64,000 nucleotides of DNA from Actinomyces naeslundii. GTDB taxonomy: Bacteria > Actinomycetota > Actinomycetes > Actinomycetales > Actinomycetaceae. Below the pieces are notes generated by a model. It saw only the letters and a program-made list of their open reading frames with translations, did no database searches and was not told the origin of the DNA. Within the stretch, counting starts at the first letter, position 1; each line of letters opens with the position of its first letter. The stretch covers positions 1 to 64,000 of the forward strand of contig NZ_MSRR01000006.1 of NCBI RefSeq assembly GCF_001956585.1, given 5' to 3'. The translations under genes and the position numbers were made by a program. This document shows positions 1 to 64,000 of the stretch, in pieces.

Positions 1-10
1 ACCACACTAA

Positions 11-2494
11 GAGACCCACCCCTTTCCCCTGGCTGAGCCAGGCGAGATCGCCCTGTTCGGCTCCGGTGCGCGGCGCACCATCAAGGGCGGAACCGGCAGC
101 GGCGACGTCAACTCCCGCCACGTCACCACCATCGAGGAGGGTCTGGAGGCGGCCGGCTTCACCATCGTCTCCCGGCCCTGGCTGGAGGCCTACGACCGCG
201 TTCGCGACCAGGCCCATCAGGACTTCATCGCCGATATCAGGACCGAGGCCGCTGAGCGGGGCGTCCCCGCCATCATGATCGGCATGGGCTCGGTCATGCC
301 CGAGCCGGAGTACTCGATCCCCCTTGACGTTGACGCCGGCACCGACCCGGAGACGGCCGTCTACGTCCTGGCTCGAACCTCTGGTGAGGGCAGCGACCGC
401 ACCCCCGAGGCCGGGGACCTCAGGCTCACCGATACCGAGATCCGCGACATCCTTACCCTGAACGAGCGCTTCGAGAAGTTCCTCCTCGTCCTCAACGTGG
501 GTGGCGTCGTCGACCTCAGTCCGCTGGGCGACGTCGGCAACATCCTTCTGCTCTCCCAGCTCGGCGCGACCATCGGCGACGCCTTCACCGACGTTCTGCT
601 GGGACGGACTTACCCCTCCGGCAAGCTCGCCACCACCTGGGCCGCATGGGATGAGGCCGACCAGATCGGCGACTTCGGCGATCCTGATGACACCCACTAC
701 CGCGAGGGCATCTACGTCGGCTACCGCTTCTACGACTCGGTCGGCAAGGAACCGCTCTTCCCCTTCGGATTCGGGCTGGGCTACACGGCTTTCGACATCC
801 AGACCCGCCAGGTGAGCCTTGACGGGGCGCGCGTGAGCATCGACCTCGATGTCACCAATACCGGTGAGCGCCCGGGCAAGGAGACCGTCCAGGTCTACGT
901 CAGTGTTCCGGCCGGCCGCCTCGACCAGCCACTCCAGGCACTGGCCGGTTTCACCAAGACCGACGAGATCGCTCCCGGCGCCACGGCGCACATCACCATC
1001 GACATCGACCTGACCGACCTGACCTCCTACGATGCGGCCGCCCGTGCCACGATCCTGGAGGCCGGGCGCTACCTGCTGCGAGTAGGAGCCTCCAGCCGGC
1101 AGCTGAGCTCCGTCGCCGTCGTCGAGCTCGCCCAGGACGCGACCGTCCGATGCCTGACCGGCGACCTGGGGGACCCCGGCTTCACCGACTGGAGGCCCGA
1201 GGCTCCGGCGTCCCTCGATGTACCGGCCGATGTGCCGGTGCTCGCCGTCGACCCGGCCCACCTGCGCCGGCCGGACGTCGCCGAGCCTATTGAGCAGTCC
1301 GCTCCGGAGGGCTTCAGTGAGGCCCTCGCCCTGGCCCGGGGGCTCTCCGACGACGAGCTCATCTATACCGTCCTGGGTGACTACCACCGCGGCGAGGAGT
1401 CCGGCTCCGTCATCGGGGCGGCCTCCACCACCGTCATCGGCGCAGCGGGCCAGACCACTACCCGGATCCCCGGCCTGCCCAGCATCATTATGGCTGACGG
1501 GCCCGCCGGCCTGCGCCTGGCCCCCACCTACGGTGTCGACGCCGACGGCCCCTTCTCCCTGGGCGACTCCAGCCTGCCCGCCACCTTCCTCGAGCTCATG
1601 GACGACGCTGGACGCGAGGCCCTCGGCATCGCAGACGCCTCCGAACCCCGCGAACCCGCCGAGATCCGCGAGCAGTACACCACCGCCATCCCCATCGGCA
1701 CCGCGCTCACCCAGTCCTGGAACCCGGCACTGGCGCAGCGCCTCGGCGACATCGTCGGAGCCGAGATGGAGCGCTTCGGCGTCGACCTCTGGCTCGCCCC
1801 CGCCTTCAACCTGCATCGCTGCGTCCTGTGCGGACGCAACTTCGAGTACCTCTCCGAGGACCCGCTGCTGGCCGGGCGCATCGCCGCCGCCATCACCCGC
1901 GGTGTCCAGTCCCACCCGGGGCGGGGCGTGACCATCAAGCACCTGGCCTGCAACAACCAGGAGACCAACCGCCTCAACTCCAACAGCAATGTGAGTCCCC
2001 GAGCCCTGCGCGACCTCTACCTGCGCGCCTTCGAGATCTGCGTGCGCCGAGCCCGGCCCGCCGCCGTCATGACCTCCTACAACCTCATCAACGGCGTCCA
2101 TACCTCGGAGTCGGTCGAGCTGCTCGAGGTCATTCTGCGCCAGGAGTGGGGCTTCGACGGCTTGGTCATGACCGACTGGGTCGTCGACGGCATGACCCAC
2201 AGCGACATGAAGCACCCGCGCGCCACCGCCCCCGCCACCATCAAGGCCGGCAACGAGCTCTTCATGCCCGGAGGCGAACCGGACCGGGAGGACCTCCTGA
2301 CCGCGCTCGGACGGGGAAGCGACGCTCGGCCATCGGCCGCGCAGGCCGAGTCGGACGACGGCGGTGTGGGCCTGACGCGCGCCGAGCTCGAGAAACAGGC
2401 CGCCCGCGTCATCCGCATGGCCCGGAGGCTTGCCGGCCATGGCCGCCGGATACGTGAAGAAACTGAGGCAGGCCGCCTCTTGGGCCAAGACTAG
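11..2494 (+). CDS. GH3 beta-glucosidase-like enzyme, permuted domains, 5' end interrupted
   Basis: This is a glycoside hydrolase family 3 enzyme, expected to cleave beta-glucosides or related sugars. The domain order is inverted: the GH3 C-terminal domain comes first (a glycine-rich KGGTGSGDVN motif near base 83), then an FnIII-like domain (about bases 820-1120), then the TIM-barrel catalytic domain. The barrel carries KHLACNNQE and the nucleophile motif VMTDW near base 2168. Recognisable GH3 coding starts at about base 11, but an in-frame TAA sits at 8-10 and the first ATG is at 275, inside the first domain. The 5' end is therefore lost to a frameshift, or the true start lies left of the window in another frame. 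About 827 codons remain, close to the full family length. No signal peptide is visible. The family call is firm; whether the gene is intact is not. Confidence 0.85.
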   Translation, partial: ETHPFPLAEPGEIALFGSGARRTIKGGTGSGDVNSRHVTTIEEGLEAAGFTIVSRPWLEAYDRVRDQAHQDFIADIRTEAAERGVPAIMIGMGSVMPEPEYSIPLDVDAGTDPETAVYVLARTSGEGSDRTPEAGDLRLTDTEIRDILTLNERFEKFLLVLNVGGVVDLSPLGDVGNILLLSQLGATIGDAFTDVLLGRTYPSGKLATTWAAWDEADQIGDFGDPDDTHYREGIYVGYRFYDSVGKEPLFPFGFGLGYTAFDIQTRQVSLDGARVSIDLDVTNTGERPGKETVQVYVSVPAGRLDQPLQALAGFTKTDEIAPGATAHITIDIDLTDLTSYDAAARATILEAGRYLLRVGASSRQLSSVAVVELAQDATVRCLTGDLGDPGFTDWRPEAPASLDVPADVPVLAVDPAHLRRPDVAEPIEQSAPEGFSEALALARGLSDDELIYTVLGDYHRGEESGSVIGAASTTVIGAAGQTTTRIPGLPSIIMADGPAGLRLAPTYGVDADGPFSLGDSSLPATFLELMDDAGREALGIADASEPREPAEIREQYTTAIPIGTALTQSWNPALAQRLGDIVGAEMERFGVDLWLAPAFNLHRCVLCGRNFEYLSEDPLLAGRIAAAITRGVQSHPGRGVTIKHLACNNQETNRLNSNSNVSPRALRDLYLRAFEICVRRARPAAVMTSYNLINGVHTSESVELLEVILRQEWGFDGLVMTDWVVDGMTHSDMKHPRATAPATIKAGNELFMPGGEPDREDLLTALGRGSDARPSAAQAESDDGGVGLTRAELEKQAARVIRMARRLAGHGRRIREETEAGRLLGQD

Positions 2495-2629
2495 GGGTGG
2501 ATCGGCACAGCCGACGTACGTGCTCACTTCGCGCGGAGAGCCGCCGGCGGGATGTGGGAGAACCTGCCGTTCGGGCAGCCGACGTGACATGCTCGGGTCG
2601 AGCCGCCCGCGAATCGTAAGGAGCCCTCC

Positions 2630-3409
2630 ATGGCGCTGACACCACAGGCCCGTGAGACCTTCACCCGACTCTTTGGCGTGGAGCCGCAGCCGCATCCCAC
2701 GGATCCAGAGCTCTTCGACATCCTCCAGAACGAGATCTTCGACGAGGCCTTCTCCACAGGAGTCCTCACCGACGTCGAGCGAGAGCTGCTCACCATCACC
2801 GTCCTGACCGCCATGCAGACCCTCCCGCAGCTCAAGGCCCATGTGGACGCGGCCCTCAACATCGGTGCCAGCCCGCTCCAGCTGCGCGAGACCATCTACC
2901 AGTGCGCCCCCTACATCGGCTTCCCCAAGACGCTCAACGCCATCGACATCGCCAATAAGGTCTTCGAGGAGCGCGGCATCTCCCTGCCCCTGGAGAGTGC
3001 CGGCACCGTTGACGGCATCGACCCCAGTGCCCGGGAGCAGGCCGGAGCCGCCATCCAGACCCCGCTGTACGGCAATGAGGTCAAGGAGGTCTTCTCCGCC
3101 CTGCCCCAGCCCTTCGATGAGTTCGTGCCCCACCTGCTGACCTCCTCGGCCTTCGGTGACTTCGCCACCCGGGGTGGGCTCGACGTCGCCCAGCGCGAGC
3201 TTGTCAGCCTCGTCGCCATCGCCGCCATCGGCGCCTCCACCCAGCTGCGCCCGCACGTGGCCGGGGCGATCCGGGCCGGCTCCTCCCGCCAGAAGGTGGC
3301 GGCAGCCCTGGTCCAGGTCATGCCCTACATCGGCGGTCCCTACGCCCTGTCCGGCCTGGTCCTCGTGGCCCGCTACGACGAGAAGACCTCCGCAGAGGCC
3401 TACCGCTGA
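2630..3409 (+). CDS. carboxymuconolactone decarboxylase family protein, two CMD repeats
   Basis: A 259-residue protein with two CMD-type helical repeats, at about residues 30-110 and 150-245. Each half carries the pattern ERELLTI/QRELVSL followed by a Q-L-x-x-H segment (TLPQLKAHV, STQLRPHV) and a Y-I-G segment (APYIGFP, MPYIGGP). The AhpD-type CxxC is absent, so it is more like a gamma-carboxymuconolactone decarboxylase or a general peroxide/quinone-linked CMD protein; the substrate cannot be read from sequence. The ATG is preceded by GTAAGGAG with good spacing. It lies tail-to-tail with the HxlR regulator, and CMD proteins and HxlR regulators often share quinone/electrophile stress loci. Confidence 0.85.
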   Translation: MALTPQARETFTRLFGVEPQPHPTDPELFDILQNEIFDEAFSTGVLTDVERELLTITVLTAMQTLPQLKAHVDAALNIGASPLQLRETIYQCAPYIGFPKTLNAIDIANKVFEERGISLPLESAGTVDGIDPSAREQAGAAIQTPLYGNEVKEVFSALPQPFDEFVPHLLTSSAFGDFATRGGLDVAQRELVSLVAIAAIGASTQLRPHVAGAIRAGSSRQKVAAALVQVMPYIGGPYALSGLVLVARYDEKTSAEAYR

Positions 3410-3466
3410 GAAGCGGGTCCCGGTGGGGCGGTATCCTCCACGGTTGCTGCGGCTGTGGAGCGAGTG

Positions 3467-3874
3467 CTATTCAGTGAGATGAGCCTCGCGCAGGACGGCG
3501 ATGCGCCTGGCGAGGTCGTCGGGATCCGTGCCGATCCTGGGGGCGTTGGGGGCGGTTGACGGGTCGATGCGAGCGCCGAGGTGACCGAGCTCGATCAGCA
3601 GCGGCAGCGTTGCCAGGCCCTGCTCGGTCAGCGAGTACTTCCCCTGCTTGCCGCGGGCGACCTCATTCTTCGTGAGGAAACCCGCCTCCACCAGGTCGGC
3701 CAGCCGGCGGGACAGGACAGGGGCGCTGATGCCCTCCTCACTGCCGGTGAGCAGCTCGCGGAAGGAGCGTCGGTCATGCAGGACGATGTCTCGCAGGATC
3801 AGCAGGCTCCATCGGTCGCCGAGCATCTCGAGGCTGCGGTTGATAGGGCAGGCGGAGCGGGGACGGGGGATCAT
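3467..3874 (-). CDS. HxlR-family winged-helix transcriptional regulator
   Basis: A 135-residue regulator with the HxlR signature: CPINRSLEMLGDRW at the N terminus, LLILRDIV, then a helix-turn-helix segment (SAPVLSRRLADLVEAG) and the wing KQGKYSLTEQG. The start chosen is the ATG at 3874, which has AAGGAG six bases upstream; an in-frame ATG further upstream would add 33 residues lying inside the intergenic dyad. HxlR proteins act as dimers, often sensing quinones, aldehydes or redox stress and controlling a divergent oxidoreductase. Here the divergent gene at 3988 is an NADPH:quinone-oxidoreductase-like protein, so local control and autoregulation through the dyad at 3893-3953 are likely. Confidence 0.9.
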   Translation of the reverse strand: MIPRPRSACPINRSLEMLGDRWSLLILRDIVLHDRRSFRELLTGSEEGISAPVLSRRLADLVEAGFLTKNEVARGKQGKYSLTEQGLATLPLLIELGHLGARIDPSTAPNAPRIGTDPDDLARRIAVLREAHLTE

Positions 3875-3892
3875 CGCGCCCTCCTTCCGTGG

Positions 3893-3953
3893 TAGTTGCA
3901 TTCTGTTACTGGATAGCATATCGTCCATCTCAAGTGGTAACACAATGCAACTA
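3893..3953. promoter_or_regulatory. long inverted repeat between hxlR and oxidoreductase, candidate operator
   Basis: Two 18-base arms, 3893-3910 and 3936-3953, are inverted copies matching at 16 of 18 positions (core TAGTTGCATT, then TGTTAC). They flank a 25-base spacer holding AT-rich promoter-like sequence. The dyad fills the gap between the divergent regulator and oxidoreductase starts, which is where a dimeric HxlR protein would control both promoters. Binding itself is inference. Confidence 0.7.
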
Positions 3954-3987
3954 GACGTCTGGTGCTGCGGCACAGGAAGGACACCAC

Positions 3988-5013
3988 GTGAAGGCCTTCG
4001 TCCTGAAGAAGTACGGCAACCCTCTGAGCGTCGTCGACATGCCCGTTCCCGAGCCCGGACCGCGCCAGGTCCTGGTGCGGATGGTCGCCTCCGGCGTCAA
4101 TCACGCCGACGAGCGCACCCGCACCGGTGAGTTCAAGGCCGTCTTCCGGCTCGACCTGCCCAAGGTCATGGGAGGGGAGCTGAGCGGCGAGGTGGTCGCC
4201 GTCGGCTCTCAGGTCACAGAACTCGCCGTTGGCGATCAGGTCTACGGCTACACCGGCGTGGTGGCGATGGGAACCTGGGCCGAGTTCGTCGTGGTCGACG
4301 CCGATGCCCTTGCCCCCGCGCCCCGCAGCATCTCCTTGGCTCAGGCGGCCTCCCTGCCGGTCGTCGCCCTGACCGCGTGGCAGTCGCTGGTGACGATCGG
4401 CCGCCTCCAGCCGGGCCAGACGGTCCTGGTTCACGGCGGCGCAGGCGGAGTGGGGTCGGCTGTCATCCAGCTCGCCAAGCACCTGGGAGCCACGGTCGCC
4501 ACCACGGCCTCGACCTCCAGTGCCGACACCGTCCGACAGCTCGGCGCGGACATCATCATCGACTACCGCAGTGAGGACTTCGTCCAGCGCCTGGCCGAGA
4601 CCCCGGTGGACATCGTCGTCGACACGCAGGGCGGAGAGATCATCTCACGGTCCTTCCAGGTCCTGCGTCCCGGCGGGATCGTGGTGGGTATCGCCGGCAC
4701 CCCCGACCCGTCACTGGCCGATCAGGCTGGCGCCGGGCCGCTGGTCAAGGTCGCGCTGTCCGCCCTCAGCCTCAAGGTGCGCCGCCAGGCCCGCAAGCTC
4801 GGCGTGCGCTACCGGTTCCTGTTCATCGAACCCGACGGAGAGGCCCTGCGCACCATTGCCGGACTCGTGGACGACGGCGTCATCCAGCCCGTCGTCGACC
4901 GGATCCTGCCCTTCGAGCAGACCCTCACCGCGCTCGACCAGCTGCTGGCCGGCGGGACCCGCGGCAAGGTCCTCGTGGCCACCAGCGAGCAGGAGGTCAC
5001 TAGTCATGCCTGA
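3988..5013 (+). CDS. zinc-free MDR oxidoreductase, NADPH:quinone reductase-like
   Basis: A 341-residue medium-chain dehydrogenase/reductase. It has an N-terminal GroES-like fold and a Rossmann segment with VLVHGGAGGVGSAVIQLAKHLG near residue 142. The cysteine/histidine zinc ligands of alcohol dehydrogenases are missing, which points to the quinone reductase/enoyl reductase branch. It would reduce quinones or activated double bonds with NADPH in the cytosol. The GTG start has AGGAAGG upstream. The 3' end overlaps the next gene by 8 bases, so it is translationally coupled to the hydrolase. The divergent HxlR regulator probably represses it. Confidence 0.88.
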   Translation: MKAFVLKKYGNPLSVVDMPVPEPGPRQVLVRMVASGVNHADERTRTGEFKAVFRLDLPKVMGGELSGEVVAVGSQVTELAVGDQVYGYTGVVAMGTWAEFVVVDADALAPAPRSISLAQAASLPVVALTAWQSLVTIGRLQPGQTVLVHGGAGGVGSAVIQLAKHLGATVATTASTSSADTVRQLGADIIIDYRSEDFVQRLAETPVDIVVDTQGGEIISRSFQVLRPGGIVVGIAGTPDPSLADQAGAGPLVKVALSALSLKVRRQARKLGVRYRFLFIEPDGEALRTIAGLVDDGVIQPVVDRILPFEQTLTALDQLLAGGTRGKVLVATSEQEVTSHA

Positions 5014-5884
5014 GGCAGACAGCACGAGCATGATCTCCGGGCCCGTCAACCGGTGGACCTCCGCTCCCACCCGGCACCTGCGGGTGAGAGGAGAGTCCTT
5101 CGCGTACCGGGACCTCGGGGTCGACAGCGGAACGCCTATTGTCCTGCTCGCCCACCTCGGAGCCACGCTCGACGAGTGGGATCCCCGCGTCGTCGATGCG
5201 CTCGCAGGAGGCCGCCGTGTCATTGCGGTCGACCTGCCAGGCATCGGCTCCTCCACCGGGAGCGTCCCACGAACCATCAAGGGAATGGCCGGTGCTGCAC
5301 GGGCCTTCATCTCCGAACTCGGCCTAACCCGGATCGACCTCATGGGCTTCTCGCTGGGAGGGTTCGTCGCCCAGCAGGTCACTCTCGACGCCCCGAGCCT
5401 GGTCCGACGGCTCGTCCTGGCCGGAACCGGTCCCGCAGGAGGCAGCGGGATCGACCGGCCAACCGGTGCCGCCTACGTCTACCTCGACATGCTGCGTGGA
5501 GTACTTGCCCGCACTGACGCCAAGGAGTTCCTCTTCTTCCCGCGCACGCCCGACGGCAAGGCTGCAGCGCGTGAATACCTCGCCCGGATTCACGAACGAG
5601 TCATGGATCGAGATTCTCCGATCTCCTTGAAAGCCTTCCGTACTCAGATCGCCGCCATTAAGGCCTGGGGGCGTCAAAAACCACAGGACCTGTCCACGAT
5701 CACGGCTCCCACGCTGATCGCCAACGGGGATCACGATCGTATGGTTCCGACCCCGCTGTCCGAGGACATGCACCGGCGGATCCCCAGCAGCACCCTGGTC
5801 ATCTACCCCGGGTCAGGACACGGTGGAGTCTTTCAGTACTACCGGGAGTTCATCCCCACGTTGCTGGACCACCTCGACTCTTGA
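5006..5884 (+). CDS. alpha/beta hydrolase
   Basis: A 292-residue alpha/beta-hydrolase. The nucleophile elbow GFSLGG gives the serine near residue 116, the acid is in NGDHDRMVP and the histidine in GSGHGG near the C terminus. HLGATLDEWDP takes the place of the usual HG oxyanion motif, which makes it resemble haloperoxidase- or proline-iminopeptidase-like hydrolases; the substrate is unknown. The ATG at 5006 lies inside the 3' end of the oxidoreductase gene (8-base overlap), so the two are co-translated and probably act together on an electrophile or ester. Confidence 0.87.
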   Translation: MPEADSTSMISGPVNRWTSAPTRHLRVRGESFAYRDLGVDSGTPIVLLAHLGATLDEWDPRVVDALAGGRRVIAVDLPGIGSSTGSVPRTIKGMAGAARAFISELGLTRIDLMGFSLGGFVAQQVTLDAPSLVRRLVLAGTGPAGGSGIDRPTGAAYVYLDMLRGVLARTDAKEFLFFPRTPDGKAAAREYLARIHERVMDRDSPISLKAFRTQIAAIKAWGRQKPQDLSTITAPTLIANGDHDRMVPTPLSEDMHRRIPSSTLVIYPGSGHGGVFQYYREFIPTLLDHLDS

Positions 5885-5982
5885 GGTAAGGGGGTCCGAT
5901 TCGGCAGTGAGGCCCGGTGGCCCGTCTACGATGGCCGCCGGGCCGGACTCCCGTTGCCGGCCCCGCACAGCAAGGAGAGCAC

Positions 5983-6765
5983 GTGACGACGACGCAGCCC
6001 TACCTCTCACGGCAGGTCACCTTCACCGCCCAGGGGCAGAGGATCGGAGGACTGGCCTACCTCCCGCGCTCGGCGTCGTCGGCCCCCGCCCCTCTGGTGG
6101 TCTGCTGTCACGGCATGGAGGGATCCCACACCCGCGTGGCCCCCATGGCAAGCCGCTTCGCCGCCGCCGGAGCCGTGGCCGTCTGCTTCGACTTCCGCGG
6201 GGGTGGCGGCAGCGCCAGCCAGGGAGAGACCACCGCGATGTCGGCCCTCACCGAGCTGGCCGACCTCGAGGCCGTCCTCGCCGCCGCCTGCGCGTGGCCT
6301 GAGGTGGACGCCTCCCGGGTCGCCCTGTTCGGGCTGAGCCTGGGGGGAGCGGTTGCGGCGCTCGCGGCCGCCCGCCACCCCCAGCGGATCACCGCGCTGG
6401 CCCTGTGGTACCCGGCGCTGAGACTGGGGGAGAACCTGCGCGCCGCCTTCCGCACCCTGGCGGCCGTGCCCGAGGAGTTCGACTGGGCGGGCACCCGCCT
6501 GGGGCGCGCCTACGCCGTCGACGGCTGGAACCTGGAGGTCGGGGCCGAGCTGGTCTCATACCGGCGTCCGGTGCTCATCGTCCACGGGGATCAGGACCGC
6601 TCCGTGCCCATCGAGGTCTCCCGGGCTGCTGTGCGCTCCCTGCCCGATGCCGAGCTCGTCACTATTCCCGGAGCAGCCCACGGTTTCGGTGATGCCAACT
6701 GGGAGGAGGCCATGCGCCGCACCATCGACTTCCTGGCCTGGAACGGTGTCCTGGAGGAGGACTGA
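5983..6765 (+). CDS. alpha/beta hydrolase, dienelactone hydrolase/acyl-esterase-like
   Basis: A 260-residue serine hydrolase. It has a CHGMEGS oxyanion segment, the nucleophile motif GLSLGG, the acid in HGDQDRSVP and the histidine in GAAHGF. The RGGGGSASQGETT region resembles the prolyl-oligopeptidase/acyl-esterase type also found in dienelactone-hydrolase-like proteins. The GTG at 5983 follows AAGGAG with 5 bases spacing. It sits 98 bases after the previous hydrolase and may belong to the same operon. The substrate is not predictable. Confidence 0.85.
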   Translation: MTTTQPYLSRQVTFTAQGQRIGGLAYLPRSASSAPAPLVVCCHGMEGSHTRVAPMASRFAAAGAVAVCFDFRGGGGSASQGETTAMSALTELADLEAVLAAACAWPEVDASRVALFGLSLGGAVAALAAARHPQRITALALWYPALRLGENLRAAFRTLAAVPEEFDWAGTRLGRAYAVDGWNLEVGAELVSYRRPVLIVHGDQDRSVPIEVSRAAVRSLPDAELVTIPGAAHGFGDANWEEAMRRTIDFLAWNGVLEED

Positions 6766-6841
6766 GCCGCGCGGCTGGGCGTGGGGCTCGGACGGCGCGT
6801 CCGGTTTCCTGACGGCACTGGTGCCCGAATCGCCGGCACCG

Positions 6842-6847
6842 CAGAAT
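6842..6847 (+). promoter_or_regulatory. -10-like box CAGAAT, leaderless start
   Basis: CAGAAT ends 7 bases before the ATG of the methyltransferase gene and no ribosome binding site is visible. The geometry puts the transcription start at or next to the A of ATG. Confidence 0.4.
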
Positions 6848-6854
6848 TGACCGC

Positions 6855-7670
6855 ATGAGCGCATACGAGACAGCGGACCTGACCAGCGTCAGCAAGACGA
6901 TGCTGCTGACCCTTCACGCCAGGGCGGAGCACACGCTTTCCGACTGCCCGCGCTTCACGGACCCCGCCGCCGTCGAGCTCGTATCCCGGCTCGACTACGA
7001 CTTCACCATGGCGAGACAGGACCGGCTCATGGCCGACGGCGTCGTGCTGCGCACGCTCACGCTCGACCCGCTCGTGGCCGGGTACCTGGCCACTCACCCC
7101 GGCTGCACGGTGGTCAACATCGCCTGCGGGCTCGACACCCGCTTCCAGCGCCTCGACGACGGGCACGTCACCTGGTACGACCTCGACCTCCCCGACGTCA
7201 TCGAGCTGCGACGTCGGTTGCTCGAGGACAGTGAGCGTCACCGCACGATCGCCGCGTCCGCCCTCGACCCCGACTGGCCCGACCAGCTGGGGGAGGGTGA
7301 GGCGAGCGGCGACGTGCTCGTCATCATCGAGGGGCTGAGCATGTACCTCGAGCAGGACGAGGTGCGCTCTCTTATGGACATCATCGCCGCACGGCTGCCC
7401 GGTGCGACGGTTCTCATCGAGGTCATGCCCCGCCTGTTCCAGAAGTACGGCCGGGAGCGCTCGGTCGAGGACGCGGGGGCGCGCTACACCTACGGCTGCT
7501 CCGGCGCCGCCGAGTTCCACCGGAGGGCCGCACCCGGATTCACGCTCCTCCACGACGTCCCCTTCACCAGCACCATTGCGCGCTACCACCCCGTGCTCGC
7601 GCCCCTGGTGCGGCTGCCGCTGGTGGGCAGACTCTCAGAGCGCATCGTGGTGCTGCGAGCACCGGCCTGA
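6855..7670 (+). CDS. class I SAM methyltransferase, LCMT/Tcmp-like family
   Basis: A 271-residue protein with the leucine-carboxyl-methyltransferase-type fold: the N-terminal R-x-x-x-x-D motif (ARQDRLMAD), SAM motif I VVNIACGLDTRF near residue 95, WYDLDLPDVIELRR, and the EGLSMYL segment. Family members are O-methyltransferases, including polyketide and small-acid methylases, so the substrate cannot be deduced. It stands alone, followed by about 180 bases of non-coding sequence, and is probably translated from a leaderless mRNA. Confidence 0.85.
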   Translation: MSAYETADLTSVSKTMLLTLHARAEHTLSDCPRFTDPAAVELVSRLDYDFTMARQDRLMADGVVLRTLTLDPLVAGYLATHPGCTVVNIACGLDTRFQRLDDGHVTWYDLDLPDVIELRRRLLEDSERHRTIAASALDPDWPDQLGEGEASGDVLVIIEGLSMYLEQDEVRSLMDIIAARLPGATVLIEVMPRLFQKYGRERSVEDAGARYTYGCSGAAEFHRRAAPGFTLLHDVPFTSTIARYHPVLAPLVRLPLVGRLSERIVVLRAPA

Positions 7671-7849
7671 GCGGGATCTCTTAACGGGGACATCCTGTGC
7701 CTACGGGAGCGGGAACTCCGGCGCCGACGGCGTCGGATCTCCCCGCCTGGAGCGGCACGTACCCGGCTGGTACTGATGGGGCGAGGCAGCACTACTATTC
7801 TCCCTGGACGTGCTCGCAGCGTTGCGGGTACGGGCGATGAGGAGGAAGC

Positions 7850-9298
7850 ATGAGTGAGCCGATGACGGCGTCGACCGAGAGGGCTGAGAGCGCCCAGGAG
7901 CGGGAGCGCGGGTACTGGCTCTACACCCCGGGCGAGGGCGCGGCGAGATGGGAGGAGTTCCGAACGGCCGGGATCATGGCGCTCAACTGGGACCGGGTTG
8001 GTGATCTTGCCTCCTTCCCCGACAAGGAGTCGCTCCTGGATGCGCTCTACACCCATTACGGGGACTGGGGCGGCCGCCCGCGTAGGGCCGCGGACTCAGT
8101 GTGGGACTACATCCATGCCATGAAACCGGGCGACATCGTCTACGTCCGCCGTAGCTTCAATGAGATCGTGGGGCGCGGAGTGGTTCGCTCCGACTATCGC
8201 TATGACGAGGACCGATCATCCTTCCGGGCGGTGCGTGACGTCGAGTGGACGCATGTCGGCTCCTGGCCGCTCGAGCAGCGGATCGGCAGACTGATGCTGC
8301 AACGCCTCACAGAGAACACGAAGTACACACCGGGCCAGCTCAACGCGCTGATCGGAATCGAGGACTCGCACTCTCCCTCGTCCGCGGACGAGCGGCTCGG
8401 GAATAACGATCTCGATGAGGCGGACGAGCACTACACCAGTACCGATTTCTTGGACGAGGTCTTTCTCAGTCCCGAGGACCTGGATCAGATGCTCGGGCTG
8501 CTGCGACGCAAGAAGAACCTCATCCTCCAGGGCGCTCCGGGCACGGGGAAGACCTTCGCCGCCAAGCGCCTGGCGTACGCGCTCATGGGAGAGACGGATG
8601 ACTCGCGGGTGGAGGTGGTGCAGTTCCACCAGTCGACCGCCTACGAGGATGTCGTCGTCGGGCTGCGCCCCACGGTCGAGGGCGGGTTCGCGGCCGCAGA
8701 GGGCGTCTTCGCCAGGTTCTGCCGGCGCGCTGCCGCCGATCCGGGGCGGGACTACGTGTTCATCATCGACGAGATCAACCGCGCCAACATCTCCAAGGCC
8801 TTCGGCGAGCTGCTCATGCTCATCGAGGCCGAGCACCGCGGGGAGGCGCTGCGCCTGCCCGTGTCCGGGGAGCTGCTGTCCGTCCCGAAGCGGCTCCACA
8901 TCATCGGCATGATGAACACCGCCGACCGGGGCCTGGCCCTCATCGACTACGCGCTGCGGCGTCGCTTCGCCTTCTTCGAGATGAGGCCGGCTCTCGACCA
9001 CCCGGGGTTCCTCAGGCACGTCGAGGCAGTGGGCAGCTCGAGGCTGGAGGCGCTGGTCGACGTCGTACGCCGCCTCAACCAACGGATCGCCGAGGACGAG
9101 GCCCTCGGCCCCGGATTCCAGATCGGCCACTCCTACCTGTGCCTGCCTGCGGGAAACCCTGAGAACCCTGGGGGCATGGATGCGGATGTGACCTCGATGG
9201 TGCGCTACGAGCTGGAGCCACTGGTGCGCGAGTACTGGTTCGACAACCCCGCTGCGATGGACGAGAGCATTCACGAGCTGGAGAGCATCCTGCCATGA
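7850..9298 (+). CDS. mcrB: McrB-like AAA+ GTPase with N-terminal EVE-like domain
   Basis: The motor/specificity subunit of a McrBC type IV restriction system, which recognises modified DNA (typically methylcytosine) and translocates it. Residues about 20-165 look like an EVE/PUA-type reader (GYWLYTPGEGAARWEEF, KPGDIVYVRR). The AAA+ domain follows: Walker A GAPGTGKTFAAK near residue 228, Walker B VFIIDEINRANISKAFGEL, and the McrB sensor MNTADRGLALIDYALRRRF. The length is 482 residues. The ATG has GGAGGA upstream. The stop overlaps the mcrC start by 4 bases (ATGA), so the subunits are translationally coupled. The EVE reader may broaden recognition to other modified bases. Confidence 0.9.
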   Translation: MSEPMTASTERAESAQERERGYWLYTPGEGAARWEEFRTAGIMALNWDRVGDLASFPDKESLLDALYTHYGDWGGRPRRAADSVWDYIHAMKPGDIVYVRRSFNEIVGRGVVRSDYRYDEDRSSFRAVRDVEWTHVGSWPLEQRIGRLMLQRLTENTKYTPGQLNALIGIEDSHSPSSADERLGNNDLDEADEHYTSTDFLDEVFLSPEDLDQMLGLLRRKKNLILQGAPGTGKTFAAKRLAYALMGETDDSRVEVVQFHQSTAYEDVVVGLRPTVEGGFAAAEGVFARFCRRAAADPGRDYVFIIDEINRANISKAFGELLMLIEAEHRGEALRLPVSGELLSVPKRLHIIGMMNTADRGLALIDYALRRRFAFFEMRPALDHPGFLRHVEAVGSSRLEALVDVVRRLNQRIAEDEALGPGFQIGHSYLCLPAGNPENPGGMDADVTSMVRYELEPLVREYWFDNPAAMDESIHELESILP

Positions 9299-10410
9299 CG
9301 GCCGCCCTGCCCGGACGGGCGCAGGACGGGACTGCCGGCCGACCGCACGAGCGTGGTCCCAGCACTGTGCTGCTCAAGAACGTCTACTACATGCTCGCCT
9401 ACGCCTTCAAGGCACTGGAGACCGGCGAGCACCGGCGCCTGGCGGCCGAGGACTTCGAGCACGTCCACGACATGCTCGCCGCGATCCTGGCCGGTGGGCT
9501 GGACAACCGGCGCCGACGCGGTTTCGAGCGGGACTATCAGCCCTTCACCGAGGACCTGACGGTTGTACGGGGACGCATCGACTCGGCCGCCACGATGCGG
9601 CTCAGGGCCCGCCGCAGGAGCCTGGTGCGCTGCGGCTACGACGAGCGCACCGAGAACACCCTCATGAATCGGCTCCTCAAGACCGCCGCCCTGCGCCTGA
9701 TCCTGCACGGCGACATCGCCCGGGCCCGCAGGACGCGCCTGAAGTCCACGCTGCTCGTCATGGGCGGCGTCGAGGTGATGAGCGCCGGGGACCTCAGGCA
9801 GCTGCACTGGGAGAGCCTGCGATTCCACCGCGGTAACCGCTCCTACCGACTGCTCATGGGGGTGTGCCGGCTCGTCCTGGACGAGCGGCTGCTCAGCGGC
9901 GCCGACGGCGCAGTCAGCCTCGCGGACTTCCTCGACACCCAGGAGCTGAGCGCTCTGTACGAGCGCTTCGTCCTGGCCTACTTCCGCCGCCACCACCCCC
10001 ACCTGCGTGCCGGTGCGCCCTGGGTGAGCGGCAGCATCGAGGACGCCCCGGTCTTCCTACCGGGGCTGCACACCGACATCGTCCTGACCGGACCGGAGCG
10101 GACCCTCATCATCGACACCAAGTGCTACGGGCGCATCCTCGGCTCCCGCTACGACAGGCGGATCCTGTCCCCGGCCAACCGCAACCAGATCTACAGCTAC
10201 GTCATGCACGAGGCCAGTGATCCCCGACAGGGCGGGCGCGAGGTCGCCGGCATGCTGCTCTACGCCCAGACCGCCGTCGACCCGCCGATTCGCGAGACCT
10301 GGACCGAGACCGGGCACCGCTTCCACGTGCGCACCCTTGACCTGGACCGGGACTTCACCGAGATCGCCGCTCAGCTCGACGACGTCGCCGCCCTGCTCGC
10401 ACCTACCTGA
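9295..10410 (+). CDS. mcrC: McrC-like nuclease subunit of type IV restriction system
   Basis: The 371-residue nuclease partner of McrB. An N-terminal McrC region begins with VLLKNVYYMLAYAFKAL, and a PD-(D/E)xK nuclease core follows near residues 260-285, with the D of HTDIVL and the DTK of IIDTKCYG. Q-I-Y-S-Y-V follows, as in McrC proteins. The start overlaps mcrB by 4 bases. The last 8 bases overlap the 3' end of the convergent doc toxin gene at 10403-10410, so the restriction pair and the toxin-antitoxin module share a border. Confidence 0.92.
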   Translation: MTAALPGRAQDGTAGRPHERGPSTVLLKNVYYMLAYAFKALETGEHRRLAAEDFEHVHDMLAAILAGGLDNRRRRGFERDYQPFTEDLTVVRGRIDSAATMRLRARRRSLVRCGYDERTENTLMNRLLKTAALRLILHGDIARARRTRLKSTLLVMGGVEVMSAGDLRQLHWESLRFHRGNRSYRLLMGVCRLVLDERLLSGADGAVSLADFLDTQELSALYERFVLAYFRRHHPHLRAGAPWVSGSIEDAPVFLPGLHTDIVLTGPERTLIIDTKCYGRILGSRYDRRILSPANRNQIYSYVMHEASDPRQGGREVAGMLLYAQTAVDPPIRETWTETGHRFHVRTLDLDRDFTEIAAQLDDVAALLAPT

Positions 10411-10801
10411 TCTCTTCCGAGTCGTGGCTGCGCCATTGAGACAGGGCCTCAGCGGTCCCCTTGAGCGAGAGCTCTCCTGCCGCTACGGCCATCACCAGCT
10501 GGTAGGCATCATCGTCGGGAGCCTCGATCCAGTGGCAGTTGATGTCCAGAAAGACCAGCGTGGCCAACCACCCCAGGCGCTTGTTTCCATCCACCAGGGG
10601 ATGATTTCGGACCAGGGAATGGACCAGGGAATCGAGCAGGGCCGCAGCTTTCTCATCGATCGTGGCGTACGCGTCACGTCCCCAGAGAGTGGCTGTAGGG
10701 CGGTGCAGCGCCGAGTCGAGCAGACCGAGATCCCGGACCGGTCCGACGGCGAGGTCCTCAATGAGTATCAGGGCGTCCTCAAGCGTCAGATACTCGATCA
10801 T
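10403..10801 (-). CDS. doc: Doc-type Fic toxin (death-on-curing family)
   Basis: A 132-residue Doc-like protein with the Fic active-site motif HPLVDGNKRLGW near residues 67-78 and the family opening EYLTLEDALILIEDL. Doc toxins phosphorylate EF-Tu and arrest translation. The start chosen is the ATG at 10801, 10 bases after the antitoxin stop; starts further upstream would overlap the antitoxin. The adenylylation-type Fic inhibitory helix (S/TxxxEG) is not seen inside the protein, as expected when a separate antitoxin neutralises it. It is second in a two-gene operon and converges with mcrC, overlapping it by 8 bases. Confidence 0.88.
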   Translation of the reverse strand: MIEYLTLEDALILIEDLAVGPVRDLGLLDSALHRPTATLWGRDAYATIDEKAAALLDSLVHSLVRNHPLVDGNKRLGWLATLVFLDINCHWIEAPDDDAYQLVMAVAAGELSLKGTAEALSQWRSHDSEEIR

Positions 10802-10811
10802 CCGTGCCTGC

Positions 10812-11015
10812 TCAGCGACCAAGGCGTTCCAGGACCTCGGCATACCGGGTACGGATACGGGCGGACGCTTCTTTAACTCGCCGCTCATGTCCGCGGCGTG
10901 CGGCCACCTCGTGGATCGCTCGGATCGTCGCCTCCTGGCGGCTGACCCCGTCCTCCTTGGCAAGAAGTGTCAGAAGACGCTCGTCCTCTTCACTTAAACG
11001 CAGTGTCATCGCCAT
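10812..11015 (-). CDS. ribbon-helix-helix antitoxin of the Doc toxin
   Basis: A 67-residue protein whose N terminus MTLRLSEEDERLLTLLAKE, followed by GVSRQEATIRAI, is a CopG/Arc-like ribbon-helix-helix. The charged C-terminal part (KEASARIRTRYAEVLERLG) would wrap the toxin. RHH antitoxins paired with Doc replace the more usual Phd partner. It lies directly upstream of doc and is preceded by a perfect dyad at 11032-11052, fitting autorepression by an RHH dimer of dimers. Confidence 0.85.
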   Translation of the reverse strand: MAMTLRLSEEDERLLTLLAKEDGVSRQEATIRAIHEVAARRGHERRVKEASARIRTRYAEVLERLGR

Positions 11016-11031
11016 GCGCCCACAGTAGCAG

Positions 11032-11052
11032 GTGATACCACACTGGTATCAC
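11032..11052. promoter_or_regulatory. perfect 9+3+9 inverted repeat, candidate antitoxin operator
   Basis: GTGATACCA at 11032-11040 and TGGTATCAC at 11044-11052 are perfect inverted copies around a 3-base centre. The dyad ends 17 bases upstream of the antitoxin start, where its promoter must lie. This is the position and shape expected of an autoregulatory RHH operator. It also lies upstream of the rightward alpha-amylase gene, but over 130 bases from that start. Confidence 0.75.
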
Positions 11053-11183
11053 GTGTGGTGTGCTCGGAGGAATCGACCGGAGTTCTCAGCTCACCTGTGG
11101 GGACATCCTGCGCGTGGACGCACGGGCTTTTCGATCACGCATTCGGCTTCCGCCGTCGGGGGAGGGCTGGCAGCATCGGATCC

Positions 11184-12716
11184 GTGACCGAGAACCGCGC
11201 CCAGCCCAGCCCCGCCAACCCGGACGACGTCGTCAACCCCCTCCTGCTTCAGGCCTTCGCCTGGGACCTGCCCGCCGACTCCACCCACTGGCGCGTCCTG
11301 GCGGACAACGCCTTCCTCCTGGCCGACTGCGGCGTGAGCTCGGCCTGGCTGCCGCCCGCCTACAAGGGACAGGCCGGGGTGGAGGACGTCGGCTACGGCG
11401 TCTACGACACCTACGACCTGGGCGAGTTCGACCAGAAGGGCACCGTCCCCACCAAGTACGGCACCAAGGAGGACTACCTCGCCGCCATCGAGGCCCTGCA
11501 CGCCGCCGGCATCAGCGTCGTGGCCGACATCGTCCTCAACCACCGCATGGGCGGTGACGACACCGAGGTCGTGCGCGCCACCCCGGTCGACCCCCACGAC
11601 CGCATGCGCCCCATCGGTGATGCCGAGGAGATCACCACCTGGACCCGCTACACCTTTCCGGGGCGCAACGGCGCCTACTCGGACTTCACCTGGGACTGGA
11701 CCTGCTTCCACGGCACCGACTGGGACGAGGCCCGCCACCAGCAGGGCGTGTGGCTCTTCGAGGGCAAGCAGTGGAACGAGAACGTCAACGACGAGCTCGG
11801 CAACTACGACTACCTCATGGGCTCCGACGTCCACGTCACCGACCCCGCCGTCAGTGCCGAGATGGACCGCTGGGGGCGCTGGTACGTGGAGACCACCGGC
11901 GTCGACGGCCTGCGCCTGGACGCTCTCAAGCACGTCGGTGCCGACTTCTTCGCCCGCTGGCTGCCCCAGCTGCGACGCGCCACCGGGCGCGCCCTGCCGG
12001 CCGTGGGCGAGTACTGGACCCGCGACGTCGCCGAGCTGGAGGGCTACCTGGAGGCCGTTCCCTTCATGAGCCTGTTCGACGTCCCCCTCCACTTCCACCT
12101 GCACGCCGCCTCCACCTCCAACGGCGACGTCGACCTGTCCCGCCTCTTCGAGGGCACTCTCGTGGCCTCCGATCCCGCCCGCGCCGTGACCTTCGTGGAG
12201 AATCACGACACCCAGCCGGGGCAGTCGCTGGCCTCCACCATCGAGTCGTGGTTCAAGCCCTCGGCCTACGCCCTCATCCTGCTGCGCGAGGCCGGGACCC
12301 CCTGCGTCTTCTGGGGCGACCTGTTCGGCACCCCCGAGACCGGTGACCTGCCGGCCGTCACCGAGCTGCCGCTGCTCATGACCATGCGGCGCGCACTGGC
12401 CCACGGCCCCCAGCACGATTACCTCGACGGGCCCGACCTCGTCGGCTTCGCGCGCGAGGGCGACGATGCCCACCCCGGCTCCGGGCTCGCCGTCGTCCTG
12501 TCCGACCGCAAGGCCGGCGCCAAGCGTCTCCACGTCGGGGCTCGGCACGCCGGCGAGCAGTGGATCTGCGTCCTGGGCGGGCACGAGCCGGTCACCGTCG
12601 GTGACGACGGCGCCGTCGAGCTGCCCGTGTCCGACGGCGGTCTGAGCGTCTACGCGCCCGAGACCGCCAAGCCGATCCTGGACAACGCCGAGCAGCATCT
12701 CCTGCGCCAGCGCTGA
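11184..12716 (+). CDS. cytoplasmic GH13 alpha-amylase
   Basis: A 510-residue alpha-amylase without signal peptide, so it should act on intracellular glycogen or imported maltodextrins. All four GH13 regions are present: DIVLNHRMGG near residue 115, GLRLDALKHV near 242 (nucleophile Asp), VGEYW near 273 (acid/base Glu) and VENHDT near 339. The start chosen is the GTG at 11184 (VTENRAQPS), since protein-like sequence begins there; the frame is open to an earlier GTG at 11055 with low-complexity residues. The overall type is AmyS-like, a liquefying amylase with a short C-terminal beta domain. Confidence 0.9.
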   Translation: MTENRAQPSPANPDDVVNPLLLQAFAWDLPADSTHWRVLADNAFLLADCGVSSAWLPPAYKGQAGVEDVGYGVYDTYDLGEFDQKGTVPTKYGTKEDYLAAIEALHAAGISVVADIVLNHRMGGDDTEVVRATPVDPHDRMRPIGDAEEITTWTRYTFPGRNGAYSDFTWDWTCFHGTDWDEARHQQGVWLFEGKQWNENVNDELGNYDYLMGSDVHVTDPAVSAEMDRWGRWYVETTGVDGLRLDALKHVGADFFARWLPQLRRATGRALPAVGEYWTRDVAELEGYLEAVPFMSLFDVPLHFHLHAASTSNGDVDLSRLFEGTLVASDPARAVTFVENHDTQPGQSLASTIESWFKPSAYALILLREAGTPCVFWGDLFGTPETGDLPAVTELPLLMTMRRALAHGPQHDYLDGPDLVGFAREGDDAHPGSGLAVVLSDRKAGAKRLHVGARHAGEQWICVLGGHEPVTVGDDGAVELPVSDGGLSVYAPETAKPILDNAEQHLLRQR

Positions 12717-12813
12717 GTCATGGTGCCGGCGCCTGCCTTCCCGGCCGATGCTGCGGGCGCGTAGGGTGACGGTGGCAGCCACACGCATCTGAGCCGACCT
12801 TCCTGGAGGAGAC

Positions 12814-13407
12814 ATGCCCGCTTTCCACGCGCCCACCGACCAGAGGACCGAGAAGGCCGTCGCCGTCTTCATCGCGCCGGGACTGGAGGAGGTCGAGGCG
12901 CTGGCGACCGTGGACATCCTCTTCCGCGCCGGAATCCCGACGACGATGATCTCAGTGACCCCTGAGCGGACCGTCACCTCCTCCCACAACATCGTCGTCA
13001 CCTGCGACCTCACCCTGGCCGAGGCGAACCTGGCCGACTACGACATGCTCGTCCTGCCCGGTGGCATCCCCGGCACCCCCAACCTCAAGGCCGTCGAGCC
13101 GCTCATGGCCGCGGTCACCGAGCGCGTGCGCGCCGGCCGACCGGTGGCCGCCATCTGCGCCGCCCCCTCGATCCTGGCCGAGCTGGGTCTGCTCGAGGGC
13201 CGCCAGGCGACGTCGAACCCGGGCTTCATCAGCGTGCTCGCCGAGCACGGTGCGCAGGTCAGCCAAGCCGCCGTGGTGGCCGACGGCCCCGTCATCACCT
13301 CCCGCGGCATGGGCACCGCCATCGACTTCGGCCTGGAGATCGTGCGCCACTACCTCGGCGAGAAGGCCGTCGACGACGTCAAGGCCAAGATCGTCTACCA
13401 GGGCTGA
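12814..13407 (+). CDS. DJ-1/PfpI family protein
   Basis: A 197-residue class I glutamine amidotransferase-like protein of the DJ-1/ThiJ/PfpI family. It has the early glutamate in APGLEEVEA and the nucleophile cysteine in AAICAAPSIL near residue 116. Bacterial members are proposed glyoxalases, deglycases or chaperones, and the sequence does not decide between these. The ATG follows CTGGAGGAGAC. It is a single gene, convergent with the SdpI-like gene. Confidence 0.88.
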   Translation: MPAFHAPTDQRTEKAVAVFIAPGLEEVEALATVDILFRAGIPTTMISVTPERTVTSSHNIVVTCDLTLAEANLADYDMLVLPGGIPGTPNLKAVEPLMAAVTERVRAGRPVAAICAAPSILAELGLLEGRQATSNPGFISVLAEHGAQVSQAAVVADGPVITSRGMGTAIDFGLEIVRHYLGEKAVDDVKAKIVYQG

Positions 13408-13470
13408 GCGCTCCAGCCCTGACGCCGACGTCCCCTACCGGCTCCCTCGCCTGCGTCTGAGGGGACCGGT

Positions 13471-13842
13471 TCATGCGTTCCTCGTCAGCATCGCAGCGCA
13501 CCTGCGGGCCTGAACGTGAAGGAACGCGATACCGGCAACCATCTGAATCAGCGTGATGGCCATGGGGACCAGGATCGAGACCGTCTCATGCAGGACCGCC
13601 TGGATGACGAACAGGAGAGCCGAGTCGATGAAGACCACGCCCAGTCCTATAGTCGCCACCGCGCACCGGGCCTGCATCGTGTACCAGTTCTTCTCGGAGC
13701 GCTGCGCGATCTCGTAGCGCACTCCCGCCCACGAGTTCGGCGGGAGCCTGTGCTGCGCCATCCGGCGCCCCAGCACCACGAGCACGATCCCGGTCACGCC
13801 CAGGACCAGGCTCATGAGTATGGAAATAGCTGTCTCAACCAT
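13471..13842 (-). CDS. SdpI/YhfL-like small membrane protein
   Basis: A 123-residue protein with three or four predicted membrane segments. The motif PPNSWAGVRYEIAQRSEKNWY after the first segment is the SdpI-family signature loop. In Bacillus SdpI is an immunity protein and signal transducer for a toxin, but most actinobacterial members are uncharacterised and no toxin gene is near. The start at 13842 has GAGGGACATCG upstream; an in-frame upstream ATG would add 28 hydrophilic residues. Confidence 0.75.
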   Translation of the reverse strand: MVETAISILMSLVLGVTGIVLVVLGRRMAQHRLPPNSWAGVRYEIAQRSEKNWYTMQARCAVATIGLGVVFIDSALLFVIQAVLHETVSILVPMAITLIQMVAGIAFLHVQARRCAAMLTRNA

Positions 13843-14004
13843 CGATGTCCCTCGTTGTCCGTCGGAGTGGTGGAGGTTCTCGGTTCCGGTGAGCTCTCCT
13901 TGCATGGTACGCCCGCGCGGACGCACTGTGAACCTCGCGTCCTCACGCCTGAGGGGCGGTCAACGAGAATCAAGGTGCGTCCGCGGGCGGTGCAGCTGGT
14001 CTGA

Positions 14005-14640
14005 TCAGGGTTTGATACTGCGGCGCCCCTTGGGGACGAGGGCCGCGACGACGAGCAGGCCCCCCAGCCCGGCCAGGCAGGCGATGGCCGTCGTCGTGAA
14101 GTCGAAGCGCAGCCCCAGGCCCGCCGCGATGAGCAGCCCACCTATGAGGAGCAGGAAGGCCCCCCACAGGAGCGTGGACCCCTTGATGTCCTGGGGGGCC
14201 TGAGGTCGCTGGTCCTGACCGGTCACCGTCCCGGCGCTCCACACCGGGCCCGGCGTCGACGACGCGGGCGCCGAGTCCGCGGACGTGACGCGGCCCTTGC
14301 CGCTCTTACCTTCCCGTCCGAAGGGGTCGGTATCGAAGGCGGTGGAGAAACCGTTCTGGTTCTGGGCTGAGCTCGCGGCCGGAGAGGTGGGTACATCAGT
14401 TGGCGCTGCCGCCTTGCTCTTAGCGTCGGCATCGTCGGTACGGGCGACCTGATCGGTACCGCTCGGTGCGCCTTCGGTGCTCAGGACATCAGTAGCGGCA
14501 CCGTCGGAGGTGGGAAGCGGCATGGTGAGTGGTCGGGTGTCGCCGGAAGCCGGAAAGGGCCTCGTGGCGTCCTCGCTGGTCGCCTCGGTGCTGTTCTTAC
14601 TGGCGTCGTCGGGCGACGTCGTGGACGAGGTACTGCTCAT
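14005..14640 (-). CDS. hypothetical protein, disordered N terminus and two membrane segments
   Basis: A 211-residue protein of unknown function. Residues 1-145 are rich in Ser, Thr, Asp, Ala and Pro and probably disordered. Two hydrophobic segments follow (LLWGAFLLLIGGLLIAAGL and a segment ending LLVVAALVP), then a short basic tail. The start at 14640 has AAGGAG upstream. It lies 82 bases downstream of the PspC-domain gene and is probably in its operon, so an envelope-stress role is possible but unproven. Confidence 0.65.
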   Translation of the reverse strand: MSSTSSTTSPDDASKNSTEATSEDATRPFPASGDTRPLTMPLPTSDGAATDVLSTEGAPSGTDQVARTDDADAKSKAAAPTDVPTSPAASSAQNQNGFSTAFDTDPFGREGKSGKGRVTSADSAPASSTPGPVWSAGTVTGQDQRPQAPQDIKGSTLLWGAFLLLIGGLLIAAGLGLRFDFTTTAIACLAGLGGLLVVAALVPKGRRSIKP

Positions 14641-14722
14641 TGGGGGTCTCCTTGGATAGGGGCCGGGACATGCCCGGGAAAGATTTCTGGTGGCTGAAAC
14701 GAGTGCGGAGGCGCGGGTGCGA

Positions 14723-16810
14723 TCAGCCGGCATCCGCCGGGGTGGCCGTGGCGGGCTGCTTGGGGGGAGCCTGGGAGGGCGCCGGCGTGGCCGTTCCGGA
14801 GGAGGCCGGGCTCGCACTGGACTGTGCGGTGCTCTGTCCGGACAGGATCTTTTGCACGCAGGAGTCGTAGGCGGTGCGCTCCGCGGAGGTCAGGCCGGAC
14901 AGGTTGCCCCAGCCGACATCCTCGCTTCGGTTGTCCTCGTTGACGCTCCCGTGGGCCGTGCGGATGCAGGCCTCGGCGTCCTCAGCCTTGATGGCCTGGT
15001 GGCTCATGCCCGGAACCGGCAGGGTGCCTTCGTGGACATTGCCCTTCTCGTCGTACCAGGAGCTGACGATCCACACGGATTCCTCGTTGTCGCCGTACCA
15101 GAAGACGGTGCCCCGTGACTCCTCGACGTTGATCGTCCCGGTGTCCACCGAGGCGTTGATGGTGATCGCCGGTCGCCCGTCCTCGCTGCTGGGGGAGGTC
15201 AGGGTGGACGCGACGTTCAGGCCGCCATGGGATTCCCTGTAGGCGGGCACGGCCTTTCCGGCCACGTCATAGGCAGGTAGGTTCTCGTCGTCGGTCCCCA
15301 TCTGCTTGCCGTTGACGGTCCAGGCCCTCGAGACCCGCGACTCGATCGTCCCCATGTCGACGTCGGTCTTGACCGTCACCCGCTGGTTGGTGTCGGTCTT
15401 GATGCGGAGGGTCCCGACGTCGAGGTGGGCGGTGATGGTGGAGAGCCTGCCGGCCTCCTCAACGGGCATGCCGCGCAGGTCCAAGGTGAGATCACCGACG
15501 TCCTTGCTGCGAGTGACGCTGCCGCCGCTGGCCGACGACGCCAGCTCCTTCCACGTCACCGTGCTCGAGGCGAAAGTGGCCGAATCCGTGAGGTCCTTGA
15601 AAGGCATGTGGGCCAGGCTCGAGGGGACGACCGAGGCGGTGGCAAGAGCGGGGATCGCCATGATGAAGAGGGCCGGCCAGCCCAGCACCGTCATCCAGCC
15701 GCCGTGCCGACGGCGCAGACCACTGATGAAGATGCCTGCACCCAGGAGAGCGACCAGGACGCCGATGAGAATGAACTGGCCCTGGAGCAGGCCGACGCGG
15801 TGGGTCGCCGTGGCGTACCAGATGCCTGCTCCGGTCAGGAGCCCCAGCCCCAGGATCGCCAGCGACGTCGAGGAACCGGGACCGGGACGGCGCGGGCGCA
15901 GTGGGCGGGCCGGCATGGGCGCCGGCTGGTAGGGCGGGTGCTGCCGGTAGGAACGGTTCCGCCAGCTCGGACCGTTCGCCGGGCGGTTGAAGGCCGGGGC
16001 GCCAGAGCCTGCTGGGGAGAAGGCTGAGGAGTCTGAGGCCGATGGCGAGCCGGTCGCCGAGGGGAAGGCCCCGGGTGCGGCCTGGCCGGTCTGGTCACCA
16101 GGATGGTTGCCCGGTGACTGCTCGGCGCCGTGCTGAGTGGTCTGCCAGGGCTGGTGGCCCTGCGGGGCCGGAGCGGTGTTCCGGACTCCGCGGCGGTTCT
16201 GGACGAGGCGGACGGCGAAGATGACGGCCAGGACGGTCAGCCCCAGCCAGAACAAGGACCACACGGGGGCGGCGATTCCCGGGAGGCCCCACAGGTTGAT
16301 GTACCAGCTGGGGATGAGGCCGTTACCGAGCGTCGACATGCCCACGATCGTCATACCGATGGCTCCCGCCAGGCCGGCGTTGAAGCGGCCGGAGAGCGCC
16401 TCCTCCAGGTGGATGCGCCCGTCGGACTCCTCGGGCAGAAGGGCCCAGGCCACGCCGTACAGGACCAGTCCGACACCGGCGAAGATCGAGAGCACCACCC
16501 ATACGCAGCGCACCAGAACAGGATCCAGGCCGAAGCGGTAGGCGACCCCGCCGGCCACACCTGCGATCCAGCGCTCGTTGGTGCGCATGAGGCCAGAGCC
16601 GCGCAGGGAGTCGAAGAAACGGCGCGTCGAGCCGCCCTGGGGCCCGGACCGGGGCCCGCCGTACTGCTGGTAGGAGGGGCCGGGCCCGGGCTGCGGGCCC
16701 GTTTGGGAGCGGTGCTGGGAGCCGCCGGTGCCGTGGGAGTCGGAAGGACCGGAGGACGTGGAGCCGGCGGGAGAGTCGCCGTCAGGCGAGGGAGTGGGCA
16801 TGTCATTCAT
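14723..16810 (-). CDS. PspC-domain multi-pass membrane protein
   Basis: A 695-residue membrane protein. A Pro/Ser/Gly-rich N terminus of about 75 residues precedes a PspC domain (WIAGVAGGVAYRFGLDPVLVRCVWVV, then YGVAWALLPEE, about residues 80-140). Further membrane segments, a long Pro/Ala-rich linker and another cluster of hydrophobic segments follow. The C-terminal half has repeated beta-strand sequence resembling the toast-rack/DUF2807 fold (LTLDLRG, LDVGTLRIKT, VDMGTIESRV), probably extracytoplasmic. It is divergent from the PspC-histidine kinase gene across 125 bases, so it is likely a target or partner of that kinase. ATGs at 16810 and 16801 are both possible starts. Confidence 0.8.
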   Translation of the reverse strand: MNDMPTPSPDGDSPAGSTSSGPSDSHGTGGSQHRSQTGPQPGPGPSYQQYGGPRSGPQGGSTRRFFDSLRGSGLMRTNERWIAGVAGGVAYRFGLDPVLVRCVWVVLSIFAGVGLVLYGVAWALLPEESDGRIHLEEALSGRFNAGLAGAIGMTIVGMSTLGNGLIPSWYINLWGLPGIAAPVWSLFWLGLTVLAVIFAVRLVQNRRGVRNTAPAPQGHQPWQTTQHGAEQSPGNHPGDQTGQAAPGAFPSATGSPSASDSSAFSPAGSGAPAFNRPANGPSWRNRSYRQHPPYQPAPMPARPLRPRRPGPGSSTSLAILGLGLLTGAGIWYATATHRVGLLQGQFILIGVLVALLGAGIFISGLRRRHGGWMTVLGWPALFIMAIPALATASVVPSSLAHMPFKDLTDSATFASSTVTWKELASSASGGSVTRSKDVGDLTLDLRGMPVEEAGRLSTITAHLDVGTLRIKTDTNQRVTVKTDVDMGTIESRVSRAWTVNGKQMGTDDENLPAYDVAGKAVPAYRESHGGLNVASTLTSPSSEDGRPAITINASVDTGTINVEESRGTVFWYGDNEESVWIVSSWYDEKGNVHEGTLPVPGMSHQAIKAEDAEACIRTAHGSVNEDNRSEDVGWGNLSGLTSAERTAYDSCVQKILSGQSTAQSSASPASSGTATPAPSQAPPKQPATATPADAG

Positions 16811-16843
16811 GCCACCAATTCTTCGCTCCCGCGTCCCGCGCCA

Positions 16844-16924
16844 CGATCGGGGGACCCCCTGAATGATCCCCGATCGTCCCCCGAATCCCCCGGAGGACCA
16901 TCGGATCGGGGACCCCGACGTGCC
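16844..16924. repeat. three GATCGGGG repeats between divergent PspC genes, candidate operator
   Basis: CGATCGGGG at 16844-16852 and its exact inverse CCCCGATCG at 16868-16876 form a 9-base dyad with 15 bases between the arms. A third copy in the first orientation (GGATCGGGGACC) ends at 16924, just before the kinase start codon. The cluster sits between two divergent genes whose products share a PspC domain and is the natural place for the linked response regulator to bind. The regulatory role is inference. Confidence 0.5.
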
Positions 16925-16935
16925 ACGATGGTGCC

Positions 16936-18303
16936 ATGACAACAGCTCAGCAGTGGGGTGCGCAGCCCGGGCCGACCACCGGCGGGCCCGCGTACTCCTG
17001 GAGCCCCCCGCCGCGACCGCAGCGACGACCCCCTCTGCGTCGTCCACCCCGTCAGCTGGGGCCGGTCCCGGCCGACCTGCCCGCGGAGGTCGCCCGGCTG
17101 CGCCGGCCCGCTCGCATCGCCGGCGTCTGCGCGGGTCTGAGTCTCCACCTGGGCATCCCCGTGCGCTACGTCCGCGCGGCCATGGCCGTTCTTGCCCTCG
17201 CGGGTGGCGCGGGCGCCTTCCTCTACGCCCTGCTGTGGGCGACGCTGCCCGGGGAGAGCGCCCCGGCGGGGGACGAGTCCGCCTCACCGGTCTCCCGGGC
17301 CCGCCTGGCCACTCGTCCCAAGGGCGGAGAAGGCGCTGGAGGCCGGGGAAGTCATGGGGCTGACAGCGGATCCGTCTCCGGTCTGTCGCAGACGGTCATC
17401 GACGGCGGCTCCCTCCTCCTGGCGGCCCTCTTCCTGGCGGCATGGCGATTCGGCCTGCTGGACCAGGTCGGCGCGGTGGGAATCATCATCGTCATCATCG
17501 CCGGAGCGGCCCTGTCCTGGTCCCAGATGGACAACCTCGTCGGTCCGGACCGCAACCTGGGCGCTGTTCTGCGGGTTGCGGGCGGGGTGTGCCTGGCCGT
17601 CGTCGGCATCCTGGTGTGGGTGGCCGCGGACAGCTCGCCCTACAAGCTCATCTCCGGCCTCATCACCGGAGGGGCTCTTGTGGTGGGGATCGGCGTGGTC
17701 CTGGCGCCTCTGTGGCTGCGGACCAACCGGGCCCTGGCCGACACCCGCGCCGCCGAGATCCGTGAGGCCGAGCGAGCCGATATCGCCGCCCACCTGCACG
17801 ACTCCGTCCTCCAGACCCTCACCCTCATCCGTAAGCGCGCCGACGAGCCCGAGACGGTGGCCCGCCTGGCCCGATCCCAGGAGCGCGAGCTGCGTGCCTG
17901 GCTCTACACCGACCGCCCCGCGCCGGGCACCTCCGTGGTCGACGCCTTCACCGATCTGGCTGGCGAGGTCGAGGACCGCCACGGCGTGGCCGTTGACGTC
18001 GTGTGCGTCGGCGACCGTTCTCCCGACCGTGATACCGAGGTCATCGTGGCCGCCACCCGCGAGGCCCTGTCCAACGCGGTGCGCCACGGCGCCCCGCCGG
18101 TCTCCCTCTACGTGGAGGCCGGCGACCAGCGCCTCGAGGTGTTCGTGCGCGATCACGGCCTCGGATTCGATCTTGACGCCATCGCCGATGACCGCCACGG
18201 CGTGCGCGAGTCCATCATCGGCCGCATGGAGCGTCACGGCGGCAGCGCCCGGGTTCGCCGCATGGCCACCGGCACGGAGGTGGCCCTGTCGCTACCCACA
18301 TGA
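16936..18303 (+). CDS. PspC-domain sensor histidine kinase
   Basis: A 455-residue kinase. A Pro-rich N terminus is followed by a PspC domain (RIAGVCAGLSLHLGIPVRYVRAAMAVL, about residues 55-115), several membrane segments (about 155-265), and a NarL-partner-type dimerisation helix with AAHLHDSVLQTL, putting the phospho-accepting His near residue 288. A C-terminal HATPase domain follows, with the N box EALSNAVRHG and the G box DHGLGFD. It probably senses envelope stress through PspC and membrane segments and phosphorylates the regulator 79 bases downstream. A -10-like CACGAT lies 6 bases from the ATG and no clear RBS is seen, so the mRNA may be leaderless. Confidence 0.87.
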   Translation: MTTAQQWGAQPGPTTGGPAYSWSPPPRPQRRPPLRRPPRQLGPVPADLPAEVARLRRPARIAGVCAGLSLHLGIPVRYVRAAMAVLALAGGAGAFLYALLWATLPGESAPAGDESASPVSRARLATRPKGGEGAGGRGSHGADSGSVSGLSQTVIDGGSLLLAALFLAAWRFGLLDQVGAVGIIIVIIAGAALSWSQMDNLVGPDRNLGAVLRVAGGVCLAVVGILVWVAADSSPYKLISGLITGGALVVGIGVVLAPLWLRTNRALADTRAAEIREAERADIAAHLHDSVLQTLTLIRKRADEPETVARLARSQERELRAWLYTDRPAPGTSVVDAFTDLAGEVEDRHGVAVDVVCVGDRSPDRDTEVIVAATREALSNAVRHGAPPVSLYVEAGDQRLEVFVRDHGLGFDLDAIADDRHGVRESIIGRMERHGGSARVRRMATGTEVALSLPT

Positions 18304-18382
18304 TCCCGCTGCCCGTCTATCGTTGGCTCCATCCCACTCAGCTCCTCCTTCATCGCACCGACGTCACCACCAGGAAGACCCC

Positions 18383-19096
18383 ATGGCTGACACCCCCGCC
18401 GGCACCCCGACAGACGACCACCAGCCCGCCCCGGCGGTTTCGCCCCTGCGAGTCCTGGTCGTTGACGACCACGCCCTGGTCCGCTCGGGGGTGCGCTCCG
18501 AGCTGACCGCTCACGCCCCCGACCTGGACGTCATCGCCGAGGCCGACGACGTCGAGGGCGCCATCGCAGCCGTCCACGCCCTGCGGCCCGACGTCGTCCT
18601 GCTCGACGTCCATCTGCCCGGCGGCAACGGTGGGGGAGGGGGCGAGGTCGTCGCCTCCTGCCACGACGTCCCCGAGACGCGCTTCCTGGCCCTGAGCGTC
18701 TCGGACGCCAGCGACGACGTCGTCGGCGTCATCCGGGCCGGCGCCCGCGGCTACGTCACCAAGGCCATCTCGACCGAGGACCTGGCCCAGGCCGTGCGGC
18801 GCGTGGCCGCCGGGGATGCCGCCTTCTCCCCGCGCCTGGCCGGCTTCGTCCTGGACGCCTTCGGCGCGGGGGCCGGCGAGGTGGCCGTGGCCGACACCGA
18901 ACTCGATCGCCTCTCGGCGCGAGAGCGGGAGGTCATGCGCCTCATCGCCCGCGGATACACCTACAAGGAGTGTGCCTCCGAGCTGTTCATCTCGGTCAAG
19001 ACCGTCGAGACCCATGTCTCCGCGGTTCTGCGCAAGCTCCAGCTGTCCAACCGCAACGAGCTCACCCGCTGGGCCGTGGCTCGTCGCATCGTGTAG
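18383..19096 (+). CDS. NarL/LuxR-type response regulator
   Basis: A 237-residue regulator. The receiver domain occupies residues 22-140 with the acidic pair VVDDH, phospho-acceptor Asp 75 in VVLLDVHLPGG, and the conserved K in GYVTKAIS. The LuxR-type helix-turn-helix lies at about 175-235 (LSAREREVMRLIARGYTYKE, then FISVKTVETHVSAVL). A glycine-rich insert (GGNGGGGGE) lengthens the loop after the phosphorylation site. It is the partner of the upstream PspC histidine kinase. Start: ATG at 18383 with AGGAAGACC upstream. Confidence 0.92.
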   Translation: MADTPAGTPTDDHQPAPAVSPLRVLVVDDHALVRSGVRSELTAHAPDLDVIAEADDVEGAIAAVHALRPDVVLLDVHLPGGNGGGGGEVVASCHDVPETRFLALSVSDASDDVVGVIRAGARGYVTKAISTEDLAQAVRRVAAGDAAFSPRLAGFVLDAFGAGAGEVAVADTELDRLSAREREVMRLIARGYTYKECASELFISVKTVETHVSAVLRKLQLSNRNELTRWAVARRIV

Positions 19097-19221
19097 AGCG
19101 CGGGCTCGGCCCGAGAACGAGGACGGGACGTGCGGGTGAGGGGCGGCCGGGGCAGGTGACGGTCTGACATCGCGTCTGGGCCCACACCGCCGCACTGTCC
19201 CGCCGCCGGCCCGATCCGTGG

Positions 19222-19227
19222 CAGGAT
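19222..19227 (+). promoter_or_regulatory. -10-like box CAGGAT, leaderless start of tsaC
   Basis: CAGGAT ends 7 bases before the GTG at 19235. The alternative ATG at 19226 would overlap this box, so the geometry favours the GTG as the start of a leaderless mRNA. Confidence 0.4.
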
Positions 19228-19234
19228 GCGGGAC

Positions 19235-19996
19235 GTGAGCCACCCCCCGCAGCCCTCCGCGAGCACCGCTCATCCCCACCCCGACCTCCTCCAACCGGCC
19301 TGCGAGCACCTGCGCGCGGGCGGGCTCGTCATCCTGCCCACGGACACCGTCTACGGCATCGGGTGCGACGCCGCCGAGGCCGGGGCGGTCGAGCGGCTGC
19401 TGGCCGCCAAGGGGCGCGGACGCCAGATGCCCCCGCCCGTCCTCGTGGCCGACCCCGCCGACCTGACCGGGATCGTTGCCGAGGTGCCCGACGTCGCCCG
19501 TACCCTCATGGAGGCCTTCTGGCCGGGGGCGCTGACCCTCATCCTCGATGCCGATGGAGCCCTGACCTGGGACCTGGGGGAGACCGGCGGCACCATCGGA
19601 GTGCGCATGCCGGCCCACGACCTCGCCCTCGACCTCCTGCGCCGCAGCGGCCCGCTGGCCGTCACCTCCGCCAACCCCACCGGCGCGCCGCCCGCAACCG
19701 ATGCCGCCGCCGCGCGGGCCGCCTTCCCCGGACGGGTCCGGTGCGTCGAAGAGCTCACGCAGGGTGCCGCGGGTACCGGCGCCGTCGGGCGCGAGGACAT
19801 CCTGCTTCTTGACGGAGGGGCCACGCCCGGCCCGGTCCCCTCCACCATCGTCACCCTCGCCGGGGCGCACGCCCGCGCCCCCCGGATCTTGCGCCAGGGG
19901 GCCCTGGCGCTCACTGACCTGGAACGGGTGGCCGGCGTCGACCTGTCCGAACGAACGGCGGACGCAACGCATGACAGGACGGAGGTGGGTGCGTGA
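19235..19996 (+). CDS. tsaC: L-threonylcarbamoyladenylate synthase (Sua5/TsaC/YrdC)
   Basis: A 253-residue YrdC-fold enzyme that makes threonylcarbamoyl-AMP from Thr, bicarbonate and ATP for the t6A modification of ANN-decoding tRNAs. It shows the family motifs LPTDTVYGIGCDA, the basic KGRGRQMPPPVLV (the family K-x-R-x(2)-K/R-P-x region, here with Q-M in the middle), the WPGALTLIL segment and TSANPTGAPP. Placement just upstream of the WecA-like gene and the ATP synthase operon is the standard actinobacterial order. It overlaps the next gene by 4 bases (GTGA). The GTG start was chosen from the -10 spacing; an ATG three codons upstream is possible. Confidence 0.92.
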   Translation: MSHPPQPSASTAHPHPDLLQPACEHLRAGGLVILPTDTVYGIGCDAAEAGAVERLLAAKGRGRQMPPPVLVADPADLTGIVAEVPDVARTLMEAFWPGALTLILDADGALTWDLGETGGTIGVRMPAHDLALDLLRRSGPLAVTSANPTGAPPATDAAAARAAFPGRVRCVEELTQGAAGTGAVGREDILLLDGGATPGPVPSTIVTLAGAHARAPRILRQGALALTDLERVAGVDLSERTADATHDRTEVGA

Positions 19997-21258
19997 AGGT
20001 CTACCTCCTGGTCATGGCCATCGCCACCGCGACCACCTACGTGGCCGTTCCGATCATCCGGCACATCGCCTTGGTGGGCAACGCGCTCACCCCCGTGCGG
20101 GCACGCGACGTCCACTCCACGCCCATCCCGCGCCTGGGCGGCGTGGCCATGTTCTTCGGCCTGTTCTCCGCGATCTCCGTGGCCTCCACGATCCCCTACC
20201 TCTCCGACGTCATCGACTCCAGCGCCTGGGCGGTGGTCCTGGGAGCGGGACTGGTGTGCCTGCTCGGCGTCGTCGATGACCTGTGGGAGCTGGACTGGAT
20301 GACCAAGCTCGCCGGCCAGATCCTCGCCGCCGGCGTCATGGCCTGGCAGGGCGTCCAGCTCCTCACCTTCCCCGTGGCGGGGCTGACGATCGGCTCCTCG
20401 CGCCTGTCCCTCATCTCCACCGTCATCGTCGTCGTGGCCGCCATCAACGCCGTCAACTTCGTCGACGGACTCGACGGGCTGGCGGCCGGCATCATCGGGA
20501 TCGGCTCGACCGCCTTCTTCATGTACACCTACGTCCTCACCCGCGCCACGAGCCCCGGCTCCTACAGCTCCCTGGCCGCCACGATCGTGGCCGCGCTCAT
20601 CGGCGTGTGCGTGGGCTTCCTGCCCCACAACTTCAACCCGGCCACCATCTTCATGGGCGACTCCGGGGCGATGCAGCTGGGGCTGGTCTCGGCGGCCTCC
20701 ACCATCATCGTCACCGGGCAGATCGACCCCGGCAGCTTCGACGGCTCGCGCGCCCTGCCCGCCTTCATGCCGATCCTCCTGCCGCTGGCGGTCCTCCTGC
20801 TGCCCCTGACCGACATGATCATGGCGATCGTGCGTCGGGCCAGGAAGGGTCTGAGTCCCACCCACCCCGACCGCATGCACATGCACCATCGGCTCCTGGC
20901 GGCTGGGCACTCCCACCGCCGCGCCGTGCTGGTGATGTACCTGTGGGCCGCCGTCGCCTCCTTCCCCGTCGCCGCGATGGCCTTCTTCCCCCTGCCCTGG
21001 GTGATGGTGGGGGCGGGCATCGCGGTCCTGCTCGCCTTCGTCGTCACCGTCGACCTCATGCCCGGGGTGCGCCACGCCCTGCACTCGATGCTGCACCGGC
21101 GCCAGGACCGCCAGGAGCAGCGGATCGTCATCTCCCGCAACGTCTCGGGAACCGGTGAGGTGACGCGCCCGGCCCAGGGGCAGGCGCCACAAGGAGCCGT
21201 CGTGTCGGCTGCTGTGTCAACGGCTCCGGCCTACCATCCCGAGGAGACGGACGCATGA
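19993..21258 (+). CDS. undecaprenyl-phosphate GlcNAc-1-phosphate transferase (WecA/TagO family)
   Basis: A 421-residue polytopic membrane enzyme of the MraY/WecA superfamily. It transfers a HexNAc-1-phosphate from UDP-sugar to undecaprenyl phosphate, the first lipid-linked step of teichoic acid, arabinogalactan-like or other wall glycan synthesis. About 11 hydrophobic segments are visible with the superfamily motifs TPIPRLGG, GVVDDLWELDW, NAVNFVDGLDGLAAG, FMGDSGAMQLG and the histidine motif PDRMHMHHRL. The C-terminal 60 residues are a soluble tail. It starts at a GTG overlapping tsaC and ends overlapping the next gene by 4 bases. Confidence 0.92.
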   Translation: MKVYLLVMAIATATTYVAVPIIRHIALVGNALTPVRARDVHSTPIPRLGGVAMFFGLFSAISVASTIPYLSDVIDSSAWAVVLGAGLVCLLGVVDDLWELDWMTKLAGQILAAGVMAWQGVQLLTFPVAGLTIGSSRLSLISTVIVVVAAINAVNFVDGLDGLAAGIIGIGSTAFFMYTYVLTRATSPGSYSSLAATIVAALIGVCVGFLPHNFNPATIFMGDSGAMQLGLVSAASTIIVTGQIDPGSFDGSRALPAFMPILLPLAVLLLPLTDMIMAIVRRARKGLSPTHPDRMHMHHRLLAAGHSHRRAVLVMYLWAAVASFPVAAMAFFPLPWVMVGAGIAVLLAFVVTVDLMPGVRHALHSMLHRRQDRQEQRIVISRNVSGTGEVTRPAQGQAPQGAVVSAAVSTAPAYHPEETDA

Positions 21259-21776
21259 GTACAGCACACGGCTCCGGCCCGATGTCGCAGCAACCTGCCG
21301 ACGAGCAGCCGGGACCGACCGGGGGGACCAGTCACAACACCGCCGTCCTGATCGACTCTGTTGCCCGGCTGCGTCGGATCCTGACGATTGCCACCGGGGT
21401 TCTGGTGGCACTTGAGCTCCTCTGGTGCGTAGGTGGCGGCATGACCGGAGGCGTGGCCCGCCCGACCGGGACCTTTCCGGTGGCCGCGGTGGCGACGGTG
21501 CTGCTCCTGGCCTCCACGTGGTGGGTTCTGGCCCGCATGGTGCGCTCCGGGATGGGACTCATGGCTGCCTGGATGGGCGGCGGTTACCTCGCGAGAATCT
21601 CCCTGCTGGCCCTGGCTCTCCTCGGCGGTCGGGTGATCGGGCTGGACATTCGAGTGATTGGGGTCTCACTCATCGTTGCTGTGCTGGTAAGCGTGTTCGC
21701 CGAGGTGACCGTCCTGGCGCGAGCACGAATCCTTGCTGTGGAGCCGATGAAGGGAGGGCCGACGGGCCGGTTCTGA
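21255..21776 (+). CDS. AtpI-like membrane protein upstream of ATP synthase
   Basis: A 173-residue protein with four hydrophobic segments after a polar N terminus of about 45 residues. Sequence similarity to AtpI (ATP synthase protein I) is too weak to assert from reading alone, but the position between the wecA-like gene and atpB, the four-helix layout and the length all fit that role, thought to help c-ring assembly or Mg2+ supply. It overlaps the wecA-like stop by 4 bases. About 170 non-coding bases separate it from atpB. Confidence 0.65.
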   Translation: MSTAHGSGPMSQQPADEQPGPTGGTSHNTAVLIDSVARLRRILTIATGVLVALELLWCVGGGMTGGVARPTGTFPVAAVATVLLLASTWWVLARMVRSGMGLMAAWMGGGYLARISLLALALLGGRVIGLDIRVIGVSLIVAVLVSVFAEVTVLARARILAVEPMKGGPTGRF

Positions 21777-21948
21777 CCGAGGCGTAGGTTCATCCTTGGG
21801 AGGCAGCAAGGACGATGAATCGGGATGCACCTGCTGATTTTGCTTCGTTGAACCATTCCTAGGCGCTAGCATTGCCAGTGGTTAGCAGGCCTGTTCAGGG
21901 CAGACATCAAGCCAGACTTCGAAGCGTGAGAGACATCGGGAGGATCTC

Positions 21949-22869
21949 CTGTCCATCAACACCGTCACCGAGAGCGACGCGGCAGTCGACGACGTCGCCG
22001 CGCCGCGGACGGCTGACGCCAAGCCGTTCGTCAAACCGCTGTGGTACTGGGTGCTCCTGGTTGTCCTGGTTGCGGTGATCGTGCTGACTGCGGTGCCCGC
22101 CTTCACTCAGCACCCTCACTCACCCGGCGTCGAGGACTTCTTCCCCGAAGCGCTCTTTGGCCAGGGTACGTTCCTGGAGTTCAACAGGCTCACCCTCGTC
22201 CGCGTCGTCATGGGGGTCGCCTTGTGCCTGACGGTGGGGGTGGCCGCCAGCCGGCTCAAGACCGTCCCCGGGCGCGGCCAGGCCGTGCTCGAGCTCATCG
22301 CCGACTTCGTGCGCAGCAATGTGGCCCTCATGCTTCTGGGCAATAAGAACGGACGCCGCTTCGCCCCCCTGCTGGGGACCCTCTTCCTGGGAGTGCTGGC
22401 CATGAACATCGCCGGCATCATCCCGGGACTCAACATCGCCGCCTCCTCGGTGGTGGCGGTGCCCCTGGTGTTCGCGGCCCTGACATACATCACCTTCATC
22501 GGTGCCGGAATCAGGGAGCAGGGAATCGGTCACTTCCTCGCCTCCCAGCTCCTGCCTCCGGGGCTGCCCAAGGTGATGTACCTGCTTATCACCCCCATCG
22601 AGTTCCTCTCGAACTTCATTGTTCGGCCGGTGACGCTCACCCTGCGTCTGCTGTGCAACATGGTCTCCGGGCACATGCTGCTCGCCATGACCTTCTTCGG
22701 GACCACCAGTCTGCTCCTGCACCTACAGGCGTCTTCGGCGGCAAGTTTCCTCACCGGCGCAGCCATGATCGCGGTGACCCTGTTCGAGGTCTTCGTCGCG
22801 GTCCTGCAGGCCTACATCTTCACCATCCTCAGCGCCGTCTATATCAAGCTCTCCATCGAGGCCCACTAG
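21949..22869 (+). CDS. atpB: ATP synthase Fo subunit a, probable CTG start
   Basis: The proton-channel subunit a: a multi-span protein with the essential arginine in LTLRLLCNMVSGH near residue 232 and the C-terminal helix ending YIKLSIEAH. In frame, no ATG, GTG or TTG occurs between the stop at 21883-21885 and a GTG at 22051. That GTG would begin inside the first membrane helix and remove the soluble N terminus. A CTG at 21949 lies 5 bases after GGGAGG and gives a 306-residue protein with a normal N terminus (LSINTVTESDAAV), so CTG is the preferred start. First gene of atpBEFHAGDC. Confidence 0.9.
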   Translation: MSINTVTESDAAVDDVAAPRTADAKPFVKPLWYWVLLVVLVAVIVLTAVPAFTQHPHSPGVEDFFPEALFGQGTFLEFNRLTLVRVVMGVALCLTVGVAASRLKTVPGRGQAVLELIADFVRSNVALMLLGNKNGRRFAPLLGTLFLGVLAMNIAGIIPGLNIAASSVVAVPLVFAALTYITFIGAGIREQGIGHFLASQLLPPGLPKVMYLLITPIEFLSNFIVRPVTLTLRLLCNMVSGHMLLAMTFFGTTSLLLHLQASSAASFLTGAAMIAVTLFEVFVAVLQAYIFTILSAVYIKLSIEAH

Positions 22870-22890
22870 ACGTCACCGACCTGTCCCTGA

Positions 22891-23159
<269 letters not shown>

Positions 23160-23160
<1 letters not shown>

Positions 23161-23765
23161 TGCTTCCCCTGGCTGCCGAGAGCGGGCAGGGAGGGGGGAC
23201 CGCCTTCATTCTGCCTCCGCTCTATGAGATCTTCTGGGCGGCGATCGTCCTCCTGCTCATCCTCCTGGTGGTGGGCCGCTACGCCCTGCCCCGGCTCTAC
23301 GCCGTGCTGGACGAGCGCGCCCGGCGCATCCAGGAGGGCCTTGACCTGGCTGACAAGGCCGAGCAGGACCAGGCCGACGCTGAGAAGCGCGCCGCCCGGC
23401 TCGTGGACGAGGCCCGCCGCGAGGCCGCCCGCATCCGCGACAACGCACAGAGCGAGGCCAAGGAGATCGTCGCCCAGGCCCGCACCGACGCCCAGGCCGA
23501 GGCCGCCGGTATCGTCGAGGGCGCCCAGCGCCAGATCCTGGCCGACAAGCAGGCCGCGCAGATCTCGCTGCGCACTGACGTCGGCATGCTCGCCACCACC
23601 CTGGCCGAGCGCATCGTCGGCGAGCAGCTCAAGGACACCGCCTTGTCCGAGCGCGTCATCGACCGCTTCCTCGACGATCTCGAGGCCATGCCTCCCGTCG
23701 ACGGCGTCGACGCAGCGGTGACCACCGGCCCCGCCTCCGAGCCCGCCCCGGAGGAGAAGCCGTGA
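23160..23765 (+). CDS. atpF: ATP synthase Fo subunit b
   Basis: A 201-residue peripheral-stalk subunit. One membrane helix (residues about 22-42, YEIFWAAIVLLLILLVV) is followed by a long Ala/Glu/Arg-rich coiled coil to about residue 185 and a short polar tail. The ATG at 23160 overlaps the atpE stop; a GTG three bases earlier is an alternative. Unlike mycobacteria, b and delta are separate genes here. The 3' end overlaps atpH by 4 bases. Confidence 0.95.
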
Positions 23766-24577
23766 GAACCGGGACCGGAGCCACCCGTGAGACCGTGAGC
23801 CAGGCCTGGAGCCCGGTGCTCACGGCGGCGGGCGTCGAGGGTCAGGAGCTGGGTCGCCAGATCCTCGCCCTGGCCCACCAGGTCGCCGTCAACTCGCTGG
23901 AGAGCCCCCTGACCGACCCGGGCCGCGAGTCCGAGGACAAGGCGGTACTGGCTCGCAGACTCTTCGAGGGAACTGTGGACGGGCGCGTCGTCGACCTGCT
24001 CAGCGCCATGGTCCGCGGCCGCTGGTCCAAGCCGGTCGACCTCATCTCCGCCCTCCATGACCTGGGCATCGAGGCGATCCTCGCCGGTGCCCACGCCGAC
24101 GGCGCGGTCGGTGAGATCGAGCAGCAGCTCTTCGACGTCCACGAGCGGATCGCCGACGACCGCGAGCTGCGCGAGGCCCTAGCGCCCTCCCGGCGCACCC
24201 GCACCGAGGCCCGCGTCCGCCTGGCCGAGGCGGTCTTCGCCGCCCACATCAGCGCCCCGGCCATGAGCCTGCTGCGCTGGTGCGTGCGTCACCGCGCCGA
24301 GGGCGGGCCGCTGCGCAACCTGCGCCGCGTCGTCGAGCTGGCCGCCGCCATGCGCCAACGCACCATCGCCGACGTCGTCACAGCCGTCCCCATGACCACG
24401 GCCCAGGAGTCGCGCCTGCGTACCATCCTGGAGCGCCGCCTGGGCACCCGCATCGATCTCAACTGCGAGGTTGACCCCGAGGTCATCGGTGGGGCGCGTG
24501 TCATGATCCGTAACCACGTCCTGGACCACACCGTGCGCGGCGCCGTCGCCGAGCTGCGCACCCGTCTGGCCGGATAG
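23762..24577 (+). CDS. atpH: ATP synthase F1 subunit delta
   Basis: A 271-residue subunit joining the peripheral stalk to the top of F1. The C-terminal OSCP-type segment ([17 protein letters not shown], then [21 protein letters not shown]) is well conserved. It is longer than the roughly 180-residue E. coli protein because of an actinobacterial N-terminal extension. GTG start overlapping atpF by 4 bases. Confidence 0.94.
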
Positions 24578-24699
24578 CGGGCAACGCGCCCAGCGCCGCC
24601 TCCTGCACCGGTCCCCACAACTTCACCACCCCACCCCGTGCCGTCGTCGCTCACGCCCAGCGCCGCCGGCCCTCAGAACGCAACCAGCAAGGAGACGAG

Positions 24700-26331
<1,632 letters not shown>

Positions 26332-26332
26332 C

Positions 26333-28806
<2,474 letters not shown>

Positions 28807-28850
28807 GTCGTTAGGATCCGGGGAGAGCCGGGCGCAGGAAAGGAGGGGAC

Positions 28851-29117
28851 ATGGCCTTACGTGTTGAGGTGGTCTCGCCGGCGGGCGAGGCCTGGGCCGG
28901 TGAGGCGACGCAGGTCTCCGTGCCTCTGATCAACGGGGAGCTGGGCATCCTGCCCGGCCGCCAACCCCTCGTGGCGGTCCTGGGATCCGGGTCTGTGCGC
29001 CTGAGTCCCGTCGACGGCGAGATGCGCAGGGTCGAGGTGTCCGGCGGCTTCTGCTCCGTGGACCACGACGTCATCACGATCGCCGCCGACCATGTGAAGC
29101 AGGACGCGGAGGCCTGA
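28851..29117 (+). CDS. atpC: ATP synthase F1 subunit epsilon
   Basis: The 88-residue beta-sandwich domain of epsilon (RVEVVSPAGEAWAGEATQVS, then GELGILPGRQPLVA and SGGFCSVDHDVITIAAD). The C-terminal helical hairpin that inhibits ATP hydrolysis in E. coli is absent or very short, as in several actinobacteria, so inhibition by epsilon is probably weak. A strong RBS (AGGAAAGGAGG) precedes the ATG. Last gene of the ATP synthase operon. Confidence 0.95.
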   Translation: MALRVEVVSPAGEAWAGEATQVSVPLINGELGILPGRQPLVAVLGSGSVRLSPVDGEMRRVEVSGGFCSVDHDVITIAADHVKQDAEA

Positions 29118-29120
29118 GGC

Positions 29121-29537
29121 ATGGGGCAGCACGTGTGGATGGTCGTGGCGCTCGTCGTCCTCGTCCTCGTGCTGCTGATCGGCGGGTTCCTGGCCCGCCT
29201 GCGCTACCTGGCCGGACAGGTCGGCTCCTTCGAGTGCGCCCTGCGTCCACGCGGGGCGCAGCGCTGGCTGAGCGGGGTCGCCTCCTTCCGGCTCGACTCC
29301 CTGGAGTGGTACCGCCTCGTGTCCTTCTCCACCAGGCCGTCGCGCTCATGGAGCCGCTTGAACCTGGAGCTCTCCGAGGTACGGCGCCGCCGGGAGCAGG
29401 GGCGCGTCGTCGAGGTCCACTGCGTGGATGCCACTCGTAGTCCCGAGGGCTTCGACCTGGCCATGATGGAGGAGTCGCACTCGGCGCTGATCGCCTGGGT
29501 GGAGTCCGCCTCCCCCGAGCAACCCAGCCTCTACTGA
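29121..29537 (+). CDS. DUF2550 family membrane-anchored protein
   Basis: A 138-residue protein: one N-terminal membrane helix (WMVVALVVLVLVLLIGGFLA) and a cytoplasmic beta-rich domain (GSFECALRPRG, LDSLEWYRLVSFSTRPSRSW). Its position right after atpC, 3 bases from the stop, is conserved in actinobacteria as DUF2550. The function is unknown. Co-transcription with the ATP synthase is very likely. Confidence 0.85.
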   Translation: MGQHVWMVVALVVLVLVLLIGGFLARLRYLAGQVGSFECALRPRGAQRWLSGVASFRLDSLEWYRLVSFSTRPSRSWSRLNLELSEVRRRREQGRVVEVHCVDATRSPEGFDLAMMEESHSALIAWVESASPEQPSLY

Positions 29538-29909
29538 GCCCCGCGCAGGCCTTTGCCAGTGAGCCTCGCCGGCGCTTCCGCCGGGCCGGCGGGGCGGAGT
29601 CACGCCCCCTGGCCGAATCGGCGACGTCCTTCTCCCGCGAGGACTGCGTTTTCCGGCAGACTACTGAGGCCCGTTCCCAGACATCTGTAGGACATCGCAG
29701 TCCTCGACCACGACGTACGTTCTCGACGGCGGGGTCACGGTCTTCTGGTGCTACGGCTCCTGGCTCCGGATCACGCCGAAGAAATGGTCCCTGATCTGGT
29801 CGGGTACGGTGCTCGAATGGCGGAGGGGTGGCAGGCGGGTGACACGATGCTCAGGCCTTCTGGCCCCGGCGTTGCGCCGAGCCTCGGTCCGCCCCGCTAG
29901 GGTGGACGG
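29538..29909. other. 372-base intergenic region with hairpins, before nucS
   Basis: No coding pattern was found. A GC-rich run at about 29568-29600 can fold on itself and may terminate the ATP synthase operon. A 10-base perfect inverted repeat, GAGGACTGCG at 29639-29648 and its inverse at 29696-29705, closes a 67-base element. The -10-like TAGGGT of nucS is at the right end. Confidence 0.5.
29898..29903 (+). promoter_or_regulatory. -10-like box TAGGGT, leaderless start of nucS
   Basis: TAGGGT ends 6 bases before the GTG of nucS. No purine-rich ribosome binding site fits, so a leaderless transcript is the simplest reading. Confidence 0.45.
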
Positions 29910-30605
29910 GTGCGCCTCGTTATCGCCTCCTGCTCCGTCGACTACTCCGGCCGCCTGGACGCCCACCTGCCCCGAGCCACCCGCGTGCTCATGCTCAAGG
30001 CCGATGGCTCGGTCCTTGTCCACTCCGACGGCGGCTCCTACAAGCCCCTGAACTGGATGAGTGCCCCGGCCCGCCTGACCGTCACCGAGCCGGACGAGGA
30101 GGCCGCCGCCGACGGCGTGCACGAGGTCTGGGAGGTGAGCGCCGCCAAGACCGACGACCGCCTCGTCATCCGCGTCTTCGAGACCATCTCCGACGTCAGC
30201 CACGAGCTGGGCGTGGACCCCGGGCTCACCAAGGACGGCGTCGAGGCTCATCTCCAGGAGCTCCTGGCCGAGCAGATCGAGGTCCTGGGCGCCGGCTTCC
30301 GCCTGGTGCGCCGCGAGTTCCCCACCGCCATCGGCCCGGTCGACATCATGGCCAAGGATGCTGAGGGCCGATCCGTGGCCGTGGAGATCAAGCGCGTCGG
30401 CGGGATCGACGGCGTCGAGCAGCTCACCCGCTACCTTGAGCTGCTGGACCGCGACCCGCTGCTGACCCCTGTCCAGGGCGTCTTCGCCGCCCAGACGATC
30501 AAGCCCCAGGCCCGTGTCCTGGCCGAGGACCGCGGCATCCGCTGCGTCACCCTCGACTACGACGCCATGCGCGGCATGGACGACCCGACCTCCCGCCTGT
30601 TCTGA
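29910..30605 (+). CDS. nucS: mismatch endonuclease NucS/EndoMS
   Basis: A 231-residue RecB-like nuclease of the NucS family, which provides non-canonical mismatch repair in actinobacteria lacking MutS/MutL. The N-terminal domain begins [16 protein letters not shown]; the nuclease core shows [29 protein letters not shown] and a conserved C-terminal part ([10 protein letters not shown]). The D, E-x-K and Q-L-T-R-Y residues of the PD-(D/E)xK site are present. Its position after DUF2550 and the ATP synthase is the normal actinobacterial context. Confidence 0.95.
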
Positions 30606-30615
30606 GGAGGCAGCC

Positions 30616-31872
30616 GTGCCCGCCGCCCGCGACTCCTCCGCGCCGCTGCCGATCGAGGTGAGCCTGGCCCGCATCATCTCCCAGGGCCTCATCCCGGCCA
30701 CTGCCGCGCCCGACGTCGTCCAGGCAGTATCCCGCCAGCTCGCCATTCAGGGGCAGCAGGTCTCCGCCGTCCCGCACGCCCTGCTCGTGCGCGCCCCGGC
30801 CGCCACCCCGGCTGACGTCGAGGCCGCCTTCGCTCGGGGTGACCTCGTGCGCTCCTGGCCCATGCGCGGCACCGTCCACATCACCACCGCCGCGGACCAT
30901 CACTGGCTGCGGGCCGCCCTCATGCACCGCACCGACGCCTGGGTCCGGCGCAGCGAGGCCGACTACGGCGTCGATGCCGCCCTGTGCGAGCGCGCCGCCG
31001 AGGTGGCCCTCGGCCTCATCGATGACCAGGGCCCGCTGACGCGCTCGGTGCTGCTTGCGTCCTGGCAGGAGGCCGGCCTCATGGAGGCCTTCCGCGGCGA
31101 GGACGTCTCGGCCTACCGGCGCCGCCACCTCCTGGTGCGTCTCCAGCGTGAGGGGATCCTTGTCCAGGGGCCGCGGTCCGGCAATGAGCACCTCGTCATG
31201 GACGCGCGCCACCTGCCCGACGCCGACTCCGGGCCCGCCGGTGCAGGCGTCGCCCACGGCGGGGCGGGCCACCGCGCCGCCTGCGCGCACATCGCCTACC
31301 GCTACGCCGCCGGCCACGGCCCGGTCGGCGCCGAGGACCTGGCCCGCTGGACCACGCTGCCCAAGACGCAGGCCGCCCGCGCCCTGGAGGACGCCGTCGA
31401 GCTGGGGGAGGAGCAGGCCCCGGCCTCAGCTGAGGGCGCCGGTGAGTCGGCCGGGACCCGCGTTCCGCTCGTGCGGGCGGTCGCCGAGGGTGGGGCGCGC
31501 GGAAGCCTGCGCCCGCTCGGCCCTGGCGAGTCGGCACCGAAGGCCGGCCTGCTCTACATGCGCGCCGACCTGCCCGACCTCCTGTCCGCTCACCGCACCG
31601 CCGCGCAGGCCACGCACTTCCTGGGCTCCTTCGACGAGCTGCACGTGGGCTACAAAGACCGCTCCTGCCTCACCGACGACGACGGCGAACGCCTCATCTG
31701 CCCGGCGAGCAACGGCATGTTCCGCCCGATCCTGGTGGACCGCGGCTGTCTCGTCGCCGTGCGGCCGGTCGGCGAGGGCCTGCTGTGGAAGGGCGGGGCA
31801 GCGCCGTCGGCCCGCGTGGAGCGCGACGTCAACCGGGCCGTGTCCCGCATGGAGCAGCGCCTGGCCGGGTGA
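30616..31872 (+). CDS. winged-helix DNA-binding protein, AlkZ/YcaQ-like (HTH_42)
   Basis: A 418-residue protein of the HTH_42/AlkZ superfamily, whose studied members are DNA glycosylases for alkylated or cross-linked bases. It shows the family layout: an N-terminal Q-A-V-S-R-Q-L-A-I-Q segment, RSWPMRGTVHI, a central winged-helix region with RRRHLLVRLQREGIL, and the C-terminal LGSFDELHVGYKDRS. The QxQ/QxD catalytic motif of AlkZ is not clearly recognisable, so the activity is open. The GTG start follows GAGGAGG and lies 10 bases after nucS, giving a two-gene DNA-repair operon. Confidence 0.82.
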   Translation: MPAARDSSAPLPIEVSLARIISQGLIPATAAPDVVQAVSRQLAIQGQQVSAVPHALLVRAPAATPADVEAAFARGDLVRSWPMRGTVHITTAADHHWLRAALMHRTDAWVRRSEADYGVDAALCERAAEVALGLIDDQGPLTRSVLLASWQEAGLMEAFRGEDVSAYRRRHLLVRLQREGILVQGPRSGNEHLVMDARHLPDADSGPAGAGVAHGGAGHRAACAHIAYRYAAGHGPVGAEDLARWTTLPKTQAARALEDAVELGEEQAPASAEGAGESAGTRVPLVRAVAEGGARGSLRPLGPGESAPKAGLLYMRADLPDLLSAHRTAAQATHFLGSFDELHVGYKDRSCLTDDDGERLICPASNGMFRPILVDRGCLVAVRPVGEGLLWKGGAAPSARVERDVNRAVSRMEQRLAG

Positions 31873-31931
31873 GCAGAGCGGAACCGGCTTTCCGCCCACG
31901 CAGTGTGGGGGAGAAGACGCTCCGAACGAAG

Positions 31932-31960
31932 TTGTCTGATGTCTGGGGAAGTGACAGAAT
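31932..31960 (+). promoter_or_regulatory. promoter of nagA, leaderless
   Basis: TTGTCT at 31932-31937 and CAGAAT at 31955-31960 are separated by 17 bases. The ATG follows 7 bases later, so the predicted transcription start coincides with the start codon. No RBS is visible. Confidence 0.55.
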
Positions 31961-31967
31961 CCGACTT

Positions 31968-33218
31968 ATGAGCAACGAAGCCATGCAGGTCCGCGCACTT
32001 CGGGGGCGCGTCGTCACCCCCGACCACATCATCGACGACGGGGCGGTCGTCCTGTCGGGAGCTCACATCGCGTGGGTCGGCCCCGTTGACCAGGCCGCCA
32101 GGGCCGGCTTCGCAGGCGCCGTCGAGCAGGCGCAGGCCGCCCCCGAGGGCGGCTACCTCCTGCCGGGACTGGTGGACGTCCACTGCCACGGCGGCGGCGG
32201 CGAGTCCTTCCCCAACGCCGAGACCGCCGAGCAGGCGATGATCTCCGTGCGCGAGCACCGCCGCTTCGGCACCACCTCGCTGGTGGCCTCCTGCGTGACG
32301 GCCGCCCCCGAGGTCCTCAAGGCGCGCACCCGGGTCCTGGCCGGGCTGTGCGAGGACGGCGAACTCGCCGGCATCCACTTCGAGGGACCCTTCGTCTCGG
32401 TTGAGCGCTGCGGCGCCCAGGACCCCACCTACATCATCGACCCCGACACCGCCCTGACCCGCGAGCTCATCGAGCTCGGCGGCGGGCACGTCGTCACCAT
32501 GACGATCGCCCCGGAGAAGCCCGGCATCACTGGCGACGACGGAGTCAACGCGGCCCTCATCGAGGGCGGAGCCCTGCCCTCCTTCGGGCACACCGACTCC
32601 GAGGCGGCCCCCGTGCGCGCCGCCCTGGCCGACGCTGCCGCCCGCATCGCCGAGCGCCTCGAGGCCGGCAAGCCGGTCCGCGCCCCGCGCTCCACCGCCA
32701 CCCACCTGTTCAACGGCATGCGCCCCATGCACCACCGCAAGCCCGGCCCCGTGCCCGAGTTCCTGGCGGCCGCCCAGCGCGGCGAGTGCGTCCTGGAGAT
32801 GATCGGCGACGGAGTGCACCTCAACCCCGCCATCGTCCTGGACATGTTCGAGACCCTGGGGCGCGACAACGTCGTCCTGGTCACCGATGCCATGGCCGCG
32901 ACCGGCATGGCCGACGGCGACTACGTACTCGGCTCCCAGCCGGTCACCGTGGCCGACGGCGTCGCCCGCCTCACCGAGGGCGGCGCGATCGCCGGGGGGA
33001 CCGCCCACCTCATCGACGTCGTGCGCACCACCTGGCAGGGGGGAGTCGACCTGGTCGACGCCGTCTACGCCGCCAGCGTCCAGGGCGCGCAGATCCTCGG
33101 CGACTCGTCCGTGGGGGCGCTGCGGGCGGGCCTGTGGGCCGACGTCGTCGTCACTGACGCGGACCTGCGGCCCGTCACCGTGCTGCGCCGCGGCGAGGCG
33201 GTGAAGCCCGCCGCCTGA
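31968..33218 (+). CDS. nagA: N-acetylglucosamine-6-phosphate deacetylase
   Basis: A 416-residue amidohydrolase that converts GlcNAc-6-phosphate to glucosamine-6-phosphate and acetate, feeding amino sugars from wall turnover or host glycans into glycolysis. Visible motifs are the metal HxH in VDVHCHGGGGESF, the metal glutamate in IHFEGPF, TATHLFNGM, GDGVHLNP and the catalytic aspartate in LVTDAMAATGM. The ATG at 31968 is set by the leaderless promoter; an ATG five codons downstream is possible. nagB is not in the window. Confidence 0.93.
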   Translation: MSNEAMQVRALRGRVVTPDHIIDDGAVVLSGAHIAWVGPVDQAARAGFAGAVEQAQAAPEGGYLLPGLVDVHCHGGGGESFPNAETAEQAMISVREHRRFGTTSLVASCVTAAPEVLKARTRVLAGLCEDGELAGIHFEGPFVSVERCGAQDPTYIIDPDTALTRELIELGGGHVVTMTIAPEKPGITGDDGVNAALIEGGALPSFGHTDSEAAPVRAALADAAARIAERLEAGKPVRAPRSTATHLFNGMRPMHHRKPGPVPEFLAAAQRGECVLEMIGDGVHLNPAIVLDMFETLGRDNVVLVTDAMAATGMADGDYVLGSQPVTVADGVARLTEGGAIAGGTAHLIDVVRTTWQGGVDLVDAVYAASVQGAQILGDSSVGALRAGLWADVVVTDADLRPVTVLRRGEAVKPAA

Positions 33219-33272
33219 TCCTCCCGCACCACCGGCCCGCACGGGCCCAGCAGTCTCTTGTCATGTGGGAGC

Positions 33273-33310
33273 CGTTCGCCCCGACCTGAACCACCAGGTC
33301 GGGGCGAACG
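33273..33310. terminator. 16-bp perfect hairpin between nagA and DinB gene
   Basis: Arms 33273-33288 and 33295-33310 pair perfectly (CGTTCGCCCCGACCTG and its inverse) around a 6-base loop. It lies between convergent genes and has no T-run on either side. A bidirectional terminator of the U-less type is the best reading. Confidence 0.75.
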
Positions 33311-33332
33311 TGTGGTGCCGGGCGGGTTGCGC

Positions 33333-33857
33333 CTAGCCGGGCAGGCCCAGGAGGCGGCGGGTGTAGACGGCCTGGCCGGAGTGCTGGGCGGCGTCGTCGA
33401 TGATCGAGACCAGGCGCGCGCCCCGGGTGACGGGCGGGTCCCAGGAGCTGTCGATGATGTCGTCGAGCCTCTCCGGCGCCAGGGATCGCATGTAGCCGTA
33501 CGCCATGGCATAGGCGTCATCGAGATAGGCGGTCAGGACGGAGAGGTCGTCGACGACGACCTGGGCGGCCTCCTCGGGCGTGTGGCGCCAGTCCTGGGTG
33601 TCGTCGGGCAGGGGTAGGTCGAAGCGCTCCCGGTGACCGCCGGTGAACCAGACGAACTCCTGGCCCGCCATGAGCGAGATCTGGAGGTCGATCTCGCGGG
33701 CCGTGTGCCAGGCCAACCAGGTCAAGGAGTTCGTACGCGGAGCGATGTCTGGGACCGGGGGAGTATTGGCCTGCTCCAGCGTGACGTCGGCAAGGGCACG
33801 GTCAAAGCGCTCGCGGGATCTGGACAGTGCGTCGATGAGTATCTCTGCAAGTGTCAT
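33333..33857 (-). CDS. DinB-family (DUF664-like) protein
   Basis: A 174-residue four-helix-bundle protein of the DinB superfamily. The metal-site histidine pattern is visible: an N-terminal half with LTWLAWHTAREID and a C-terminal DDAAQHSGQAVYTRRLLG with the second histidine. Actinobacterial relatives include mycothiol-dependent transferases, so a bacillithiol/mycothiol-linked detoxification role is possible but not shown. It is convergent with nagA. Confidence 0.82.
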   Translation of the reverse strand: MTLAEILIDALSRSRERFDRALADVTLEQANTPPVPDIAPRTNSLTWLAWHTAREIDLQISLMAGQEFVWFTGGHRERFDLPLPDDTQDWRHTPEEAAQVVVDDLSVLTAYLDDAYAMAYGYMRSLAPERLDDIIDSSWDPPVTRGARLVSIIDDAAQHSGQAVYTRRLLGLPG

Positions 33858-33938
33858 ACCGTCAGGCTACGCCTCTACCTGACGCTCGCGGGAGCCCGGC
33901 GTCGACGGGGAGCCGGCTCTGAATGGCGATGGATGGAT

Positions 33939-34541
33939 TCAACGCTGCGGGGAACTGGGGGCGATGCTCATGTACGTGGCTGAAGGCTTCTCCATGATGG
34001 CGAAGGCGAGGCAGGCTGCAGCCGAGATACCGACTCCAATAGTGCTCGCCATTGCCAGGATGTCGGAGGAGCCGGAAGAGAGTCCCAGGCTCTCAAGGGG
34101 TGAAGGAATACGTGAGGGGATGAAGTGCTGATCGGGCAGCGACAAGGATAGGAGTATAAGGAATGTCAAGTGACTGAAGAAAGCTGTCGCTGTTGCCGGT
34201 GTGATGATTCTGTTACCAAGGCGCGATGGCCTGTTCGATGTGGCGGCTAATGTAGCGACGTGGAAGCCGATGGCGTATGGGAGGAGGAAGAAGGAGCGCA
34301 TACCGAATGCATCACATGTGATGCGCAAGCTGATCGTGATGAGCGGTATCACGATGGCCAGCGGGATCCTGAGCCAGAAGAGGAGCGTATTCCGTGTGGA
34401 AGCGATGTGGTCGTTGGCTCCCTGTATGGAATTCAGTAGGGACGAGTAGGACATGGCACGGTAGGGCGAAGGAGCTGGGAGCTGGTGCGTATATGGAGGT
34501 GTCACTCCATATACCTGCATACTGTTCTGGTGGAAGCTCAT
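33939..34541 (-). CDS. hypothetical membrane protein, lower-GC
   Basis: A reading frame of up to 200 residues with three to four hydrophobic segments (FWLRIPLAIVIPLITISL, FFLLPYAIGFHVATLAA, FFSHLTFLILLSLSL, and one near the C terminus). I do not recognise a family. Base composition is clearly lower in GC and codon choice less biased than in its neighbours, which suggests acquisition. Two starts are possible: the ATG at 34541 or the ATG at 34454; neither has a convincing RBS. It is flanked by about 260 non-coding bases upstream. Confidence 0.5.
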   Translation of the reverse strand: MSFHQNSMQVYGVTPPYTHQLPAPSPYRAMSYSSLLNSIQGANDHIASTRNTLLFWLRIPLAIVIPLITISLRITCDAFGMRSFFLLPYAIGFHVATLAATSNRPSRLGNRIITPATATAFFSHLTFLILLSLSLPDQHFIPSRIPSPLESLGLSSGSSDILAMASTIGVGISAAACLAFAIMEKPSATYMSIAPSSPQR

Positions 34542-34804
34542 GCCTTGAGGTTAGAGGCGGAGTGTGGGAACGGCGATGGGGTGTTGTTCCCAAGGGATGA
34601 GGACCGGATCAGACGGACGAGTGGTAACGCGAGTGGGTGAGCTGGATGCGGGCCGGCCGTGTTCGTGTATCACCGCGCTCCGACGAACGCCCAGATCAAA
34701 CCGAGTCCCGGACGCGAAACACCCCTCCCTCGAGTGGCGCGTCCATCCCCGGAACCCGCCGTCGTTCGTGAAGGGAACGTCGGTGGGGGTGGTGTTTCAG
34801 GGGG

Positions 34805-35623
34805 TTAGTGGCCTTGGGCTTCTTCGGCGTCGTCGGTGAGGTAGGAGGTGATGCGGACGAGGTCGTAGGGGGTGGAGGTCTCGGTGGTGGTGATGGTGCC
34901 TTCGATGGTGTGCCAGGTGGTGTCGCCTTGGGGGTGGTAGCGGGTGGTCCAGGTGGTGGTCAGGGTGGTGGTGACGGCTGTGGCGGTGTGCTGGTAGTGG
35001 TGGGTGACGGTCTGGTGGGGGTATGGGTGGCCGGGGTCGGTGGTGGTTGTGGTGGTGCCGTCTCCCCAGTTCCAGGTGTAGGAGGTGGGGGTGAACTCGA
35101 CGTCGATGGTGGTGCCCAGGATGGTGGTGGTCTGGTGGCGCGCGGTGGGGTTGGTGTAGACGATGAAGGCCTTGGAGATGACTACCTTCGGGCCGGGCGG
35201 TTGGCGGGTGATCCCTGAGCCTTGCGCGATGAGAGTGGCGGCCTGGCGGGTGGTGAGCGTGACCGTGCGGGGGCTGGCCCCGGCGGGCCCATCGTTCTGG
35301 GGGTCGCCGGGCTGGGACATCCTGTTGTACATGCAGTCCATGTCCGGGATATGACCGCCGCCGCTGACGCAGTCCTGGTGGGGCTGCTTATCCCACGTCG
35401 ATGGGTCAGAAGCTGTCACGGTCGGATGCTCTTGAGACGGCAGCTCACCAGGGCCTGAATCAGGTACTTCTATCGTTTCGCTATATTCTCCGGTTATTTC
35501 CGACCGACTTCCAGAGTTGTTTCCACCGATAGTGGGGTCAGATGATCCCGGCTCGCTTCGAGCCGCGATTGTCGGAAATATCGAAAGTGAAGTGATAACC
35601 ACGACCGAGAGAGGGAGTCTCAT
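34805..35623 (-). CDS. exported PKD-like protein, threonine-rich
   Basis: A 272-residue protein with an N-terminal signal peptide (MRLPLSVVVITSLSIFPTIAARS). It has a polar region, then a PKD-like beta domain near residues 165-215 with TWNWGDGTTTTTT and HPYPHQTVTHHY, followed by a Thr-rich beta segment. There is no sortase motif, so it is likely secreted or held by another protein. Its ATG is 2 bases after the stop of the upstream DUF6318 lipoprotein gene, so the two are co-translated and probably interact at the surface. The function is unknown. Confidence 0.7.
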   Translation of the reverse strand: MRLPLSVVVITSLSIFPTIAARSEPGSSDPTIGGNNSGSRSEITGEYSETIEVPDSGPGELPSQEHPTVTASDPSTWDKQPHQDCVSGGGHIPDMDCMYNRMSQPGDPQNDGPAGASPRTVTLTTRQAATLIAQGSGITRQPPGPKVVISKAFIVYTNPTARHQTTTILGTTIDVEFTPTSYTWNWGDGTTTTTTDPGHPYPHQTVTHHYQHTATAVTTTLTTTWTTRYHPQGDTTWHTIEGTITTTETSTPYDLVRITSYLTDDAEEAQGH

Positions 35624-35625
35624 TT

Positions 35626-36366
35626 TTAAACCACTTCCCCCTCACCAAGCATCCAGCGACCATTGATGTATCGAACACCGAACTTGAGTTCTTGGTCCTC
35701 GATTGGTTCGGCCACTTCGGGGTTTTTCCCGGGGTGACACCATGTCATTTGACCGTAGTTGATGTGGACGTGGATGAGGTTGTAGTTATAGCCGTCTAAT
35801 TTCTCGTAGTAGCGAATGTTCGTGATGTCCTGATCCCATTTGTTAGCCCAGCCACCGTCCTTGTGAAGGTCGCTCGCCCGGTCGATGACTGATTTGCAGA
35901 AGACGCAGCCGTCTTCGGTCATGGCTTCAATTTCGGTAGTGTTGCCGGTCATGAAGGCGTAGCGGTAGAGATCGAGGAAGTAGTAGACGCTACCCGTGGC
36001 GCCTCGTGCGGACTCCTCATCCATGTGCAGAGGTTTGACGGGTGTGGGTTCGGCCAGGGCGGCGTCGCGTTTGGCTCGCAGCTCGGGGGTCAGGGCGGCC
36101 TCACGTGAGGCTGTCGCTGAGGCGTTGGCGTCGGCGACGCCCTTCTCAGCACGGGCGACGGCCGCCGAGGCGCTGGCACTGGCGCTCACGCTCGCCTCCG
36201 CCTTGGCGTCCTTCAACGAGCAGGCCGTCAACCCCAGAGCCAGCACACACACCACCGCCAGCCCAGCGGCCGCCCGGCTCCGCTCGAGGCGGGAACCAGG
36301 CCGGCGACGATCGAATACTGATCGTTGCGCGCCCGCAGGCGCAGGGGGCCGTAGGGACGTACTCAT
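35626..36366 (-). CDS. DUF6318-type lipoprotein
   Basis: A 246-residue lipoprotein. A basic N terminus is followed by a hydrophobic stretch ending in the lipobox LTACS near residue 48, then an Ala/Ser/Glu-rich linker and a conserved globular domain (GATGSVYYFLDLYRYAFMTG, EDGCVFCKSVIDRA, QDQELKFGV region) typical of actinobacterial DUF6318. A CxxC pair sits in CVFCKS. The start at 36366 has GAGGAGGC upstream. It is first in a two-gene operon with the PKD-like gene. The C-terminal half has lower GC than the chromosome average. The function is unknown. Confidence 0.75.
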   Translation of the reverse strand: MSTSLRPPAPAGAQRSVFDRRRPGSRLERSRAAAGLAVVCVLALGLTACSLKDAKAEASVSASASASAAVARAEKGVADANASATASREAALTPELRAKRDAALAEPTPVKPLHMDEESARGATGSVYYFLDLYRYAFMTGNTTEIEAMTEDGCVFCKSVIDRASDLHKDGGWANKWDQDITNIRYYEKLDGYNYNLIHVHINYGQMTWCHPGKNPEVAEPIEDQELKFGVRYINGRWMLGEGEVV

Positions 36367-37014
36367 CGCGGAAGCCTCCTCGCCACCGAAACAACTCCAC
36401 CAAACCACCCACCGAGCACTCCTGTCCGGCCGGGCGGCATATTGACTCTACCTGCGCAAACACGCCCACCACCAGAGCATCCTCGAACCCTGTGGAAAAC
36501 CCAGAACAGCACCCTGCAGGCCGGGCGACAACCTCAACCTGACGGCTTGGCTACTGGCGCGTCCTGTGCCTTCGGGACGGCCGTGTACGTGCAGGTCCCC
36601 TCGCCCTCACGACCTGCAGTCAGCCACGCCATCATCAAGCCTGGTGGGCCCGTCGGCTACACGAGGTCCGCTCGCATCCGGCTACGTGAGCCGGCGCAGA
36701 TCAAGCCTGGCTCAATCCGGTCGCCCCGAACTGCTGCCGGAGATCGCAGAATCGTCCATCTGAGATGGCCATGTGCTACCTGAGCGAAACACCTTGGCTC
36801 GCAGTCGCGGCAGCGTTCACCTCAGATGAATCCGCGCCACCTGACCTCGCACGAATCCACCAACCATCACACCACCGACACAACATCCCACGGGTCGTCG
36901 GAGCCCGTCCGAGGGATCTCCTGCTCCGGCCGGCCCGGCGCTCTCGCCTCACGACCCGAGAATGCTCGGATCCGGCGTGCCTTCCTGGGGTGCTCCAGCA
37001 GGCCGGCAGCGTGC
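36367..37014. other. 648-base region without a recognisable gene
   Basis: Short open frames here have no homology-like pattern, no good RBS and no conserved motif. A 13-base palindrome (CCATCT-G-AGATGG) lies near 36756-36768. No tRNA, riboswitch or mobile-element end was recognised. The left end should hold the promoter of the leftward DUF6318 operon, and the right end follows purU. Confidence 0.5.
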
Positions 37015-37887
37015 TCAGGCGAAGACGACGGTGCGGTGCCCGTTGAGCAGCACCCGGTGCTCGGTGTGCCAGCGCACGGCCTGCGCCAGCACCCGGCGCT
37101 CGACGTCCTGCCCCTTGGCCTGCAGCACGGACACCGAGTCCTCATGACCGGCCCGTGTCACGTCCTGCTCAATGATCGGGCCCTCATCGAGGTCCGCCGT
37201 CACGTAGTGCGCCGTCGCCCCGATGAGCTTGACCCCGCGCTCGTGCGCCTGGGCGTAGGGGCGCGCCCCCTTGAAGGACGGAAGGAACGAGTGGTGGATG
37301 TTGATGACGCCCCCGTGCAGCCGCTCGCACAGGGCGGGGGAGAGGATCTGCATGTAGCGGGCCAGCACCACCAGCTCGACGTTGAGTGAGTCCACCAGCC
37401 CCAGCAGCTCGGCTTCGGCGGCCTCCTTGGTCTCCTTGGTGACCGGGATGTGGTGGAAGGGCACCCCGTAGAACTCGGCGACGTCCCGCAGCGTCTCGTG
37501 GTTGCCCACCACGCCGACGACGTCGACCGGCAGCCCTTGGCTGCGTTCCCTGAAGAGCAGGTCAGTCAGGCAGTGCCCCTCCTTGGAGACCATGATGAGG
37601 GTGCGCATGGCGCGCCCCACCTCATCGAGGCTCCACTCCATCTCGTACTCGCCGGCCAGCTCGGCCAGGTCCTTCTCCAGCTCCTCGCGCGGCACGGTGG
37701 TGAGCACCTGGACCCGCATGAAGAACAGGCCGGTGGAGGAGTCCCCGAACTGCTTGGACTCGGTGATGTTCCCGCCGCGGCGCGCCAACGTGCCGGTGAC
37801 CGCGTGGACGATGCCCGGACGGTCGGGGCAGGACAGGGACAGGACCAGGTGGGCGGCGGAGTCGGGTTGCGCCGTGGAGTGAGCCAT
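37015..37887 (-). CDS. purU: formyltetrahydrofolate deformylase
   Basis: A 290-residue enzyme that hydrolyses 10-formyl-THF to formate and THF, balancing one-carbon pools and supplying formate to PurT-type purine synthesis. An ACT domain occupies residues 10-90 (LSLSCPDRPGIVHAVTG). The formyltransferase domain follows with the catalytic Asn and His in GVINIHHSFLPSFKGARPY and the Asp in DLDEGPIIEQD. It starts 4 bases after the urea transporter stop, so it belongs to the urease transcript. No purT is present in the window. Confidence 0.94.
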   Translation of the reverse strand: MAHSTAQPDSAAHLVLSLSCPDRPGIVHAVTGTLARRGGNITESKQFGDSSTGLFFMRVQVLTTVPREELEKDLAELAGEYEMEWSLDEVGRAMRTLIMVSKEGHCLTDLLFRERSQGLPVDVVGVVGNHETLRDVAEFYGVPFHHIPVTKETKEAAEAELLGLVDSLNVELVVLARYMQILSPALCERLHGGVINIHHSFLPSFKGARPYAQAHERGVKLIGATAHYVTADLDEGPIIEQDVTRAGHEDSVSVLQAKGQDVERRVLAQAVRWHTEHRVLLNGHRTVVFA

Positions 37888-37891
37888 GGCC

Positions 37892-38827
37892 TCAGCCTAG
37901 TCGGCGCTCGCGCCAGTTGACGACGGCGAGCACCAGCCAGGTGGTCACGATGAAGGGCCAGGTGTAGGTCGGCACCGGGATCGCCGTGAAAACCCGGTCC
38001 ACGATGACGGTCAGCACCGATCCCGCGACCGCCAGCACCCAGGCCCGCCTCCCGGGAGGCAGGAGGACGACGCCGATCGCGATCGCCGTCAGGCACGGAG
38101 AGTATCCGCCCAGACCGTGCGCCGCCTGGCCGGCGGGAACGAGTGCCAGCGTTGCCGCCGTTCCGACGACGCTGCCCAGCAGCGCTGCCGTTCCTACTCT
38201 CCAACCGGCGATGAACAGCCCGGCCAGGATCAGTGCACCGCCGACCCAGGAGTCGACGAGCACCACCTGGGACTCTCCCGTCAGCACCGCCTCCGGGACC
38301 AGCCACGCCGTCGACCCGCTGACCGGAGCCGGATCGGGCACCATCGGCGCGTCGATCGCCCTGAGCAGAGCGGTCAGCAGGCCGGAGACGATGCAGAAGG
38401 GAGCCGTGAGCGCCGGGAGCCCGAGCGGCGCGAGGGCGAGCTCCAGAGCACGGTGGACCGCGGGGCACGCCGCCGCCCCGACCACGGTGAGCAGCGTCGC
38501 CGGCCAGAAGACGCCCATAGCAGCCCAGGCCGCCGCTCCCACCAGCGCCCCGTTGTAGCCCTGGAGCCCATCGGAGACTCGCAGGTCCAGCAGCCGGCCC
38601 GCCACCGTCGACACCGTCGTCCCGAGGACCACTTGGAGAGCCATGAGCGGTGAGTAGACGGCGATGCCGGCCACGATGAGCAGTCCGGTGAGCGCCCGTG
38701 GCTGGAGGAAGATCTGCCCCACCCCGCGCCCCAGCGCGCCCACGCCGGATGAGACGATCGACGGGACGGCCGCGGTGCCCGGTCCGGGAGTCGGGTGGTG
38801 GGGCCGATGAACAGATGACTGAGGCAT
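37892..38827 (-). CDS. urea transporter (UT family)
   Basis: A 311-residue membrane protein with about ten hydrophobic segments and the UT-family selectivity-filter repeats: GLQGYNGALVGAA near residue 92 and GGYSPCLTAIAIGV near residue 242, each followed by TAPFC-like and hydrophobic segments. It is a passive urea channel. It lies 60 bases after ureD and is in the same direction as the urease genes, so it supplies urea to the cytoplasmic enzyme. Confidence 0.9.
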   Translation of the reverse strand: MPQSSVHRPHHPTPGPGTAAVPSIVSSGVGALGRGVGQIFLQPRALTGLLIVAGIAVYSPLMALQVVLGTTVSTVAGRLLDLRVSDGLQGYNGALVGAAAWAAMGVFWPATLLTVVGAAACPAVHRALELALAPLGLPALTAPFCIVSGLLTALLRAIDAPMVPDPAPVSGSTAWLVPEAVLTGESQVVLVDSWVGGALILAGLFIAGWRVGTAALLGSVVGTAATLALVPAGQAAHGLGGYSPCLTAIAIGVVLLPPGRRAWVLAVAGSVLTVIVDRVFTAIPVPTYTWPFIVTTWLVLAVVNWRERRLG

Positions 38828-38887
38828 GAGGGGCTCCGATCGGTAGAGACTCGGGAGATGCCCGCCGCCCAGGCGAGCGGGCTGTCG

Positions 38888-39703
38888 CTAGTACTTGCGC
38901 AGGTCGAGCCTCGGCGCGCCGAACCACCGGTCGCGCAGGAGCTCGCTGATGTCGAGCATGAGAGCGGTGAGGCGGGTCGTGTCGTCGCCCAGTGCCCGCG
39001 CGATGAGCCCGGGGCCCGGCACCCGCGTCACTGCGCCGCGCACGCCGTCGACCTCGAGCAGCTCGCCGATCTCGGTGACGAGCGCGGCATCGATCCGCGC
39101 GTCGAGCGCCGTGAAGGAGGCCAGGTGGCTGTGTCCCTCCAGGGCTCCCAGACCCGCCATTCCGGCCTCACCAGGGACCAGGCGCAGGTTGTCGACGACG
39201 GCGCACCGGCCGCCGACGCGGATTTCGGTGCGCATCCGCACGCAGTCGTACCCGAAGGCCGAGCCGTCCGGGGCCCAGCCGGGGGTGAGGACCTCCAAGG
39301 ACATGAAGGTCGCCGTCGGGTCCATCTCAACTAGGGTGGTCTGCCGGTAGGAGGCCCCCCGGTAGGCGATGACCTGGTCGGGAACGAGCTCCAGCACGGC
39401 CCCCGGAGCCAGGCTCGCCCGGGTGTCCTGGCGGACCGGGCGGGTGGGGGTGCGGTAGATCTTCGTGGCCGCCTGGGTCGTCAGCACTGCCGAGGCCCCC
39501 TGAAGGACCTCGACCTCGGTGAGGTAGCTGTCGCCGTCCAGGTACCCGCCTCCGGGATTGACCACGTAGTAGGCCACCTGTCCGGTCCCGTCGAGGTACA
39601 GCGGGCGGAACACCCTCAGTGCTCCCCGGTGGTACTGGTCGACGGCGATACTCCGGTCGCCGTCCTGGGCGATCCGCAGGTACAGCTCGCCGGTGGTGCT
39701 CAC
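38888..39703 (-). CDS. ureD: urease accessory protein UreD
   Basis: A 271-residue scaffold protein that, with UreF and UreG, delivers nickel to apo-urease. Conserved segments are [27 protein letters not shown] and RTEIRVGG. The GTG at 39703 overlaps the ureG stop (GTGA), a better start than an upstream ATG that would run into ureG. Confidence 0.94.
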
Positions 39704-40380
39704 GACTCCAGGTCCGTCATGAGCACGTCGTGGTGGATCCACTCGATGACCTGCTCCAGGCCCTCATCGGTTTTGAGATTGGTGAAGCAGAAGGGCCTGT
39801 CTCCCCGGAACACCTTGGAATCGGCCTCCATGACCGCCAGGTCGGCGCCGACGTGAGGGGCCAGGTCCGTCTTGTTGATGACGAACAGATCGGACTTGAT
39901 CATCCCCTGACCGGCCTTGCGGGGGATCTTCTCGCCCTGGGCGACGTCGATGACGTAGATGGAGAAGTCGACGAGCTCGGGGGAGAAGGTGGCTGAGAGG
40001 TTGTCGCCTCCCGACTCCACGAACACCACCTCGAGGTCCGGGTGGCGCTCCACCAGCTCGGCGATCGCCGCCTCGTTCATGGAGGTGTCCTCGCGGATGG
40101 CCGTGTGCGGGCAGCCCCCGGTCTCCAGCCCGACGATGCGGTCCACCGGCAGAACTCCCTGAGCGGCGAGGATCTTGGCGTCCTCGATCGTGTAGATGTC
40201 GTTGGTGACGGCGGCCATGGAGACCTCCTGGCTCATGGCCCGGGTGATGCGCTCGATGAGCTGGGTCTTGCCCGCCCCCACCGGGCCACCCACTCCGATA
40301 CGGACCGGACCGTAGTGCTGGGAATGGGGCTCCGGCTGCCCGGGCGCGTCCGCGTGCTCCTGGCTGGTTGCTGCTGACAT
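39700..40380 (-). CDS. ureG: urease accessory GTPase UreG
   Basis: A 226-residue SIMIBI-class GTPase that powers nickel insertion. P-loop [11 protein letters not shown] near residues 31-41, the CPH metal motif in [22 protein letters not shown] and the guanine-specificity motif NKTDLAP. It lacks the His-rich N terminus of some UreG proteins. It lies between ureF and ureD and overlaps ureD by 4 bases. Confidence 0.97.
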
Positions 40381-40414
40381 GCGATTCTCCTCAATAGCTC
40401 TTCAGGAGGGTCTT

Positions 40415-41158
40415 TCAGGACATGAACATGCGGGCGCGCTGGCGCTCGTGCCGCATCTGGCTGATCTCGATCCCGGGCGCGGCGGCACCCAGATCCATCT
40501 CGTCGAGGCCCCCGATCCGCCTGACCGCGGCGCGGACGTCGTCGCGTACCGAGGCGATGGCGCGCTGACCGGCGTCCTGCCCCAGGGGGATGGCTCGTAC
40601 GGCGTTCTGCGTCAGTGAGATGACGCTGGACTGGAGGTATGCCGCCGTGACCGCCGCCGGTGGTGCCGTGAGCGCGTAGCCGGCGATCGCCAGCACGATG
40701 GCGGGGTGGGCGCGGCAGCCTTCCGTGTCCACGAGTGCCGCGTAGCGGCTCAGCAGCCTGTCGCCCTCCGTGCCTTCCAGGGCCAGGCGGGCGATGGTGA
40801 GCAGCCGCCGCCCCATCGTCACCCCGGCCCGGCGCACCTGGATCGGCACCGCCTGAGCCACGAGGAGCTCGTCGAGGTGCGCGATCGCCTCCCAGTCGTC
40901 CGCCACCACTGCCTCGAAGGCCAGCCGCAGCCCCAGCCCCTCGGAGAAGGTCAGCTGGGTGGACACGAGCGCGCGCAGCCAGGACACGAAGGAGGTCTCG
41001 TCGCCGACGACGCCCTCGCAGATGTAGGTCTCCAGCCCGAAGGAGTGGGAGAAGGCGCCCGTGGGCAGCGCGGAGTCGCACAGCTGGGCCAGCGGCAGCT
41101 GCCAGCACGCGGGCTCTCCCCACTCCGGGGCGAAGGGGTCAGTGGGTGTGCTCGGCAT
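40415..41158 (-). CDS. ureF: urease accessory protein UreF
   Basis: A 247-residue helical protein that forms the UreDFG complex and gates GTP hydrolysis by UreG. Family motifs: QLCDSALPTGAFSHSFGLE near residue 25 and the C-terminal SVISLTQNAVRAIPLGQ. The ATG at 41158 overlaps the last 20 bases of ureE. Confidence 0.94.
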   Translation of the reverse strand: MPSTPTDPFAPEWGEPACWQLPLAQLCDSALPTGAFSHSFGLETYICEGVVGDETSFVSWLRALVSTQLTFSEGLGLRLAFEAVVADDWEAIAHLDELLVAQAVPIQVRRAGVTMGRRLLTIARLALEGTEGDRLLSRYAALVDTEGCRAHPAIVLAIAGYALTAPPAAVTAAYLQSSVISLTQNAVRAIPLGQDAGQRAIASVRDDVRAAVRRIGGLDEMDLGAAAPGIEISQMRHERQRARMFMS

Positions 41159-41630
41159 GGCGGAAGGGGACGGGCATGGAACGCTCCATCCGCGCGTGAC
41201 GCACCCCCAGGTGCTCCAGGTAGTGCTCGGCGGTGTGGTCGTACTGGATGACCATGACACCGTCATGCCCCTCAAGCCCCGGGAAGGGCTCAGCGGGTCC
41301 GAAGAACTGGGCAGGCAGGTGCCGGTTGCCCAGGTTGTGGGCGACGACTCCCATCTCGCGCACCGTGACGGGCGCGATGACCAGGACGTCGGTGGGCTCC
41401 AGGCGCACGACGACGATTCCGCGTTCGTTGCGAAGCAGAATGTCTCCCTCGCGCAGGTCCGGTGCGCCCGGCGCGAGCCGGATGCCGAGCTCGGTGCCGT
41501 GGTCCGAGCGCACTCTTTGGATGCGTTTCGTGAGGTCGGCCAGGGGGAGGACCACGCTCTCAACGTGCACGTCCTCCAGGTCCTCGCCGGGCAGGTCGTG
41601 GATATTGCCTGAGATGGACTCGATAATCAT
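41139..41630 (-). CDS. ureE: urease accessory nickel chaperone UreE
   Basis: A 163-residue nickel-binding chaperone. The N-terminal domain contains VLPLADLTKRIQR and GILRLAP-like segments (GIRLAPGAPDLREGD), and the C-terminal metal domain contains VAHNLGNRHLPAQF with the conserved histidine. A short His-rich tail (FRHAEHTH) ends the protein. The ATG at 41630 follows GGAG. Confidence 0.93.
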   Translation of the reverse strand: MIIESISGNIHDLPGEDLEDVHVESVVLPLADLTKRIQRVRSDHGTELGIRLAPGAPDLREGDILLRNERGIVVVRLEPTDVLVIAPVTVREMGVVAHNLGNRHLPAQFFGPAEPFPGLEGHDGVMVIQYDHTAEHYLEHLGVRHARMERSMPVPFRHAEHTH

Positions 41631-41650
41631 GAAGGCTCCAGGATGAGGGG

Positions 41651-43363
41651 TCAGAAGAGGAAGTAGCGCTGGGCCATGGCGAGGACCTCGGCAGGCTCGC
41701 AGGTGACCTTCTCGCCGTCGACGGTGACCTCGTAGGTCTCGGGATCGACGGTGAGCGCCGGAGTGGCGTCGTTGAAGGCCATGTCCGCTTTCGTCAGCCG
41801 CCTGACCCCGTGGGCCGGACAGACCTTCTTGCGCAGCCCCAGGCTCTGGGGCACTCCCGCATCGATGGCCGCCTGGGACATGAAGGTGATCGAGTTCGAC
41901 GCCGGTGCCGCCCCGTGGCCGCCGAACATGGTGCGCATGAGCGTGGGCTCCGGGGTGGGGATCGAGGCGTTGGCGTCGCCCATGACCGCGGAGGCGATCT
42001 GGCCCCCCTTGAGGATCAAAGACGGCTTGACCCCGAAGAAGGCGGGGTCCCACAGCACCAGGTCGGCCCACTTGCCCACCTCCACGCTGCCCACGACCTC
42101 GGCGATCCCGTTGGCTCGGGCCGGGTTGATCGTGTACTTCGACACGTAGCGCTTGATGCGCAGGTTGTCGCCGTCCTCCGGGTCCCCGGCGAGCCTGCCG
42201 CGCGCCTTCTTCATCTGGTCGGCCACCTGCCAGGTGCGGATGATGACCTCACCGACGCGCCCCATGGCCTGGGAGTCCGACGACGTCATCGAGAACACGC
42301 CCAGGTCGTGCAGAACGTCCTCGGCCGCGATCGTCTCCGGGCGGATGCGCGAGTCGGCGAAGGCGACGTCCTCCGGGATGGCGGGGTTGAGGTGGTGGCA
42401 CACCATGAGCATGTCGAGATGCTCCTCAGCGGTGTTGCGCGTGAAGGGCAGCGTCGGGTTGGTCGAGGACGGCAGGATGTTGGAGTCCTGCGCCAGGGTG
42501 ATGATGTCGGGGGCGTGGCCGCCGCCGGCGCCCTCGGTGTGGAAGGTGTGGATGACCCGTCCGCCGATCGCGCGGCGGGTGTCCTCGACGAAACCGCACT
42601 CGTTGAGCGTGTCGGTGTGGATGGCGACCTGCACGTCGAACTCGTCGGCGACCTTGAGCGCCTCGTCGATGACGGCGTGCGTGGCACCCCAGTCCTCGTG
42701 GATCTTGAAGCCGACCGCACCGGCGCGCAGCTGCTCGGCCAGAGGCTCCCGGGCCGAGGCGTGGCCCTTGCCCAGCAGGCCGATATTCATGGGGAAGTCC
42801 TCGACCGCCTGGAGCATACGGGCCAGGTTCCACGCCCCGGGAGTGATCGTGGTGGCGTTGGTGCCGTCGGCGGGTCCTGTCCCTCCTCCGATCATGGTGG
42901 TCACGCCCGAGGCCAGGGCGGTGGCGACCTGGGTGGGGGAGATGAAGTGAATGTGGGAGTCGATGCCTCCGGCCGTCAGGATGCGGTGCTCGCCGGCGAT
43001 CACCTCCGTGGAGGTGCCGATGACGATGTCGACGTCGTCCATGATGTCCGGGTTGCCCGCGGCGCCGATAGCGCTGATGACGCCGTCGCGGATGGCGACG
43101 TCGGCCTTGTAGACCCCGGTGTGGTCGATGATGATCGCGTTGGTGATGACGGTGTCGGGGATGTCCTCGTCTCGCGTGCGCTGGCCGTTGTGGCCCATTC
43201 CGTCGCGGATGACCTTGCCGCCTCCGAAGACGGCCTCGTCGCCACGGTGGGTCAGGTCCCGCTCGATCTGGGCGAAGAGACCGGTATCGGCCAGGCGGAC
43301 GGCGTCCCCAGTGGTGGGGCCGTACAGAGCGGCGTGCTCCCGACGGCTGAGTTCCTTGCTCAT
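41651..43363 (-). CDS. ureC: urease subunit alpha (catalytic)
   Basis: The 570-residue catalytic subunit of nickel urease, hydrolysing urea to ammonia and carbamate. The metal ligands are visible: HxH in [11 protein letters not shown] near residue 135, the carbamylated Lys in [11 protein letters not shown] near 218, further His in [11 protein letters not shown] and [15 protein letters not shown], and the flap [22 protein letters not shown] near 320. AGGAGCACATC precedes the ATG. Confidence 0.98.
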
Positions 43364-43380
43364 GATGTGCTCCTGTGCTC

Positions 43381-43692
43381 TCAGCCCTGGACGGGGCCGT
43401 TCGTCTCGCCTGCCAGCCCGAAGACCCTTCGTGCTCCCGCCAGCGCCACCAGGTGGACTGGTCTGGAGTCGCCCGGCTCGAAGCGAACGGCGGTTCCGGC
43501 CGGAATGTCGAGGCGGAAACCGCGAGCGGCCTGTCGGTCGAAGGACAGTGCGGAGTTGACCTCGGCGAAGTGGAAGTGCGAACCGACCTGAATGGGACGG
43601 TCCCCGGTGTTGAGGACGTCGAGGGTGAGGGTGGGGCGGCCCTCGTTGATGGTGATGGTGCCGCTCGCGAGCCGGTACTCTCCCGGGATCAT
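43381..43692 (-). CDS. ureB: urease subunit beta
   Basis: A 103-residue structural subunit. It opens [19 protein letters not shown], then [18 protein letters not shown] and [17 protein letters not shown], all conserved. The ATG overlaps the ureA stop by 4 bases (ATGA). It is separate from ureA, as in most bacteria. Confidence 0.97.
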
Positions 43693-44003
43693 GGCAGCCT
43701 CCTGCGAATCGGGTCGTGGACGGAGACGAGCTTGGTTCCGTCGGGGAAGGTCGCCTCCACCTGGACCGCGCGGATCATCTCGGGGACTCCCTCCATGACG
43801 TCGTCGTAGGTCAGCAGGGTGGTCCCGTAGGCCATGAGATCCGTGACCGTGCGCCCCTCTCGGGCTCCCTCGAGGATCTCAGCGGTGATGTAGGCGACTG
43901 CCTCGGGGTGGTTGAGCCGGATCCCTCTGTCCTTGCGTCTTCGTGCCAGGTCTGCGGCGACGACGATGAGTAGCTTCTCCTGCTCACGCGGGGTGAGGTG
44001 CAT
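43689..44003 (-). CDS. ureA: urease subunit gamma
   Basis: A 104-residue subunit, a few residues longer than usual at its C terminus ([11 protein letters not shown]). Conserved segments: [33 protein letters not shown] and the C-terminal [14 protein letters not shown]. The ATG at 44003 has GGGAGAG upstream; an earlier in-frame start is not conserved-looking. First gene of the urease-transporter-purU operon. Confidence 0.96.
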
Positions 44004-44069
44004 CGGGACTCTCCCAGAGACGGTTCGGAGCGGGCGCATAAGCGCGAGCTTGTCCGCGTGTGACGGACG

Positions 44070-44117
44070 CTTATAGGCAACGCCTTACGTGTTACGTGAA
44101 TATTTCCGGTTAGTTGG
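44070..44117 (-). promoter_or_regulatory. ureA promoter region with GlnR-like box
   Basis: On the minus strand a -10-like TATAAG lies at 44075-44070, about 65 bases from the ureA start. Just upstream, GAAAT-(6)-GTAAC at 44106-44091, preceded by a weaker CCAAC, has the 5-6-5 spacing of actinobacterial GlnR sites. Urease in Actinomyces is known to respond to nitrogen supply. The box is degenerate and the assignment tentative. Confidence 0.35.
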
Positions 44118-44233
44118 CGGTGAGGTACACAGGTGCTTCCGCCTCATCGGTTTCCCGCGTCGTTGCAGGGCGAGGCTGATTGTGATTGAAGTCCCGCCGT
44201 TCTTCGACGACCGGGGTCGATGCTGAGGAAAGG

Positions 44234-44271
44234 AAGGGGCGGGATGCACGTTGTCGCGCATCCCGCCCCTT
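44234..44271 (-). terminator. terminator of the alternative ribosomal protein operon
   Basis: AAGGGGCGGGATGC at 44234-44247 pairs perfectly with 44258-44271 around a 10-base loop, directly after the rpmJ stop at 44291. In the rpmJ direction the stem is followed by a T-rich stretch (CCTTCCTTTCC). Confidence 0.8.
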
Positions 44272-44290
44272 GCGGAGGTGGACCTGGCCG

Positions 44291-44413
44291 TCAGCCCTGA
44301 CGGGCCTTGAGACGGGGGTTCTTCTTGTTGATGACGTAGGTGTGACCGCGGCGTCGGACCACCTTGGACCCCGGCTGCTTGGCCAGGGACCGGATCGAGG
44401 CGCGAACCTTCAT
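44291..44413 (-). CDS. rpmJ: ribosomal protein L36, cysteine-free type
   Basis: A 40-residue L36 ([20 protein letters not shown], then [13 protein letters not shown]). The zinc-binding Cys/His set of the standard L36 is missing, so this is the zinc-independent paralogue made when zinc is scarce. Last gene of the leftward rpmB-rpmG-rpsN-rpmE-rpmJ operon. A GAAGGAAGGAGAGG-like RBS precedes the ATG. Confidence 0.93.
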
Positions 44414-44490
44414 GGGTGGTTCCTCTCCTTCCTTCTGTGCTGCGAGTGGGCGTGGGGCACTGCGGCGGTGGGGCCGCCGTGCCTGCGGGG

Positions 44491-44742
44491 CTAGCGCGTG
44501 CGCTTGCCGTAACGGCGCTCGAACTTCTCCACCCGGCCGGCCGTGTCCAGGATCTTGCCCTGGCCGGTCCAGAACGGGTGCGAGGCGCTGGAGACCTCGA
44601 CGTCGTAGACCGGGTAGGTGTTGCCGTCCTCCCACTCGATGGTCTCCGACGACGTCAGGGTCGAGCGGGTCAGGAAGGCGAAGTCGGCGGACTTGTCGCG
44701 AAAGACGATGGGCTGGTAGCTGGGGTGGATCCCAGGGCGCAT
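44491..44742 (-). CDS. rpmE2: ribosomal protein L31 type B, cysteine-free
   Basis: An 83-residue type B L31 ([20 protein letters not shown], then [12 protein letters not shown] and [12 protein letters not shown]). The CxxC zinc motif of type A L31 is absent. In bacteria with both types, type B replaces type A under zinc limitation and releases zinc. AAGGAGC precedes the ATG. Confidence 0.95.
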
Positions 44743-44790
44743 GGAAGCTCCTTGAACTGTGCGTGAGTGGTTGGGTGGCGGGCGGGATGG

Positions 44791-45096
44791 CTACCAGGAG
44801 GACTTGACGATGCCCGGAAGCTCACCGCGCAGCGCCATCTCGCGGAAACGCACCCGGGAGGTCCCGGTGATGCGCAGGTGTCCGCGCGGGCGTCCGTCCA
44901 CCGCGTCGCGCCGACGCAGGCGGGTGGGGGAGGCGTCGCGGGGCAGCGCGTGCAGGGCCGCCATCGCCTCATCGCGCTCGGCCTGGCTCAGGTGAGGGTT
45001 GACCGAGGCCCGCTTGAGCTCGGCTCGGCGCTCGGCGTAACGCTCCACCACCTGCTGGCGCCGCAGCTCGGCGGCGATCTTGGACTTCTTGGCCAT
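44791..45096 (-). CDS. rpsN: ribosomal protein S14, zinc-independent long type
   Basis: A 101-residue S14 of the long, cysteine-free form ([20 protein letters not shown], ending in [13 protein letters not shown]). Zinc-type S14 is about 61 residues with CxxC pairs, none of which are here. The ATG overlaps the rpmG stop (TGATG). Confidence 0.95.
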
Positions 45097-45272
45097 CAGC
45101 GCGACTCCTTGTACTCCACGTGCCGGCGCACCACCGGATCGAACTTGCGCAGCACCAGCCGGTCGGGGGTGTTGCGGCGGTTCTTGCGGGTCACGTAGGT
45201 GTGGCCCGTCCCCGCGGTGGAGACCATCTTGATGATCGGCCGCAGGTCCTTTCCTCCCTTGGCTCCGCTCAT
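45096..45272 (-). CDS. rpmG: ribosomal protein L33, cysteine-free
   Basis: A 58-residue L33, too short for ordinary gene-length cut-offs. It reads [16 protein letters not shown], then [19 protein letters not shown] and [16 protein letters not shown]. The CxxC pairs of the zinc form are replaced. The ATG overlaps the rpmB stop (ATGA), and the stop overlaps the rpsN start, so the three are tightly coupled. Confidence 0.95.
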
Positions 45273-45508
45273 GACAGCTTCTCCCCTCGGGCGAGCATCT
45301 GAGCCACGACGACGTCGATGCCCAGCTTGTCGATCGTGCGGATGCCCTTGGCGGACACCGTCAGGCGCACGGTGCGCCCCAGGGACGGCACCCAGTAGCG
45401 CTTGCGCTGAAGGTTGGGGTCCCAGCGCCGGGGCGTGCGCTTGTGGGAGTGGGAGACGGACCGGCCGAAGACGGGCCGGGCCCCCGTGACTTGGCAGTAG
45501 GTGGTCAT
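45269..45508 (-). CDS. rpmB: ribosomal protein L28, zinc-independent type
   Basis: A 79-residue L28 ([20 protein letters not shown], then [21 protein letters not shown]). It has only one cysteine and no CxxC pair. First gene of the five-gene operon; the operator-like box at 45522-45536 lies 14 bases upstream of its start, with a -10-like TATATC at its edge. Confidence 0.95.
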
Positions 45509-45521
45509 GACGAGCATGATA

Positions 45522-45536
45522 TAAGAATGATTCTCA
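45522..45536. promoter_or_regulatory. Zur-like box between alternative ribosomal operon and mrf
   Basis: TAAGAATGATTCTCA is a near-perfect dyad with the perfect core AGAAT-G-ATTCT. Its form matches the AT-rich A/T-GATTN type palindromes bound by Zur in actinobacteria. It lies in the 55-base gap between two divergent zinc-starvation genes and overlaps a leftward -10-like TATATC (45522-45517), so zinc-loaded Zur would block both promoters. Confidence 0.72.
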
Positions 45537-45563
45537 GTTTCGTCAACTCTGCTGGAGGACCTC

Positions 45564-46769
45564 GTGACCGATCCCTCGGATGACTTCGCCGCCGATCTTC
45601 CCGGCTCCGCGGCTGCAGCCGACAGCCGGCACACCCTGGCCGTCATCGGCGCCGTCGAACCCGCCCTCCTGGACCTGGTCGACCTCTCCCTGGCCGGTCA
45701 GGACGCCGTCGTCATCCGCGCCGGCCTTCACTTCGGCGCCGATGGCGAGGTCGATAGCGGTCACGCCGATGACGACGACCTGGTCCGGCTCGTCAGCCAC
45801 AGCTCGGCCGAGGGCTTCGACGACGACCCGGTGCGCCTCGACGTCCCCATGCCCTACACCTGCCCCACCTGCTCCCTGCGTGAGGTCCTGGTCGCCGTCG
45901 CTCAGGACCGTTCCGCCCAGGATCCGGGTGGCACCACCGTCATCCTCCTGCCGGCGGCCATCGAGCTCGCCCACCTCGTGCCCCGCCTGGCCGAGGACCT
46001 CGTCGGCACCGGAGTGAGACTGGCCGGGACGGCCCACGTCCTGGACGCCACGACCGCCTTGGACGAGCTCCTCGAGCACCGCCTGCTGGCCGCCTTCCCC
46101 GGCGACTCCCGCTGCACGGGCGCCATCCACCTGGCCAACCTCGGCTATGCCGACGTCGTCCTGGCCCTAGGACGTGACGAGGACCCCGCCGGGGCCGACC
46201 TCATCGAGCACCTGCGCCCCCACGACGCCCTCCTGCTCCCGGGGCTCGACGCACCCCTCCTGGAGACCCTGACCGCCCTCACTCACGACCCCGCCTCCTC
46301 CCTGAGCCGTATCCACCCCGCGACCACGAGCGCCTGGGGCGGCCCCGACGACCACGGCGTGTGGACCCTCGACCTCAGCGCCACCCTGCCCTTCCATCCC
46401 GGGCGCCTGCGCGCCCTCGTCGTCGAGCTCGCCGGCCAGGGGCTGTGCGCTCGCGGCTGCTTCTGGCTGCCCAGCCGCCCCGGCCGGGTCTGCACCTGGG
46501 AGGTCGCCGGAGGTGCCGTGAGCGTCGGCGACGCCGGAACCTGGGCCGAGGTCCCGGCCGCTCCGTCCGGTGCCGGCGATGACGCAGCCTGCGAGCCTCG
46601 CTGCCACCTCGTGGTCACCGGCGTCGGCGATGAGGAGATGCGCGAGCAGGTGCGTCGCGCCTTCGCCCGGATCCTCCTGCGCCCCGAGGAGATGCCCCAG
46701 GCCCTGGCCTGGATCGGCGCCGACGACGGCCTGGGCGACTGGTTCGGCCAGGAGAGCCAGGAGGGCTGA
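45564..46769 (+). CDS. mrf: Mrf/Rv0106-like COG0523 homologue without P-loop
   Basis: A 401-residue protein related to CobW/COG0523 metal GTPases. The N-terminal P-loop is absent; [15 protein letters not shown] stands where it should be. A CxxC motif [11 protein letters not shown] lies near residue 97. The CobW C-terminal domain is clear ([12 protein letters not shown], then [20 protein letters not shown] and DAGTWAEV), ending with GDWFGQ. The same layout is seen in mycobacterial Mrf, the factor that recruits the hibernation factor Mpy to alternative ribosomes. Divergence from rpmB across a Zur-like box, as at Rv0105c/Rv0106, supports this. GTG start with GGAGG 5 bases away. The role here is inferred from family and context. 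Confidence 0.8.
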
Positions 46770-46826
46770 CCGCCCGTCCCGAACCGGGGGCTCGCCTCGA
46801 GGCGGCACGGCTGCGCCTCGGCACGA

Positions 46827-46832
46827 TAGGGT
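46827..46832 (+). promoter_or_regulatory. -10 box of glyA leader transcript
   Basis: TAGGGT lies about 7 bases before the predicted 5' edge of the ZTP aptamer, so transcription would start at the aptamer itself. No clear -35 is visible. Confidence 0.5.
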
Positions 46833-46837
46833 ATGAC

Positions 46838-46912
46838 CGTCGCGACTGGCGCCGGGTGGATCACCACCGGGGAGCGGCACGAACACGACTCCGGGGTCGC
46901 CCGCCTGGGCCA
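46838..46912 (+). ncRNA. ZTP riboswitch (pfl motif)
   Basis: The leader of glyA-folD contains the conserved pfl/ZTP core in order: GCGACTGGCG, then GGTGGA-TCACCACC, GGGGAGCG, a variable linker, and the 3' subdomain CCGCCTGGGC. This aptamer senses ZTP/ZMP, the signal of 10-formyl-THF shortage, and turns on one-carbon genes. glyA and folD are classic targets. A hairpin follows at 46931-46963, then the RBS at 46973-46980. With no T-run the switch may work on translation or on a U-less terminator. Confidence 0.9.
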
Positions 46913-46982
46913 CGGATCGCCCACCAGTGCGCGCACAGCCGCCTGCCATGGCGCAGCGTGCGCCCCACACCTGAGGAGAGAC

Positions 46983-48293
46983 ATGACCGCGCAAGCCGTC
47001 ACCCCGTCCCTGAACCAGCCGCTGGCCGAGCTCGACCCGGACATCGCCGAGGTCCTCACCGGCGAGCTCGCCCGTCAGCGCGAGACCCTGGAGATGATCG
47101 CCTCGGAGAACTTCGTTCCCCGGGCCGTCCTGGAGTGCCAGGGCTCGGTCCTGACCAACAAGTACGCGGAAGGGTATCCCGGTCGCCGCTACTACGGCGG
47201 CTGCGAGGTCGTCGACGTCGCCGAGTCCCTGGCCATCGAGCGAGCCAAGGCCGTCTTCGACGCCGAGTGGGCCAACGTCCAGCCCCACTCCGGGGCCCAG
47301 GCCAACGCCGCCGTCCTCCACGCCCTGGCCACCCCCGGCGACACCCTCCTGGGCCTGTCCCTGGCCCACGGCGGCCACCTCACCCACGGCATGAGGATCA
47401 ACTTCTCCGGCAAGAACTACAACGCCACCGCCTACGGCGTGGACGAGACCACCATGCGCATCGAGATGGACCAGGTGCGCGAGGCCGCCCTGCGCGAGCG
47501 CCCCACGGTCATCATCGCCGGCTGGTCCGCCTACCCCCGCCACCTCGACTTCACGGCCTTCCGCGCCATCGCCGACGAGGTCGGCGCCGCCCTGTGGGTG
47601 GACATGGCCCACTTCGCCGGGCTCGTCGCCGCCGGCCTGCACCCCAACCCCGTCCCGCACGCCGACGTCGTGTCCACCACCGTCCACAAGACCCTGGGCG
47701 GCCCCCGCTCCGGCATGCTCCTGTCCAGCCGCGCCGAGCAGTGGGGCAAGAAGCTCAACTCCGCCGTCTTCCCCGGCCAGCAGGGCGGCCCCCTCATGCA
47801 CGTCATCGCCGCCAAGGCCGTGGCCATGAAGATCGCCGGCACCGAGGAGTTCCGCGAGCGCCAGGAGCGCACCGTGCGGGGCGCCGCCATCATCGCCGAG
47901 CGTCTCGGGGCCGACGACGTGCGTGCCGCCGGCGTCAGCCTGGTCACCGGAGGCACCGACGTCCACCTGGTGCTGGTCGACCTGCGCGACTCCTCCCTGG
48001 ACGGCCAGCAGGCCGAGGACCTTTTGCACACCGCCGGCATCACGGTCAACCGCAACGCCGTCCCCTTCGACCCGCGCCCCCCGCGCGTGACCTCCGGCCT
48101 GCGCATCGGCACCCCCGCCCTGGCCACCCGCGGCTTCGGCGACGCCGAGTTCACCGAGGTCGCCGACATCATCGCCGCCACCCTCGTCCACGGCGCCGCC
48201 GGCACCGCCGACGACGAGACCCTGGCCGCTCTGCGTGGCCGCGTGCGCGCCCTGACCGACGCCTTCCCCCTCTACCCGGGGCTGGCCCAGTGA
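46983..48293 (+). CDS. glyA: serine hydroxymethyltransferase
   Basis: A 436-residue PLP enzyme converting serine and THF to glycine and 5,10-methylene-THF. Conserved segments: [34 protein letters not shown], the PLP aspartate in [18 protein letters not shown] and the Schiff-base lysine in [13 protein letters not shown] near residue 238. GAGGAGAG precedes the ATG. It is controlled by the ZTP riboswitch and coupled to folD through a GTGA overlap. Confidence 0.97.
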
Positions 48294-49186
48294 GGGCCCC
48301 CTGGAACGGGGCGGCCCGGGTCCTGAACGGCAAGGCCACGGCCGCCGCCCTCAAGGCGGAGCTCAAGGAGCGCGTCGCGGCGCTGCGCGAGCGCGGCGTC
48401 ACCCCCGGTCTGGGCACGGTCCTGGTGGGGGAGGACCCCGGCAGCGTCAAGTACGTCGCCGGCAAGCACGCCGACTGCGCCGAGGTCGGCATCCTCTCCA
48501 TCCGCGCGGATCTGCCGGCCACCGCCACCCAGGGTGAGGTGGAGGCCGCCGTCGACGGCCTCAACGCGGATGCCGCCTGCACCGGCTACATCGTCCAGCT
48601 CCCGCTGCCGGCGGGCGTGGACACCAACGCGATCCTGGAGCGCGTCGACCCGGACAAGGACGCCGACGGCCTGCACCCCACCAACCTGGGGCGCCTGGTG
48701 CTGCGGGCCTCGGGGCCCATCGATTCGCCCCTGCCCTGCACGCCGCGCGGCTGCATCGAGCTCATGGAGCGCCACGGCATCGACCTGGCCGGCCGCAACG
48801 TGTGCGTCGTCGGCCGCGGTGTCACGGTGGGCCGCTCCATCGGCCTGCTCCTGGGCCGCAAGGACGTCAACGCCACCGTGGACATCTGCCACACCGGCAC
48901 CACGGACCTGGCCGAGCACGTGCGGCGGGCCGATGTCGTCATCTCGGCGGCCGGTAGCCCCGGTATCATCACCCCGGAGATGGTGGCCCCCGGCGCCGTC
49001 GTCCTGGACGTGGGCGTCTCGCGCGTCGTCGACCCCGCGACCGGCAAGGGCCGCATCGCCGGTGACGTCGCCGACGGCGTGGACGAGGTGGCCTCCTGGC
49101 TCTCGCCCAACCCCGGCGGCGTGGGTCCCATGACTCGCGCCCTGCTGCTGGCCAACGTGGTCGAGACTGCGGAGCGCTCGCTCTGA
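48290..49186 (+). CDS. folD: methylene-THF dehydrogenase/cyclohydrolase
   Basis: A 298-residue bifunctional enzyme that oxidises 5,10-methylene-THF to methenyl-THF and hydrolyses it to 10-formyl-THF. Conserved: the active-site Tyr/Lys in [12 protein letters not shown], the [11 protein letters not shown] segment, [13 protein letters not shown], the Rossmann loop [13 protein letters not shown] and the ending [14 protein letters not shown]. The GTG start overlaps the glyA stop by 4 bases. It shares the ZTP-controlled transcript. Confidence 0.96.
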
Positions 49187-49228
49187 GGGACGTCGCCGCT
49201 CGCCCGACCGGCCGATAATCTTGAGGTC

Positions 49229-50944
49229 ATGACGGACGAGTCCCACGGCGCCCATCCCTCCCATCCTGACCAACCCACCCACCCGGCTGAGCCGGCAGGC
49301 TCCACGAAGTCCCCGGAGCCCGGGCCGACTCAGCCGGAGGTGTGTCCTCCGGGTGAACAGAGCCCTCCCGGCCCCAAGGCCCCACAACCGCAGAAGACCG
49401 GCCTGCGGCGTCGGACCCTGATCCTCGGTGCGGCCGGCGCCGGTGCCCTCATCGTGGGCGGAGCCGTCCTGGTGCGATGCTCCACGGGGCGCCGGCCCGC
49501 CCCGTCACCGACCGCCACGGACTCGCCGGCCTCGGCCGCCTACCGCCCCGCCTACCACTACAGTCCCGCTGCGGGGAACCTCGCCGACCCCAACGGCCTG
49601 GTCCTCTACGAGGGCGAGTACCACCTCTTCCACCAGCAGGACGGTACCTGGGGCCACGCGATCAGCTCGGACATGGTGCACTGGAAACGCCAGGAGACGG
49701 CCTTGGAGCACGACGCGCAGGGCCTGGCCATGTCCGGCAGCTGCGTCGTCGACGGCGCCAACACCTCCGGCCTGGTCAAGGGCGGCGGCATGGTGGCCGT
49801 CTACACCTCCACCGAGGGCGGTGAGGCCCAGTCCCTGGCCTACTCCAGCGACCGGGGCCGGACCTGGCAGCGCTTCTCCGGCAACCCCGTCATCCCCAAT
49901 GACGGGCGCAAGGACTTCCGCGACCCCAAGGTCTTCTGGCACGAGGACTCCAAGGCCTGGGTCATGATCGTCTCCGCCGGTGACCACGTCTCCCTGCTGC
50001 GCTCCACCGACCTCAAGGCCTGGACCCACGCCAGTGACTTCGGCCAGGGCATAGGCTCGCACGCCGCCGTGTGGGAGTGCCCCGATCTCTTCCCTCTGAC
50101 CGACTCCAGCGACGGCCGCACCCGCTGGGTCATGACCCTCTCCGTGGGCGCCAACGAGGAGACGGCCGGCTCCACCGCCCAGTACTTCATCGGCGACTTC
50201 GACGGCTCCGTCTTCTTCCCTGAGGACCGTGAGACCCGCTTCACCGATGCCGGCCAGGACTTCTACGCCGCCCAGAGCTTCGAGCACGTCGAGGGCCGTC
50301 GTGTGTGGATGGCCTGGCTGGGCAACTGGAACTATCCCTACTCGCTTCCCACCGGCGACTGGCGCGGCGAGATGAGCATCCCGCGCGAGCTGTCCCTGAC
50401 CACCGTCGGCGGTAGGCGCACCCTCATCCAGAGGCCCGTCCCCGAGCTCGACGCCCTTCGCGGCGAGGCCACCGACCTCGCCGGTCTCAAGGCCACCGAT
50501 ACGGTGACGGACCTGGGCACGGGCCGCACGGTCGAGATCGATCTGACCCTGGACGTCTCCCAGGCCTCCGAGGCCTGGCTGGGCCTGGCCCGCGGAGAGG
50601 TTGACGGCAAGACCCAGGAGGTTCGCGTCGGCGTCAACGTCTCGACCGGCACTCTCTACCTGGACCGCACCAACGGAGGTCTCACGCAGGTCGACGGCAA
50701 GGACGAGGGCACCAGGACCGACTTCGCCCTGCGACGTGAGGTGCGGTACCACCCCACCGGCTCCACGGTGCGTCTGCACCTCTACCTGGACCGCTCCAGC
50801 CTCGAGGTCTTCGTCGACGACGGCGCCACCGTCGGCAGCCTCCTGGTCTTCACCGCTCCCTCCTGCCAGGAGATCGTCCTGGGCGCCAAGGGCACGGCCA
50901 CCATCGCCTCCGGCAGCCTCACCCCGCTGTCGGCCGCCCTGTAG
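49229..50944 (+). CDS. GH32 fructan beta-fructosidase (levanase-like), membrane-anchored
   Basis: A 571-residue exported hydrolase for fructans or sucrose. A 57-residue Pro-rich cytoplasmic tail precedes RRR and a hydrophobic segment (LILGAAGAGALIVGGAVLV, residues 63-82), which is either a membrane anchor or a Tat-type signal. The GH32 residues are the nucleophile Asp 120 in NLADPNG, the stabiliser in FRDPKV near 230 and the acid/base in WECPDLF near 274. A C-terminal beta-sandwich begins about residue 420. GATAAT lies 9 bases before the ATG. It converges with the levansucrase, so the cell can both make and recover levan. Confidence 0.9.
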   Translation: MTDESHGAHPSHPDQPTHPAEPAGSTKSPEPGPTQPEVCPPGEQSPPGPKAPQPQKTGLRRRTLILGAAGAGALIVGGAVLVRCSTGRRPAPSPTATDSPASAAYRPAYHYSPAAGNLADPNGLVLYEGEYHLFHQQDGTWGHAISSDMVHWKRQETALEHDAQGLAMSGSCVVDGANTSGLVKGGGMVAVYTSTEGGEAQSLAYSSDRGRTWQRFSGNPVIPNDGRKDFRDPKVFWHEDSKAWVMIVSAGDHVSLLRSTDLKAWTHASDFGQGIGSHAAVWECPDLFPLTDSSDGRTRWVMTLSVGANEETAGSTAQYFIGDFDGSVFFPEDRETRFTDAGQDFYAAQSFEHVEGRRVWMAWLGNWNYPYSLPTGDWRGEMSIPRELSLTTVGGRRTLIQRPVPELDALRGEATDLAGLKATDTVTDLGTGRTVEIDLTLDVSQASEAWLGLARGEVDGKTQEVRVGVNVSTGTLYLDRTNGGLTQVDGKDEGTRTDFALRREVRYHPTGSTVRLHLYLDRSSLEVFVDDGATVGSLLVFTAPSCQEIVLGAKGTATIASGSLTPLSAAL

Positions 50945-50977
50945 GAGCGCCGCCAGGCGGTCCAACGACGACGAGGC

Positions 50978-51009
50978 GGGGCCGCCGGAACATCTGTTCC
51001 GACGGCCCC
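50978..51009. terminator. hairpin between levanase and levansucrase genes
   Basis: Two 15-base arms, 50978-50992 and 50995-51009, pair with a single mismatch (GGGGCCG, then CGGAACA). It lies between convergent genes and serves either direction. It lacks a T-run. Confidence 0.7.
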
Positions 51010-51073
51010 ACCATCATCTCAGGGCGCTGCCGGGCAACGTGGTGCCCTGCCCATGGCCCTACTTCAGGGGCGG

Positions 51074-52978
51074 CTACTTCAGGCGCTGCGGGCGGGTGTC
51101 ACCGCCGTTGGTGCGGGCCCGGTCCGCGGGGATGTCCGCGAAGCCTCCCAACCCGTTGGTGCCGTAGGTGCGGTCCACCGAGGTGGTGTCCCCGGAGATG
51201 TTGAGCTTCACCGTCGGGGACAACGAGCCCCCACGCACCGGGTTGCCATCCTTGTTGCCGCCGATGGAGTCGATGAAGGACTCCACCAGACCGCCGGGCA
51301 TGACGTAGTGCGAGTAGGACTGGAAGGTGTAGGGACTCTGGTTGAAGTCCGGCGAGTAGGGCTTCCCCGGGTTGAAGTTGAGGTTGATGGGGTTGCCCAG
51401 CGCGATACCCGTGTTCTGGTTGAGCGGTTTGTAGTCCGATCGCAGCCCGTCACCCACGAACCCGTAGACGCCCTCGGGGCCCTGGAGACCGTCGGCGTAG
51501 GTCTCCCGGTGCGAGATCGTGAACAGGTAGTACTTGCCGTCCTGGAAGTAGATCTGCGGCCGCTCGGTCTGGTCATTGACGCAGTTACCGCTCAGCAGCG
51601 GTGGCAGGTACTCCCACTCGGTCATCGCCTTGTTCTTTGCCCGGGCCAGTCCCACGTTGGCCAGCTGGTAGTAGCCGCCGCGCTGGTTGACCGCCTCGAC
51701 CGTCTCGGCCTTGGGGTCGCCCTTCTCGTATCCGAGGTCCTCCTCGGTGCAGGTGGCCAGGGTGGTGTTCTGACCGGCCTTGGCCGCGGCGTCGACGTAC
51801 TGCTGCTCACGAACGAAGGCCGAGTTGCCCTCGAAGACCATGTACTCGGTGGGGTCCGAGGGGTTGTTCTGGTCGCGGAAGGTGAAGGGGTCACGGAAGT
51901 TCACGCCCGGGTTCTGCTCGCGGGTCTGGTAGTACTTGCCGTCCGGGACGAGCAGCTGGTGCTGGGTGCGGAAACCGGTGAGCCACACGCCGTTCTCGTC
52001 GGCGTAGATGCGTCCCTCGGACTGCACGATCCGCGGGTCGTAGGGCTTGGAGGTGGCGTTGTTATTACCCTGGCTGCCGTCGTTGTTCCCGCTGCCGCCG
52101 GTGGTGCTGTTGTAGAAGGCCACCGAGGTGTAGAACATGCGGATCTTGTTGCCCTCCATGAGGCGGGCCGAACCGGACCACTCGGTCTGGGCCGTGAAGC
52201 TCTGGTCCTCGAAGATCGAGCCGGAGGCGCCGTCGGGAAAGACGTGCCCACCGTAGATCCAGCCGCCGTTGGAGCTGCCCGCGCCGTCGGCCGAGGAGGT
52301 CTGCGTGCCGGCCTTGCGGTAGAAGAAGCCCAGACGCGCGTGGGTGTGGCGGTCGTCGAAGGTGTAACCGGCGTGCCGGTCGGCCACCAGGGAGAAGGCG
52401 ATCTCCCAGCCGTTGTAGGAGATCTGGTGGGCCGCCTCATCGGTCAGCGTCCAGGTGTCCCACACCCACACGTCCTCGCTCGTGGCCGGGAATCCGTTGG
52501 AGATCTCAGGCATCGTGAGCTGCTCGGGCATCGAGTTGGTGCCCGACGGCGCCTTGGGGTTGGAGACCCGCTGGATCTGCATGGCGTCGGCGCGGGTCCA
52601 CTTGGCGGTGTAGTTCTCCTCGACCCCGTGCGCCGCACCGGTGTGCTTGGTGGCGTTGGCCCAGCCGGGGTTGTCGGCCTTGAAGCCGTTGGCGTCCTGG
52701 GCGGCGGCTCCACCAGCGGCCTGCTGGTCGGCCTGACCCGCCTGCCCCTGATCCGTGGGGGTCTGGGTCGCCTGCCCCTGATCGGCAGGGGACTGGTCGT
52801 TCTTCTGGTCTGCTCCCGCCTCGGGTGAGGCCTCGGCGGTGGCGGAGGAGCTGGGGGTGGGTGAGGGGGTCTCATCGGCGAGCGCGGTGGTCCCGGTCCC
52901 GGCCACCAGGAGTCCGAGCGCCAGTGCTGCGGCCAGTCGTCTGCGACAGGCTCGGAACGAAGTGTGTGTCACGGTCAT
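51074..52978 (-). CDS. GH68 levansucrase (fructosyltransferase), secreted
   Basis: A 634-residue enzyme that polymerises fructose from sucrose into levan. A Sec signal peptide covers residues 1-34 (cleavage near TALAD). A Pro/Gln/Asp-rich linker with two short DQGQA repeats extends to about residue 95. The GH68 domain has the nucleophile Asp 174 in WVWDTWTLTD, the transition-state stabiliser in NFRDPFTF and the acid/base in TERPQIYF. No LPXTG motif is present, so it is probably released or loosely wall-bound. AAGGA lies 12 bases before the ATG. Levansucrase is a known virulence-related trait of oral Actinomyces. Confidence 0.95.
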   Translation of the reverse strand: MTVTHTSFRACRRRLAAALALGLLVAGTGTTALADETPSPTPSSSATAEASPEAGADQKNDQSPADQGQATQTPTDQGQAGQADQQAAGGAAAQDANGFKADNPGWANATKHTGAAHGVEENYTAKWTRADAMQIQRVSNPKAPSGTNSMPEQLTMPEISNGFPATSEDVWVWDTWTLTDEAAHQISYNGWEIAFSLVADRHAGYTFDDRHTHARLGFFYRKAGTQTSSADGAGSSNGGWIYGGHVFPDGASGSIFEDQSFTAQTEWSGSARLMEGNKIRMFYTSVAFYNSTTGGSGNNDGSQGNNNATSKPYDPRIVQSEGRIYADENGVWLTGFRTQHQLLVPDGKYYQTREQNPGVNFRDPFTFRDQNNPSDPTEYMVFEGNSAFVREQQYVDAAAKAGQNTTLATCTEEDLGYEKGDPKAETVEAVNQRGGYYQLANVGLARAKNKAMTEWEYLPPLLSGNCVNDQTERPQIYFQDGKYYLFTISHRETYADGLQGPEGVYGFVGDGLRSDYKPLNQNTGIALGNPINLNFNPGKPYSPDFNQSPYTFQSYSHYVMPGGLVESFIDSIGGNKDGNPVRGGSLSPTVKLNISGDTTSVDRTYGTNGLGGFADIPADRARTNGGDTRPQRLK

Positions 52979-53155
52979 TGTCCGTACTGTCCTTACTCAT
53001 GAGGGATGAGGGTGTCAGTGCGCCGTGAGCCGATGTTCTTGATCTCCCACCCCTACCTTAGGGGAACCTGGAGATGAGGGGACAGGGCTTTCGGCCGGGT
53101 GTGCAATTCCAGTCGTCTCCTACCAAAGACGTACACCCTGCACTCTCAGGGTTTA

Positions 53156-53184
53156 TTGAGGTTTTCAGTCAATTTAGTGATATA
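53156..53184 (+). promoter_or_regulatory. promoter of the LPLTG surface protein gene
   Basis: TTGAGG at 53156-53161 and GATATA at 53179-53184 are 17 bases apart in the AT-rich part of a 333-base gap. The predicted 5' leader is about 120 bases. The left part of the gap (about 52990-53100) should carry the levansucrase promoter; a -10-like TAAGGT on the minus strand lies near 53052-53057. Confidence 0.5.
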
Positions 53185-53311
53185 CCCCACGTGACGGTAT
53201 GTTACTGGCCGGTTAGTCTTGAGCGCGTTCTCCGTGAGCTGTCTGGTCTCCCAGCCTGTCGGTTCAGGTGGTCGTCCGCTGCTGGGCGGCCCCGTGTCTA
53301 ACGGAGATCCT

Positions 53312-54505
53312 GTGAGTACTCTTCCCATCCGTCTGCGACGGTTAACCGCACCAACAACCGCTTTCCTGGCCGTGCTCGCCTTGAGCGCCACCGGCTCGGC
53401 GGTGGCCGCTCCTGCGCCGAGCACGGCGGGGCAGTCCACCACCTCCCTGCGTAACACCTCCACGGTGAGCGCCCAGTCCCTGGCTCAGATGGTCGCCGGC
53501 CCGAAGGCGACCGTGACCAACGCGACCGTCTCCGGCAAGGACGTCCAGATCGGCACCGTCAAGGGGCTGCCGGGCGACGGCAACGCCATCACCGAGGGTG
53601 TCGCCCTGTCCACCGGGTCCCTCATCGACCCCGATCCCACCGCCGACTCCGACACCGACATCACCCGCTCCGCGGTCCTGGGGCCCAACGACGCCCTCGA
53701 CACCACCGGTGACTTCGGCACCGTTGAGGACCCTGCGGGTCTGGGCAAGGTGGCCGGCACCGATGTCTACGACGAGGCCGTCCTGGAGTTCGACGTCACC
53801 GCCACCAGCTCCAACGTCGTCCTCTACTACAGCCTCGGCTCCGAGGAGTACGCCGGCGCCACCGAGGGGACTCCGGCCTCCTGGCAGTCCCGCGGCTACA
53901 AGGACCCGCTGAGCATCCAGGTCAACGGCACCGAGTGCGCCCACGTTCCCGGCACCCAGACGGCCGTGAGTGCGGCCACCATCAACGAGTCCTCGAACGC
54001 CGGCTACTACACGGCCAATGTCTCGGGCCATACACCGGGACAGATCCCGGTCGAGTTCAATGGCTACACCTCGGCCCTGCCGTGCCAGGCCGCCGTCACC
54101 CAGGGGAAGACGGTCCACGTGCGCGTCGCCATCGCTGATGCCCAGGACGGTCAGCTCGACTCCACAGTCCTTCTGCGCACCCAGGGGCTGGGGTTCACCG
54201 ACAAGCCGATCACCGAGCCCTGCACGGCCAAGGCCGGCACCTGTGACATCCCCGGAACCAACAACGGTTCCAACGGGGCGAACAACAGCAAGGGCTCGAC
54301 CACTCCACCCGGCCAGGGCAAGCCGGGCGTCACCGACTACAGCGCCGCCTCGCCCACGACGGGAGCCAAGACCACCGTGGCCGGTCTGCCCCTGACCGGA
54401 ACCCAGGCGCTCTTCCTGGGCGTCGTCGCCCTGCTGCTCCTGGCCGGCGGTGGTGTGGCGCTCATACTGCGCCGTCGTCGCCTGGCCGGTTCTGAGGCCG
54501 ACTGA
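53312..54505 (+). CDS. choice-of-anchor L surface protein with LPLTG sortase signal
   Basis: A 397-residue exported protein. A signal peptide covers about residues 1-33 (cleavage near GSAVAAPA). A choice-of-anchor-L domain follows at about 45-290 with SLGSEEYAG and the DTTGDFGTVEDPAG segment. Then comes a Gly/Asn/Pro-rich spacer and a sortase signal: LPLTG, a hydrophobic helix and a final RRRR cluster. It should be covalently fixed to peptidoglycan or a pilus-like structure. Four cysteines in the ectodomain could form disulfides. The GTG at 53312 follows GGAG; another in-frame GTG six codons upstream is possible. An adhesin-like role is inferred. Confidence 0.85.
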   Translation: MSTLPIRLRRLTAPTTAFLAVLALSATGSAVAAPAPSTAGQSTTSLRNTSTVSAQSLAQMVAGPKATVTNATVSGKDVQIGTVKGLPGDGNAITEGVALSTGSLIDPDPTADSDTDITRSAVLGPNDALDTTGDFGTVEDPAGLGKVAGTDVYDEAVLEFDVTATSSNVVLYYSLGSEEYAGATEGTPASWQSRGYKDPLSIQVNGTECAHVPGTQTAVSAATINESSNAGYYTANVSGHTPGQIPVEFNGYTSALPCQAAVTQGKTVHVRVAIADAQDGQLDSTVLLRTQGLGFTDKPITEPCTAKAGTCDIPGTNNGSNGANNSKGSTTPPGQGKPGVTDYSAASPTTGAKTTVAGLPLTGTQALFLGVVALLLLAGGGVALILRRRRLAGSEAD

Positions 54506-54530
54506 CAGTGAGGCTCTGGCCCACAGCCGG

Positions 54531-54570
54531 CTGACGGGGCGGATGAAGCTCTCTTCTTCCGCCCCGTCAG
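54531..54570. terminator. hairpin after the surface protein gene
   Basis: CTGACGGGGCGGA at 54531-54543 pairs perfectly with 54558-54570, and the stem continues inward with GAAG/CTTC after one mismatch. It lies between convergent genes and has no T-run. Confidence 0.75.
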
Positions 54571-54601
54571 TCTGTGTCTGCGGCTCACCGCTGGTGGATG
54601 C

Positions 54602-54826
54602 TCAGTCCTCCTCCCGCCTGGAGGCTCGGCGCGCCGCCGCCTCCTTGGCCAGCATCGCGCAGCCCAGGACGCACAGAGGCATGGAGCTCAGCCACAGTGC
54701 CGTGGCGAAACGGGACAGAACCGGCGCCTGAGCCAGGGCGGGGAAGATGGCGGCGAGAACGACGAACATCATCCAGAAAGCGATTCGGCGCCCGCTGTGC
54801 GAATCCGAGTCGTTGTTGTCACTCAT
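54602..54826 (-). CDS. small membrane protein, two predicted helices
   Basis: A 74-residue protein of unknown function. A polar N terminus (MSDNNDSDSHSGRR) is followed by two hydrophobic helices (AFWMMFVVLAAIFPALA and LWLSSMPLCVLGCAMLA) and a charged tail (RRASRREED). AGGAGCAGGCC precedes the ATG at 54826. It lies 13 bases after the acylphosphatase stop, in the same direction, so they are likely co-transcribed. Confidence 0.7.
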   Translation of the reverse strand: MSDNNDSDSHSGRRIAFWMMFVVLAAIFPALAQAPVLSRFATALWLSSMPLCVLGCAMLAKEAAARRASRREED

Positions 54827-54839
54827 GGCCTGCTCCTCT

Positions 54840-55136
54840 TCATCCGGTGATCTCGAACCGGCGGTCCTCAAGACAGCCGGCGCGCAGGTCGGTGACGGTG
54901 ATGGTGCGCACCGAGGCCCACCGCGGGCCGCGTCTCAGCCACGATATCAGCCGGGCCACGGCGTCCGACTCGCCCTGGGCCATGACCTCGACATCGCCGT
55001 CGGGCAGGTTGCGGACCTGTCCCACCACGCCCAGCTCCTGGGCCGCGTAGGCGCAGTGGTAACGGAAACCCACTCCCTGGACGGTCCCGTGGACCAGGAC
55101 GTGAACGGTTCGTGTGCGCGTGCCGGCCTCGCTCAT
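54840..55136 (-). CDS. acyP: acylphosphatase
   Basis: A 98-residue ferredoxin-like enzyme that hydrolyses acyl phosphates. The phosphate-binding loop and catalytic Arg are in HGTVQGVGFRYH and the catalytic Asn in GQVRNLPDGDVEV. It is divergent from the exodeoxyribonuclease gene. Confidence 0.94.
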   Translation of the reverse strand: MSEAGTRTRTVHVLVHGTVQGVGFRYHCAYAAQELGVVGQVRNLPDGDVEVMAQGESDAVARLISWLRRGPRWASVRTITVTDLRAGCLEDRRFEITG

Positions 55137-55210
55137 GACTCTATGGTCTCAGGCGTAGTGCCAAGCGGGAACCGGCAGGTTGGCTGCAGGGCCGGTTCAG
55201 CCTCGACCGC

Positions 55211-55216
55211 TAGTCT
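55211..55216 (+). promoter_or_regulatory. -10-like box TAGTCT, leaderless start of xth
   Basis: TAGTCT ends 7 bases before the ATG at 55224. No RBS is present, so a leaderless mRNA is likely. Confidence 0.45.
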
Positions 55217-55223
55217 TGCCGCC

Positions 55224-56057
55224 ATGCGTATCGCCACCGTCAACGTCAACGGCATTCGTGCTGCCGCCCGTAAAGGCATGGGGGACTGGCTCGCCGCCTC
55301 CGCCCCCGACATCCTCCTGCTTCAGGAGGTCCGCGCCGACGAGCAGATCGCGGTCGACCTCCTGCCCGGCTATCAGGCCGCCATCTGGCCCTGCCGTATC
55401 AAAGGGCGCGCCGGTGTGGGCGTCGCTGTGCGCGACGGCGGACCTGCCACCCTCGGGGAGCTGCGCTACGGTGTGGCAGCGCCTGGTACCGAGGAGCCCG
55501 ACGTCGACTCCGGCCGGTGGCTCGAGGCCGATCTGACGGTGACCGGGCTCGAGGGTGTCGAGCAGCTGACCGTCATCTCCGCCTACCTCCACTCCGGCCA
55601 GCTCGGAACCGAGAAGATGGACCAGAAGTACGCCCACCTCGAGCTCGTCGACGCCCGCATGGCCGACCTGCTGGCCGCCGCCAGCGACGACGGGCCCCAG
55701 GTCCTCATGGCCGGGGACCTCAACGTGGTGCGCTCCGAGCGCGACATCAAGAACTGGAAGCCCAACCACAACAAGATCGCCGGTGTCATGGATGAGGAGA
55801 TCGCCCATCTGGAGGGCTGGTTCTCCGACGGCTGGGTGGATGTCTCGCGCCACCTCGTGGGAGATGAGGAGCAGGGGCCCTACACATGGTGGTCCCAGCG
55901 CGGCAAGGCCTTCGACAACAACGCCGGCTGGAGGATCGACTACCAGGTCATCACTCCCGCCCTGGCCGAGCGGGCCCGCAGTGTGGCCGTGGACCGGGCG
56001 CCGGACTACGCTTCGCGCTGGTCCGACCACGCCCCGCTCGTCGTCGAGTACCTCTGA
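55224..56057 (+). CDS. xth: exodeoxyribonuclease III / AP endonuclease
   Basis: A 277-residue enzyme of base excision repair. Conserved: the Asn in TVNVNGIRAA, the Mg-binding Glu in LLLQEVRAD, the catalytic Asp and Asn in LMAGDLNVVRSERDIKN, and the C-terminal SDHAPLVVEY with the catalytic Asp-His pair. GWRIDYQVIT is typical of the ExoIII branch. Its reading frame begins at the ATG set by the -10 box. Confidence 0.95.
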   Translation: MRIATVNVNGIRAAARKGMGDWLAASAPDILLLQEVRADEQIAVDLLPGYQAAIWPCRIKGRAGVGVAVRDGGPATLGELRYGVAAPGTEEPDVDSGRWLEADLTVTGLEGVEQLTVISAYLHSGQLGTEKMDQKYAHLELVDARMADLLAAASDDGPQVLMAGDLNVVRSERDIKNWKPNHNKIAGVMDEEIAHLEGWFSDGWVDVSRHLVGDEEQGPYTWWSQRGKAFDNNAGWRIDYQVITPALAERARSVAVDRAPDYASRWSDHAPLVVEYL

Positions 56058-56083
56058 GTACAGCTGACGCCTCGGAGAACAGA

Positions 56084-56121
56084 CGTCGGGGCCGGGCACA
56101 TCAAGGTGCCCGGCCCCGACG
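56084..56121. terminator. 16-bp perfect hairpin between xth and the MacB-like gene
   Basis: Arms 56084-56099 (CGTCGGGGCCGGGCAC) and 56106-56121 pair perfectly with a 6-base loop, between convergent genes. There is no T-run. Confidence 0.78.
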
Positions 56122-56126
56122 GCGCA

Positions 56127-57542
56127 TCAGTAGCGGATCGCGTCGATCGGCCGGATGCGGGTGGCCACGATCGCCGGGATGATGCCCGCCAGCGCGCCCA
56201 CGGCGGTGGCGGCGACAAGGCCGATGATGGCTGCCACCATGGGGAAGGGCGGGGTCGTTTCCACCGGGATGCCCAGGAAGGAGCTCAGCGGCATGAAGCG
56301 CATCCCCATGATCGCGATCCCGATGCCGACGACGCCGGCGACCACGGTTGCCACCACCGACTCCAGCATGATGGAGAAGAAGATGCGTCGGCTCGTCGCC
56401 CCGAAGGAGCGCCGCACCCCGATCTCGTGGATGCGCTGACGCACGGTCACCAGGGAGATGTTGACCAGGCTCAGGGCTCCCAGAAGCATGACGAACACAC
56501 CGGCGGCCGTGACCACCTGGGTGAAGGTGCTCGCACTGGAGCTCATGCTGCTGCCCTGGAGGTTGTCCTCGGTCCGGGTCGAGCCCTGGCCGAAGCGCGC
56601 GTCCAGGTCCTTCTTGGCCAGGCTGGCCACATCCTTGGCGCCGCTCTTGCCGGCCCAGACCTCCAGTGTGGGGGCGGGGCGGGTGGCGTCCTTGGGCAGC
56701 CAGCTCTCGTAGGGCGTGTTGAGAGCGAAGGCGGTCACGGGCTGTGTGCACGGCAGGCCCGCGTCCCGCTCGGGGTCGCCGCTGCAGCCGATGAGGGAGA
56801 GGTCCTCCGCCTCGAGCACACCGACGATCGTGAAGGAGGTCTGCACGGGGGAGAAGGAGGTGATGGTGATCGGCCCGGTGAACTGCTGGATCCCCATCGC
56901 GTCGAGGAACCCCTGGGTGACGACCAGGCTCGGGGAGAGATCGTCCTCGTCCTGCGCGGTGAACCAGCGCCCCTGGGAGATGCTCTTGTGATGCAGGAGC
57001 CCGTAGCTCAGGCTCACGGTCTGGGTGGGGACGCTCCGGGCGCCGTCGGGGAAGGAGAAACGGACGTTGGAGGTGTAGGTCGTCGCCCAGGACTTGACGT
57101 CGTAGCGCTCGACGAAGCTGCTCATCGCCCCCGAGATCCTCGCTGCAGTCGCAGCACTGGTCGTGGTGCTCGCGCCCGAGCCGTCTGCGCTGCTACTACC
57201 CCCGCCACTGCTCCCGCCACTGCCCCCACTGCTGCCGGCTCCGTTGCTGCCGGTGCTCTCGTCTGCGCTCGCCTCGGGTGCGTCGTCGGCCTGGAGGGCC
57301 TGGTCCAGGCCCTTGCCGGTGGGACTGACGTTGATCGTCACCGTGCCTTGGCGACCGGTGTACTTCTCGCCCACCTTGTTGATGGCGTCGACGGAGACCT
57401 GCCCCAGGGCGATGACGAAGGTCATGGCCGCCACTGCCGCCGCCACGCCCACCAGTGACAGCAGGACCCTCAGCTTGCCGATGCGCAGCTGAGCCCAGGC
57501 CTCGACGATGGCGCCGAAGAATCCGGTGAGAATGCCGTTCAT
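56127..57542 (-). CDS. MacB-like ABC transporter permease
   Basis: A 471-residue permease. One N-terminal membrane helix (VLLSLVGVAAAVAAMTFVIAL) is followed by a large extracellular MacB periplasmic-core-like domain holding a Ser/Gly-rich low-complexity insert (about residues 95-125). Three FtsX-type helices end the protein after the signature ALSLVNISLVTVRQRIHEIGVRR. It acts in mechanotransmission-type export of peptides or lipophilic compounds. The start overlaps the ATPase gene by 4 bases. Confidence 0.88.
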   Translation of the reverse strand: MNGILTGFFGAIVEAWAQLRIGKLRVLLSLVGVAAAVAAMTFVIALGQVSVDAINKVGEKYTGRQGTVTINVSPTGKGLDQALQADDAPEASADESTGSNGAGSSGGSGGSSGGGSSSADGSGASTTTSAATAARISGAMSSFVERYDVKSWATTYTSNVRFSFPDGARSVPTQTVSLSYGLLHHKSISQGRWFTAQDEDDLSPSLVVTQGFLDAMGIQQFTGPITITSFSPVQTSFTIVGVLEAEDLSLIGCSGDPERDAGLPCTQPVTAFALNTPYESWLPKDATRPAPTLEVWAGKSGAKDVASLAKKDLDARFGQGSTRTEDNLQGSSMSSSASTFTQVVTAAGVFVMLLGALSLVNISLVTVRQRIHEIGVRRSFGATSRRIFFSIMLESVVATVVAGVVGIGIAIMGMRFMPLSSFLGIPVETTPPFPMVAAIIGLVAATAVGALAGIIPAIVATRIRPIDAIRY

Positions 57543-58327
57543 GAGGCTCCTTCGAGACTGGTGGGGACGGTCGGGTAGGGGGAGGTCGGAGGAGTGGCGA
57601 CCTCACCGAACTCCTCCAGGCTGCCGACCTGACGGCGCGTGACGGAGATCGGGGTGAGGGTGCCGTGATCGAGTCGGTACTGCGTGTGGGCGCGGCCGGC
57701 CACGGCCAGGTCGTGAGTGATGATGATGAGGGCGGCGCCGTTCTCGGCGCACTGGCGCTCCAGGAGCGTCATGACCGAGTTGCCGGTGTCGACATCGAGG
57801 GCGCCGGTGGGCTCGTCGGCCAGGATGACGCTGGGACGGCGGGACAGTGCCCTCGCGATGGCCACCCGCTGCTGCTCGCCTCCCGAGAGGCGTGCGATGG
57901 GTGATCCCACCTTGTCTCCCAGACCTACGGCCTCCAACAGCTCCGCGGCCCGTGCGCTACGGGTCCAGAAGGCCTTGCCGGTGTCGTACAGGAGCGGAGC
58001 GGCCACGTTCTCGGTGGTGCTCAGTCCCGAGATGAGATTGAAGGACTGGAAGACGAAGCCGAAGGTCCTCCCCCGCAGGTGGGCGCGGCGGCTCTCCCCG
58101 AGCCGGGAGGTGTCGGTGCCGGACAGCGTGTAGTTGCCCGACGTCGGTCTGTCGATGAGGCCCAGGATGTTGAGCAGGGTGGACTTCCCGGTTCCCGAGC
58201 GTCCCACGATGGCCACGTGCTCGCCGGGGGAGACGCTCAGGTTGACTCCCGTGAGGATCTGCAGGGGCTCGGAGTCGGGAACGGTGAAGGTGCGGGTGAT
58301 CTCCCGCAGCTCCAGCAGCCCGCTCAC
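57539..58327 (-). CDS. MacB/LolD-type ABC transporter ATPase
   Basis: A 262-residue ATPase. Walker A GRSGTGKST at 42-50, the Q-loop in FVFQSFNLI, signature LSGGEQQRVAIARAL, Walker B VILADEPTGALD and the H-loop in IIITHD. The length and the SFNLISGLSTTENV segment are typical of the MacB/LolD group. It is second in the three-gene efflux operon with 4-base overlaps on both sides. Confidence 0.93.
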   Translation of the reverse strand: MSGLLELREITRTFTVPDSEPLQILTGVNLSVSPGEHVAIVGRSGTGKSTLLNILGLIDRPTSGNYTLSGTDTSRLGESRRAHLRGRTFGFVFQSFNLISGLSTTENVAAPLLYDTGKAFWTRSARAAELLEAVGLGDKVGSPIARLSGGEQQRVAIARALSRRPSVILADEPTGALDVDTGNSVMTLLERQCAENGAALIIITHDLAVAGRAHTQYRLDHGTLTPISVTRRQVGSLEEFGEVATPPTSPYPTVPTSLEGAS

Positions 58328-59391
58328 AGGATTTCCTTACCGTCGGCGTCGTAGCAGGCGGAGTTGTCCGGCTCGCAGGTGTCCGGTGTGCCGGTACGGC
58401 GCGTGTCCTTGTTGGGCACGAACTGGAGGACCTCCTGGTCCGCCTTGAGGCCGGCGGTCACCTGGATGTTCGTACCGTCCGTGATTCCCAGGGTCACGGC
58501 GGTCTTGACCGCCTTCGAGGTGTCTCCGGACTCGGGGACCAGCCACACGAAGCCCGAGCCGACCTTGCCCTCCACAGCGGTGACGGGAATCAGCAGGGTG
58601 TCGGAGGCACTACCCGCGTCGACGCTGATGGTGGCGGGCATGCCGGCGAAGACCTTCTGGTCGCCGGGGACCGAGCAGCGCATCTCCACGCTGGTGCCGT
58701 CACCGGAGGTGGTCGTCGTCGAGCCGTCCCCGCCGGTGGTCGTCGAGCTGGTGGACTTGGTTCCGACCTTGAGGTTGTTGCACTGGAAGGGGGCCGGGCC
58801 CCCCTCGAGCGTCAGGGTCGCGGCGGTGGGGGCGTTGGTGAGCCGGTACTGCTGAGCGGCGCTGACGGTGCCGGTGGCCGAGTAGGTCGAGGGCGTGATC
58901 GTGGCCACGACCACGCCGACGCCGGTCTCCTGCTGCTTGATGACCTTGGGTGTCACCGTGCCGCTGACAGGCGCGTAGATCGTGGACCAGGTGACCTTGT
59001 CCGCGACCGGTGTCTGGGTGACGTTGCCCTCCCCGTCCGTGCTCGTCGTCGGGTTCTGGGTCTCGGTGTGCTTGATGTAGAGCAGAGGATCGCCGGCGCT
59101 GACCTGAGCGTCCTTCTCCACAGCCACCGAGTCCACCACGCCGGCCAGGTCGGCCTGGACCTCGACAGTGGCGTCCTGGACGATACGGCCCTTGACGTCG
59201 ATCTTGTTGGCGATATTGCCCTTGGCGACAGTGACGGTGTTGACGTTGGCGGCGTAGCCGGGGGAGATGTCGGCGGTCGCGCTGTCGTTCTGCGAGGGGA
59301 AGAAGGCGATCTTGACCAGGGCGATGGCGACGATCACCGCGATGAGGGCCTTGAGGGCAGGCCAGACGAAGCGCTTCACGGCGTCCTCCAT
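58324..59391 (-). CDS. MacA/HlyD-like membrane fusion (adaptor) protein
   Basis: A 355-residue adaptor. One N-terminal membrane helix (ALIAVIVAIALVKIAFF) precedes an extracellular part with the biotinyl-lipoyl halves (VEVQADLAGVVDSVAVEKDA and VTWSTIYAPVSGTV) and a C-terminal beta-barrel region ending in DTCEPDNSACYDAD with two cysteines. A short Thr/Ser/Gly-rich loop breaks the middle. With the ATPase and permease it forms a MacAB-type exporter; in a monoderm the adaptor would cross the wall zone, not reach an outer membrane. First gene of the operon. Confidence 0.85.
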   Translation of the reverse strand: MEDAVKRFVWPALKALIAVIVAIALVKIAFFPSQNDSATADISPGYAANVNTVTVAKGNIANKIDVKGRIVQDATVEVQADLAGVVDSVAVEKDAQVSAGDPLLYIKHTETQNPTTSTDGEGNVTQTPVADKVTWSTIYAPVSGTVTPKVIKQQETGVGVVVATITPSTYSATGTVSAAQQYRLTNAPTAATLTLEGGPAPFQCNNLKVGTKSTSSTTTGGDGSTTTTSGDGTSVEMRCSVPGDQKVFAGMPATISVDAGSASDTLLIPVTAVEGKVGSGFVWLVPESGDTSKAVKTAVTLGITDGTNIQVTAGLKADQEVLQFVPNKDTRRTGTPDTCEPDNSACYDADGKEIL

Positions 59392-59500
59392 GATGACAAC
59401 GGGATCGGAACCGGGGAGGGAGCCCGCGTTCCTGATTAATACGGGCAGAGACTACGGCAGGGACACTCATCTGACCTCATCCTGAAGGAGGAATGCTGAA

Positions 59501-59530
59501 AGCCCTCTCCAACCGAGGTTGGAGAGGGCT
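59501..59530 (-). terminator. terminator after galK
   Basis: AGCCCTCTCCAACC at 59501-59514 pairs perfectly with 59517-59530. In the galK direction the stem is followed by TTTC. It also separates galK from the efflux operon. Confidence 0.78.
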
Positions 59531-59573
59531 GAGCACCGTGAGCTACGCGGGCTGGCCGGCGGTGCTGCGCGGC

Positions 59574-60848
59574 TCAGGGAAGTCGACCGGCCGGGGCGGC
59601 GGGAACCGCGTCCAGGAAGGCCGGCGGGTTGAAGCCCTCGCGCTCGTAGGCCTGTGCCACGGCAGCGGCCACATCGTGGACGGTCTTGGCATCCACCAGG
59701 GCGATCGCCGAGCCCCCGAACCCGCCACCGGTCATGCGCGCTCCATGGGCGCCGGCGGCGCGGGCGGCCTCCACGGCCACGTCCAGCTCGGGGCAGGTGC
59801 ACTCGTAGTCCACGCGCAGCGACTCGTGCGAGGCGTCCATGAGCCTGCCCGCCTCGGCGAGCTTCTCGCCGCGCAGAGGGCGTCCGTCCTGCAGGAGGTC
59901 GACCAACCGGCGGGTGCGGTCGATCTCGGTGACCACGTGCCGGGTGCGCTTGATCAGCTCGTCGGCGTCGTCGGTGCTGGAGAGCCGCTCCAGGGCCTGA
60001 GGCAGATCCTCGATCGCGATGTCCGCCAGGAGCTCGACGCCCAGGATCTGGGCGGCGCGCTCGCAGGCCGCTCGTCTGGCACCGTACTGACCGTCATCCA
60101 GGGAGTGCTTGGCCTTGGTGTCGATGACCAGCAGGGCCAGGTCCTCGGCGGCCAGGTCGAAGGGTACGTGGGCCACCGAGCCGTCGCGGCAGTCCAGCTC
60201 CAGGGCGTGACCCTCGCGGCAGCGCAGGGAGGCCGACTGGTCCATGCCGCCGGTGGGGGCTCCGGCCATCTCGTTCTCCGTGCGCACGCAGTTGGTCACC
60301 AGGCGGGCGCGTCCGGCGTCGTCGGGCTCCTCAGGCGTTCCGGCCAGCCCCAGGCCCGCGACCTCGTCGATGGCGACGGCCGCCGAGCACTCCAGGGCCG
60401 CCGAGGAGGACAGGCCGCCTCCCAGGGGCACGCAGGAGACAAGGGCGGCGTCGAAGCCGGGCAGGTCCTCGAACCCGTCACGCTCCAGGGCCCAGGCGAC
60501 GCCGGCGATGTAGGCCGCCCAGTGCGCCACCTCGCCGGGAGTGCCCTTGGGGCCGATCGTGTCGAGGCTCGTGACGTCGACCTTCTCCCTGGTCTGGGGG
60601 GAGACCAGACGCACGGTGCGGTCGTCGCGGCGTCGCAGTGCCAGGTGCGCCCGGTGGGGCAGGGCGATCGGCAGGGCCAGGCCGCCGTTGTAGTCGGTGT
60701 GCTCCCCGATGATGTTGACGCGCCCAGGTGCGTACCAGACGCCGTCGGGCTCGGCCTCGAAGACCTCGCGGAACAGGGCGGTCGCGGCCTCGGCGCCCTC
60801 CTTCGGGCTCATGGCGGGGGCGAAGACGGGAGCATCGTTGGTCATCAT
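59574..60848 (-). CDS. galK: galactokinase
   Basis: A 424-residue GHMP kinase that phosphorylates galactose, the first Leloir step. Conserved: the galactokinase signature GRVNIIGEHTDYNGG near residue 43, the ATP loop PLGGGLSSSAALE near 144, TGGMDQSASL with the catalytic Asp, and the C-terminal GARMTGGGFGGSAIAL. CAGGAG precedes an ATGATG start. galT and galE are not in the window. The DeoR-type gene upstream, 87 bases away in the same direction, probably controls it. Confidence 0.95.
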   Translation of the reverse strand: MMTNDAPVFAPAMSPKEGAEAATALFREVFEAEPDGVWYAPGRVNIIGEHTDYNGGLALPIALPHRAHLALRRRDDRTVRLVSPQTREKVDVTSLDTIGPKGTPGEVAHWAAYIAGVAWALERDGFEDLPGFDAALVSCVPLGGGLSSSAALECSAAVAIDEVAGLGLAGTPEEPDDAGRARLVTNCVRTENEMAGAPTGGMDQSASLRCREGHALELDCRDGSVAHVPFDLAAEDLALLVIDTKAKHSLDDGQYGARRAACERAAQILGVELLADIAIEDLPQALERLSSTDDADELIKRTRHVVTEIDRTRRLVDLLQDGRPLRGEKLAEAGRLMDASHESLRVDYECTCPELDVAVEAARAAGAHGARMTGGGFGGSAIALVDAKTVHDVAAAVAQAYEREGFNPPAFLDAVPAAPAGRLP

Positions 60849-60935
60849 GGTCTCCTGAGGTTGGTTGTTCTGATGTGCTCAGTCAGTGGGCGGGCGGTTG
60901 GCGGGACGCGAGTAAGGCTGAGGGAACGGTCGGGG

Positions 60936-61787
60936 TCAGGCTGCGACCGTCAGGCGGGTGCCGGTCTGCTGAAGGGAGCTGATGGTGTCGGTGTCGGGCT
61001 CGGCATCGGTGACCAGGACCCCGATGTCCCGGGTGGGGCAGAAGGACCGCAGACCCAGGACCCCCCACTTGGTGGAGTCCAGTGTGGCCACCACCGTGCG
61101 GCCTGCGGCTACGAGCGCCTGGTTGGCGGAGGCCTCCAAGAGGTTGGGCGTCATGAGCCCGGCCTCCGGGGTGAAGCCGTGGGCGCCCAGGAAGACCCAC
61201 TCCACGCGCATCGTGCGCAGCGCGTCGACGGCCACCGGCCCCACCAGGGCGTTTGACGGCGTGCGCTCGCCCCCGGTGACCACCACGGTCGGGGCGTCAC
61301 GGTTCTCGGAGCGGGCGGTATCGGCGGCGTCGAAGAGCACCTGTGCGGCCGGCAGCGAGTTCGTGATGACGGTCAGGGTCGGGAAGTGCTCCATCTCGGT
61401 CAGGGCCTGGGCGAGCGCCAGGGTGGTGGTCCCGGCCGACAGCGCCAAGGAGTCCCCGGGGCGCACCATGGCGGCCGCGGCCTGGCCGATACGGCGCTTG
61501 GCATCCAGATTGAGGGTGGATTTTGCGGTGAAACGGGGCTCGATGGTGGTGGGGCCGGCCGCCACCGCGCCGCCGTGAACGCGCTCGACCAGCCCCTGGG
61601 CGACGAGCTCGGTGATATCACGGCGCACGGTCATCTCCGAGATCCCCAGCTCCTCGACGACGTCGGCCACGCGGATGCCGCCCGTGGCCGCGACCCGCTC
61701 CAGAATGTGTTCCTGGCGCTGTCGGGCCAGCATCGGTGCCGGACGCGATGATCCGGCGGTGGAGGAGGCGGAGAGACCGGATTGCAT
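60936..61787 (-). CDS. DeoR-family transcriptional regulator
   Basis: A 283-residue sugar-phosphate-responsive repressor. The N-terminal DeoR helix-turn-helix (ARQRQEHILERV, RVADVVEELGISEMTVRRDI near residues 30-60) is followed by the DeoR C-terminal sensor domain (LSAGTTTLALAQAL and VFLGAHGFTPEAGLMTPN). The start is uncertain: ATG at 61787 or ATG at 61733, neither with an RBS. It lies upstream of galK in the same direction, so galactose or a related sugar phosphate is the likely effector. Confidence 0.9.
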   Translation of the reverse strand: MQSGLSASSTAGSSRPAPMLARQRQEHILERVAATGGIRVADVVEELGISEMTVRRDITELVAQGLVERVHGGAVAAGPTTIEPRFTAKSTLNLDAKRRIGQAAAAMVRPGDSLALSAGTTTLALAQALTEMEHFPTLTVITNSLPAAQVLFDAADTARSENRDAPTVVVTGGERTPSNALVGPVAVDALRTMRVEWVFLGAHGFTPEAGLMTPNLLEASANQALVAAGRTVVATLDSTKWGVLGLRSFCPTRDIGVLVTDAEPDTDTISSLQQTGTRLTVAA

Positions 61788-61837
61788 GAGGCCAGTTTGC
61801 CAGACCTTGACGGCGAAAACACCATCTCCGCACGTTC

Positions 61838-61857
61838 TCGCACAGAGTCGCACAGAG
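61838..61857. repeat. tandem TCGCACAGAG repeat upstream of deoR gene
   Basis: Two perfect 10-base copies, 61838-61847 and 61848-61857, lie 50-70 bases before the DeoR-family start in the divergent gap to the RNA-ligase-like gene. One helical turn per copy fits a repressor binding the same face twice; this is a guess. Confidence 0.35.
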
Positions 61858-62052
61858 GAATTGGTGGTAGTTCACATTTCAGCCATTCGGTCGGTCATGG
61901 CACACTTATCCCGCTCGTGCGGCACTCCCGGCTGGGATGTAGGGGGTGTGGCGCGGTAGTGTGTTCAGGTCACCTTCAGGACATCTGCTCGTCCTGACGC
62001 CCGACCCCGCATCAACCAGATCAGCCAATCGTCCCGTAGGAGCTCAGGAGCC

Positions 62053-62712
62053 ATGCAGATCCCCGCACCAGACGCGCACCAGTGCGTGATCGGTGTGGCC
62101 ATCGCCCTGCCCTCCCACTACGCCGCCCAGGTGCGGGCGGTGCGGGAGGCCGCTGGAGATCCTCTGGCCGAGGTCGTTCCGCCCCACATCACCCTGCTGC
62201 CGCCGACCGCCGTCGACGTCGACTCGCTCGATGAGGTCATGCGGCACTTGCGCAACGTGGCTGCGGGGACTCAGCCCTTCGACGTGCGTCTCGACGAGGT
62301 CGGCACCTTCCGCCCCGTCAGTCCGGTGGTCTACCTCAGTCTGCGCAGCGGTGCCAAGGAGTGCGACAGCCTTCAGGCCCGGGTCCGCGACCGCCGCGGC
62401 CCTCTGGCCCGCTCGCTCAGCTTCCCCTTTCACCCGCACGTGACCCTGGCCCATGAGGTGGCCGATGAGGGGCTCGACGTCGCAGCGAGGCAGGGTGCGG
62501 GGCTGGTCATGGACTTCACCGTCACCAAGCTCCATCTCTACCGCCACCTCACTCGGTCCGGCTGCGATGAGTATCCCGGCTCGGGGGGCTGGGAGGTGGT
62601 GGCCGCCTTCGCCTTCGGCGGTTCGCTCGCATCCGGTGCTGCTGACGTCTCCGTTGAGGGGACGGCGCCGGTAGCGCCGGCGACTCCGACGACTCCCGTG
62701 GTCTCGGTGTGA
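62053..62712 (+). CDS. 2'-5' RNA ligase/2H phosphoesterase-like protein
   Basis: A 219-residue 2H phosphoesterase-fold protein. The two HxT/HxS motifs are PPHITLLPP near residue 48 and FHPHVTLAHE near residue 134. Such proteins act on 2'-5' or cyclic phosphates of RNA or small nucleotides; the real substrate is unknown. The last 35 residues are Ala/Pro/Thr-rich. AGGAGC precedes the ATG. The stop overlaps the next gene (GTGTGA), so they are coupled. Confidence 0.85.
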   Translation: MQIPAPDAHQCVIGVAIALPSHYAAQVRAVREAAGDPLAEVVPPHITLLPPTAVDVDSLDEVMRHLRNVAAGTQPFDVRLDEVGTFRPVSPVVYLSLRSGAKECDSLQARVRDRRGPLARSLSFPFHPHVTLAHEVADEGLDVAARQGAGLVMDFTVTKLHLYRHLTRSGCDEYPGSGGWEVVAAFAFGGSLASGAADVSVEGTAPVAPATPTTPVVSV

Positions 62713-63731
62713 TCGAGCGCGTCAAGGCCTTTCTGGCGGCCGGGCGGCGAACGAGGATCGGACGAGCCCTGGTCCGTTACGGCACGGCACGCGGTGCGCT
62801 CATGGCCGGTGGGATCGCTTACACGGCCATGTTCTCGGTCTTCGCGGTGCTGGTCATCGGCGTGAACCTGCTCATGGTGGTGCTCGGCAATCACCCCACT
62901 ATCCGCGCGGCCGTTGTCGACTCGATCAACTCCATGCTGCCCGGCGTCATCGACGCCGGTAACGGTCGGGGGCTGGTGTCGGTGAACCAGCTGACGCTCA
63001 CCTCCGCGCTCAATCTGGGCTCCGTGGTGGCGGCGGGAGCGCTCATCTACTCGGTCATCAGCCTCATGGGCACCCTCAAGATCGCACTACGTGCCATGTT
63101 CGGCCTGGTCAACCCCGCGATGAGGCCGGTGGTCGGGCAGCTGGCGAATATCGCCGGCTTCCTCGTCATCGTGGCCGGGGTGCTGGTGACCGCCGTTGCC
63201 TCGGTGGTGACGACGACGTTGTCGGGCAGCGTCGGACGGGCCCTGGGGCTGCCGGAGTCGCTGACCGGGACCGGGGTCTGGCTGACGACGCTCCTGATCT
63301 CCTTCCTCATCGACACCGGTGTCCTGTCGCTCCTCATCACCATCTGCGGGATCCGCCCGCCCCGACGCGATCTGGTGCTGGGGTGCATGCTGGGCGCCTT
63401 CGCGCTCGGCGTGCTGCGCCAGGTGGGAACCGGCGCGGTCGGTTCGGTGACGCGTAACCCGCTGCTCGCCTCCTTCGCGGCCATCGCCGTCCTCATCCTG
63501 TGGCTGCACCTGACCAGCCGTATCGTGCTGCTCATGGCGGCCTGGATGGCTAACCCGCCGCTGCCCCGCGACGTCGACCACCCCGACGAGGTCCACGCCC
63601 ACGAGCGCCCCAACTACGTGACGCTCTCCGTGCCCGAGACCCTGACCTGGCCCCGCCAGTCCATCACCGGCAGCCTCGAGGCCGACCCGACGGCGCACCC
63701 CGACTACGTCCCTCCGGTGGTGATCCCCTGA
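62709..63731 (+). CDS. YihY/BrkB family membrane protein
   Basis: A 340-residue protein with about six hydrophobic segments and the YihY/BrkB family features: MAGGIAYTAMFSVFAVLVI near residue 31, GLVSVNQLTLTSALNLGS, and the C-terminal LLASFAAIAVLILWLHLTSRIVLLMAAW. The family was once called ribonuclease BN but is now regarded as a membrane protein of unknown function. It has a polar C-terminal tail of about 55 residues. GTG start overlapping the previous stop. Confidence 0.88.
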   Translation: MIERVKAFLAAGRRTRIGRALVRYGTARGALMAGGIAYTAMFSVFAVLVIGVNLLMVVLGNHPTIRAAVVDSINSMLPGVIDAGNGRGLVSVNQLTLTSALNLGSVVAAGALIYSVISLMGTLKIALRAMFGLVNPAMRPVVGQLANIAGFLVIVAGVLVTAVASVVTTTLSGSVGRALGLPESLTGTGVWLTTLLISFLIDTGVLSLLITICGIRPPRRDLVLGCMLGAFALGVLRQVGTGAVGSVTRNPLLASFAAIAVLILWLHLTSRIVLLMAAWMANPPLPRDVDHPDEVHAHERPNYVTLSVPETLTWPRQSITGSLEADPTAHPDYVPPVVIP

Positions 63732-63892
63732 GTGTGGATGAAACCACTTTCTTGGGAGAGATGAGGATGGCGGTGGCGTCCGAAGACGGAATTTTTACGA
63801 ATCAAAAGGTGGGCGTGACGTGTTCTCGATTCCCTGGTCGCCTACTGATTCGGTAGGATATGTATGCATCGGCGAGTTGTGAGTCCGGGGAG

Positions 63893-63920
63893 TTGAGATT
63901 CTCGTCTGCATGGGTAGCAT
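63893..63920 (+). promoter_or_regulatory. promoter of the gene at the right edge
   Basis: TTGAGA at 63893-63898 and TAGCAT at 63915-63920 are 16 bases apart, about 50 bases before the next start codon, in an AT-richer gap of 237 bases after the YihY-like gene. Confidence 0.5.
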
Positions 63921-63968
63921 TGCGTGTCGAACGCAACCTTTGTTTTCTTTTTCCTGAAAGGAGCTGTC

Positions 63969-64000
63969 GTGTCAGCGGCTAAACGAGTACTCATCTTCGC
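63969..64000 (+). CDS. 5' end of an unidentified gene, cut by window edge
   Basis: A GTG follows GAAAGGAGCTGTC, a strong ribosome binding site, and opens VSAAKRVLIF before the window ends. The basic-then-hydrophobic start would fit a signal peptide. Too short to name. Confidence 0.55.
   Translation, partial: MSAAKRVLIF

Follow-up and report, generated by a model that had tools for sequence, protein, structure and literature searches.

CUG initiates translation less than AUG or GUG does. It is considered to be hardly used by bacteria because its initiation complexes are unstable: in E. coli, 70S complexes formed on CUG in vitro are unstable and initiation with the wild-type initiator tRNA is inefficient (PMC11497404), which makes CUG use by an essential gene unexpected. 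Other noncanonical starts have been described, including ATT for infC and ATC for rnhC in Listeria (PMC13068326), and GTC for sigR in Streptomyces, where the codon is conserved across many species and was shown experimentally to be repressed by IF3 (PMC5472188). Here we describe atpB of Actinomyces naeslundii, the gene for F0F1 ATP synthase subunit a, which is predicted to start at CTG. It resembles infC, the gene for IF3 with its AUU start, in being a core gene with a fixed, rare and conserved start codon; its codon is however CUG, and infC autoregulates through IF3, whereas atpB gives no sign of such a loop. Like sigR, it is an actinobacterial gene in which a strong Shine-Dalgarno (SD) sequence precedes a noncanonical start that many species share, but the sigR start is limited to Streptomyces and proven at the bench, whereas the CTG of atpB spans several families and is known here from sequence alone. 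With the E. coli CUG complexes it shares the C-U codon-anticodon mismatch at the P site, and with other actinobacterial subunit a genes (PF00119/TIGR01131) the protein and the place in the operon. In the open-access literature searched, we found no report of a CUG start for bacterial atpB or of CTG starts in this group of actinobacteria; some of the genes may already be annotated with CTG.

The window analysed here is a 64,000-nucleotide stretch (positions 1 to 64,000, forward strand, of contig NZ_MSRR01000006.1), in which all features described below lie on the plus strand. atpB spans 21949-22869, comprising 306 codons and a TAG stop (22867-22869). Its product matches PF00119 over residues 84-300 (E 4.9e-50; 170.8 bits against a curated cut-off of 33.9) and TIGR01131 above that profile's cutoff, and its closest named relative is that of Actinomyces sp. 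oral taxon 170 F0386 (identity rounding to 100%), followed by A. oris. The next gene of the operon, starting at ATG, is atpE (subunit c; 22951-23160), identified by sequence and gene order. An ORF of 173 aa in the position of atpI (21255-21776) ends 172 bases before the CTG; no Pfam match was found for it, and it weakly matches NF053722, a Cg1360-family ATP-synthase-associated protein (E 0.052).

Direct reading of the sequence bore out two claims of the original prediction: the atpB frame contains no ATG, GTG or TTG from the in-frame TAG at 21883-21885, after which it stays open, to the GTG at 22051-22053, and the CTG at 21949-21951 sits 5 bases (ATCTC, 21944-21948) past a GGGAGG (21938-21943). 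An ORF listing restricted to ATG, GTG and TTG accordingly gave atpB only from 22051, as a protein of 272 aa, and gene callers with this restriction would cut subunit a short in a large number of genomes. SD strength was computed for every in-frame NTG as the energy of the duplex between its SD region and the 16S tail. The value for the window CTG was -10.3 kcal/mol, and energies of -10 kcal/mol or below precede just 0.14% of 3,664 CTG codons inside atpB genes; the best canonical candidate in the region reached only -3.0. Across the 452,507 bases examined of its own genome, atpB was alone among 262 composition-selected ORFs in having a strong SD and CTG ahead of the first canonical start, with coding-like sequence. 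The initiator tRNA gene was not found within the genome stretches examined.

Conservation among relatives argues for the same start. Aligning the 5' ends of Actinomyces atpB, as the original prediction had proposed, placed CTG at this codon in 19 oral-clade genomes out of 49 of the genus (group identity 68-100%), each with the SD at the same position and TCC following. The remaining Actinomyces of this set have a GTG (or ATG) start shortly past AGGAGG. One of the 19 (L015) reads CTG TCC ATG, and may use this ATG two codons past the CTG as its start. Within the 19 genomes, 3 of 22 invariant leucine columns are likewise all CTG, a background against which invariance of the start CTG is not significant. 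In an alignment of 12 close relatives, indels of 1 and 13 bases fall upstream of the SD, and after the CTG only one length, 6 bases, occurs; non-triplet indels confined to the region upstream of the SD fit a frame that is constrained only beyond the SD/CTG point. Substitutions by codon position in the segment following the CTG numbered 5/12/10 in the same relatives, with no excess at third positions, although this segment evolves too fast for such a test.

The main competitor is translation from GTG 22051, 34 codons downstream of the CTG and the first canonical NTG in frame, with the open stretch ahead of it serving as a 5' leader. This would remove the N-terminal segment encoded at 21949-22050, which ends in KPLWYW, where the first hydrophobic stretch begins. 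The original prediction had held that such a start would remove the soluble N terminus and cut into the first membrane helix. Other Actinomyces a subunits (46-53% identity), however, lack the segment and are about as short as a product from 22051, so a broken truncated protein is by itself no proof. We nevertheless regard initiation at 22051 as very improbable, given that its codon has no SD and is GTA, GTC or GCG in relatives (L003, L013 and L014, respectively), while the preceding WYW residues are conserved and the stretch upstream shows triplet indels only, with a GC3 of 0.91. A different near-cognate codon such as ATC 21955, just two codons past the CTG, is scarcely credible: the position reads ACC or ACG, and once ATG, in close relatives, and the SD spacing would grow to 11. 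That a sequencing error or local mutation masks an ATG or GTG at 21949 can practically be dismissed; the original prediction had named such an error as what would overturn it, but no support for one was found, and independently assembled genomes, 19 of the genus and others from many further genera, read CTG at this place.

To place this start in a wider context, we searched 213 family, 129 order and 108 class genomes for atpB, and read start regions in 209. Starts, called from sequence, were CTG in 73 genes, GTG in 89, ATG in 24, TTG in 21 and unclear in 2. The CTG call for L263, a gene outside the clade described below, lay 60 codons upstream of the conserved core; it was judged spurious and scored as GTG, which leaves 72 CTG genes; in 51 of the 73 calls, no rival had even a moderate SD. 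Named loci were called CTG in 48 of 80 cases, distributed over Actinomycetaceae, Georgenia and relatives, Microbacteriaceae (Leifsonia, Clavibacter, Cryobacterium, Homoserinimonas and Microbacterium oleivorans), Cellulomonas phragmiteti and Sanguibacter hominis; individual examples are Actinomyces oris, A. johnsonii, A. bowdenii, Schaalia georgiae, Gleimia europaea and Georgenia satyanarayanai. The SD lies 4-6 bases from the codon in 69 of the 72 genes, and 35 of the 72 contain no ATG, GTG or TTG from the upstream stop to the CTG. In nine CTG genes from four other families (f8, f11, f13 and f19) the next canonical NTG sits 2-33 residues inside the conserved core, and in seven of these 25-33 residues into it.

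The homologous codon is not always CTG. Schaalia-like relatives have CTG or GTG before TCC, or ATG, and TTG occurs elsewhere: in Schaalia odontolytica-like genomes AGGAGG and a short spacer lead into GTG-TCC, and in sister genomes into CTG-TCC, and Pseudoclavibacter and some Microbacterium have TTG at the codon where other Microbacteriaceae have CTG. Such exchange with GTG, TTG and ATG at one position supports the CTG being an initiator and not a leucine codon. It also makes atpB a natural CTG/GTG/TTG/ATG series of a single start, suited to studying start-codon strength and evolution.

A FastTree phylogeny of 193 atpB core proteins placed all CTG genes inside one clade of 136 (local support 100), which includes Actinomycetaceae, Microbacteriaceae, Georgenia, Cellulomonas and others. 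After manual scoring, in which L015 was counted as ATG and four genes where CTG and a canonical NTG compete (L069, L071, L076 and L088) were left unscored, CTG was called for 70 of the 130 scored clade genes versus 0 of the 57 outside, all of which were called GTG, TTG or ATG in contrast to the CTG of the window. Within the clade, CTG and other starts are separated by 16 changes, as compared to an average of 43 and a minimum of 34 for shuffled labels. Parsimony assigned CTG to a fork holding 135 of the 136 clade genes, on a tree whose deep branches are weakly supported, which may differ from the species tree, and in which the direction of some start changes is ambiguous. The CTG start is thus very likely an old inherited feature, not confined to the family. 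A long branch (0.7 changes per column) separates the clade from other actinobacterial atpB, which suggests that the gene shifted or was transferred at the base of the clade.

We consider it close to certain that atpB is translated from CUG 21949, and see CUG as the ancestral, or almost ancestral, start of the Actinomycetales atpB clade. The original prediction of a CTG start is strongly supported by conservation in relatives, interchange with canonical starts, the strong SD, which is kept in clade relatives, and the lack of conservation of GTG 22051. In the proposed mechanism, GGGAGG would position the 30S subunit at the CUG, with which the initiator fMet-tRNA would pair via the second and third bases, as expected from established initiation biochemistry (and PMC11497404). 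The protein would then begin fMet-Ser-Ile-Asn-Thr, and within the clade this codon would have turned from CUG into GTG, TTG or ATG several times. That an essential membrane-protein gene keeps CUG across several families suggests that the codon serves these lineages well enough in vivo.

The persistence of CTG has two candidate explanations. ATP synthase requires its subunits a and c in very unequal amounts, and the original prediction proposed that a weak start limits subunit a relative to the c ring; this was not supported: the sequence comparisons gave no sign of lower expression, of selection of CTG over TTG or of a regulatory structure. Mere tolerance appears the more probable account: CTG would have arisen once or a few times from GTG or TTG in GC-rich genomes, where mutation favours C and the SD suffices. 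On the same tree, C/T changes number 5 at the start codon versus 4-5 at conserved leucine codons, and this turnover, like that of synonymous leucine codons, is as expected from tolerance in GC-rich genomes, while still compatible with selection. The roughly 16 changes between CTG and other starts within the clade also fit. Sister genera and some close relatives manage with GTG, TTG or ATG at this codon, which speaks against a selected CTG. Tolerance does not readily account for the retention of CTG in about half of a multi-family clade when a single base change yields a stronger start, nor for atpB being the only one of 262 ORFs in its own genome to show such a start. Alternatively, CTG could be under selection for weak initiation, with IF3 perhaps modulating it, so that subunit a stays near one copy for each c ring, a reading we hold to be rather doubtful. 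In its favour, initiation on CUG is poor in E. coli (PMC11497404), the conserved GTC start of Streptomyces sigR is under IF3 repression (PMC5472188), and the SDs of CTG starters are no stronger than those of other starters but slightly weaker (mean -9.1 vs -9.7 kcal/mol). No shared hairpin or accessibility difference was found between CTG and canonical-start genes; the closest clade can form GGAG-GAU-CUCC over the SD and the C of CUG, yet structure over the start did not set CTG and canonical groups apart. The fuller scenario, in which a CUG start fixed at the root of a large Actinomycetales clade has been maintained for its weak and possibly IF3-sensitive initiation, which would set the subunit a dose, seems to us a shade less likely again; if true, it would represent a translational control of stoichiometry in ATP synthase assembly conserved across families.

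The leader upstream of atpB contains two conserved elements. In the alignment of 12 relatives, a conserved block (TGCTTCGTTGAA...GGCGCTAGCAT, 21842-21876) includes a -10-like TAGCAT and is a possible promoter, judged by its sequence; a consensus promoter scan ahead of atpB returned no match. Closer to the gene, AAGCGTGAGAGACATCGGGAGGA (21920-21944) is near-invariant in the 12 close relatives while the remaining leader diverges, and this segment may hold more than the SD.

Several further observations concern the relatives themselves. Oral-clade atpB (L001-L019) displays up to 70% identity to Schaalia-like genomes, as compared to 46-53% to other Actinomyces (L020-L049). Judged by atpB sequences, the genus Actinomyces is not one group, which would reflect either an old transfer or a mixed genus. 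Two records, titled Xylanimonas cellulosilytica 352_XCEL (L123) and Sanguibacter keddieii 250_SKED (L126), have an atpB start region identical to that of Schaalia odontolytica (L121) and are probably misnamed. Finally, seven of the other Actinomyces (L020, L022, L023, L024, L027, L028 and L034) carry a CTG directly before their GTG start (CTG GTG ATC ACG or AGG), possibly a start relic or a second start.
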